DNA of 34,031 nt from a virus, in the IMG/VR virus record IMGVR_UViG_3300032236_000448, positions 1 to 34,031 of that record; one strand, given 5' to 3'. A program made the translations under genes and the position numbers. Under the pieces are notes generated by a model. The model was not told the origin of the DNA. It made no database searches and saw only the letters and a list, made by a program, of their open reading frames with translations. Below, one piece after another: positions 1 to 34,031 of the stretch. Numbering within the stretch: the first letter of the stretch is position 1; each line of letters starts with the position of its first letter.

Positions 1-123
1 AACGCTTTGACCCAGAATGACAAAGTGAATGGTTTGCCGTTTGCTGTTCCTTTACGGAAATGTTGAAGGTCTTGGCCTTCCAAACCTTGCGTTATCTGCA
101 TAAACGAACCAGCGGAAGGTGAA
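1..123. repeat. Direct terminal repeat, left copy
   Basis: These 123 bases are identical to positions 33909-34031 at the other end of the window. The open reading frame that enters here on the minus strand continues without a break at position 33908, so the two ends are the same place in a circular or circularly permuted molecule. A short exact end overlap of this kind is what an assembler leaves when it closes a circle. It is therefore more likely an assembly overlap than a biological terminal repeat, but the sequence alone does not decide. Confidence 0.95.
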
Positions 124-1016
124 GCGTTCGCCGTTGTGCATTGGATTTTTTTACAGTTTCGGAAATCTGTTCCAGTTGGCGCATCAGCGGTTTGTGTGAT
201 TGTCAACGTACCAAGGGAAGAAAGACCGAGAGCGAAACGGTCAACAGTTGTGTAACCGCCAGTCGTGTTTCCAGTTACAGAAGTTCCTCGTTGAGCAATG
301 TCCATCTTGCCGTTGATAACCACATTACGGAACCCGGTACGTTCCGCAACATTCTCCCAACGTGCGCCTTCCACAGCGTTCGCGTTGTAATTCACCAAAC
401 GCTGATCCAACGAATGGTACGCAAGGTTGCCGTGAGTAGGAGAAGGAACCGTTGTGGAGGCCACACCCTGCACGGACAGGTCGGGGAGGAAAGCCTTCGG
501 GCGAACATCAACAATGTTTCCAGCCGCGACCGTTGTAGAAACTGTGAAACCGTTCGGGATAGTCACCTGAGCCAACGTCACATAATGCGCTGTAGACGAC
601 GCTGGAGGCGTAGGAGCAACAGGAGTAGAAGCAGGGGTGCCCTGAACAATGCTGAACGCCACCACAGGCGTACCACCCGTGTCCGTGACCAAAACCGTCA
701 CAAGGTCGATACGAGGGTTACCAGACGAATTAGCTGCGAACGAACCAACGGTGGTCGCGGCATCATTCACCGCGAAGTAGTAGCCCTGACCGGTCGTGGT
801 ATGAGCCACCACAATCTCACCAGCAGAAACCGACACCGAACCGTTACCAGTACCAGTCGTCGTCACCGACAAATCACCCTGCATCACACCACCAGACGCG
901 GCAAGCAACTTACGCACACCCGGAGTCACAGACGACGCCTTGATAAACAGACGGTCTTGCTGGGCTGTGTACGAGCCGCCCTGAGCGTAAAGAGGTTGAG
1001 TAAGGGTGAAAGCCAC
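1..1016 (-). CDS. Tail/receptor-binding protein, N-terminal part (continues at 33203-33908)
   Basis: This is the 5' part of a gene cut by the window ends. The start is a GTG at 1016-1014, preceded at a good distance by AAGGAG. The frame stays open to position 1 and continues from 33908 to a stop at 33203, giving 573 aa in total (338 codons here). The N-terminal portion is rich in Thr, Val, Gly and Ala. It resembles phage baseplate or tail proteins that begin with a short beta domain followed by a Pro/Thr linker (around residues 125-145) and a segment ending in DVRPKAF. From about residue 225 a motif of the type NGKMDIAQRG...TTVDRF appears, which is common at the start of jelly-roll receptor-binding regions of tail fibres. 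It follows the distal tail protein by 9 nt. The exact role is inferred from position and composition. Confidence 0.8.
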   Translation of the reverse strand, partial: MAFTLTQPLYAQGGSYTAQQDRLFIKASSVTPGVRKLLAASGGVMQGDLSVTTTGTGNGSVSVSAGEIVVAHTTTGQGYYFAVNDAATTVGSFAANSSGNPRIDLVTVLVTDTGGTPVVAFSIVQGTPASTPVAPTPPASSTAHYVTLAQVTIPNGFTVSTTVAAGNIVDVRPKAFLPDLSVQGVASTTVPSPTHGNLAYHSLDQRLVNYNANAVEGARWENVAERTGFRNVVINGKMDIAQRGTSVTGNTTGGYTTVDRFALGLSSLGTLTITQTADAPTGTDFRNCKKIQCTTANASPSAGSFMQITQGLEGQDLQHFRKGTANGKPFTLSFWVKA

Positions 1017-1025
1017 GATAACTCC

Positions 1026-1925
1026 TTAGATGTATGCGTCGCGGTAGGAAAGATTACACAAGCCTGATCCCGAGGCGACCGTGTAGAGAACGGTGGTCGG
1101 GGTTTGAGCTGGCAGAGAGAACCATTGGGAACCGTTGCCGAGAAGGTTTCTGGCTGCGCCACCATTCAAGGTGACGGTCTTCAAGTCGGTGTTGACGACC
1201 AACGTGTCGGACGCTCCCAACGTGACAGCAGGGAAGGTCAAATATTGACCGGTGGTGACGTTCGTAATACGAGGATTCGTACAAGCACCACTAATGGTGA
1301 AGACAGGCCATGTCTCATAGTTACCGTTGTTCGTCACAGTCGCAGAAGTCGTACCCGACCCAGCCACGTTGTACGCCAAGTTGTAGGTACGGTTCGCTGA
1401 GTAGGTACGGAAATTGCCACCCGTCGGGTTCAACGAAGACGTAGTCGCAGTATCGGCATAGATACGCGGATCAGGGCAGAAGAACTCGACCGTTACCTCG
1501 GCACGACCGTAGGTGTAGTTCGGGTCGATACGGACAGCGCGACGGCGTACACGGGCGTTCACTCGTTGCACACCGAGAGCCGTGTAACTGGTCGGGTTCA
1601 CTTTCGGGAGGTAAATCTGCAACACACCCGTACCAGTCGTCTGACTCAACAGATACTGGCGGACGTTCGCCATATACGTCTGAAACTGGGTCGCCGCAGC
1701 AGCACCAGCACCCATCACCTGCAACACCATCGTAATAGTGCGACCATTCAGAAAATCACGACCCGTAAACATGCCGTCCGCATAGCCACGACCCTCATCC
1801 TGTGTCCTCAAGGTTGGCAAATCCTCCAAACCTTCAATCGACAACACCTGAACCCCACCACCATCAACACCACCAAACAACCAACCATTGAAAGCGAACA
1901 CATACGGATTAGCAGGAGTAGCCAT
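1026..1925 (-). CDS. Distal tail (Dit-like) protein
   Basis: A 299-aa protein directly downstream of the tape measure (1 nt gap), the standard place for the distal tail protein that joins the tail tube to the baseplate. The N-terminal half has the pattern seen in siphovirus Dit/tail components: FNGWLFGG, VQVLSIEGLEDLP, then GRGYADGMFTGRDFLNGRTI and an alpha/beta region ending in EVTVEFFCPDPRIYA (about residue 155). The C-terminal half is a beta-rich domain with a conserved-looking NNGNYETWPVFTISG segment, typical of the galectin-like C-terminal domain. No strong Shine-Dalgarno precedes the ATG at 1925 (only a purine-rich AAGTGAT). Identification is by motif pattern and gene order. Confidence 0.8.
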   Translation of the reverse strand: MATPANPYVFAFNGWLFGGVDGGGVQVLSIEGLEDLPTLRTQDEGRGYADGMFTGRDFLNGRTITMVLQVMGAGAAAATQFQTYMANVRQYLLSQTTGTGVLQIYLPKVNPTSYTALGVQRVNARVRRRAVRIDPNYTYGRAEVTVEFFCPDPRIYADTATTSSLNPTGGNFRTYSANRTYNLAYNVAGSGTTSATVTNNGNYETWPVFTISGACTNPRITNVTTGQYLTFPAVTLGASDTLVVNTDLKTVTLNGGAARNLLGNGSQWFSLPAQTPTTVLYTVASGSGLCNLSYRDAYI

Positions 1926-1926
1926 A

Positions 1927-4146
1927 TCACTTCTTCACTTTCTTAGGAGCCTTCACAGCAGGCTTCTTCAACACAGGAGGCGTCCCAGTCTTCAAACCAA
2001 ACGCGACAGCATCCGCAATCTGCTGTGGATCCGCGTTCGTAGCCACATCCACCGAAATATTGATATCCCCACCAGAACCAGCCGTTTCCGTGACAGCCAT
2101 ACCACCAGCCGTAGCAGCCGCCTCCGTCGAAGTTAGAGCAGCCCGAGCCGGCGCAATCGCAGCCTCAGCCGTCTGAACTTCCTGCCCGTAGGTGGCGGTA
2201 GAAACAATCGACCCAGCCTCAGCCGCCTGAGCATCAATATCAGCCTGCACACTCCGCAACTGCGAAATCGCGTCAGCATTACCGACCAGCAAACGGGCAG
2301 CATCAAGGCCACCATCAACACCAGCCGCCGCAATCTGCTGCAACATCGCAGTCGGCAAACCCTGATCCCGTAACGCTCGCAAATCGGTCACGAACTCGCG
2401 CATATCGGCAAGACGTTTCTGGAACGCCGCCACCAACGCACCAGCACCCAAATATTTAGCAAACGAAGACTGAACCATGTTCGTCACATCGAACGCACCA
2501 GCCAAAGAAGACGAAATAGAAGCCGCATAATCCGACATCTTTTTCTTAGCGTCGTCAGCTGCTTTCTGAACCTCGTTCAAAGCGTCCTTAGCAGCGGTGA
2601 CCTTGTCCGTCCAATATTTCTTTGCGTATTCGACAGCGGCCTTCAACTGGTCTTTCTGGGTTGAACCACCACCGCCACCGCCACCGCGTTCATCCTTACC
2701 ACCGCCGCCAGTATCGGTTGCTTTCGGCATCTTGATAGAAGGCAACTTGAAGTTCTTGATCGCATTACCAATACCCTCACCAACACTTTTACCAATCTTG
2801 CCGCCATTCTTGAACGCAGAATCAGACACCTTCGTCAAAGTCTTATCAAACGACTTATGGAAATCAGAGACAGCGTTATTAGCGGACTTCAACTTTCCAC
2901 CAAGACCGGGAACCCAACCGAACGCTTTCGCAGCGACCTTCGTAATCGCACCAGCCACGTTCAACCACACATCACCCATATGTCGGAACAAGGAAACAAT
3001 GAGGCCGACAGCGTCACCAACAACCGTTCCCAGAACAGTCATCACCTTCGTGAAAATGTTTCGCATCGTGTCGCTGGCTTTCATCAACGCCACAAACGCA
3101 ACAATCAAACCCTCCACAGCCATCACAATCAGACCAATCGGGTTGGCCTCCATCGCCAGATTCAAACCTTCCTGAGCGACCGTCGCAGCCTCAGTAGAAG
3201 CCGCCTCCGCTGTAGTCGCAATACCCAACGCGGCCTTGACCGTTGCCGCCATCGAATCGTAAACAGCCATCGCCTTAGTCACAATCAGATACTGACCGAC
3301 AATCGCCAACAAACCACCAAGAGCAACACCGACAACCTTCAACACATCCTTCGCAGCGGTGTTACCCGAAACAAACTTGCGAATAGCGATAGCAGCATGG
3401 TCAACCATTGTCGCCAAACCACCCAACACCGGGATAACAGTCTTACCCAAAGTGATGAACAAACCATTCACGAACTGGTGCATCTCTTTGACAGCCATCG
3501 AAAACATCTTCGACGCCGCCAAATCCTTACCCGACAACGTGTTACCCGTCGCGTCAGCCTCTTTAGCGAGGTCAGCCATCCCCTTAGATCCCTGAGCGAG
3601 CAACGGGTTCAACTCTTGGAACGAACGACCCAACAACTTCTTCGCCATCGCGGTACGTTCCGCACCCTTACCCAAACTGTTCAACTTGTCCGCGACCTCA
3701 CCCATCAACTGGGAAGGAGGTTTCATCGACCCGTCAAGGTTCTTATATGAAACACCTAACTGGCTAGCAGCCTTATCGTTAGCGACCATATGAGTTGACA
3801 ACATCGCAAACGACCGAGCAACCGTTTGACCAGACACACCAACAGCGTCAGCGGCATACCTGAGACGCGAAACATCCTCCGCAGTACCACCCATGATGCC
3901 CTGCATCTTGCGAGTCTCAGAAGCAGCTGATTGAAACGACCCAACAAGGTCTTTACCCATCGCAATCGCCTTAGTCGCAACAGTCGACATGATGTTGCCC
4001 ATAGCGACACCAGACGCGACCGTCCCAGCGGACATCGACTTCGTTTCCTTCTGGATATTTCCGAGAGCAGAAGAAACAGACCTAGCGGCAGCAAGAAGGC
4101 CTTCAGCGGTGCCGTCAAACCTTATGGATACAACCTCGTCAGCCAC
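1927..4146 (-). CDS. Tape measure protein
   Basis: A 739-aa protein, the longest tail gene, placed between a small tail protein and Dit. It has an Ala/Lys-rich helical N terminus with a TP901-like core (around residues 75-230, with segments such as GQTVARSF and LLGRSFQELNPLLAQGSKG). Hydrophobic segments follow near residues 265-295, 335-355 and 365-385, then a Gly-rich linker near 470-490, and a coiled-coil-like helical stretch and basic tail. At roughly 1.5 angstrom per residue this length predicts a tail of about 110 nm, a siphovirus morphology. The start is GTG at 4146, overlapping the stop of the upstream gene by 8 nt, with AAGGAA upstream. No peptidase motif was recognised in it. Confidence 0.88.
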   Translation of the reverse strand: MADEVVSIRFDGTAEGLLAAARSVSSALGNIQKETKSMSAGTVASGVAMGNIMSTVATKAIAMGKDLVGSFQSAASETRKMQGIMGGTAEDVSRLRYAADAVGVSGQTVARSFAMLSTHMVANDKAASQLGVSYKNLDGSMKPPSQLMGEVADKLNSLGKGAERTAMAKKLLGRSFQELNPLLAQGSKGMADLAKEADATGNTLSGKDLAASKMFSMAVKEMHQFVNGLFITLGKTVIPVLGGLATMVDHAAIAIRKFVSGNTAAKDVLKVVGVALGGLLAIVGQYLIVTKAMAVYDSMAATVKAALGIATTAEAASTEAATVAQEGLNLAMEANPIGLIVMAVEGLIVAFVALMKASDTMRNIFTKVMTVLGTVVGDAVGLIVSLFRHMGDVWLNVAGAITKVAAKAFGWVPGLGGKLKSANNAVSDFHKSFDKTLTKVSDSAFKNGGKIGKSVGEGIGNAIKNFKLPSIKMPKATDTGGGGKDERGGGGGGGSTQKDQLKAAVEYAKKYWTDKVTAAKDALNEVQKAADDAKKKMSDYAASISSSLAGAFDVTNMVQSSFAKYLGAGALVAAFQKRLADMREFVTDLRALRDQGLPTAMLQQIAAAGVDGGLDAARLLVGNADAISQLRSVQADIDAQAAEAGSIVSTATYGQEVQTAEAAIAPARAALTSTEAAATAGGMAVTETAGSGGDINISVDVATNADPQQIADAVAFGLKTGTPPVLKKPAVKAPKKVKK

Positions 4147-4591
4147 GCTTATTCATTTCCTTGATTAGTTTCTTGGCGAAAATCTCCCTGACCTTGCCGC
4201 TTGAAACCATCCTATCTCTAGCCGGTCGGACGAACGGACGAGCAGGAATGTTCCGAGAGGGGTCACCTAACTCCTGCACACGGGCATACACCATTGTTGG
4301 CATCGTGGACTGGGTGTAATGAGCGAACCCGACACGGCGCACAGGCATAATCGCCACACTCTTACGAAGCATTGTGGACACCTGCGCTGGAGGTTCACCA
4401 GCAGGCGACGGAGTAGGAGTTCCACGCTTATGGCGACCATACTTTGACAGGCCATCACGCCCAGTCAGCTCACGCACAGCCTCCAAAGACACAGCCTGAA
4501 CCGACTGACGAACCAAAGCATCCAACCGTTCAGGCATAGCCGAAAACTTGTCAATCACAGTCCTAGAGGTGATCGTCGCTTCTACCTGCAT
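4139..4591 (-). CDS. HK97 gp10-like minor tail/virion protein
   Basis: A 150-aa basic protein with VYARVQELGD followed by NIPARPFVRPARDRM in its C-terminal third, a pattern seen in HK97 gp10-like tail proteins. I chose the ATG at 4591 because a perfect AGGAGG lies 8 nt upstream. A longer reading from a TTG at 4621 lacks any ribosome site. The gene starts inside the -1 frameshift extension of the tail assembly chaperone and overlaps the start of the tape measure. gp10-like proteins usually sit before the tail tube, so its position after the chaperone is less usual. The family call is moderate and the virion role is inferred from context. Confidence 0.65.
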   Translation of the reverse strand: MQVEATITSRTVIDKFSAMPERLDALVRQSVQAVSLEAVRELTGRDGLSKYGRHKRGTPTPSPAGEPPAQVSTMLRKSVAIMPVRRVGFAHYTQSTMPTMVYARVQELGDPSRNIPARPFVRPARDRMVSSGKVREIFAKKLIKEMNKRG

Positions 4592-4799
4592 TGGCTCGAA
4601 CCTCCTGAAAAACACCGTCAATGTGAAGGAGCCAATCTAACCACACCGCAGGTTGGTCTTGTATTTCTTGGTATGTCCAACCGAACTTGGAAGCCAACTG
4701 CCAATCCCTAACCTCGGGACGGATCGGGTGACGAGGGTCAGGTTTATGTCCCTCGAAAATATTTCTTACCCGGGCTAACTCTCGGTAGGGGCTTTTGGG
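4563..4799 (-). CDS. Tail assembly chaperone, -1 frameshift extension (gpT-like)
   Basis: Beyond the stop of the upstream chaperone gene, the -1 frame is open from the slippery heptamer at 4793-4799 to a TAG at 4563, adding 76 residues to give a fusion of about 203 aa. The extension contains HPIRPEVRDWQLASKFGWT and QPAVWLDWLLHI, a pattern typical of gpT-like chaperone C-terminal parts in actinophages. It has no start codon with a ribosome site of its own. The gap between the chaperone and the next gene is filled exactly by this frame, as in lambda G/GT. The frameshift itself is inferred from sequence, not observed. Confidence 0.85.
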   Translation of the reverse strand, partial: PKSPYRELARVRNIFEGHKPDPRHPIRPEVRDWQLASKFGWTYQEIQDQPAVWLDWLLHIDGVFQEVRANAGRSDDHL

Positions 4800-5173
4800 T
4801 CTGCTGCACCATCAACACCGAAATTAGGCATCAAACGACGAGCCAAAGGGGAACAATGAGCAACGATGAGGTCATACACGGCACCGGGCAACTCCAACAA
4901 GTTCGCCTTAGCGACAGGCAAATCAAACGACCACGCATTGATAAGCGCATACGCGACAGCGTCGTTATATTCCGTCATGAACTCGGTGACAGCGTCGCGT
5001 TCCTCTTCGCTCATCGCGTCCGTGTCCACTTCACCATCGGCGTCATAGAACTTGGTGAAGTTCGCACCCTTGTTGGAAAGTTTCAACACTTCACGGCGAC
5101 GGCCTTCAGGAACCTCTTCAGGTTCACGAAACTCAATCCATCCGCCGGGCACCGTCAATCGGTTCATTCCCAT
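4775..5173 (-). CDS. Tail assembly chaperone (gpG-like)
   Basis: A 132-aa acidic protein between the tail tube and the tape measure, where siphoviruses encode the chaperone that coats the tape measure protein during tail assembly. It begins with a beta-like segment (LTVPGGWIEFREPEE) and continues with a Glu/Asp-rich helical region. A clear AAGGAG lies just upstream of the ATG at 5173. The last eight codons carry the slippery sequence C CCA AAA, so a minority of ribosomes would make a longer product. The function follows from position, size and frameshift signal rather than from a recognised domain. Confidence 0.82.
   Translation of the reverse strand: MGMNRLTVPGGWIEFREPEEVPEGRRREVLKLSNKGANFTKFYDADGEVDTDAMSEEERDAVTEFMTEYNDAVAYALINAWSFDLPVAKANLLELPGAVYDLIVAHCSPLARRLMPNFGVDGAADPKAPTES
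4793..4799 (-). promoter_or_regulatory. Programmed -1 ribosomal frameshift site C CCA AAA
   Basis: The minus-strand heptamer CCCAAAA is in the correct phase (X XXY YYZ) with the chaperone reading frame: the codons read GAC CCA AAA. It lies 5 codons before the zero-frame stop. The -1 frame is open for 76 further codons. This is the classic arrangement of siphovirus tail assembly chaperone genes. I did not find an obvious strong downstream stem-loop by eye. Confidence 0.85.
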
Positions 5174-5183
5174 CTCCTTGTTG

Positions 5184-5215
5184 TAGAGGTTGTGGGCTAT
5201 TTTACCCAGCCTCTA
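5184..5215 (-). terminator. Hairpin between tail tube and chaperone genes
   Basis: Directly after the tail tube stop, TAGAGG (minus strand, 5215-5210) pairs with CCTCTA (5189-5184), with an inner GGG/CCC stem inside. There is no T-run, so this is better read as an attenuating or mRNA-stabilising hairpin than as a full intrinsic terminator. It would help keep tube protein levels above those of downstream tail genes. Confidence 0.5.
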
Positions 5216-5216
5216 A

Positions 5217-6215
5217 TCACGCATAGGTTCCGGTTGGCTTGTTGTTGCTGAGGGTGACCTTGATTGGTGAGTAACCAGCTGAAGTTCCAGCGTCGGTTGT
5301 GTTCGCCAAACCCTTGTAGGTCACAGCAAGTTCGACGTATTCCTTGCCGCGTTCAATCTTGGCGACAGTGAACGCACACTTTGACATGTGCAACTTGATT
5401 CCCTGAGTGGAGGCACCCGTGCCATGCGACCAAGCAATGTCAAGGGCTGGGCGAGTGTTCTGGAGGTAGTACGTCAACTGGGCATCTGACTCAAGAACAA
5501 GAGTCATCGCACCGGACACGGTCACAGCACCAGCGAACAACTGGTAAGGAGCCTGAGTACCGTCCACCGTCCAAATCGGATCCACAGGACGCTGAATCGT
5601 GCAGTTACCGTCCGCGAGGATGGCAGTCGTGGTGCTGTTCAACGTCACGACACCTTCCCATGATGGGGTTGGGGTCGTGGACGGGAAAGGAACAGTCACG
5701 GCAGGGTTAGCAGCGGTAGCCGACTGATACGCCTTCGCTTTAGCGGTGTAGGTCAGCATCGCGTCAGCAGAGAACTTCAAATCAATGGATTCGAACTGGG
5801 CACCAGCGTATTGACGGGTGGAGGCCGTACCGAGACCGTAATAGTCCGAAAGTGTGTAGGTGACTGGTTGACCGTTTGAGGACTGCGAGTTCTGAACAGC
5901 GATCGCGTGAGTGTTCGGGGTTCCAGAAGTGAAAGTCACATCACCAAGAACACCAGCCAATGGGTAACCGATGCTGTCAGCGAAAACGTCACCAGCGAAC
6001 TCAAACTCGGAATGGATATTGCCCTGAATCACGTCGTACTCGTCAACCATCGATCCACGAATACCCTTGTCATCAAGGTAGGTGATGTTGTCCAGCGGCG
6101 TAATGCTCGTGAACGGGATGAAGTCGGTAGCGGCGACAGCAGTCGGCAACGCACCGGGAGTTGGACGAGTTTCCTTAGCGATGCCTAGATAAGACCTACT
6201 GCGGGGTATTGCCAT
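5217..6215 (-). CDS. Major tail tube protein
   Basis: A 332-aa protein rich in Thr, Ser, Ala and Gly. Its N terminus (RSRSYLGIAKETRPTPG) and the following TDFIPFTSITPLDNI match the layout of phage tail tube proteins of actinophages. A GDVTFTSGTPNTHAIAVQNS segment and a C-terminal VTYKGLANTTDAGTSAGYSP segment fit a tube fold, possibly with an added surface domain. I chose the ATG at 6215 because AAGGAG is well spaced from it, while the GTG nine bases upstream sits almost on top of that site. The gene overlaps the end of the upstream 67-aa gene and is followed by a hairpin, consistent with an abundant virion protein. Confidence 0.85.
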   Translation of the reverse strand: MAIPRSRSYLGIAKETRPTPGALPTAVAATDFIPFTSITPLDNITYLDDKGIRGSMVDEYDVIQGNIHSEFEFAGDVFADSIGYPLAGVLGDVTFTSGTPNTHAIAVQNSQSSNGQPVTYTLSDYYGLGTASTRQYAGAQFESIDLKFSADAMLTYTAKAKAYQSATAANPAVTVPFPSTTPTPSWEGVVTLNSTTTAILADGNCTIQRPVDPIWTVDGTQAPYQLFAGAVTVSGAMTLVLESDAQLTYYLQNTRPALDIAWSHGTGASTQGIKLHMSKCAFTVAKIERGKEYVELAVTYKGLANTTDAGTSAGYSPIKVTLSNNKPTGTYA

Positions 6216-6399
6216 CGCTGTCACTCTCCTTAGTTACTGCCTTTGAAGGCTTGGAATTGTTATCGGACACAACAGAAATACTTCCCATAACGCCGTTTTC
6301 ATCATACTCAACCGCGTCAGGCAACTCAATCGTCTGACCAGCCTGACCCGTGAAACCCCATGCAGGGAAATAGGTGTCTTGCGTCAATGTCATTTTCAT
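6196..6399 (-). CDS. Small protein between tail completion and tail tube genes
   Basis: A 67-aa acidic protein starting at an ATG that overlaps the upstream stop as ATGA. It opens with a TQDTYFPAWGFTGQAGQTIELPD segment, a short beta-rich pattern often seen in small phage head-tail proteins, and ends in a Ser/Asp/Lys-rich tail. I do not recognise a named family. Its position suggests a connector or accessory tail role. Confidence 0.75.
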   Translation of the reverse strand: MKMTLTQDTYFPAWGFTGQAGQTIELPDAVEYDENGVMGSISVVSDNNSKPSKAVTKESDSDGNTPQ

Positions 6400-6884
6400 G
6401 TTGTAAGCATCTCCGAAACTTCGAAGCGGACAGCACCCCATATCTCGGTGGAACCGTCAGCTAGAACCTTGGGGTCACCATACTCTCCTTGGAGAGACTT
6501 TTCACCTGCCTCAAAGATGACTGGGTAATCGTTGAGGCGGCGGTCGGCTCGCAACAAGGCCTTGATGTTGTCGATGACCAGATCGAAGTTCGCCATCGCA
6601 TCCTCAGCGTGAGGTTCGAGGGAATGTTGGAAGACGTTCAGCTCCACTTCGTAGTGAACCCATTTGACACCTGAATGTTCACCACCGATAGCGATACGTT
6701 CCTCAGACTCGGACAAGATATGGACGTAGGCGACACAACCCGACTTCGTACCGGGAGGTTGCCCATACCTGAACCATGTGCCCTCAATGCGTTTAGGCAT
6801 CGCAGAGAACAACTTGTTCAACCCTGACACGGCTGGCGGAGCGAAATACGCCTGAACCGCTGCGCGAACGGTTTGGCGAGACAT
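6396..6884 (-). CDS. Tail completion/terminator-like protein
   Basis: A 162-aa protein placed after the connector and before the tail tube, where siphoviruses encode the tail terminator or neck protein. It has an N-terminal helical TVRAAVQAYFAPPAV segment, a central beta region (CVAYVHILSESEERIAIGG, then WVHYEVELNVFQHS) and a C-terminal WGAVRFEVSEML, a pattern consistent with the tail terminator fold. The ATG at 6884 overlaps the upstream stop as TGATG. The role is inferred from order and fold pattern. Confidence 0.7.
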   Translation of the reverse strand: MSRQTVRAAVQAYFAPPAVSGLNKLFSAMPKRIEGTWFRYGQPPGTKSGCVAYVHILSESEERIAIGGEHSGVKWVHYEVELNVFQHSLEPHAEDAMANFDLVIDNIKALLRADRRLNDYPVIFEAGEKSLQGEYGDPKVLADGSTEIWGAVRFEVSEMLTT

Positions 6885-7771
6885 CAACGAATCCTTCGGT
6901 ACGGTTCCAGAAGGCTGATAGCGGACTCGTAATCGTTCATCGCGGACGGGTTCAACTCTTGGAACTGTGACGGGGTCATTGTCCCCATAACGAGGGTGGC
7001 GTTACCACGAGCCTTCAGAATCACGCTCGTCATAAAGATGGCGGCCTGCTTGATTGCTGGAGGTAGGGCGGACACGTTCACCGTTGAAGAATGAGCGTAA
7101 GCAAGACCAGACGCGAGCGTGACTGTTCCAGCACCCTGCACAGGAACAAACGTCGACGCCACCTTGCACAACTCGGTCTTGTCAGCATCGTAAATCATGA
7201 ACTGCTGTCCCGGTATGAATCCTGTCGCATCCTTCACAACCAGCGACGTAGCACCCTGCGACACGTTTGAGCTGATAGTCGTGTTCGCGTACCCGTTCAC
7301 ATAGGTCATGGACACGAACTGTTCCGCAGTCGGGCTATAGACACGGGAGAATTGGATAGAACCAAGGAAAGACGAGGCGATACCCGTCAACGGGAACACC
7401 ACAGCCTGCTGCTCAATCCATGCAGTAGTCGGATCCAAAGTGTTCATCAACGTCGGGTTCGAACCATACGAACATGCGACCACTTCGAGGATAGGCCAGT
7501 AACGGGGGTGGAGGCGAAGGAAACCGTCACGAGAAATACGCGCACGGAACGTTTCCGTATCCGTAGTCGCACCCAGAACCTGACCACAATACGAATCAAT
7601 CCAAGACGACGCCCGAGCAATCACATTCGCCAACTCTTGGTCATTGACAGCCGCCGAACCATTCCCCACAAGGTCATCAACATCAACAGCCGTAGGAGCC
7701 TGCTTGAACTCGGCAACCGTCAAATAAGGAGTGGAAAACAACTGGGAGACCGTCGTTATTTCTGTAGTCAT
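6884..7771 (-). CDS. Head-tail connector protein
   Basis: A 295-aa protein. The N-terminal part is helical and contains LTVAEFKQAPTAVDVDDL and VIARASSWIDSYCGQ, the typical opening of Gp6-like head-tail adaptor proteins that dock under the portal. The central region is beta-rich, with VSQGATSLVVKDATGFIPGQ resembling a small beta domain. The C-terminal helices (AIKQAAIFMTSVILKARGN, DYESAISLLEPYRR) again fit adaptors. It is longer than the usual 100-200 aa because of the beta insertion. ATG at 7771; the preceding gene ends 19 nt upstream. Confidence 0.75.
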   Translation of the reverse strand: MTTEITTVSQLFSTPYLTVAEFKQAPTAVDVDDLVGNGSAAVNDQELANVIARASSWIDSYCGQVLGATTDTETFRARISRDGFLRLHPRYWPILEVVACSYGSNPTLMNTLDPTTAWIEQQAVVFPLTGIASSFLGSIQFSRVYSPTAEQFVSMTYVNGYANTTISSNVSQGATSLVVKDATGFIPGQQFMIYDADKTELCKVASTFVPVQGAGTVTLASGLAYAHSSTVNVSALPPAIKQAAIFMTSVILKARGNATLVMGTMTPSQFQELNPSAMNDYESAISLLEPYRRIR

Positions 7772-7790
7772 ACCCGGTCTCCTTCCATGC

Positions 7791-8069
7791 TCACTCTACT
7801 TCTTGTCCCTTATGTGTGTTCTCAGAACCACACTTTCCGCACTTACGGAAATAGCCATGAAAACCACACTCATCACAGATCCATCCAGCAGCGCGAGCGA
7901 AACCACCAAGACTTGGTTCTGTGTAACCAGCCTTCTTCAACATTTTCGCGTCAGCATCAGAAACATGAATCGTCCCGTCCCGTCTCATACGGTAAACCGA
8001 CTCTCCCCCACCGGGACGCGGCACCCCAGTCTCAACGACTGCTTTATCTGGCGGAACGAGACGTTTCAT
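7791..8069 (-). CDS. Zinc-ribbon protein behind the capsid gene
   Basis: A 92-aa protein with two CxxC pairs near the C terminus (CDEC and CGKC), expected to bind one zinc ion. The middle carries a VYRMRRDGTIHVSDADAKMLKKAGYTEP segment, reminiscent of small virion proteins encoded next to capsid genes in actinophages. It starts at ATG 8069 after GGGAGTG, downstream of a strong intergenic hairpin. The function is unknown; a minor head protein or regulator is possible. Confidence 0.75.
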   Translation of the reverse strand: MKRLVPPDKAVVETGVPRPGGGESVYRMRRDGTIHVSDADAKMLKKAGYTEPSLGGFARAAGWICDECGFHGYFRKCGKCGSENTHKGQEVE

Positions 8070-8078
8070 TGTTTCTTT

Positions 8079-8135
8079 ACACTCCCATCGAGTGTCGGAG
8101 GCAGGGAACGGATGGGGCGTATCCCTGCCCCCGAC
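8079..8135 (-). terminator. Strong hairpin after the major capsid gene
   Basis: On the minus strand GTCGGGGGCAGGGA (8135-8122) pairs with TCCCTGCCTCCGAC (8107-8094) over 14 positions with one G-U wobble and a 14-nt loop. A second small stem ACACTC/GAGTGT overlaps its 3' side on the strand (8079-8095). The wobble pairs only in minus-strand RNA, which supports function in the capsid transcript. There is no T-tract. It probably limits read-through or protects the capsid mRNA 3' end. Confidence 0.6.
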
Positions 8136-8148
8136 TTCTTGCCGATTA

Positions 8149-9771
8149 TTAGGCGGCGGTGATACCGGTGATTGAACCCGACCATGCTGGCGCGTAGGAC
8201 ACGAACGTGCCGTACCAGTATGAAGAGGTTTCGTACTCGAACTGGGTTACAGGCCAGTTGATTCCGGTGTAGTCCTGAACGTTGACAACTTCCCAAGTGT
8301 TCGAGACCTGTGAGTCAGGAATTGGGAGGGTGTACGACAGGATCGCGGTGTTGCCCTGTGGCATCCACGGATGGACTGTCATTGGGACAATCTTGCCTGT
8401 GACCTCGTTCTGGATGGCGGTGATGACAGAACCGATAACGGCGTTGCCAACCTCATCCTGCTGGAGGGTGAGACGGTAGTTCGTCGATGAGCTGTTCTTC
8501 AGCAACTCAGACAACTGCTTACGGTCGGAACCGTTGAACAGGATTTCGTCTGGGTCTGCCTTGACGTTGTTATACATCGAAGCGAACGCGGTCTGGAACT
8601 CTGCACCGGGGCTTACAGCGTTGAAGGTGCCGTTGAGGTTCTTGGTGTAACCCGAGTTGGCTCCTGTGACGTAGGCCATGATGCCGTCGTAACCGTTTGC
8701 GTAAGCCGAGGTGTCAGCACCTGCGCCGTGATTACCTGCGTTGTCGCCAGTCGTTGGGATGGTTCCCTGAAGGGTGAACAGATTGGAACCTGTGCGACCT
8801 GCGTAGAAACAGGATGCTGCTGCAACACCGGCTGCGCCGTGTGCTGCATACACCTTGTAACCGAGTGCGCCAGTCACGTTGTTCACGGTCACATCGACAA
8901 CCTGACCAGAGGTGAGGTTCGAACCGAGAACGGTCTGAGCTGAAACAACGGACTCACCAAACGCACCAGCGTCGGTCGTCACGAACACGGTCACCTTGTC
9001 GGTGAGGCCGAGAGCGGTTTCACCGGTGACAGCGGCACGGGCGGTGAGGGTGACTGTGGTTGGTGCTGCGAGTGCGCCACCGAAACCAGAAGCGGTTCCG
9101 CGACCCATAAGAAGCATCTTCTCTTCCATCAACATCGAAGAGTAAAGAAGCGACTGTGCGCTCAATGCACGGATGTCTTGGAAACCCTGACCGGCGTACT
9201 GTGCCTGCCAGCTCACGCTGTCGCTGAGACCAAACTGGAAGTAAGGAACGATCTGGTCGTCACCAGCGTAAGCAATCTTGCTTCCGCGAGCGAGGTACAG
9301 AGGGTTGCTTGCACCAGAAGGAGCGAAGTTGTTCTGGGTGGTCTCGGAGATACCGGGGTGGATGTTGCTTGTTCCGCCAGTACCTGAACCGGTGATGCCG
9401 GTGATGCGCTTGAAACGGCGAGCGGTGCCCTGACCCTTGGTACGAGCCAACTTGTTACGAAGTGGGGTCGGACGTGGAGCGAGGTACTTGGCTGGCGATT
9501 CAAGGTCGAACGGTACGAGACCGGTGCCGATAGGCGAACCAGTGGTGGAGCCGTTACCTACGGTGATGTCCTTCAAGATCTCGCGCTGTGCGGCAATCTG
9601 GGCACCGATGCTTACCGGGTCAAGACCGAACGACTTCTGAATGGTCGGGTCGGCCTGTGCAGCGTCAGCAGAGGCGATGGACTTGTTGAGGGCTTCCGAA
9701 AAAGCCTCGCTACGAAGAGCGAGTTCCTTCGGATCGTTAGTGCCGAAAATCTCGGCTGGGGAGTTGCTCAT
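8149..9771 (-). CDS. Major capsid protein
   Basis: A 540-aa protein in the expected place after the prohead protease/scaffold. A helical N-terminal region (about residues 1-110) is followed by an HK97-like core with NFAPSGASNPLYLARGSKIAYAGDD-type sequence and a long helix containing QDIRALSAQSLLYSSMLMEEKM (spine helix). An Ala/Thr/Gly-rich insertion (around 225-345) looks like an Ig-like or surface insertion domain. The C-terminal part (EILFNGSDRKQLSELLKN, then VPMTVHPWMPQG) fits the P and A domains. AAAGGA lies 8 nt before the ATG. The strong hairpin behind it suits a highly expressed gene. Confidence 0.9.
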   Translation of the reverse strand: MSNSPAEIFGTNDPKELALRSEAFSEALNKSIASADAAQADPTIQKSFGLDPVSIGAQIAAQREILKDITVGNGSTTGSPIGTGLVPFDLESPAKYLAPRPTPLRNKLARTKGQGTARRFKRITGITGSGTGGTSNIHPGISETTQNNFAPSGASNPLYLARGSKIAYAGDDQIVPYFQFGLSDSVSWQAQYAGQGFQDIRALSAQSLLYSSMLMEEKMLLMGRGTASGFGGALAAPTTVTLTARAAVTGETALGLTDKVTVFVTTDAGAFGESVVSAQTVLGSNLTSGQVVDVTVNNVTGALGYKVYAAHGAAGVAAASCFYAGRTGSNLFTLQGTIPTTGDNAGNHGAGADTSAYANGYDGIMAYVTGANSGYTKNLNGTFNAVSPGAEFQTAFASMYNNVKADPDEILFNGSDRKQLSELLKNSSSTNYRLTLQQDEVGNAVIGSVITAIQNEVTGKIVPMTVHPWMPQGNTAILSYTLPIPDSQVSNTWEVVNVQDYTGINWPVTQFEYETSSYWYGTFVSYAPAWSGSITGITAA

Positions 9772-9783
9772 GGAAGTAATCCT

Positions 9784-11505
9784 TTACTTAGAGGGGGTGA
9801 GTTCCATCGCAAGAGCGAGATAGCCCTTAGCGAGGATTGGGTCAGTTGTTGCGAAAGCCTTGGCACGATACTCCTCAGCCTTCGCAATGTTTTCGTCAAC
9901 TGCTGGCTTAGGAGTGCCAACAGCCATACGCACAGGTGCCGCCGCTGGCGACTTCTCCACAACCGACAAACGCTCCGTGACTTCCTGCACGGACTTTGCG
10001 ATGTCCTCTGTAGTGGCGATGCCCTTGAGCAGTTCGCTGTATGTGTTGTTGAGCAGACTAAGCGACTTCTCAATCCGCTTCAACTTCTTGTGCATCTTCG
10101 CAAGAACAACATCATCCGATGCCTTACCTGCGACGCCGGCAACACCACCGGGACGCGATGATTCCTCACCGAGTTCCTGCGATGATTCCTCACCGGGCTT
10201 CTGTGACGACTCTTCAGATGCTGCGGCCTTCATTTCGGTAGCGGAGTAGCCACCCTCGGCACACTTGCACTCACCCTTCATTTCTTTGCAGTCCTTGCAA
10301 ACCTTCACGAAACGGGAAGCCTTCTTTGGTGCAGGAAGGTTTGAATCCTCAGAAGTCATCTCAGGGCTTGACTCCTCAGGAGCTGAAGCCTCGGTTGATT
10401 CCTCGGTCACTTCCATGCTGGATTCCTCGGTTGACTCCTCAGAACTGGTTTCCTCTTTTGACATAGTCATCTCCTTGTTCGTATCCCAATTCTCAGGGAG
10501 TAGATCGGTGGCACCCAACGCACGGGCGCGGCGAATGATGTGTTCCTTCACAGCCTCTTTGTCTTTTGCGCGACCGAACGACTGAATAGCGTTCCTCAGG
10601 TCAGCGACATGGGCGATGGGGTACGAACCGTCTGGCATTGCGTGACCACGCTCGGCAAGGTCGGCGCGTTCACCAGCTGATACTTCACGCTTCTCAACAA
10701 GTTCTTCGACAGCGATGATGTCAGAACCGTCAGCCTTAGCAACAGTCAAGGTGCAGGTCGGGTTCGCTGGGCGGTCAACAAGGGAAACCTCAACGATTTC
10801 GCCACCACAGATACGTCCACCAGCAGCCTTATCATCCTTGATAACCCTCGGGTTACGGATGCCGATACTGAAACCCTTCAGGACACCAGTCTCAACCTTC
10901 TTCACCGAGGCTGGGTCAACAACACGGGCAGTAATCCAATGCTCGTCACCCTTGTTTTCATACTCGGTCGCCACACCAGCAGCAATATTCGAGTGCTGTT
11001 CACGGATGTTTCCCCATTGGAACCATGAAGGCATCGCAGACTTCAACCAGTCCGGGTCACAGATTTGCTGATCAGAGTCGACAGAATCATCAGTGGCGAT
11101 ACCAGTCACAAGCAGAGTGCCATCGTCCTGCTTGTCAGCCTTGATAATCCCAAAGAACGCGGACGCCTCAGTTGCGACGGTTGCCTTTTCACTCATTGAT
11201 TCAACAATCCTTTTACTCCATGCGTATCCTGCGTCCCCTCCCCACGCATCCCAAGCCACACGTCCTGCGCTCGGTTTCGACAAGTTATCAAAGTCCTTGC
11301 CCTTCTTGTCCACCTCATGGCGTGAGAAGAACGAATACATACGTTTGATGGTTTCAGTAGAGACAGGTTGACGGTTCGCCAGTTGTGATGCTCGGCGTCT
11401 GCCGACATCGGTGAACCCTGAACCAGCACGGCCTTCCTCCAACCAGCGGAGCGCACGTTTAGCGGCGTTCGCTACCTCGGCTGTTGGGGTGAACGTCTCG
11501 TTCAT
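9784..11505 (-). CDS. Prohead protease fused to an N-terminal domain and a scaffold-like region
   Basis: A 573-aa multidomain protein. Residues 1-105 form a conserved phage domain marked by RAWDAWGGD-like residues (V83AWDAWGGDAG). Residues 110-260 look like an XkdF/HK97-type maturation protease, with candidate catalytic His171 (EQHSN) and Ser213 (GFSIG) and a closing EVSLVDRPANP. Residues 275-340 hold a small domain typical of these proteins. Then comes an acidic Glu/Ser region (345-400), a CKDC...CKC cluster, more EESS repeats and a coiled coil near 470-530 that would serve as scaffold. The ATG directly follows the stop of the upstream gene. The function would be capsid assembly followed by cleavage. 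Confidence 0.85.
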   Translation of the reverse strand: MNETFTPTAEVANAAKRALRWLEEGRAGSGFTDVGRRRASQLANRQPVSTETIKRMYSFFSRHEVDKKGKDFDNLSKPSAGRVAWDAWGGDAGYAWSKRIVESMSEKATVATEASAFFGIIKADKQDDGTLLVTGIATDDSVDSDQQICDPDWLKSAMPSWFQWGNIREQHSNIAAGVATEYENKGDEHWITARVVDPASVKKVETGVLKGFSIGIRNPRVIKDDKAAGGRICGGEIVEVSLVDRPANPTCTLTVAKADGSDIIAVEELVEKREVSAGERADLAERGHAMPDGSYPIAHVADLRNAIQSFGRAKDKEAVKEHIIRRARALGATDLLPENWDTNKEMTMSKEETSSEESTEESSMEVTEESTEASAPEESSPEMTSEDSNLPAPKKASRFVKVCKDCKEMKGECKCAEGGYSATEMKAAASEESSQKPGEESSQELGEESSRPGGVAGVAGKASDDVVLAKMHKKLKRIEKSLSLLNNTYSELLKGIATTEDIAKSVQEVTERLSVVEKSPAAAPVRMAVGTPKPAVDENIAKAEEYRAKAFATTDPILAKGYLALAMELTPSK

Positions 11506-11784
11506 TTATGACGGGTTAGCGTTCGTTTCCAGAATGTGGATCACACCTGTACCGGTAGATACAGCGGCGTACAGGGATTCACCGAACGGGACGGTGAGCG
11601 AGTAGGCGTCGGTGTTGTTCGTCAAATGCAAACCCCACGACGATGAAGTATTCACAGTCGGGCCACCGAAATGGACATCCTTACCGGTGGAAGTCGTGTT
11701 GATGATGATGGTGTCACCCTTCGGGTTGTTTGATGTCCACACAAGGGTGGGTGATGTCCCGACCGTGATGTCGTAATGCTTCAT
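11506..11784 (-). CDS. Small beta-rich structural protein
   Basis: A 92-aa protein rich in Thr, Ser, Asn and Val with no Cys. Its beta-strand pattern (PTLVWTSNNPKGDTIIINTTS, then YSLTVPFGESLYAAV) is typical of small head-fibre or decoration proteins. The ATG at 11784 overlaps the portal stop as TAATG, and the gene lies between portal and protease. No named family was recognised. A virion role is inferred from position and composition. Confidence 0.7.
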   Translation of the reverse strand: MKHYDITVGTSPTLVWTSNNPKGDTIIINTTSTGKDVHFGGPTVNTSSSWGLHLTNNTDAYSLTVPFGESLYAAVSTGTGVIHILETNANPS

Positions 11785-14741
11785 TAGTTCTCCAATGTCC
11801 AGCAGTTAGCCCAATCAGCACCCAGCAACCAGTACGCGGTGAGACGGTGATGCCCATCGTAAATGAGGTTTCTACCGTTGTCTACGAGGATGTTCGGAAG
11901 ACTCTTGTTGTCGTGAGCTGAGTCGTTCAAATGCTTCAGATGCCATTCGACGTTTTTGCGTTGCACATACAGTTGGGTGGCGACCAGTTTCTCAATCTCG
12001 AACGACTTCAACGGTGCGTCACCCCACAAGTCGTGTTCCACCTTTGGGCGAGGCACAGACTTCCAAGGGACATCGATATATCCCTCCATCCCTTTCGCGT
12101 CTGGAATCTCATCCAGTTTGTCAATAGCGACATCAATCGCTTTCCTTTTCACTTTGACAAGTTCAGGTTCGGCAGCGAGTTCAATGTCGTCGTTCATAGT
12201 TGGTTCCTCAGAATCGAAAGCGGACGGAATCAGCTGGCAACCACAATACGGATGCTCAGGAGGTTCAGGGGCGGCGTTGATGGGGTACGGACTTCCCTCT
12301 TCTTGGGCTTTACATTCCTCACAAGCGTTATCGTCCGCTGTCTGCCAATCCACCATTGATGCACCGTTCTCCCGGTACGAATCCAGTTGGGCAGCAGTGT
12401 TCGCACGGGACATTTCTGTGGCGGCAATCATTTCGGCACGGAACGGGTCATCAACCACATCGGACAACGCTTTCGCGGTTTCCTTCACACCGAGACCGTT
12501 CTTGGATGCGTTCGCTAACACCCTCCCCATCATTTGAAGACGGGTGTCCGTGATGCCTGAAATGGTGACGCCGGCACGGTCAAGGATTTGTTGAAGGCCT
12601 GCACCAGTCCCTTCTTCGCCTAACAGTTTCTCGGCTTTGGCAGGGTTACCCGGTATCCAGCCAGCCCAGTCCGCGTTCTCCAAATTGTCGGCCTTCACCC
12701 GTTTACGGGCACGAGCAACCAGAACCTGACCAGACTGTTTACCCATCCAGCCAGCCTCCCAGTAAAGGTTCGTCAACATCTTCACAGCGTCAGCCTTGAA
12801 CGGTTTGATGTTCTGCTCCCGAAGGAACAACATCGGATCAGAATGGCTAGACGCCAACCATGCGTCCGCTACCTTGCTGGTATCAACGTTTCCAAGCGAA
12901 GCGAACTTCTTCTTGTAAATCCTCACCAACTGTTCCGCCCGTGCCCTTGCCGGATGGTTCTTGGGGAATGGTTCCCCGGCTCGCACTTTTGGGCGGACAC
13001 CACCTGCCTTATGCAGATGCCATGCGTAATCCCTAGCGGCTTTGGTGTCTTCTTTGGCGAGACGGTTCAACACTTCAGCAAGGTCGTCGTCGATGTGGGT
13101 GAACTGGAAGTCGCGTGGCTTTGTGGTTTTTGCCCATTTGATGAATGTTTCCAGTTCCGCTTTCCCTGCTTCCATGTCGGGGTTGTCGTCGATGGTGCCT
13201 TGGTCTTGTTCGTCGGCTTGGAACGACACAGCCTCAAACGTGGCAGCCAACGGAACTATCTGACCACCTTGAACGATGAGAGGTGAATCCGCTTCGGGGA
13301 ATGTGAACAGCGGTTGTCCAGCCTCGGAACGGATCTCGTTCCAAGTTTTCTGACCAGAGAACAATTCGGTCTGCCGGCGTGTCGCCTGTGCCATCTCATC
13401 CTCGGCGGTGGATTCGGAGAACACGAACGCAAGGTCACGAGGCATACCAAGGAATCGGTGCGACAACTGGTTCAGGAGGTCTTCCACCCATGCGACCAAC
13501 GGTTTGATACCGATGGCTTCCGCAGATGATGCTTCACCGTCCTGATGGCCTTTACCTCCGAGACCTGACTGTGGGGTGAACCCGATCTGGGTGGGGAGAA
13601 CACCGAAATGTCCGCAGATGGATTTGATGAGGAAATTGTCGAACACGTCCGAATATTTTGAGTCGGCTTGGAGTAGTGCTTCAGGTTTGAACCCTTTGGG
13701 GAACAGACGGGCACGGCGACGCTGCTCAAGGTTGCCAGCGAGTTGGTCGTTCATTACCTGTTCGTAGGCGGTAATCAGCTGGGGGTTGGTGCCGAACTCG
13801 ATGTCGGTCATCACAGCAAGGTCAGGGATGACGCCATCGGTGAACTCGGTACGGAACCATTGCAGACGTTTCATGTAGAGGTCTACGAGTGGGAGGGCGC
13901 GTTCCACCGGGCTGAAACCGTATGGGGTGAATGAGCGACGGTTCCTTGGGACGTAGATGAGGTCGTCGGCGGTGAACTCTCCATCGGCGTCTGCGGAGGC
14001 AGTGAACTCACCTCTTGGGAATCCCCACAGGATCTGTTGGAACGCTGGGTGTGGTGGGATGGGGCGCGAACCGTGAGCGTTCAACAATGGCTTGATGGTG
14101 GTGCCATCCAAGATTTCAAGGCTGTGCAGGTTCTTGTTGTCCAACGTCTTATTCGGGTAGATGGACAGCGCATCAACAACCAGTACCTCTTCCAAGGCCA
14201 TCATCAACCACTCTTGGAACGACATACCGTTCATGCGGTCAGGCATCCGCCAGAAGTCCTTAGCGGCGGTGATTTCGGCGGCGTACTTCTCGCGCACCAA
14301 CTTCGCGGCAGCAGTCGAACCCAAACCGTTCTCAGCCATGACACGGGTGACAGCGTCCTCGTTGATGGTGATATCCCAATCCATGCCCGAAATAATCGCC
14401 TTGTTCACCTCAATGCATTTACGGACAATGTCCGCCATATCAGCTACTTCACGCAACACACGGAACGGGATGTCGCGCTGCTCCGTGATTTGAATGTTCC
14501 ATGCGACCGGGAACTCATACTTGCGTGGATCCGCGCGACCGTCATCTCGGGGGCGGTTGATGAGTGACGGGATGAGAGGCATCGCCGGTGGGAACGGTGT
14601 TGTTGCCAGTTCTGGTTCGCGTGGGAGAGGGTTCGCGGTGGTGCCTGAACCTTGGCTGAGAGCAACGATTTGTTGTTCGGATTGGGTGGTTGCTCCTGCT
14701 GGGAGGCGTAACGCCTTCGCCAGTCTGTCTCTTATTGCCAT
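11784..14741 (-). CDS. Portal protein fused to Mu F-like and C-terminal ParB-like domains
   Basis: A 985-aa protein, about twice the usual portal length. Residues ~60-480 are portal-like (VADMADIVRKCIEVNKAI, WGFPRGEF, LIYVPRN, PVERALPLVDLYMKRLQWF, LPTQIGFT). A helical linker follows. Residues ~690-845 match the phage Mu F-like head-morphogenesis domain: ATEMSRANTAAQLDSYRENG, Cys807 and Cys810 in NACEEC, and HPYCGCQL with Cys833 and Cys835. Residues ~905-985 look like a ParB/sulfiredoxin-type fold, with the key loop YDGHHRLTAYWLLG at 961-974. The portal forms the dodecameric DNA entry ring and the MuF part would sit inside the head. The ParB-like tail may be an injected effector, but that is inference. 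AGAGG precedes the ATG. Confidence 0.88.
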   Translation of the reverse strand: MAIRDRLAKALRLPAGATTQSEQQIVALSQGSGTTANPLPREPELATTPFPPAMPLIPSLINRPRDDGRADPRKYEFPVAWNIQITEQRDIPFRVLREVADMADIVRKCIEVNKAIISGMDWDITINEDAVTRVMAENGLGSTAAAKLVREKYAAEITAAKDFWRMPDRMNGMSFQEWLMMALEEVLVVDALSIYPNKTLDNKNLHSLEILDGTTIKPLLNAHGSRPIPPHPAFQQILWGFPRGEFTASADADGEFTADDLIYVPRNRRSFTPYGFSPVERALPLVDLYMKRLQWFRTEFTDGVIPDLAVMTDIEFGTNPQLITAYEQVMNDQLAGNLEQRRRARLFPKGFKPEALLQADSKYSDVFDNFLIKSICGHFGVLPTQIGFTPQSGLGGKGHQDGEASSAEAIGIKPLVAWVEDLLNQLSHRFLGMPRDLAFVFSESTAEDEMAQATRRQTELFSGQKTWNEIRSEAGQPLFTFPEADSPLIVQGGQIVPLAATFEAVSFQADEQDQGTIDDNPDMEAGKAELETFIKWAKTTKPRDFQFTHIDDDLAEVLNRLAKEDTKAARDYAWHLHKAGGVRPKVRAGEPFPKNHPARARAEQLVRIYKKKFASLGNVDTSKVADAWLASSHSDPMLFLREQNIKPFKADAVKMLTNLYWEAGWMGKQSGQVLVARARKRVKADNLENADWAGWIPGNPAKAEKLLGEEGTGAGLQQILDRAGVTISGITDTRLQMMGRVLANASKNGLGVKETAKALSDVVDDPFRAEMIAATEMSRANTAAQLDSYRENGASMVDWQTADDNACEECKAQEEGSPYPINAAPEPPEHPYCGCQLIPSAFDSEEPTMNDDIELAAEPELVKVKRKAIDVAIDKLDEIPDAKGMEGYIDVPWKSVPRPKVEHDLWGDAPLKSFEIEKLVATQLYVQRKNVEWHLKHLNDSAHDNKSLPNILVDNGRNLIYDGHHRLTAYWLLGADWANCWTLEN

Positions 14742-14789
14742 TTGTCGCCTCTCAACCAGTTGTTGCTTCGCGGAGTGAAGTGGAAGTTA

Positions 14790-16097
14790 TCAGACAGGAA
14801 GTGGTTGGCGACATGACTCGCAGAACACAGCGGTCTTCTTGTTGGGGTAACCACAGGGGCACATTTTGGCTATCGCTTGGAGATAGGTGAGGGCACCTGA
14901 GTGTTGGATGAGTTCGGTGAAAGCCCATACGAGGGCGTCTAGACGGTCGGGTGATTTCGGGTCGTCTGGTGTCCATGTGGTCAGCTGTGATTCGAGTTGT
15001 GGGAACACACCAACGTGGTGGATGCGTCCCTGTTCGTAGAGGGCGGAGATGGGTTCGGCACGGGTCTGTTTCCCTTTGGAGGCTCGCACCTCCACGATGG
15101 GGAGCGAGGGTCTAACGGTGCGTAGGACTTGGGCGACCATTTGCCCACCTTGGTTGATTTCGACGACGACAGCGTCAGCCATATGGGTGTCATACGTCTC
15201 CACAACCCTCCTAGCCCAAGCATCGGGTGTGCCTCTCGTCGTGTAGTCCGCGATCACATAGCCGTGTTGGTGCGTGTCGCGGCCTGCGACGATGATGCCG
15301 GTCTCGTCACCGGTGTCTGTGACGGCTGGGTCAACAGCGACCACAGTTCTAACGAGTTGTGGTACCTCGGAGATTCGGGTCGCTTCAATCTTGTCCAACG
15401 ACCACAACGCACCCTCAACATCCTCCAAGAGTTCGCCCATGATTTCCTGCTTACCCAAACGTGTCCCCTCATATCGGGACATGAGTTCGGCAAGGAACGT
15501 GGGGGCAAGGTTGTCGGCGTTGTCGTAAGTGGATCCGCGTGTCACCATCACAGAACCGTCCTTACGGTTCAGCAAAGTACGCACCAAAGGGACAGGTTTC
15601 GGTGTTGAGGTCGCTACGGCTTGTGGATGGTCACCGAGGCGTAACCCCATGACCATCATGTCCCATGCTTCGGTGCCGTACTCGAACGCTGCGATCTCAT
15701 CCAGCCAGACGTAGTGGTGCTGTGGGCCTCTGAGACGGTCTGGTTCTTCACCGCTGAATAGTTTGATACGGGACTCGTTCACCAGCGTTATCTCACCGAG
15801 GGAACGGTTCCATTTCTTCAACTGCCCATACCGGTGGAGAACGTTGACAATGCCTGACTCCCCTTCCACACAAGTATCACGAGCATCTGCGAACGTTGGT
15901 GCGATAATCGCTCCGCGCGCACCCGGATTCCTCACCAACTGCCACGCTAACCATTCGGCACCGACACGGGTTTTCCCGAAACCACGCCCAGCCAACACAA
16001 GCCAAGTAATCCAATCCCCCTCGGGAGGTAACTGGGAAGGTCGGGCTTGTTGATGTTCCCAACGTACCCGGGCAGCGGCGATACGGGTCGCGGACAT
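14790..16097 (-). CDS. Terminase large subunit
   Basis: A 435-aa packaging motor protein of the Terminase_6 type. The Walker A is AGRGFGKT (36-43), the Walker B VWLDE (130-134), and a coupling motif STPKP follows near 164. The nuclease domain has AVDPA (D256), DTGDETG (D264), a VVEINQGG motif (E313) and DRLDALVWA (D387). The C terminus bears an extra zinc ribbon, Cys413, Cys415, Cys426 and Cys429, after the normal end of the nuclease domain. The ATG overlaps the upstream stop as TAATG. It would translocate and cut DNA together with the small subunit encoded about 1.1 kb upstream, separated by a group of tiny genes. Confidence 0.95.
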   Translation of the reverse strand: MSATRIAAARVRWEHQQARPSQLPPEGDWITWLVLAGRGFGKTRVGAEWLAWQLVRNPGARGAIIAPTFADARDTCVEGESGIVNVLHRYGQLKKWNRSLGEITLVNESRIKLFSGEEPDRLRGPQHHYVWLDEIAAFEYGTEAWDMMVMGLRLGDHPQAVATSTPKPVPLVRTLLNRKDGSVMVTRGSTYDNADNLAPTFLAELMSRYEGTRLGKQEIMGELLEDVEGALWSLDKIEATRISEVPQLVRTVVAVDPAVTDTGDETGIIVAGRDTHQHGYVIADYTTRGTPDAWARRVVETYDTHMADAVVVEINQGGQMVAQVLRTVRPSLPIVEVRASKGKQTRAEPISALYEQGRIHHVGVFPQLESQLTTWTPDDPKSPDRLDALVWAFTELIQHSGALTYLQAIAKMCPCGYPNKKTAVFCESCRQPLPV

Positions 16098-16252
16098 TAG
16101 TGGTGGGCTTGTATTTCTCGGCGGTGCAGTTCGGTTTGGGTTTCGTGCAACGCGGTCAGGACTTCTTGGTAGAGGGCACGGAACATGTCGCGTTCGGCTT
16201 CCAGCTGAGTGGCGTGGTCAATCCACCATTGGAGCGTCACTTTGTCAGTCAC
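16097..16252 (-). CDS. Small helical protein before terminase large subunit
   Basis: A 51-aa protein read from a GTG at 16252 that overlaps the stop of the upstream 31-codon gene by 8 nt. Its TAA overlaps the terminase ATG by one base. Almost the whole chain is predicted helix with a heptad-like pattern (HATQLEAERDMFRALYQEV, then LTALHETQTELHRRE), so a short coiled coil is likely. The tight coupling on both sides argues that it is translated. The function is unknown. Confidence 0.65.
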   Translation of the reverse strand: MTDKVTLQWWIDHATQLEAERDMFRALYQEVLTALHETQTELHRREIQAHH

Positions 16253-16340
16253 GGGTCGCCCACCAAGCCGTGACAAGGGCGAGGGTGAGACCAGCGAACC
16301 AGACTGTGATCTGAGCGATAACAGGGTTGGTGCAAGACAT
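16245..16340 (-). CDS. 31-aa single-span membrane peptide
   Basis: A tiny gene with ATG at 16340 overlapping the upstream stop as TGATG and with its own stop overlapping the next gene by 8 nt. The peptide has a short polar N terminus, a hydrophobic span of about 20 residues (VIAQITVWFAGLTLALVTAW) and a WATRD tail, so it should be a single-pass membrane peptide. No strong ribosome site is visible; translation would rely on coupling. The function is unknown. Confidence 0.5.
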   Translation of the reverse strand: MSCTNPVIAQITVWFAGLTLALVTAWWATRD

Positions 16341-16561
16341 CACCGTCTAATTGTCTTTCTGTACCACAAACGAATCGACGTAGTCAGATTTGGTTTCGGC
16401 CATTGAGCGATGTTCACAGCGGCTTGATGCCAGTTGTCGCGATCATGTCTGAGGGATTCGATTTTGTTGGCGGCATCGAACAGCAATAGTGAAAGGTCGA
16501 TGTTTTGTTCTGCTGGGTGGTAATCCCGTAAACGGGTCACGATGTCTACTTCAGTGGTCAT
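16340..16561 (-). CDS. DIVTRLR-family small protein, copy 3
   Basis: A 73-aa protein beginning with EVDIVTRLRDY and containing a helical NKIESLRHDRDNWHQAA segment. It is the third and most diverged member of a tandem family with the two genes just upstream, sharing both protein motif and a near-identical 5' nucleotide stretch (16526-16546). Members of this small phage family typically combine DIVTRLR with an A-x-EIERLR helix. It overlaps the upstream gene by 4 nt and the membrane peptide by 1 nt. The function is unknown. Confidence 0.7.
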   Translation of the reverse strand: MTTEVDIVTRLRDYHPAEQNIDLSLLLFDAANKIESLRHDRDNWHQAAVNIAQWPKPNLTTSIRLWYRKTIRR

Positions 16562-16803
16562 ATGTCTACTCGAGTTGCTTCGTAGTCTTTGATGGTTTTG
16601 TAGCCGAGGACGGTGGCGTCTGGGTTGTCTAGTTGTTGAATGATTTTGTAGAGGCCGTCGGTGAGGGTACGGAGACGCTCAATCTCGTCAGCGGCTTTAC
16701 ACGGCAAACATTCTCCGCAGTAATACGCACCCATAACGACGCAGTTTGCTTGAAGTTCTGCCACAAGGTTTTCCCGTAGTCGGGTCACGATGTCATCACT
16801 CAT
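16558..16803 (-). CDS. DIVTRLR-family small protein, copy 2 (with cysteines)
   Basis: An 81-aa protein starting SDDIVTRLREN, with a Cys-bearing insert (YYCGECLPCKAA) before ADEIERLR. The three cysteines in CGECLPC plus an earlier Cys could bind zinc. The first 29 bases of coding sequence (16774-16802) differ by one base from the same stretch in copy 1, so the two arose by recent duplication or are kept alike by recombination. It overlaps copy 1 by 8 nt. The function is unknown. Confidence 0.75.
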   Translation of the reverse strand: MSDDIVTRLRENLVAELQANCVVMGAYYCGECLPCKAADEIERLRTLTDGLYKIIQQLDNPDATVLGYKTIKDYEATRVDI

Positions 16804-17008
16804 TGCGGTATGCTAATTCAAGGGCAAGAATCCGTAACATTAAATTTTTTCGGTCAACTTCTGCGGCTTCCATCAGGTCGTCAGCAAACGCCCGTAAGCG
16901 TTCAATCTCATCGGCAATAGCCGACACGAGTTCAGGAGCCATCGTCATTTGATAGCCGTCCTCATGGCGCAACGCTTCCCGTAGTCGGGTCACAATGTCA
17001 TCACTCAC
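16796..17008 (-). CDS. DIVTRLR-family small protein, copy 1
   Basis: A 70-aa protein with SDDIVTRLREALRHEDG at the N terminus and a long helix containing IADEIERLRAFADDL. I chose the GTG at 17008, which aligns its start with that of copy 2; another GTG lies one codon upstream. AAGG precedes at an acceptable distance. It overlaps the upstream 74-aa gene by 8 nt. Unlike copy 2 it lacks cysteines. The function is unknown. Confidence 0.7.
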   Translation of the reverse strand: MSDDIVTRLREALRHEDGYQMTMAPELVSAIADEIERLRAFADDLMEAAEVDRKNLMLRILALELAYRNE

Positions 17009-17225
17009 CACGCACCGCCTTCAGAAACTCATGGTCGGCTTGTTGCCACTCATGGAACGCAGCCAAACCCGAACCTGTGAAGGCTCCCCAGAACGCGAGT
17101 TTGCTGGCGATCTCACGCCACCTGTCACGCTCGGCGGTCATGGCCTGCAACTGCTCCCAATAACTGGGGACACCCGTCACGGTGTGCATTTGCTCAATAC
17201 GGCGGTGATATTCCTCAATGTCCAT
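17001..17225 (-). CDS. Small helical protein after terminase small subunit
   Basis: A 74-aa protein starting at the ATG at 17225 (MDIEEYHRRIEQMHT). It contains YWEQLQAMTAERDRWREIA, a helical pattern resembling the C-terminal helix of the neighbouring DIVTRLR proteins, and may be a distant relative. It begins 10 nt after the terminase small subunit stop. A longer reading upstream lies entirely inside the terminase gene and is unlikely. The function is unknown. Confidence 0.65.
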   Translation of the reverse strand: MDIEEYHRRIEQMHTVTGVPSYWEQLQAMTAERDRWREIASKLAFWGAFTGSGLAAFHEWQQADHEFLKAVRGE

Positions 17226-17235
17226 AACCACCACT

Positions 17236-17673
17236 TTACTTCGGGGTTGAGTCATTCTCCGCCAACAAAGCCACCAAACGCTGCATCTCCGCATCAATAG
17301 AGTTCGTGTCCGTGACATCCACCTTCACTTCAGACCTCACCGGGGCGTCAAGACCGAGATACTTTGCGCGGCGATCCAGAATCTTCAGGGCGGTATGAAT
17401 CGCTTGTGTGTCGCCTTGCATGACTTTCCCCCAGATCGCGGTTTGCATCTTGTCGAGCCTGTCTAGTTCCAGCTCACGAATCTCCTCTGTCCCTGCCTCC
17501 ACCAAGGTTCGTTTCATGGCTCGCTGATACGCACGATAAGCGGATGTGTGATCTGTGTAGCCGACCGTGCGAGAGATGTCGTCCCATGTGGCACCTGCAC
17601 GGCGTAGTTCTACGACGCGGCGTTCTTTGTCAATGAGTTCGGGTGTGGGTGATTTCGTCATGGTGTGATTCAC
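17236..17673 (-). CDS. Terminase small subunit
   Basis: A 145-aa protein with an N-terminal helix-turn-helix (about residues 15-50: ELRRAGATWDDISRTVGYTD followed by SAYRAYQRAMKR), then a long helical region (ELELDRLDKMQTAIWGKVMQGD) and ALKILDRRAKYLGLDAP, a hallmark of small terminase subunits in actinophages. It recognises the packaging site and regulates the large subunit. The start may be the GTG at 17673 or the ATG at 17661; neither has a clear ribosome site. Directly downstream of the ParB-like gene. Confidence 0.85.
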   Translation of the reverse strand: MNHTMTKSPTPELIDKERRVVELRRAGATWDDISRTVGYTDHTSAYRAYQRAMKRTLVEAGTEEIRELELDRLDKMQTAIWGKVMQGDTQAIHTALKILDRRAKYLGLDAPVRSEVKVDVTDTNSIDAEMQRLVALLAENDSTPK

Positions 17674-17674
17674 A

Positions 17675-18190
17675 TTAGATGGGTTTGTGGCCTTGTGGGG
17701 TTTGTGTCCATTCGAATCCGCAGTCTGGGCATCGGAAAACCTTTTCTTGGGGGTTGTCGGGTTCTGGGATTTCGGGTTCGAGTTTGATGGGGTCTAGTTC
17801 GAGGCTGAGGAGAAGGTTGTCTAGGTCTTCGGGTGTGTATCCGGTGCCGGCGAGTTCTTGTTCTGTTTTCATTAGGTTGATGAGGATGGTGGCGAGGTCG
17901 GGTTCGTTGTAGGTGGCTTCGTCGTTGGCGCGGTTGTCGACTAGGAGGATGCGTAGGGCTTCTTCATTGTCGCAGTCGATCCATGTGACTTCGATGGTGT
18001 CCCATTTGAGTGCTTTGGCGGCTTTCCATGTGTGGTTGCCGGCGAGGATGTGGCGTGTGGAGGTTTGAGCGACGATGGGGCGGTACTGTCCGTGCGCTTT
18101 CAAGGATTCGGCGATGAGGCCGATGTCGCCTTGTCTCACGTTTTCGGGGTGTGGGGTGAGGGTGCCGAGTTTGACGGTTTCGGTTTTCAT
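17675..18190 (-). CDS. ParB-like nuclease-domain protein with C-terminal zinc motif
   Basis: A 171-aa protein with an N-terminal ParB/Srx-fold domain: LTPHPENVRQGD (11-22), GQYRPIVAQ, HILAGNHTWKAAKAL with the GNHT box at 51-54, then DNRANDEATYNEPDL. A Glu/Pro-rich linker precedes a CPDC pair (Cys154, Cys157) near the end. Stand-alone proteins of this type are common next to phage terminase genes; the family binds CTP or DNA in ParB, but no ParA partner is present here, so plasmid-like partition is unlikely. A packaging-site or regulatory role is possible. No ribosome site is visible before the ATG; the 130 nt upstream is structured. Confidence 0.8.
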   Translation of the reverse strand: MKTETVKLGTLTPHPENVRQGDIGLIAESLKAHGQYRPIVAQTSTRHILAGNHTWKAAKALKWDTIEVTWIDCDNEEALRILLVDNRANDEATYNEPDLATILINLMKTEQELAGTGYTPEDLDNLLLSLELDPIKLEPEIPEPDNPQEKVFRCPDCGFEWTQTPQGHKPI

Positions 18191-18228
18191 CTAGTCAACG
18201 GTAGTTGTGGCTTGTTATTGTGTGCAGG

Positions 18229-18273
18229 TCGTTGATTGCGTGTTCCATACCCGGTGACGGGTGCAGTCAACGA
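18229..18273 (+). ncRNA. Candidate structured RNA (stem-loop) on the plus strand
   Basis: TCGTTGATTG (18229-18238) pairs with CAGTCAACGA (18264-18273) over 10 positions. The only non-Watson-Crick pair is a U-G wobble that forms in plus-strand RNA but would be a C-A mismatch on the minus strand. Inside lies a second small stem ACCCG-GTGA-CGGGT with a GNRA-type loop (18249-18262). It is followed 6 nt later by a plus-strand intrinsic terminator. No convincing plus-strand promoter was seen upstream, so this is a candidate small RNA or a packaging-related structure. Confidence 0.4.
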
Positions 18274-18279
18274 TGTTGA

Positions 18280-18324
18280 GTCCCTCGACGGTTTTCCCCC
18301 CTTGCCGTCGGGGGACTTTTTATT
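18280..18324 (+). terminator. Plus-strand intrinsic terminator
   Basis: GTCCCTCGACGG (18280-18291) pairs with CCGTCGGGGGAC (18305-18316), 12 pairs with one U-G wobble, a 13-nt loop, and is followed directly by TTTTTATT (18317-18324). The wobble and the T-tract both fit plus-strand RNA. On the minus strand the pair is C-A and no T-run follows. All protein genes are on the minus strand, so the terminator must serve an antisense or noncoding transcript, or block stray plus-strand transcription. It overlaps the 3' end of the minus-strand gene at 18320. Confidence 0.7.
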
Positions 18325-18511
18325 CTCCGATGCTGTACGCACCGTTTGGTTTCACGGTGACAAGGTTCGCGTCGAAATGTTTGATTTGCCCGGTGGTGAG
18401 AACCACAACCCAGCAGGTGTTGACCCATGCTCCGTAGTCGATGACGATGATGGCGAGTCCGTCTCCCAAAGGTGTGTTGACCTCGATGGGTTGACGGAGT
18501 TCGTGAATCAT
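18320..18511 (-). CDS. Small beta-rich (SH3-like) protein
   Basis: A 63-aa protein starting at an ATG that overlaps the Rpf-like stop as ATGA. The sequence is beta-rich (LAIIVIDYGAWVNTCWVVVL, then TGQIKHFDANLVTVKPNG) and resembles small SH3-like proteins common in aquatic phages. A start 24 codons upstream would lie within the Rpf gene and is not needed. It is the last gene before the structured intergenic region. The function is unknown. Confidence 0.75.
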   Translation of the reverse strand: MIHELRQPIEVNTPLGDGLAIIVIDYGAWVNTCWVVVLTTGQIKHFDANLVTVKPNGAYSIGE

Positions 18512-18948
18512 GGTTTCTTTCGTCGATGGTTTCGTAACCAGTTCTGTGGGTGCAGCGACTGGTGAGCGCGGATGCAGCCCCACCCGAAGAACCCAGCGGC
18601 TGGACGGAAGAACGGTTTGTTGTTCAGCTTGTCGTCCAAGGTGAGGTAGACGTGTTTGGTTTGGTATCCGGCGACGCTAATGCGGTAGGCGACTTCGAGT
18701 TGTTCTTCTTTGGTGGCACCTTTAGGGGTGCGTGAAAACTCGCGTCCGCCGTAGTTCTCCCACGACGTTTGTGCGATACCGAGTCCGCCGGCGTATGCGC
18801 CACCATCGATCCAGTTCCCATGCGTCTCGCAGTAGGCGACATCGTCCCAGTAGGCGACCGGCATACGGTGGGGGAGGCCGTTTGCGCTCACCTTCCCACT
18901 TTGGGCGAGTAGTAAACCCATCGTGAGAAGCAGCGCGCGAACCTTCAG
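18508..18948 (-). CDS. Secreted Rpf-like (resuscitation-promoting factor) muralytic protein, CTG start
   Basis: A 146-aa protein with a signal peptide (KVRALLLTMGLLLAQSGKVSA, cleavage near residue 22) and an Rpf-type transglycosylase-like domain at about residues 33-95. It shows WDDVAYCETHGNW with catalytic-type Glu41, then AGGLGIAQTSWENYGG and KEEQLEVAYRI. Rpf enzymes cut peptidoglycan glycan strands and wake dormant actinobacteria. The start is a CTG at 18948: AGGAGG lies 7 nt upstream and CTGA overlaps the upstream stop just like the ATGA/GTGA junctions elsewhere. The only upstream alternative is a GTG at 18987 without a ribosome site. It is far from the lysis genes and lacks a binding domain, so it is not the main endolysin. 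Confidence 0.82.
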   Translation of the reverse strand: MKVRALLLTMGLLLAQSGKVSANGLPHRMPVAYWDDVAYCETHGNWIDGGAYAGGLGIAQTSWENYGGREFSRTPKGATKEEQLEVAYRISVAGYQTKHVYLTLDDKLNNKPFFRPAAGFFGWGCIRAHQSLHPQNWLRNHRRKKP

Positions 18949-19181
18949 TCTTTTGCCTCCTGATCGGCGGATAAGGCATAGGCGCACGGTATGAGTAGTG
19001 CGCCCGGAGTGACTCCGAAGAGTTCCTCTAGGTGAACCAAGTTAGGCATGGTTGGGGTGGCTCGTCCACTTTCCCAGAGGTAGACGGCTGTTTGGCTTAC
19101 GTTGAGGGCGTTTGCGATTTTGCGTTGGGTGAGGCCGAGCCGTTGACGGTTCTCTTTGAAGAGGTTGGCGAAGGTTTCCAT
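18945..19181 (-). CDS. Cro/CI-type (XRE) helix-turn-helix regulator
   Basis: A 78-aa protein consisting almost wholly of an XRE helix-turn-helix: FKENRQRLGLTQRKIANALN, VSQTAVYLWESGRATP, NLVHLEELFGVTPGALL. It lacks the C-terminal peptidase or oligomerisation domain of CI repressors, so it is Cro-like in size. It is in the P2 operon and could bind the shared inverted repeat at P1 and P2. That link is an inference. The ATG has only a weak purine run upstream. Its stop overlaps the CTG start of the Rpf-like gene. Confidence 0.88.
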   Translation of the reverse strand: METFANLFKENRQRLGLTQRKIANALNVSQTAVYLWESGRATPTMPNLVHLEELFGVTPGALLIPCAYALSADQEAKD

Positions 19182-19191
19182 CTGGGGTCTT

Positions 19192-19377
19192 TCAGTCGGT
19201 GAGGGTGAAGTTTCGGGCGTCGCGGTAGGCGGCGAGGGTGGTGGTGATTGCTTCGTCGGTGCGTGGGTCTAGTTCTCGGGTGATGTAGTCACGCATGAGC
19301 ATTTGGAGGCAGAACGCGAGTTGGTCTGCGAGTTCGTGTTCGGCGGCGAGTTGTTTCCGTATTACGTCAATATCCAT
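19192..19377 (-). CDS. Small helical protein
   Basis: A 61-aa acidic helical protein (DVIRKQLAAEHELADQLAFC, then MLMRDYITRELDPRTDEA). The ATG at 19377 is supported by AAAGAGGT just upstream; a longer reading further upstream has no such site. It lies between a 93-aa protein and the XRE regulator in the P2 operon. The family is not recognised. Confidence 0.7.
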   Translation of the reverse strand: MDIDVIRKQLAAEHELADQLAFCLQMLMRDYITRELDPRTDEAITTTLAAYRDARNFTLTD

Positions 19378-19417
19378 AAGTACCTCTTTCGGTACTGTGG
19401 ATTGTAGTTGGGGGTTG

Positions 19418-19699
19418 CTATGAACGGTTCTTTTCTTCGTACTCGGCGAGAATCTCCCGGCGAAGCCTCTGGTCATACGCGGGATGGGTGCAGTAGCGCA
19501 GGTTCCACGCCAGTTTTTGTGCCAACACTTTCCAGCTCAAAGAATCATTAGTGAAGCCAGCAACATGAGCGACGTGGCTCCGATCACTATTTTCCGCACT
19601 TGTGGTTGTGTTGTTGGCGAGATCAACGCGCTCACCGTTAGCAGCAACGAGCCGAACGTGAGATATAACTTTGCTGCCAGAATCATTTGATGTCCCCAT
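19418..19699 (-). CDS. Hypothetical protein
   Basis: A 93-aa protein. The N-terminal half is Ser/Thr/Asn/Asp-rich and probably flexible. The C-terminal half (SLSWKVLAQKLAWNLRYCTH, then DQRLRREILAEYEEK) is helical and basic-acidic mixed. AAAGGA lies about 10 nt upstream of the ATG at 19699, inside the end of the preceding zinc-motif gene. No family was recognised. Confidence 0.65.
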   Translation of the reverse strand: MGTSNDSGSKVISHVRLVAANGERVDLANNTTTSAENSDRSHVAHVAGFTNDSLSWKVLAQKLAWNLRYCTHPAYDQRLRREILAEYEEKNRS

Positions 19700-19865
19700 C
19701 TTTTACGAATCCTTTTCCGTTACAGGTGTGGCAACGATGGTAGTAGTCGTCGTACTCGGAAAGGTTCCCGGTGCCGCCACAGTCGTCGCAGGTGTCGAAG
19801 TCAGAACTCGTCGTAGGCGTTCTCGATGAACCATTCGGGTGTTTTGAGTCGGATGATGAGTTCAT
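19683..19865 (-). CDS. DnaJ-type zinc-finger mini-protein (start uncertain)
   Basis: The C-terminal part carries two CxxCxGxG-like pairs: CDDCGGTG and CHTCNGKG, separated by an acidic Tyr-rich stretch, as in half of a DnaJ zinc centre. The frame overlaps the end of the 65-aa gene by about 65 nt. No start codon occurs between the upstream stop and the zinc motif, so translation must begin within the upstream gene; I give the ATG at 19865 (60 aa), with an alternative at 19916. Neither has a good ribosome site. Small zinc proteins of this type are frequent in actinophages. Confidence 0.55.
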   Translation of the reverse strand: MNSSSDSKHPNGSSRTPTTSSDFDTCDDCGGTGNLSEYDDYYHRCHTCNGKGFVKDGDIK

Positions 19866-19998
19866 GCATATAACGATACTCAATGAGGTGTGGTAGTACC
19901 CGGACGACTTGGACACGGTTGGAGTGGCCTGTTGGGGTGTTGGGGTGCCAGATGTGGTAGGTGTCCCCCATTTTGATGTTTTGCCAGTCGGTAATCAT
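19801..19998 (-). CDS. Small hypothetical protein
   Basis: A 65-aa beta-rich protein (KMGDTYHIWHPNTPTGHSNR, then VQVVRVLPHLIEYRYMHEL) ending in IENAYDEF. Its ATG at 19998 overlaps the upstream stop as ATGA. It lies third in the P2 operon. No family was recognised. Confidence 0.7.
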   Translation of the reverse strand: MITDWQNIKMGDTYHIWHPNTPTGHSNRVQVVRVLPHLIEYRYMHELIIRLKTPEWFIENAYDEF

Positions 19999-20318
19999 TG
20001 TTCCTCAATTTTGTAGGTTCCACGCTTCACAAAGGTGAACAGGTGTGTGTGGGCTTTCAGAAAGTTTTTCGCGGTTGGTTGGGAGACCTGCATCATTTGA
20101 GCTACGAGGCTGGTCGTGATGGTTTCGCCACGATGCTGGTGTGCCCATGCGAGCATTGAGCGTTCGCGCATGTTTTTGTTGTTGACCGGTGCTGTGGCTA
20201 ACAGTTCGGTGAGGGTTGCTGCTGGGAGTTGACGGACGACGCGCATCGGGACATACGCCACCCAGTAGGGGCGTCCGTGATCTTCGATGGCTTGCCTGAC
20301 TTGATCTACTGCGTTCAT
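19995..20318 (-). CDS. Helix-turn-helix protein
   Basis: A 107-aa protein. The C-terminal half contains GETITTSLVAQMMQVSQPTA and KNFLKAHTHLFTFVKRGTYK, which reads as a winged helix-turn-helix with a wing near the end. The N-terminal part (VDQVRQAIEDHGRPYWVAY) is helical. Its ATG touches the upstream stop. As the second gene after P2 it is a likely early regulator; its DNA target is unknown. Confidence 0.72.
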   Translation of the reverse strand: MNAVDQVRQAIEDHGRPYWVAYVPMRVVRQLPAATLTELLATAPVNNKNMRERSMLAWAHQHRGETITTSLVAQMMQVSQPTAKNFLKAHTHLFTFVKRGTYKIEEQ

Positions 20319-20599
20319 CAGCTGCGCTCCAGTTTGTACAAGGCGCGTTCGTCACGGGCTTGAGCCTCGCGGAACTTGCGCTCGCGGTCTGCCATGCGAG
20401 TCTTGATTACTTCACGCTTGGCGAGTTTGCGGAGGTACTTGGCGTGCTTGCGTACCTGTTGTGGTTCGCAGGTTGTGGTTGTGTCGTTGATCAGGACTGG
20501 TGCGCCGCAAGTTGGGCAGTAGTTCCAAAGTTTGCAGAAGTCGCTGGAGTCCATGCCTTCTGGTGTGCGGAGAATCGGGTGTGTGGTGCTTTGTGCCAT
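20318..20599 (-). CDS. Zinc-ribbon/coiled-coil protein, leaderless first gene after P2
   Basis: A 93-aa protein with CPTC (near residue 28) and a later Cys (TTTCEP), followed by a long basic helical tail rich in Lys, Arg and Glu (VRKHAKYLRKLAKREVIKTR). It looks like a small nucleic-acid-binding protein with an incomplete zinc ribbon. The ATG at 20599 is the predicted transcription start of promoter P2, so the mRNA should be leaderless. There is no Shine-Dalgarno. The function is unknown. Confidence 0.75.
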   Translation of the reverse strand: MAQSTTHPILRTPEGMDSSDFCKLWNYCPTCGAPVLINDTTTTCEPQQVRKHAKYLRKLAKREVIKTRMADRERKFREAQARDERALYKLERS

Positions 20600-20636
20600 G
20601 TCTTGAATATAACCCTCACTTGTATGGATTACAAGT
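20599..20636 (-). promoter_or_regulatory. Promoter P2, leaderless, with inverted-repeat operator
   Basis: On the minus strand the -10 is TATATT (20611-20606) and the -35 TTGTAA (20634-20629), with a 17-bp spacer. The expected start point, 7 nt after the -10, is the A of the ATG at 20599. A perfect inverted repeat ACTTGTA (20618-20624) / TACAAGT (20630-20636), spaced by 5 bp, covers the -35 and spacer and looks like an operator. The same design occurs at P1. Confidence 0.75.
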
Positions 20637-20679
20637 ATTTCTTTTCAGGGTTTCTAAGCCCCTCCACCAAACCACCGCA

Positions 20680-20709
20680 CCCAACACCCACAAACATCCC
20701 AAACCCCCC
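20680..20709 (-). other. G-rich tract with G-quadruplex pattern
   Basis: The minus strand (the mRNA sense of the upstream operon) has G-runs of 6, 3, 3 and 3 separated by loops of 3, 8 and 4 nt, followed by more GG runs up to 20659. This fits a G-quadruplex consensus with one long loop. It lies between the stop of the helicase-loader-like gene and promoter P2, where a transcription terminator would be expected but no normal hairpin with T-tract was seen. Confidence 0.4.
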
Positions 20710-20731
20710 TCAGAAGCCCACACAGCGCGTC

Positions 20732-21070
20732 TCACGGCATCCTGAACCTGTCCGCAATAGCACGAAGCGCGGCACGGTTCTCATCCGACAACGACCTCGG
20801 AGCCTCCCCCAAAGCCTTCAAACGCTTCGCAGTTTCCTCGGCCTCCGCCCGGAACTTGCGCTCCACCTTCCAAGCCGACACCAAATCAGCTGGCATTATC
20901 ACTTCGACCGACAATCGATAATGAGCAACGAGCCTGTCCCGAGCAAAGTCCAACGGCATATCCCCATCCAGCAGAATCGACCATGCCTCCACCCGTGCAT
21001 CACTCAAACCGAGACGCGGATCCATTGCCTGCGCCACCGCCAACAACTTCGAAACCTCAGACCTGTTCAT
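20732..21070 (-). CDS. Helicase-loader-like replication protein
   Basis: A 112-aa helical protein. RSEVSKLLAVAQAMDPRLG, DARVEAWSILLDGDMPLDFA, DRLVAHY and VIMPADLVSAWK match the pattern of small phage replicative-helicase loader or inhibitor proteins (N-terminal MarR/GukH-like four-helix unit). It follows the initiator with an ATGA overlap, a gene pair like lambda O and P in arrangement though not in sequence. It would bring the host DnaB helicase to the initiator-bound origin. The functional call is inferred from pattern and pairing. Confidence 0.65.
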   Translation of the reverse strand: MNRSEVSKLLAVAQAMDPRLGLSDARVEAWSILLDGDMPLDFARDRLVAHYRLSVEVIMPADLVSAWKVERKFRAEAEETAKRLKALGEAPRSLSDENRAALRAIADRFRMP

Positions 21071-21972
21071 CGACCCAACTCCTTCAACGCATCCAACTGT
21101 TCCTGTTCCTCGTACCGTCGCACAATCTCCATCGCTTTCCTGTCCCTCATCTGGCTTCTCGTTTCTTCGGCATAGACGATGAATGTTTCATCCGCCCAGC
21201 GGCCTTGGTTCAACCATGTCGCCGGGTGCGGTATGAACTTCGCCTCACCCTTGCTCCACGCCTCAATAGCCCTGTCAAGCGTTCTCAGGACATCTTCGAG
21301 TGGTGGTCTGGTTTTCGCGGTTGACCTCCACGCTTTCCGTGCTGCTTCCTTCCCAACCTTTTTTGGGTATTTCACCCAGAAGTCGTTGAAGCCATCGGAC
21401 GTAGTTCGATGAAGAGTTTTATTACCTGTAGGTAGTACAAGAGATATGTCTTTGTCTACGTCTACGTCTACGTCTGTCTCTACGTCTACTCTTTGTCTAC
21501 TCTTGGATTCCACGCTGGAGTCCACAGCGGAATCCACGCTGGATTCCATCACGGATTCCACAGCGGAGTCCGTAGCGGATTCCACACAGAACGAACACGA
21601 CGAATCAACGAAATCACGCTTCTCATGCCAGCGGACATGGTTACGACGCAACGAAGCAATACGGGTGCGTTCCACCTCGTCAGCGTCAACCTGCCAATCA
21701 GACCAGCCACAAATCGTCACGGATCCATCGCACACATCCCAGAGGCCTGCGTCGACCAGCTCAGTCACCAACGACTCGAAATCCATAGACGCGAAATCGA
21801 AGACGGCACGTTTCACGGTGCCGAGGGACATTTCGCCGGTGTTGTCGTTCTTGGCGTGGGAAAGAACCCTGACCCACATCAACTCGGCAAGCGGCGACAA
21901 CTGCTCAATCTTTGCGTCCTCGTAATAGTCGACGCACAATTTCACCCACAGAGGTTTATTAGACTTGCTCAT
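21067..21972 (-). CDS. Replication initiator (replisome organiser) with repeat linker
   Basis: A 301-aa protein. Residues 1-110 form a winged-helix-type DNA-binding domain of phage replication proteins (LWVKLCVDYYEDAKIEQLS, MWVRVLSHAKND, GLWDVCDGSVTICGW). Residues 130-157 are seven four-residue VDSS/VESA-type repeats and 160-175 an Asp-Val repeat, an acidic hinge. The C-terminal domain has FWVKYPKKVGKEAARKAW and HPATWLNQGRWADE, typical of DnaD/replisome-organiser proteins. AAGGAG precedes the ATG. The DNA encoding the hinge contains seven 12-bp direct repeats and probably is the origin. It partners with the loader-like protein downstream. Confidence 0.85.
   Translation of the reverse strand: MSKSNKPLWVKLCVDYYEDAKIEQLSPLAELMWVRVLSHAKNDNTGEMSLGTVKRAVFDFASMDFESLVTELVDAGLWDVCDGSVTICGWSDWQVDADEVERTRIASLRRNHVRWHEKRDFVDSSCSFCVESATDSAVESVMESSVDSAVDSSVESKSRQRVDVETDVDVDVDKDISLVLPTGNKTLHRTTSDGFNDFWVKYPKKVGKEAARKAWRSTAKTRPPLEDVLRTLDRAIEAWSKGEAKFIPHPATWLNQGRWADETFIVYAEETRSQMRDRKAMEIVRRYEEQEQLDALKELGR
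21406..21453. other. AT-rich stretch next to the iterons
   Basis: These 48 bases contain only 17 G or C (35%), clearly below the roughly 55% of the surroundings, and lie on the downstream side of the repeats inside the initiator gene. In lambda-type origins an AT-rich unwinding region follows the iterons in the same way. The assignment is by analogy. Confidence 0.45.
21454..21500. repeat. GTCTAC hexamer repeats
   Basis: Five copies of GTCTAC (21454, 21460, 21466, 21484, 21495) with short variants between them. They encode the Val-Asp repeat in the hinge of the initiator. They separate the 12-bp iterons from the AT-rich stretch. Confidence 0.75.
21506..21589. repeat. Seven 12-bp iterons, probable replication origin
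   Basis: Seven uninterrupted 12-bp direct repeats start at 21506, 21518, 21530, 21542, 21554, 21566 and 21578. The core is GATTCCAC followed by GCTG or AGCG; the GA-TCC core is kept in all, with changes at the third base and in the last four. They lie in the middle of the initiator gene and encode its four-residue repeats. Lambda-like phages place their origin iterons in the same position in gene O, so this is the best origin candidate in the genome. Confidence 0.65.
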
Positions 21973-21994
21973 AGCGACTCCTTTTCAGTCGTTA

Positions 21995-22035
21995 GAGCCA
22001 TCGGCGTGCGTTTTCACTTCCGCACCCGGTGGCTC
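21995..22035 (-). promoter_or_regulatory. Hairpin in the leader of the initiator gene
   Basis: In the 84-nt gap before the initiator, GAGCCA/TGGCTC (6 bp) encloses GTGCG/CGCAC (5 bp) with a 10-nt loop and an asymmetric internal loop. It ends about 23 nt before the initiator ATG. It could attenuate transcription or control initiator translation. No T-tract follows. Confidence 0.4.
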
Positions 22036-22056
22036 GTTTATTTGTAGACCCGAACA

Positions 22057-22476
22057 CTACCCCAAAGTGCCGAACTGTTCCACGAAGTCCGACAACCTCA
22101 TCAACACAATCCCGTCAGAAGAACCGTCAGGCATCGCCACCATAAGGAACGGACGCGGATCACCCATCGGACGGGCAAGTTCGGACTGGGCACGGGCAGC
22201 CTCGAACCGTGTCGCTATCGGCTGAACCTGTTTCCCAGCCTTCATTTCGACACGGCACGAACCGCCCCACACTTCCTCATGGCGTGAGTTCACACCGGGG
22301 ATGCCTAGCTGCTTTCTCGCTTGACGTGCTTTCGAGTCGCCTTTGGCACGGTTCCGTTTCCCTCGGCATCGTGGGCAGGTACAGCCACGAATATGTCCCT
22401 CTGGGCGTTTCAACGGCGTCCCAAACAAACCGCAGCCACACACACAGTCGGCCTTCGGTTTCAGCATGTCGCTCAT
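22057..22476 (-). CDS. Zinc-cluster protein with PD-(D/E)XK-like nuclease signature
   Basis: A 139-aa protein beginning at an ATG that overlaps the WhiB stop as ATGA. Residues 11-37 contain two cysteine groups (CVCGC and CTCPRC), a zinc-binding head. The C-terminal half reads NSRHEEVWGGSCRVEMKAGK (63-82), where Glu67/68 and E77-x-K79 resemble a PD-(D/E)XK core, then FEAARAQSELARP and beta strands. This suggests a small endonuclease, for example for recombination junctions, but the family is not firmly recognised. It sits between WhiB and the initiator. Confidence 0.6.
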   Translation of the reverse strand: MSDMLKPKADCVCGCGLFGTPLKRPEGHIRGCTCPRCRGKRNRAKGDSKARQARKQLGIPGVNSRHEEVWGGSCRVEMKAGKQVQPIATRFEAARAQSELARPMGDPRPFLMVAMPDGSSDGIVLMRLSDFVEQFGTLG

Positions 22477-22709
22477 GCCAACCCCATCTGCTTCCTCAAC
22501 TCCCAACGTTCAGCCGGCGTCAACCCACCAAACATTCCATAGTTGTCGTTGTCGCGATACAACGTCGACAGGAGACATTCCTGCTGCACCTTGCAGTCCT
22601 TACACACCGCGCGAGGTTTCGCGTACTCGTTGTGCTTAGGGAAGAACACTTCGGTGTCCATCCCTTTGCACTCCGCAATCTCCCACCAGCGAATATCAGT
22701 CTTCGGCAT
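22473..22709 (-). CDS. WhiB-family iron-sulfur transcriptional regulator
   Basis: A 78-aa protein with the four WhiB cysteines: Cys14, Cys36, Cys39 and Cys45 (C-x21-C-x2-C-x5-C), expected to hold a 4Fe-4S cluster, followed by the turn GMFGGLTPAER at 58-68 and a short basic helix. I chose the ATG at 22709; GAGG precedes it. WhiB proteins bind the host primary sigma factor and occur only in Actinobacteria and their phages, so this gene is the best marker of the host phylum. In phages such as TM4 a WhiB protein represses host whiB2 and affects superinfection; a similar role here is inference. Confidence 0.93.
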   Translation of the reverse strand: MPKTDIRWWEIAECKGMDTEVFFPKHNEYAKPRAVCKDCKVQQECLLSTLYRDNDNYGMFGGLTPAERWELRKQMGLA

Positions 22710-23055
22710 ACCAGTCCTCACCCCAAATCATTGTTGGGTGAACACCGGCACGACAGGCGTACTCGTCGGCTTGGTACACGTTGAAACATGTTCCGTCCCT
22801 CAACCATTTCGTGACCGTCACCCGTGATGAACCGATGAGGTCAGCGACGGTGCTGGCGTTCGGTGTTTGCAGATACATCACCAGATCACGGGCAGGGAAA
22901 CGACGAGTCCGGGACTTCTTCGGTGTTTTGAACCTGCGTTCCACAATGCCGAAACGCTCCGTTTGTTGCTGTTGCAAACATTCAAACTTGTGCGCGTACA
23001 CACAGTCCTCGCAGCGGCATCCTGCCTGCCAGTTCAGTAATGTTCCATGTTCCAT
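22696..23055 (-). CDS. Cysteine-cluster plus helix-turn-helix DNA-binding protein
   Basis: A 119-aa protein. Residues 1-30 hold a zinc-type cluster (HGTLLNWQAGCRCEDCVYAH, with Cys13, 15, 18 and 26), a motif common in actinophage proteins. Residues 65-95 form a helix-turn-helix (ASTVADLIGSSRVTVTKWLR). The C terminus is acidic/aromatic (MIWGEDWYAED). It overlaps the WhiB gene by 14 nt. Together with WhiB it forms a regulatory pair in the P1 operon. Its target is unknown. Confidence 0.72.
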   Translation of the reverse strand: MEHGTLLNWQAGCRCEDCVYAHKFECLQQQQTERFGIVERRFKTPKKSRTRRFPARDLVMYLQTPNASTVADLIGSSRVTVTKWLRDGTCFNVYQADEYACRAGVHPTMIWGEDWYAED

Positions 23056-23058
23056 TTG

Positions 23059-23367
23059 TCAGCTCCTTTTGTTCTTCAACCAGTACGGGAAACGGTCATC
23101 GACTTGTGTCTCATACTTCGACACCTTCACGGCCTGAGCCTCCCGGTACTCGCGTTGAAACTGACGGAACTGTTCAGGTGTGATCTGGTGCGTACCGTTC
23201 GGGCATTTCGCGTCAACAGCAACAAACACCTTCATCCCTTGAGGGACACCACCGAAATCGGCTGACTCCCAAATGATGTCGGGTGCAGCACCACAATCCT
23301 CACACCGCCAGTCAGCAAAGTTACGGTCATCCAAATAAACGACGCGGTCAATGAATGTGTCAGGCAT
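23059..23367 (-). CDS. Hypothetical protein with CxxC motif
   Basis: A 102-aa protein with Cys22, Cys25 and Cys55 and a beta-rich centre (DIIWESADFGGVPQGMKVFV). The C-terminal half is a charged helix (TPEQFRQFQREYREAQAVKV). It overlaps the SSB gene by 8 nt and precedes the next gene by 3 nt. No family was recognised. The gene order suggests a link to DNA metabolism. Confidence 0.72.
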   Translation of the reverse strand: MPDTFIDRVVYLDDRNFADWRCEDCGAAPDIIWESADFGGVPQGMKVFVAVDAKCPNGTHQITPEQFRQFQREYREAQAVKVSKYETQVDDRFPYWLKNKRS

Positions 23368-23683
23368 CGCGGCGACTCCAACGCAGGCTCACGCCGGCTT
23401 CCTCAGCAACAAGGATTGGCTGGGAGGTCTTCTTGTTCCCATCCTTGTCGGTGTACTCATCGGTCTTGATCCGACCCGTGACGAGGACACGGTCACCCTT
23501 TTGGACGTTGGCGGCAAGGTTCTCAGCGAGTTCATCCCACGCCTCAACCTTCTGCCACGTTGTGACAACCTCATCGTTCTTCTTCGACTTCATCGCGATA
23601 GAGAAAGATGCGACAGGCTTACCAGCCTTCGTGAATCTCAGCTCAACCTCGGTCGCGTTTCCGCAAGCAGTCATGGTGTTCAT
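23360..23683 (-). CDS. ssb: Single-stranded DNA-binding protein
   Basis: A 107-aa protein with the OB-fold pattern of bacterial/phage SSB: NTMTACGNATEVELRFTKAG, KPVASFSIAM, TTWQKVEAWDELAENLAANV, KGDRVLVTGRIKTDEY, and KKTSQPILVAEEAGVSLRW. It is shorter than host SSB and lacks the acidic C-terminal tail that binds partner proteins. GAAAGGGG precedes the ATG, and its start overlaps the winged-helix gene as ATGA. It would coat single strands for the YqaJ/ERF recombination module and replication. Confidence 0.93.
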   Translation of the reverse strand: MNTMTACGNATEVELRFTKAGKPVASFSIAMKSKKNDEVVTTWQKVEAWDELAENLAANVQKGDRVLVTGRIKTDEYTDKDGNKKTSQPILVAEEAGVSLRWSRRDA

Positions 23684-24138
23684 TTTTCTACCCCTTTCAG
23701 GTAATTGTTTAGCGCGTCATCCAACATGGATAACGAGATAGGTGTCCCCCATTGGGCGACGACTTCGGTGGCGGCCTCAATCACGGCCTCCAATGCTTCC
23801 CTCTCTAACGAGGCTTTGGTGCGGACTGGTTCATCCAGTCGTTCCTCTGGTGCGTATGCGTGACGGTATTTCGCGGAGACATACACACCGCAGTTGCCGC
23901 GACGCTCGCCTCTCACAACGAACACTCGTTGCTGCTTGTGAAGGTTTGAGAGCGCACCGGATGCTGTGCCGTGATGAATGTTGAACTTGTCCGCAAGTTC
24001 TTTCCATGTCACCCCGGTACACATGCTGCGGTAGATGTGTTCCTCCACCAGATCGAGCGAATACGTTGTCCGTGCGATGGAGGTATCACGGCGCACGAAC
24101 CCTTGGGTGTCGTTGTATGCGCCTAGGTTCTCAGCCAT
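23680..24138 (-). CDS. Winged helix-turn-helix protein
   Basis: A 152-aa protein. The centre (about residues 25-80) shows a winged-helix domain: DLVEEHIYRSMCTGVTWKEL, ADKFNIHHGTASGALSNL, then a wing RVFVVRGERRGNCGVYV. The C-terminal half is helical. I chose the ATG at 24138, which has GGAG at a suitable distance. A start 18 codons upstream would lie deep in the preceding gene. Its place between ERF and SSB suggests a regulator of the recombination operon or a replication accessory protein. Confidence 0.75.
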   Translation of the reverse strand: MAENLGAYNDTQGFVRRDTSIARTTYSLDLVEEHIYRSMCTGVTWKELADKFNIHHGTASGALSNLHKQQRVFVVRGERRGNCGVYVSAKYRHAYAPEERLDEPVRTKASLEREALEAVIEAATEVVAQWGTPISLSMLDDALNNYLKGVEK

Positions 24139-24376
24139 GTCCACGCTCCGATGCTGGGAGAAGGCAAGGGAATCCTCGAAACCGTGCGTCACGAACGGAC
24201 ACCACGTTTCGGAACATGGTCTCAGCCTCGGACAGTTCCTCGTTCACGGTTGGGTCGTCGACGCCTTCCCAGAACTTGAACGCGACATCCTTCCACTCAT
24301 CCAGCGCAGTCAGCAGTTCACACTCACGGCACGGAACAGGTTCCTGCCACGAGGTGCAATCCATGTGATGGTTCAC
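24131..24376 (-). CDS. Hypothetical protein
   Basis: An 81-aa acidic protein, with Cys residues in CTSWQEPVPCRECELL and a helical VNEELSEAETMFRNVVSV segment. It overlaps the ERF stop as ATGA and the next gene by 8 nt, so it is translated in the recombination operon. No family was recognised. Confidence 0.7.
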   Translation of the reverse strand: MNHHMDCTSWQEPVPCRECELLTALDEWKDVAFKFWEGVDDPTVNEELSEAETMFRNVVSVRDARFRGFPCLLPASERGHG

Positions 24377-25023
24377 TTCACACCTGCCAAAGCGTTGATA
24401 ACAACCGGTGCCTCATCGCCTGCGACATCATCCAGCGACCCAATCTCACGACCAAGAATGTCCCCCACAAAGACGAGAAGGTCTTCACCGGGGTAACCCT
24501 TCTGCACCGTCTCGGCAATCCACTTTTGATGTGCTTTCGACAGGGCTGGCTTCTTTCCTACAGGTCGCGCAGCAGGCTTCACCGCTGGACGGGAAGGAGC
24601 TGATGAACGCTCATAGACCTGATGGTCGGGATCCATCTCATCGGTTGGCAGGCACAAGGCTTGAAGGAGTGCGGTACGGAACGCGACACTCATGGCTTTC
24701 GCTGTGGCCTTGTCACCAGAGTCCATCGATTCGGCTGCGACGATGCACGAGATTTGTGAACCGTCCCCTGCGTAGAAGGCGTATTCAACGGTGACCCGTG
24801 CGTGACCCATACTGGTTTGGTTCTTGCCGACGACGACGGTCTCATAGGTGGAGTCGATGACTCGGGGAACGACGACCACACCTTCCTTCCGCAACGCTGG
24901 CGACACAGCGTTCACGACTGCGTCGATACCTCGGAAACTGAAACCCTGCTGGGCGTTCCGTTCCGACTTGCTTACACCGCCTACCGCTTCCATCACGGAA
25001 GACAATCTTTTGATGATTTCCAT
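24373..25023 (-). CDS. erf: ERF-family single-strand annealing protein
   Basis: A 216-aa recombinase. The N-terminal domain (1-140) has QQGFSFRGIDAVVNAVSPAL, RKEGVVVVPRV, GHARVTVEYAFYAGDGSQI and DSGDKATAKAMSVAFRTALL, the characteristic ERF superfamily pattern. A Pro/Ala/Lys linker (140-165) and a small C-terminal domain follow. ERF proteins form rings that anneal complementary single strands in phage recombination and genome circularisation. Directly downstream of the YqaJ exonuclease and upstream of SSB, a typical trio. Confidence 0.93.
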   Translation of the reverse strand: MEIIKRLSSVMEAVGGVSKSERNAQQGFSFRGIDAVVNAVSPALRKEGVVVVPRVIDSTYETVVVGKNQTSMGHARVTVEYAFYAGDGSQISCIVAAESMDSGDKATAKAMSVAFRTALLQALCLPTDEMDPDHQVYERSSAPSRPAVKPAARPVGKKPALSKAHQKWIAETVQKGYPGEDLLVFVGDILGREIGSLDDVAGDEAPVVINALAGVK

Positions 25024-25028
25024 TGTGG

Positions 25029-25961
25029 TTATTCCCCCACGACTTTCAGAACCCTTGTGGTTCCTGCTGGCTTCTTGTATTGAGCAACGAGGTCTGGGTA
25101 ATCCAGTTCCAGTTGCTTCGTGTCCAACCGTGACCCGGTTGAACGCGACTTGTAAGTGACGACGATGTTGCCGTCGACGGTTCCTGCTTCGAACTCTCCC
25201 AAACGAGACACGAGCGCATCCCTAGCGGTTTTCTCCATCTGCTCACAATGCTCACGAGCTGATCTCGCAGCGTTATAGGCATCCACAAGTGCGACACCGT
25301 CAAAGCCTAACTCCACCGCACCAATCGGTGAGGGATACAAGGCCTTCACAATTTCTTCGGTGAATGTCACCCCGTCAGGGAGCCGGCGAGCGTCCAATGC
25401 TTGACCGACGTTGTCGGCTTGAAGCATGAGAGCGTCGATGTTGTCTTGGTCTCTGGTCACTACCCAATGTGGTGGCATGGCGAGCCTCATCCGCTTATCC
25501 AGCACAACGAACCTCACCTCCTTTGCTTTGGGGAGGCAGGCAAGTTGGGCGAGGGCTTGCCAGTAATACTCAGCTGGAAGCGAATCATCACAGGAGTAGG
25601 CGGTGGTGGTCTTAGCCTCCACAATCGTTTCGTACTTATCCGTGACACCATCCAGCGTGGCAATCAAACGTCCGTTGGTGAACATCTCATCCGGGGTGCG
25701 TACCTGTGAACCGATGATGTGCGCGGCGAACTCCAACAGGGCTGGCTCAAGAATGGTGCCACGCATCATGGCGTCGTTCTGTTCCTTCACTTCGGGATCA
25801 GACCACTTTTCGAGTGCGAGGTCGGCAATCGTTTTCCATTTCGATTCGTTCATTAGCACCGGTGCTTCTGATGCTCCGAAACGGACACGGCCTTTCTCGT
25901 CTCGGTGTCGGACGGTCAGCCATTCAAGGCTTCCGTGTTCTGGCTTTGGGATAGTTCCCAT
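25029..25961 (-). CDS. YqaJ-family recombination exonuclease
   Basis: A 310-aa protein with the YqaJ/lambda-exonuclease fold. GSLEWLTVRHRDEKGRVRFG leads into FGASEAP (28-34), RGTILEPALLEF (Glu72), ATLDGV (Asp104) and the PD-(D/E)XK core IVEAKTTT with Glu115 and Lys117, then EYYWQALAQLACL, a conserved Gln-helix. It resects double-strand ends 5' to 3' to give substrates for the ERF protein. GGAGG lies 8 nt before the ATG. It is the third gene after promoter P1. Confidence 0.92.
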   Translation of the reverse strand: MGTIPKPEHGSLEWLTVRHRDEKGRVRFGASEAPVLMNESKWKTIADLALEKWSDPEVKEQNDAMMRGTILEPALLEFAAHIIGSQVRTPDEMFTNGRLIATLDGVTDKYETIVEAKTTTAYSCDDSLPAEYYWQALAQLACLPKAKEVRFVVLDKRMRLAMPPHWVVTRDQDNIDALMLQADNVGQALDARRLPDGVTFTEEIVKALYPSPIGAVELGFDGVALVDAYNAARSAREHCEQMEKTARDALVSRLGEFEAGTVDGNIVVTYKSRSTGSRLDTKQLELDYPDLVAQYKKPAGTTRVLKVVGE

Positions 25962-25963
25962 CT

Positions 25964-26122
25964 TTATTTCCTCCCCTTGTTGTGGTGTTGGCGACTGTGT
26001 CGAATGTACGGATTGGGTGTGTCACGCTTCATCACGCTCCAAATGTGTTCTGCAAGAGCGATGCTGGGGATTCCAAGGAACCAGATCAGCGTGGTCGTGG
26101 TGTGTTCAGCTAATGCGAACAT
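25964..26122 (-). CDS. Small membrane-associated protein
   Basis: A 52-aa protein. The N-terminal half is hydrophobic (FALAEHTTTTLIWFLGIPSI) and likely spans or dips into the membrane; the C-terminal half is basic and His/Arg-rich (YIRHSRQHHNKGRK). The ATG at 26122 overlaps the upstream stop by one base, with AGGAG 9 nt upstream. Too short for a known family. It is coexpressed with the recombination module from P1. Confidence 0.65.
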   Translation of the reverse strand: MFALAEHTTTTLIWFLGIPSIALAEHIWSVMKRDTPNPYIRHSRQHHNKGRK

Positions 26123-26316
26123 CACTTGGTCTCCTGAGCTGCTTTGCACAGTCTCTCAACGACGCGCATGAGGTAAACCTCACCGAACTTCTTGAAATGA
26201 TTGGTGTGGTTGTCGAACTGATATTCAACAAAGTTGCCGTTATCCAACGGGATCCAGCGGATGCGCTGTCCGTTGATGGTGGTTTCAATCTTTTGGGTGT
26301 TGGTGTTTTGTTCCAT
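26122..26316 (-). CDS. Hypothetical protein, leaderless first gene after P1
   Basis: A 64-aa protein (EQNTNTQKIETTINGQRIRW at the start, then LDNGNFVEYQFDNHTNHFKK and a C-terminal helix). The ATG at 26316 coincides with the predicted transcription start of promoter P1 and lacks a ribosome site, as expected of a leaderless mRNA. A longer reading 12 codons upstream would run through the -10 and is excluded. The function is unknown. Confidence 0.75.
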   Translation of the reverse strand: MEQNTNTQKIETTINGQRIRWIPLDNGNFVEYQFDNHTNHFKKFGEVYLMRVVERLCKAAQETK

Positions 26317-26353
26317 GCCTTGAATATAAACCCGACTTGTAGGGCATGTCAAG
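26316..26353 (-). promoter_or_regulatory. Promoter P1, leaderless, with inverted-repeat operator
   Basis: On the minus strand: perfect -35 TTGACA (26352-26347), 18-bp spacer, -10 TATATT (26328-26323), and the ATG begins 7 nt after the -10, at the expected start point. An ACTTGTA half-site (26335-26341) faces a diverged half TGTCAAG (26347-26353) across 5 bp, matching the perfect repeat at P2. It would drive the recombination and replication genes. Confidence 0.82.
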
Positions 26354-26374
26354 CACTATTTATAGGAAATCCTC

Positions 26375-26397
26375 AAACCCTTACCCCACAAGGGTTT
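26375..26397 (-). terminator. Hairpin before P1
   Basis: A perfect 8-bp stem, AAACCCTT paired with AAGGGTTT, with a 7-nt loop, starting in the stop codon of the 43-aa gene. On the minus strand it is followed by GAGGATTT, a poor T-tract. It probably separates the upstream transcript from P1, making a terminator-promoter unit 22 bp long. Confidence 0.6.
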
Positions 26398-26528
26398 CAG
26401 GCAGCCGACCGAATCCCAACCAAAGCCTCCAACCGAGCCACCAAAGCCAGAAGTTCGTCCTGATCCGACCCATGAACCACCACGCGACGCAGAAACTCCA
26501 ACACCAACAACACGTCTCTCTGGCTCAT
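26397..26528 (-). CDS. Small helical protein
   Basis: A 43-aa protein (SQRDVLLVLEFLRRVVVHGS, then DQDELLALVARLEALVGIR) predicted to be two helices. The ATG at 26528 is supported by GGAG about 6 nt upstream. A longer frame upstream begins inside the HslV-like gene and crosses a hairpin, so it is less likely. The function is unknown. Confidence 0.55.
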   Translation of the reverse strand: MSQRDVLLVLEFLRRVVVHGSDQDELLALVARLEALVGIRSAA

Positions 26529-26545
26529 CACAACTCCATCTCTAG

Positions 26546-26566
26546 GGGGACACATTTCTAGTCCCC
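26546..26566 (-). terminator. Hairpin after the HslV-like gene
   Basis: GGGGAC (minus 26566-26561) pairs with GTCCCC (26551-26546) with a 9-nt loop. It lies 27 nt after the HslV-like stop and just before the ribosome site of the 43-aa gene. No T-tract follows; partial attenuation is the likely role. Confidence 0.45.
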
Positions 26567-26592
26567 TCTTCGAGCTGAGTGTCAGTCGTGAG

Positions 26593-27159
26593 TTATCCAA
26601 GTACCAGTTGAGACGCTGTATGGAACGGTGCAGCAGTCCCCGAATCAAACCTCGCAGCAACCTCCAACGCTGTGGTCACCGACTTCTTCGCAATATCAAC
26701 CCCGGACACATCCAGCATGGCGAGCGCACCCAACGCAAAGTCGCCGCCGCTCCCAATTGCGTACAACCCTGAAGCATCCCTGACCCATGCCCAGTCACCA
26801 CCAATCTCGTACACCGTGGCATTGACCAGCACCATCACCACGCTGTCCGTGTCAGTCTCATTTTTGGTGGTGATGCCTTCCCGGTCAAACACATCACGCA
26901 ACGCCGGGATGAACTTGGCGGTGATGAACTTGTCCAGCCGCAGGCCGCGCACCGTGGGAGGCGCAGGAAGATTGGACGCATAGGAAAGGACATTGATAAT
27001 TCGGACATCACCGGCAGCACCCAACAAATACCCGTTGTGTTTCACAATCTTCGAGGATCCGTGCCCAGCCGAGTAGACCCGTCCACCTTCGACAGCCATA
27101 CGGGAATCCCAACCAACAACAGCCCAACCATTCCCCTGAACAGCAGCGATAGTGGTCAT
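26593..27159 (-). CDS. HslV/proteasome-like Ntn-hydrolase peptidase
   Basis: A 188-aa protein with the N-terminal-nucleophile hydrolase fold. After Met removal Thr2 would be the catalytic N-terminal threonine (MTTIAAVQ, as in HslV). GWDSR gives Asp18, equal to proteasome Asp17, and Lys37 in SSKIVKHNG matches the catalytic Lys33. LLGAAGD and YAIGSGGDFALGAL match HslV segments. All core catalytic residues are kept, so an active threonine peptidase is likely. No HslU/ClpX-type unfoldase is in the genome; it may use a host ATPase or act alone. It overlaps the upstream 72-aa gene by 4 nt. Confidence 0.85.
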   Translation of the reverse strand: MTTIAAVQGNGWAVVGWDSRMAVEGGRVYSAGHGSSKIVKHNGYLLGAAGDVRIINVLSYASNLPAPPTVRGLRLDKFITAKFIPALRDVFDREGITTKNETDTDSVVMVLVNATVYEIGGDWAWVRDASGLYAIGSGGDFALGALAMLDVSGVDIAKKSVTTALEVAARFDSGTAAPFHTASQLVLG

Positions 27160-27374
27160 CCCTCGACACCTGCCTGAACTAACTCCACCCCCAACAACAA
27201 AGCAGTCGCAGGGTGAAGAATCATCGCATACTGGTCATCGTGGCCTTCATCGGCGAACCTGACCAGAATGGACGTGGTCACACCTTCATCGTCGATGGTG
27301 GCGACACGCTGGACGAGACACATGTTGAAAGTGACTGGGTCGATGTCACGACGAAAGATGTTTTCGTCGGTCAC
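27156..27374 (-). CDS. Hypothetical protein upstream of the HslV-like gene
   Basis: A 72-aa protein (DPVTFNMCLVQRVATIDDEG, VTTSILVRFADEGHDDQYAM, LHPATALLLGVELVQAG), beta-rich then helical. It overlaps the genes on both sides by 4 nt, so it is coupled to the metallophosphoesterase and the peptidase. It may be a partner or adaptor of the peptidase, but only the position suggests that. Confidence 0.7.
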   Translation of the reverse strand: MTDENIFRRDIDPVTFNMCLVQRVATIDDEGVTTSILVRFADEGHDDQYAMILHPATALLLGVELVQAGVEG

Positions 27375-28447
27375 CAGCCTTCCTTCTTTCGATCAGCGCA
27401 GAAGATAGGTGCAGTCCACGTCTTGCCGTGTTCCGGGCTAATCAGGAACATCGCTTGAGACGGTTCCTCATACCCGAAATTGGACGTAAAAGCGTACTCG
27501 TCGTATCCCTTCGTGGTTCCGTTGACCACAAAGTTCGGTGCAAACATGAGCGTGTGCCAATGCCCGAGACACATCAAATCAAACGACTGTTGAACAGCGG
27601 TCATCTTCGCGCGCTTCTTCGCATCCAAACGCATAATCGGCATGAACGCACCACCAATACCATTCCCACCATTGGCTTGGTCTCCGTGAGTCACCATGAT
27701 TCTCCATCCATAGGTGGTGACCACCGTGTCTGGTGATTCAGACACATCGAACGTAATCCGCTTGTCGTCCTTGAACATTTTCGCGAGGAGATGCCCGGTG
27801 AACCAGTCGAAATTGTCTCTGGCTCGAAACTTGCTTCTTGGCTTGCGAGTACGCCGAGAATGATTACCCACAACAACCGGAACGTGTACTTTGCCAAACT
27901 CGTCAGCAAGTAAAGAAATGCCAGCAGCAAGATGATCTGTCCAATGGAGGATGGAACCGAGAAGAGTGTCCTCGTTAGTTTGGGTAAGTTCCTCATGGAT
28001 GTCTCCGCTGTATAGGTCGCCCATCAACGGTACGACAATCCCGTCATACGAGATACCAGTCCAATAGTCGCGTGTCACTTTGACGGTGCCACGAAACGTT
28101 TCCGCCAAACGCATCTCCGCGATTTTGCGGTTGTAGGCGTTCATCCCCATGACTTCAGCTGGCTGCACAACCTCATCCAAGTGAAGGTCAGACAGAAGCA
28201 GGAATGGTGTTCCGCGATGCTTCGTGGATTTCTTCGGTGCGGTCAACCAAGCCGGCGCACCCTTAGCGCGGTCTGTAAGACCAATCATCAAACCCAACTC
28301 GGTCGTCACCCGTTCAAGGGATTCCTCAGCGATACGGGCACGTTCTTTCGCATCCGAGGCTTCACGGTTCGCTTTATCTAACTGCCGTTGAAAATGCAGA
28401 ACCTCGGCACGGTTCTCGGCCTCACCCATCTCGTCTCTAAGACTCAC
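27371..28447 (-). CDS. Calcineurin-like metallophosphoesterase
   Basis: A 358-aa protein. A coiled-coil N terminus (to about residue 50) precedes a metallophosphoesterase domain with all metal-binding motifs in order: LLLSDLHLDE (near 87-92), PLMGDLYSGD, VVVGNHSRR, IMVTHGDQ and CLGHWHT. This fits a nuclease or phosphatase of the SbcD/Mre11 or SPP1-type phage group; the substrate is unknown. I chose the GTG at 28447, which has AGGAAG 8 nt upstream; a GTG six codons earlier has no such site. It follows the small HTH-like gene, a pairing common in actinophages. Confidence 0.85.
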   Translation of the reverse strand: MSLRDEMGEAENRAEVLHFQRQLDKANREASDAKERARIAEESLERVTTELGLMIGLTDRAKGAPAWLTAPKKSTKHRGTPFLLLSDLHLDEVVQPAEVMGMNAYNRKIAEMRLAETFRGTVKVTRDYWTGISYDGIVVPLMGDLYSGDIHEELTQTNEDTLLGSILHWTDHLAAGISLLADEFGKVHVPVVVGNHSRRTRKPRSKFRARDNFDWFTGHLLAKMFKDDKRITFDVSESPDTVVTTYGWRIMVTHGDQANGGNGIGGAFMPIMRLDAKKRAKMTAVQQSFDLMCLGHWHTLMFAPNFVVNGTTKGYDEYAFTSNFGYEEPSQAMFLISPEHGKTWTAPIFCADRKKEGW

Positions 28448-28667
28448 AACGACACTTCCTTTCACGATGACGTTGGAAAGTGTCCCGATGAATCTTCCAA
28501 CCTTTAGCGTCAGCCAAACGAGCTAACGCTTGTAGAGGTACCTGCGGATCCGCAACGATTTCTTCCAGTTCGGTACGGGTTTCTTTGTCTAGTTTGTCAA
28601 AGAGTTTCCCGACCGAGCATTTGTTCGTCTTCAGGTACAGGGAGTTCATTTCGTCCCGTAGTCCCAT
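28437..28667 (-). CDS. Small helix-turn-helix-like protein
   Basis: A 76-aa protein. SVGKLFDKLDKETRTELEEI, VPLQALARLADAKGWKIH and RDTFQRHRERKCRC have the layout of a short DNA-binding protein in which the last helix is the recognition helix (Arg/His/Lys-rich). AAGGAG is ideally placed before the ATG at 28667. The gene starts 71 nt inside the end of the 97-aa membrane protein gene. This protein-metallophosphoesterase pair recurs in actinophages. DNA binding is inferred. Confidence 0.72.
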   Translation of the reverse strand: MGLRDEMNSLYLKTNKCSVGKLFDKLDKETRTELEEIVADPQVPLQALARLADAKGWKIHRDTFQRHRERKCRCES

Positions 28668-28890
28668 CTGTGGTCTCCTTGTGCGCGTGGTACGCGATGT
28701 GGGCGTATAAGTCCTTGCGGACTTCCTTTACATCTTGACCGACCTCTACTACCGATTCTTTGACTTCGTTGAGGATTTTCATGTTGTTGTTGTGTTGTTC
28801 GGTGTTTCGGGCGTCGAACTTGTGTGCCAAATACCAGACGAACGCTGGGGAGCCGAGCAAGGCGATGACAAGTGCGACTGCGGTGTTCAC
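28597..28890 (-). CDS. Membrane-anchored coiled-coil protein (holin-like accessory)
   Basis: A 97-aa protein read from a GTG at 28890 (GTGA overlap with the upstream stop). An N-terminal membrane span (NTAVALVIALLGSPAFVWYL) is followed by a coiled coil (MKILNEVKESVVEVGQDVKE) and an acidic tail. This layout is found in many actinophage lysis-cassette proteins (DUF2746-like). A role in lysis timing is likely but unproven. A longer frame upstream crosses the neighbouring 53-aa gene and is not supported. Confidence 0.7.
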   Translation of the reverse strand: MNTAVALVIALLGSPAFVWYLAHKFDARNTEQHNNNMKILNEVKESVVEVGQDVKEVRKDLYAHIAYHAHKETTDGTTGRNELPVPEDEQMLGRETL

Positions 28891-29048
28891 TCGTCGTCTC
28901 CAAAGATTGAGAGCAGCATGTGGAGGACGCCGGCAACAAGGGTCGATATGAGAACGATGCGTTGAATGGTGCCTGACAGGGTGAGGATGGTGACCTCGAA
29001 ACCCAGCCATGTGAGGATGGCGTCACGCAGGAAAGCCTTTAGTTTCAT
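28887..29048 (-). CDS. Small membrane protein (holin-like)
   Basis: A 53-aa protein with a basic N terminus (KLKAFLRD), a first hydrophobic stretch (AILTWLGFEVTILTLSG), a second clear membrane span (IVLISTLVAGVLHMLLSIF) and an acidic end (GDDE). It overlaps its neighbours as ATGA and GTGA. Size and layout resemble two-span holins. AAGGAGAAAGCC precedes the ATG at a suitable distance. Too short to place in a family. Confidence 0.7.
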   Translation of the reverse strand: MKLKAFLRDAILTWLGFEVTILTLSGTIQRIVLISTLVAGVLHMLLSIFGDDE

Positions 29049-30322
29049 GGCTTTCTCCTTCTCACAGTCAGACCAGCAATTACAACAGTTCCGATGATGA
29101 TAATTCGTCTTGTCTTCACAGGCACCCGAGAGCCAAGAGGCACATAGTTCTCAAACTTGCCACCAAAGACCGGGACTTTCTTCTCAAACGCTTTACGCAC
29201 TTTCGCTGGGGCGTGTTGAACGGCTGCGACCAGTTGAGCTGCTTGATCTGGGGTGAGGGTGTTTTCGTCGATGGACGCGAACACAACTGAGGCTTGTTCG
29301 GGTGTGAGGTTGGCGACGGCTGTCGGGTTGGTGGCGAGAGCGACGGCCTGTTCTGGGGGGATACTCGTAGGAGACGCTGGGAGCGTTGTGGAGGTGGTGG
29401 GGGTTGTCGTTATAGGGGGAAGCGTGGAAGTCGTCTCTACGGGCTTCTGGACGCTTGTGGTGGGCATTATGGTGGTGGTGCCCACCTGTCCGCCTCGGTT
29501 GGCAGGCTCGCTCGTCGTAGAAGATGGGACTACGACGGGCTGTGTAGTTTGAGGCGATGTTGAAGAAGTGGATGTGCTGGACTCTGGCGGTGTTATCTCT
29601 ACTTGTGTTGTGGGGGTGGTGGATGGTTCTGGCGGCTGTGTTGACGATGTGCTGGATGATGGGACGACCGTATCCACCAAAGAATTAGCAGGACTTGTCA
29701 TAATTGGGGTACTCGAAGGAGGAACCGATGAAAAAGTTGAAGGAAGTTCTGTTGTTGTCGTTGTGGTTGTCGACGACGTGGTTGTTGTTGTGGGCACTAC
29801 TGCACTAAACGCGGACTCAGGAACAACCGACCAATCCTGATTATCGCCATCGAACTGCCAGAACAACATAAAACACGTTTGACCACCGTTCTCGTAGAAC
29901 CATGCATCCAACGGGAGCGGTGTGTCGGTCGGCAACGTCACCCGATCCGAATAATCAACCGAACAAGCCTTATCTGTCCAAGACCCGAAGTTGGTGGAGT
30001 TGATTGTGACATCACTTCCGTCATCTGACGCGATAGCGAACCTCACCGACTGAACTCCGTCAGGGATGGTGATGAACCCTCGGTAGTGAAGCATGAAATT
30101 GTCCCAGCCACAGTCCTGAAACCGTTCCGCATCCCATGACTGGTTGATATTGGGGTAGTTCCCGTCCCCACATTGTGGGTACAAACTGTCAGATTGTTCA
30201 GGCGGAACCTGATCGATGCTGTACCCAACAACGGACAGCCCAGACACCGTCGCACCGCTGGCCTTTGACAAGCCCACCATCAAACCCAAAGCCAACACAA
30301 CAAGTGCCAGCCAACGTTTCAC
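29045..30322 (-). CDS. Secreted PA14-like, Thr-rich, membrane-anchored surface protein
   Basis: A 425-aa protein from a GTG at 30322. It has a signal peptide (KRWLALVVLALGLMVGLSKA, cleavage near residue 23). Residues 25-170 look like a PA14-type beta domain (MLHYRGFITIPDGVQSVRFA, ASDDGSDVTIN, NGGQTCFMLFWQFDGDN). Residues ~175-320 are a Thr/Ser/Pro mucin-like stalk. Residues ~320-385 are helical with LTPEQA repeats. A C-terminal membrane span (RIIIIGTVVIAGLTV) and RRRKP anchor follow. It would be displayed on the infected cell or act in wall/lysis. It lies inside the lysis cassette between small membrane proteins and is not a normal tail protein. Confidence 0.8.
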   Translation of the reverse strand: MKRWLALVVLALGLMVGLSKASGATVSGLSVVGYSIDQVPPEQSDSLYPQCGDGNYPNINQSWDAERFQDCGWDNFMLHYRGFITIPDGVQSVRFAIASDDGSDVTINSTNFGSWTDKACSVDYSDRVTLPTDTPLPLDAWFYENGGQTCFMLFWQFDGDNQDWSVVPESAFSAVVPTTTTTSSTTTTTTTELPSTFSSVPPSSTPIMTSPANSLVDTVVPSSSTSSTQPPEPSTTPTTQVEITPPESSTSTSSTSPQTTQPVVVPSSTTSEPANRGGQVGTTTIMPTTSVQKPVETTSTLPPITTTPTTSTTLPASPTSIPPEQAVALATNPTAVANLTPEQASVVFASIDENTLTPDQAAQLVAAVQHAPAKVRKAFEKKVPVFGGKFENYVPLGSRVPVKTRRIIIIGTVVIAGLTVRRRKP

Positions 30323-30396
30323 TCGTCAATAAGAAAACGCAACGCGACAGCCATACCGACAACCACGCCGATAGCCGTGCAAAGAAACAGGCTCAT
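30319..30396 (-). CDS. 25-aa single-span membrane peptide in the lysis cassette
   Basis: A micro-gene with ATG at 30396 overlapping the endolysin stop as ATGA, and with its TGA overlapping the GTG of the next gene as GTGA. The peptide is one hydrophobic span (LFLCTAIGVVVGMAVALRFL) ending IDE. The double coupling and composition suggest it is really translated. It could be a holin/antiholin modulator or a spacer for coupling. Confidence 0.55.
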   Translation of the reverse strand: MSLFLCTAIGVVVGMAVALRFLIDE

Positions 30397-30905
30397 GGCT
30401 TCGGAACGCTGCGCCAAATCGCTTCGTACTCGTCCGCAGACTTCGCAGCCATAGCCGGCGAAATCTCCACATGAATCCACTTCGTGCCCAGACCCGGTGT
30501 GCCACCGTTATCGGTAGCAGTCCAATCCTTCCAACCACGACCAACACGCCAACCACGACCCCATTGTGAGGTTCCCGGCTTTGTCCGTCCACCGTAATCG
30601 TGAACCTCTTCGATACCGAGTTGGTCGGCGTACTGCACGAACCAGTTCATTGCTTGCACAGCGGCCTTGTCGTCAGCTCCGAACCCGATGTCGGCAGCGC
30701 GACCCGTCGCATGAACCGACATGTACGGCTTGCATTTCGGGTCGTGGACATCCAACTTTTGAATATCTGCCGGCGCGGAACGCATCACACGCACCACCAA
30801 AGAACCCATGTTCGTGAACTTCCAACGACGACCACACAAGTCAATCAAACGCTCCGTTGCTGGAATCTTGGCGTCCGCGATCTTGTCGAACCCTGTGTAA
30901 CCCAT
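30393..30905 (-). CDS. Endolysin, M15-type L,D/D,D-peptidase
   Basis: A 170-aa protein with the zinc-peptidase M15 signature H65-x-x-G-R-A-A-D72 (SVHATGRAADIGF) and the third ligand His145 in KWIHVEIS; Glu147 nearby may assist. It cuts peptide bonds of host peptidoglycan at lysis. No signal peptide and no separate wall-binding domain are seen, so release needs the neighbouring holin-like protein. The ATG overlaps the holin-like stop by one base (TAATG). Confidence 0.9.
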   Translation of the reverse strand: MGYTGFDKIADAKIPATERLIDLCGRRWKFTNMGSLVVRVMRSAPADIQKLDVHDPKCKPYMSVHATGRAADIGFGADDKAAVQAMNWFVQYADQLGIEEVHDYGGRTKPGTSQWGRGWRVGRGWKDWTATDNGGTPGLGTKWIHVEISPAMAAKSADEYEAIWRSVPKP

Positions 30906-31147
30906 TACTTCTTTTCCTCTGGGGTGACACCAGTGAACGCCTCGTTGATTTCGGCAGCGGTCAGGTTGCCGTCAACCGAGGCGCGAGCGAGACGTTCAAG
31001 GACGGTGGCGACAGCCGACACACCAGCGAGAGCGGCAGACTTAGCAACCGGGATACCACCGATAAGGGCTGATCCACCAACGATTGCCATCGCGTTGACG
31101 ATGAAAGTGGAAATGATTCGCTGAACGATGCTGATTGCGGTTTTCAT
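30905..31147 (-). CDS. Holin-like protein
   Basis: An 80-aa protein starting at the ATG at 31147 (GGAGAAACCC upstream). Residues 8-52 are hydrophobic/amphipathic (IISTFIVNAMAIVGGSALIG, VAKSAALAGVSAVATVL), likely one or two spans, and the tail is polar and acidic (TAAEINEAFTGVTPEEKK). It directly precedes the endolysin with a TAATG overlap and has r1t-like holin size and layout. The holin call is by context and topology. Confidence 0.75.
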   Translation of the reverse strand: MKTAISIVQRIISTFIVNAMAIVGGSALIGGIPVAKSAALAGVSAVATVLERLARASVDGNLTAAEINEAFTGVTPEEKK

Positions 31148-31187
31148 GGGTTTCTCCATCTGTGCAGACCCATCCGCGACAGCGATA

Positions 31188-31826
31188 CTAGTGCGGTGCG
31201 TACCCAGACGCGAGAAGATACCCAGTCCCTCCCGTACCAACGGTAGAACCCGAAGTCGCAGATCCAGAACCTCCACCAGCAACCGATTGGGCTGAAGCGA
31301 TAGCGGAACCACCCGATGAGGTGGAGAAGTAGATACCTGCCGAAATAAAATCGGCATAGGTTGCTATTTGTCGCCATGCGCCGGCTGCGCCAGCCGTCCA
31401 CGCCGCAAACGTTCCTGAGCCACCTGTGGTGGTGACGTTCACGGTGATGGAACTGTTCGTTGTGATGGAGCTGATGAACCCTGCCATGTAGTTCGTAGTG
31501 GAACCTGTCTGGGTGAAACGAATCGGGTCACCTGTTTGGAAGGAGCCTGTGTTCGTCATAGCGAAAGTTTTGGAGCCTGTACCAATCGTGTTTGACGTGA
31601 CCGAGGTGAGGCCTTGATAGCCGAGACCAGCCAACACGAGGAAGACGTACAGGTACCCGGTGGATGCGTCAATCACACAATCCCCCGACTGGGGATAGGC
31701 AGGGAACTTTGTGTAGTCAGGGACGACAGGGATAGTGAAACGACGCACCGCCTCTAATGCTCGAATCCTGCGGTCAAGGTCAGCGAACATCGCACCCAAC
31801 TGTGGATTCTGATTCAACACACCCAT
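31188..31826 (-). CDS. Tail protein (baseplate/fibre-associated)
   Basis: A 212-aa protein starting at ATG 31826 with AAGGAG upstream. The N-terminal helix (LGAMFADLDRRIRALEAVRR) is typical of trimerising segments at the start of phage baseplate or fibre proteins. The rest is beta-rich and Gly/Ser/Thr-rich (TGSKTFAMTNTGSFQTGDPI, SSITTNSSITVNVTTTGGSG). It ends with Gly/Ser repeats. It lies after the Gp37-like minor tail gene and before the lysis genes. A virion role is inferred. Confidence 0.7.
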   Translation of the reverse strand: MGVLNQNPQLGAMFADLDRRIRALEAVRRFTIPVVPDYTKFPAYPQSGDCVIDASTGYLYVFLVLAGLGYQGLTSVTSNTIGTGSKTFAMTNTGSFQTGDPIRFTQTGSTTNYMAGFISSITTNSSITVNVTTTGGSGTFAAWTAGAAGAWRQIATYADFISAGIYFSTSSGGSAIASAQSVAGGGSGSATSGSTVGTGGTGYLLASGYAPH

Positions 31827-31835
31827 AACGACTCC

Positions 31836-33023
31836 TTAGTAGGCAGGCAGAACAAACGAGCCTGACACGGTTTCTGCTGAACCATTATCTCCGACAGCGA
31901 CATCAAACTTGGACAGACGGAGCGCGGTTTCCAACGTGTTCGGGAAACGGTCATCGGTGATACGAATACGGAAGAAGTCACCTGTTTGGAAGTCACCAAT
32001 GTTTGGTGCGACAGGCATCTGTGTGGTTTGTAAACCGTTCTGTGAGTATTCGGTGAGGGCTGTCGTCGGCACCCATGAAGCGTTAAGAACCACAACAGGA
32101 ACGGATCGGGCAGCGACCTGTCCAGCGGTCAACTTGTCCACCATTGTCGGGTCAGGAATCTGGGAGAACGACTGCACATCTTCAAGAAGTGGATACCCAG
32201 CACCAAGCGACGAACCCGACTGCTGAGTGGACACATATTGACCATCCGATGAGCCGGGGCCGAGACCGTACAACACGTTCACAAGGTTCGCACCATCTTC
32301 AGGGTACGAGTATCGAGCGATAACGGATGGGAACTCCAGCATCGGGTTGTTGTAGTTCGCCCCGATAGGGAGACCTTTGCGTGGGTAGTAGGCGTTGAAC
32401 GTTTTCGTGATGTTGTAGTTCGGGTCGTACGCGCAAGCAATGTTGAAATCGAAACCGTATGGTGCCGCCTGCTGCGACAGGGACAGGATGGTGTCGAAAA
32501 TGTTGCGTTTCTCGTAGTCGTAGACGGGGAACGGGTTCGCCAAGTTTTGTCCTGATAAACCGATGCTGGCGGTGCTGATACCGATGTTGCCTGACGGGGC
32601 AGCGTTCATTGCGTCTAGGAGGGCTTTCACAACGGTGAACTGGTCGGTGGTGTTGTCCCACACCGTTGTTGCCGAATACCTGCGCCTCTGAAGATAGGAC
32701 TCGAACTCGCGCGCACCAAGCGACAGGGTTTGACTAGCTGAATCGTATTGGCGTGACCAGATCACACCTCCCCACACGATTTGGTTGTCTCGTTCAACGT
32801 ACAGCGCGGTGCGTGACGGGGTGGTCACATAGTCAAGTGTGAACTGGTTGGAGGCGTTGTAGGTGCCGAGGGTGTTCGTGATGCGTGAATCGGAGAGGAT
32901 GAGGTGCCCGGATGCGGTGCCTGCTTCGTTGAGGGCTTGTCCCCATGACACACCTGTTAGTGGTAGTTCTCCGATGATGGTGTTGGTGAGTAGGTCTGCT
33001 GTTAGGTAGCGGTAGGAAGCCAC
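31836..33023 (-). CDS. Gp37-like minor tail protein
   Basis: A 395-aa protein read from a GTG at 33023 with GGAGG upstream. The N-terminal part (YLTADLLTNTIIGELPLTGV, GHLILSDSRI, TALYVERDNQIVWGGVIW, AREFESYLQRRR) matches the ReqiPepy6 Gp37-like minor tail family of actinophages, which forms part of the baseplate hub. The C-terminal part is beta-rich. Order (after the receptor-binding candidate, before another tail protein) supports a baseplate role. Confidence 0.85.
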   Translation of the reverse strand: MASYRYLTADLLTNTIIGELPLTGVSWGQALNEAGTASGHLILSDSRITNTLGTYNASNQFTLDYVTTPSRTALYVERDNQIVWGGVIWSRQYDSASQTLSLGAREFESYLQRRRYSATTVWDNTTDQFTVVKALLDAMNAAPSGNIGISTASIGLSGQNLANPFPVYDYEKRNIFDTILSLSQQAAPYGFDFNIACAYDPNYNITKTFNAYYPRKGLPIGANYNNPMLEFPSVIARYSYPEDGANLVNVLYGLGPGSSDGQYVSTQQSGSSLGAGYPLLEDVQSFSQIPDPTMVDKLTAGQVAARSVPVVVLNASWVPTTALTEYSQNGLQTTQMPVAPNIGDFQTGDFFRIRITDDRFPNTLETALRLSKFDVAVGDNGSAETVSGSFVLPAY

Positions 33024-33026
33024 GGG

Positions 33027-33203
33027 TTATGCCTCCGTGACTGGCTTCCATTCTTCAGGCTCGTTTCCAGCGTCAAGCCATGCCTGTAACTCTGCGTCGG
33101 GTTGAATACCGAACCACCACACACGGTCATGCTCTACATATCCGTACACTATTCGTGTTTCATCAGTGGTTATATCAACTGTCTTGTAAATGTAATTTTT
33201 CAT
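33027..33203 (-). CDS. Small protein after the tail fibre gene
   Basis: A 58-aa acidic protein starting at an ATG that overlaps the upstream stop by one base (TGATG). It reads KNYIYKTVDITTDETRIVYG, then DRVWWFGIQPDAELQAWLDA and ends in VTEA. Short proteins of this type, with Trp-Phe-Gly and an acidic C terminus, often follow tail fibre genes and may act as fibre-assembly chaperones. That role is inference. Confidence 0.65.
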   Translation of the reverse strand: MKNYIYKTVDITTDETRIVYGYVEHDRVWWFGIQPDAELQAWLDAGNEPEEWKPVTEA

Positions 33204-34031
33204 CACAACTCCGCATTGAAACGAATACCAGCACCAACAGTGGCTGAAGTAAACCAGCCACCTGTACCCAATGTTGGCGAACCGCCAGTAGTTACTTGAA
33301 TTTCCGCACCTTCACGACCCGACTTGTAAAGAGTGATAGCGGAAATAGCGCTTGAACCACCACCGCCGTAAGCAGTGAACGAACCGCTGTCAGTTGTTTG
33401 TGTGGGGTTAATTCTCATGTCAACAACAAACGGTATGTAACACCACAAAGTATTAGCAGTATGCCAGTTTCCTTGACCAAGTGGCGAATCAAATGCACCT
33501 TCACGGTTGATAATCGCAATGTAATAACGCTGACACAAAGCCAATTCCGTTCCGTATGGGCGACGTTCAAATTGTGACGGGACAGAACCAGCTTCTAACT
33601 GAACACCCGTCAACTGGAAATAGTTTGACGTTGATGAAGCAAGGTTTGTTTGTCCAACAGCACGGTTAGCGTTTGTTGTCGTTCCCCACGCTGTTTGTAA
33701 CGTTCCTGAACTGTACGTACTTCCAGCACCCAACCACCAGTTCACATAAAGGGCAGCAGTGTTGTCGTTAGCGAACTGACCTGTCGTGTCAGCAGGGAAC
33801 GTGACGGCTACGTATTGCCATGTGCCTGAAGAGTTGATTGTGTAAGACGCTGAAATGGAACGAGAGTTGGTGTTGTCCAATAATTCAACAATGAACGTTC
33901 CAGTTTGGAACGCTTTGACCCAGAATGACAAAGTGAATGGTTTGCCGTTTGCTGTTCCTTTACGGAAATGTTGAAGGTCTTGGCCTTCCAAACCTTGCGT
34001 TATCTGCATAAACGAACCAGCGGAAGGTGAA
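33203..34031 (-). CDS. Tail/receptor-binding protein, C-terminal part (continues from position 1)
   Basis: This is the 3' part of the 573-aa gene that begins at 1016. Positions 33909-34031 repeat 123-1 and encode the same residues. This part holds a carbohydrate-binding-like jelly roll (KPFTLSFWVKAFQTGTFIVE, SSGTWQYVAVTFPAD, YFQLTGVQLEAGSVPSQFER), then ALCQRYYIAI, a motif common at the C-terminal end of tail fibres and virion lectins. Its base composition is lower in GC (about 40-50% by eye) than the N-terminal part (near 60%), as expected if receptor-binding tips are exchanged between phages. Confidence 0.82.
   Translation of the reverse strand, partial: SPSAGSFMQITQGLEGQDLQHFRKGTANGKPFTLSFWVKAFQTGTFIVELLDNTNSRSISASYTINSSGTWQYVAVTFPADTTGQFANDNTAALYVNWWLGAGSTYSSGTLQTAWGTTTNANRAVGQTNLASSTSNYFQLTGVQLEAGSVPSQFERRPYGTELALCQRYYIAIINREGAFDSPLGQGNWHTANTLWCYIPFVVDMRINPTQTTDSGSFTAYGGGGSSAISAITLYKSGREGAEIQVTTGGSPTLGTGGWFTSATVGAGIRFNAEL
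33909..34031. repeat. Direct terminal repeat, right copy
   Basis: Exact copy of positions 1-123. Removing one copy gives a 33908-bp circle in which the tail gene reads through in frame (1722 nt, 574 codons including stop). Confidence 0.95.

Follow-up and report, generated by a model that had tools for sequence, protein, structure and literature searches.

Rpf enzymes influence whether dormant actinobacteria begin growth. What use would a phage have for a free, exported enzyme of this kind, encoded apart from its lysis genes? The question arises from the window, i.e., the whole stretch of DNA analyzed here (34,031 nucleotides, positions 1 to 34,031 of IMG/VR record IMGVR_UViG_3300032236_000448), which carries on its minus strand an rpf ORF at 18508–18948, encoding 146 amino acids if CTG-initiated. 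The initial annotation had taken the product for a stand-alone, secreted Rpf-like enzyme that could remodel host walls early, wake dormant neighboring cells or block superinfection. WhiB genes point to actinobacterial hosts (PMC6802176). No tRNA genes were found in the window, no close DNA relatives of it were found among isolated phages, and a terminase-based search returned distant relatives only, which did not bear on the Rpf.

On the minus strand, gene order runs from tail, holin, M15-like peptidase, secreted PA14-like protein, exonuclease, RecE and Erf via SSB, WhiB, replication initiator, small genes, HTH and Rpf to the ParB-like gene, the phrog_645 gene, TerL, portal, capsid and tail. 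The surroundings of rpf comprise the following features:

18945–19181, minus strand: XRE-family HTH regulator, ending in a CTGA overlap with the start of rpf; syntenic in L001, L002, L116 and L125
18956–18961, minus strand: Shine-Dalgarno AGGAGG, 7 nt before the rpf CTG
18508–18948, minus strand: rpf-like gene, stand-alone, secreted type; 146 aa, CTG start, TGA stop
18320–18511, minus strand: small gene, no function given; overlaps the rpf stop (ATGA)
17675–18190, minus strand: ParB-like gene, downstream of rpf; syntenic in relatives
17236–17673, minus strand: phrog_645 gene, just upstream of TerL; putative small terminase, by position only
14790–16097, minus strand: large terminase, with which the virion module begins

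The relatives L001, L002, L116 and L125, whose Rpfs share about 44–57% identity with the window Rpf, retain the HTH-Rpf-ParB order. Since 4-nt overlaps join rpf to its neighbors on either side (its CTG with the TGA stop of the HTH gene, its stop with the ATG of the small gene), it is chained between the regulator and the small gene. Both this coupling and the surrounding genes bear out the view that a stand-alone Rpf is encoded in the regulatory/replication part of the genome. A promoter/terminator scan of the window found no convincing promoter. The early module also contains an HslV-family peptidase homologue (phrog_1040; 26593–27159, minus strand), unexplained in so small a phage.

The coordinates initially given to rpf imply a CTG start, and gene calling limited to ATG, GTG and TTG yields an ORF of 159 aa (18508–18987) with a GTG start. 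Judged by its sequence context, the CTG at 18948 is probably the likelier start, those coordinates being favored by the AGGAGG, the CTGA overlap and conservation in relatives: L001/L002, L116 and L125 likewise have the CTGA overlap and, at about equal position, a GGAG; the combination of Shine-Dalgarno, CTG and 4-nt HTH overlap is conserved across four divergent phage lineages. In L001, L002 and L125, no in-frame ATG, GTG or TTG follows the upstream stop before the hydrophobic stretch is reached; a start after the CTG would therefore cut into the signal peptide. The GTG at 18987 was rejected, as no Shine-Dalgarno sequence was found before it and no usable counterpart exists in relatives (L001/L002 have none, and that of L125 is followed by a stop). 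Initiation at CTG would presumably keep rpf expression low. Callers accepting ATG, GTG and TTG only will mis-start or miss genes with such a conserved CTG start.

The 146-aa protein consists, in this order, of a signal peptide, one Rpf domain, an insertion characteristic of a phage clade, a GWGC segment and a basic tail:

18883–18948, minus strand: signal peptide MKVRALLLTMGLLLAQSGKVSA, from hydropathy and shuffles; cleavage probably after A22
18676–18855, minus strand: Rpf core domain PF06737, residues 45–104 of the 159-aa ORF
18826–18828, minus strand: catalytic-type glutamate, Glu54 of the ORF = Glu41 of the 146-aa protein = RpfB Glu292
18595–18663, minus strand: insertion typical of the phage clade (42 of 44 members), YQTKHVYLTLDDKLNNKPFFRPA region, preceding the GWGC segment
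18565–18594, minus strand: GFFGWGC segment, with Cys138 of the ORF as second Rpf cysteine
18511–18543, minus strand: basic C-terminal tail NWLRNHRRKKP, from sequence; similar basic tails in L001–L006

The signal peptide, likewise part of the first description, was judged from hydropathy and a shuffle test rather than by a dedicated signal-peptide predictor: the N-terminus is the second most hydrophobic among 33 window proteins, and 63 of 5000 shuffles reach its value. The ORF is the sole PF06737 match in the window (E = 4e-14, 53.3 bits, cut-off 27); it also matches phrog_29757 ‘transglycosylase’ and, by sequence, RpfB in the PDB (E = 5e-8). No further domain was found in the mature protein beside Rpf, in agreement with the earlier statement that it has no virion or binding domain. 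An AlphaFold2 model built from 21 aligned sequences (block pLDDT 75–95 for ORF residues 41–159) was matched to RpfB 3eo5 with a Z score of 11.1 and an rmsd of 1.5 Å over 77 residues, and the aligned ranges of this match place Glu54 on RpfB Glu292. The six top structural matches are RpfB, RpfC and RpfE entries, followed by a group of lysozymes at Z 5.8. According to the model, the window protein has a lysozyme-like Rpf fold, so the proposed check against Rpf crystal structures came out in favor of an Rpf. Taken together, sequence features make it very probable that the protein is an exported Rpf-type enzyme.

A single profile scan of IMG/VR retrieved 194 stretches encoding Rpf relatives, 80 of which were kept for analysis. 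The kept relatives are nearly all free ORFs of about 150–400 residues with a hydrophobic N-terminal segment. Whole-record searches of 21 viral records revealed one Rpf gene apiece; a 94.5-kb record gave two matches, one at each end, which are probably one gene in redundant ends. After removal of near-copies, the 44 members form one clade in a tree built on 110 columns (bootstrap 99, SH-aLRT 95), a monophyly that is partly a matter of sampling because the members were collected with the clade’s own profile. Glu54, Cys53, Trp47, Trp59 and Trp76 are invariant (44/44), which upholds the assignment of an Rpf domain with a catalytic-type glutamate. The second cysteine (C138) aligns in 42 members, the remaining two having a Cys a few residues on. 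The residue beside Trp76 is mostly Thr in cellular Rpfs, Ser in the window protein and Val or Ala in about half of the clade. Built around QTK ... DDKLNNKPFF, the insertion follows the last long helix and precedes the WGC part (42/44); residues to the Cys in that segment number 34–40 in 42 of the 44 members versus 11–23 in cellular Rpfs, and the insertion is absent from all 22 cellular Rpfs compared. With a median dN/dS of about 0.11 over 39 informative pairs, rpf is conserved under purifying selection; this and the invariant active site rule out a pseudogene or chance ORF. No fusion of Rpf to a virion protein was seen in the clade. Hence, on the points by which the initial annotation was prepared to be refuted, we found an Rpf fold, an invariant Glu and no clade homologue fused to a virion protein. 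In L019, L020, L021, L024 and L025, the Rpf domain is followed by a second lysozyme/SLT-like domain within one secreted protein (in L019 with a weak PF01464 match).

As for the origin of the gene, the cellular sequences nearest to the clade in the tree are Acidimicrobiia Rpfs, and 47 of 296 Acidimicrobiia genomes contain matches to the clade profile. A close copy in these genomes was considered and dismissed, the best matches inspected being without the phage insertion. The stand-alone rpf genes of Trina-type phages are placed mostly among Actinomycetes Rpfs; because they group there, apart from the clade, the tree suggests at least two captures of Rpf by phages.

The setting of the gene was scored for the window and for 43 further members located by tblastn, 44 in total. 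An early operon in related phages, as had been expected, holds for 28 of the 44, which lie within 2 kb of WhiB, HTH, DUF932, SSB, RecT, ParB or ThyX relatives; it does not hold for others, as four are found among connector/major-tail genes, while TerL, a head protease and an M15 endolysin each have a single member nearby; nine are left without label. From these varied positions, rpf appears as movable cargo that resides most often in the early/regulatory part, and early timing need not be true of every member. In L145, L174, L118 and L190, the neighbors of the stand-alone Rpf gene encode head-tail connector or major tail proteins. In 43 of 161 Rpf-bearing loci, redundancy included (L003–L016, L026 and kin), a WhiB gene is directly upstream of the Rpf gene, a pairing that resembles the HTH-Rpf pair of the window.

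The lysis genes of the window are located elsewhere:

30905–31357, minus strand: holin-like ORF, weak phrog_443 match; true start probably internal
30393–30905, minus strand: M15-like zinc-peptidase endolysin candidate, SVHATGRAADIG ... KWIHVE

About 11.5 kb separate rpf from this cassette (30393–31357), as the initial annotation had noted in calling the gene far from holin and endolysin; a place beside the holin in a lysis cassette, as expected of an endolysin, is thus not what we see for rpf. The cassette is also apart from rpf in the syntenic relative G319 (L116, L217), and the holin-like ORF is 74% identical in L217. We therefore rejected rpf as the main endolysin of this phage, a separate conserved holin/M15-like cassette being present. 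The fold match of the M15-like candidate is modest (Foldseek best E 7e-3 to VldE, with LdcB and VanY lower). Its family (window, L214, L215, L138) shares SxHxxGxAxD and WxHxE motifs; the window peptidase is unrecognized by Pfam and PHROGs, and the L138 relative matches endolysin PHROGs. Adjoining the cassette is a gene for a secreted Ser/Thr/Pro-rich protein of 425 aa (29045–30322, minus strand), whose first 175 residues look PA14-like by eye; it has a C-terminal membrane segment. Its N-part is 68% identical in L217 and its C-part 44% in L216, and it has no Pfam or PHROG match and none among isolated phages.

How might such an enzyme act? We envisage that Rpf is co-translated with the HTH regulator from the conserved, probably weak CTG start and would be Sec-exported across the membrane of its actinobacterial host while infection is under way, needing neither virion nor holin. 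As a peptidoglycan glycosidase, an activity that the fold and active site would predict, it may then cut glycan strands of the wall, so that the wall of the infected host would be loosened or turned over in cis, like host Rpfs do. The cell might thereby stay growth-competent, with its wall prepared in advance for lysis, which the separate holin/M15-like endolysin would bring about later. We favor such an in-cis role before lysis because the enzyme requires no holin and its gene, coupled to a regulator, stands away from the lysis genes; at this stage we regard its chances as about even, and it is we who infer timing and physiological role. During infection by Rhodococcus phage WC1, four host rpf genes are up throughout infection (PMC10986025), and some mycobacteriophages infect less well when host Rpfs are lost (PMC12908700); both observations indicate that Rpf activity can matter to phages.

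A lysis role is the reading that several facts would fit equally. Rpf may serve as an accessory lysin, exported via Sec to attack the wall at lysis as a glycosidase, together with the M15-like peptidase endolysin: the phage’s own lysin candidate has the looks of a peptidase and nothing more, and a glycosidase partner would help; the Rpf gene of L138 is about 0.8 kb from an M15 endolysin, the one such neighbor among the clade members; the stand-alone rpf of phage BRock lies between genes for a glycoside hydrolase and for an endolysin; an SLT-like domain has been added in several relatives; and PF06737 occurs in mycobacteriophage Lysin A (PMC3314691). Yet the window and its syntenic relatives couple rpf to a regulator, at a distance from the cassette given above, most clade members are encoded by regulators or replication genes, and the signal peptide would release Rpf without a holin, so that we consider an accessory lysin a serious alternative, though less likely than not. 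The isolated-phage PF06737 copies, residing mostly in tape measure proteins, as well as the four clade members among connector or tail genes, could instead be taken to indicate a virion-associated enzyme of entry, as for tape-measure Rpf motifs. This is hardly to be believed for the window protein, which has a signal peptide, is not fused to a tail protein, coexists with a separate 739-aa tape measure devoid of an Rpf domain and belongs to a tree branch different from that of the two tape-measure domains included.

The remaining readings place the effect at the cell surface or beyond the infected cell. Released Rpf could wake or stimulate dormant neighboring actinobacteria and so provide new hosts, in line with the true Rpf domain, catalytic Glu and export signal, with a small stand-alone secreted form that resembles bacterial Rpfs, with the clade adjoining Acidimicrobiia Rpf genes in the tree and with the induction of host rpf genes by WC1, regarded by its authors as possibly anti-dormancy (PMC10986025). 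Muralytic activity by itself does not show resuscitation, though, and the basic tail may hold the enzyme on the producing cell; such a paracrine resuscitation factor seems improbable to us. Regulator-coupled exported cargo genes often act in exclusion, and an exported-type wall enzyme coupled to a regulator might change the surface of the infected cell so as to block superinfection or alter adsorption; given that the window Rpf has no membrane anchor, we rate this as very improbable.

A wider interpretation would be that a widespread environmental actinophage clade made a bacterial resuscitation factor its own, as a signal-enzyme secreted in free form, which the window lineage produces at low dose via the conserved regulator-coupled CTG and which keeps infected cells from dormancy or wakes dormant neighbors. 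As a whole, this is speculative and rather unlikely. Viruses may use the bacterial ‘wake-up’ enzyme to their own ends, given that well over 100 other environmental virus sequences carry relatives of it. A captured free secreted Rpf makes phage manipulation of host dormancy via the cell wall testable, and many ‘transglycosylase’ or unnamed labels in environmental phage sequences can be replaced by a defined enzyme family with a recognizable insertion. Rhodococcus phages offer culturable models for stand-alone phage Rpfs, and BRock (L218) is a possible culturable system bearing on the lysis alternative.

Free-standing phage Rpfs are already recorded, as unnamed or ‘transglycosylase’ database entries: those of Rhodococcus phages Trina (gp44), NiceHouse (gp39), Weasels2, Grayson and Peregrin, that of Streptomyces phage BRock (gp43), and several ‘Transglycosylase-like’ entries of uncultured Caudovirales. 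The notion that phage Rpf motifs are mostly inside tape measure or minor tail proteins thus stands for the isolated-phage collection, where most PF06737 matches sit in tape measure proteins, but stand-alone copies are not a rarity either. The open-access literature searched yielded no paper on phage Rpfs of the free-standing type, and a Rhodococcus phage survey (2026, PMC13313380) makes no mention of Rpf. The BRock gp43 gene adjoins that of the glycoside hydrolase gp44, close to the endolysin gp40.

The Rhodococcus and BRock genes are likewise small, free-standing and unfused to tail proteins, but the Trina-type copies fall outside the window clade in the tree, lack the insertion and have other C-terminal parts. 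The BFVD entries A0A6J5MEM6, A0A6J5MWU6 and A0A6J5P8B2 (uncultured Caudovirales; 142–191 aa, matching fold, 24–40% identity) may belong to the window clade and are known here as database entries. Rpf motif 1 in the tape measure protein of mycobacteriophage Barnyard has long been known (PMC1796659); it is an Rpf-type domain too, but within the virion tail and acting at entry, whereas the window Rpf is a free protein of 146 aa rather than a domain inside a long tail protein. The Mt3 motif of TM4, whose peptidoglycan-cutting activity helps to infect stationary-phase cells (PMC1796659), is different from Rpf. In Cluster A mycobacteriophages, PF06737 is the catalytic domain of Lysin A (PMC3314691), i.e., the same catalytic domain family, but central in a multi-domain endolysin with N- and C-terminal parts. 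With bacterial Rpfs (RpfB, RpfC and RpfE of Mycobacterium tuberculosis and those of Acidimicrobiia), the window protein has in common the fold, catalytic Glu, Cys pair, invariant Trps and export signal; it differs from them in being phage-encoded, with an extra segment before the GWGC part, in having no LysM, G5 or other binding domain, and in that its gene starts with CTG and is coupled to an HTH gene of the phage.
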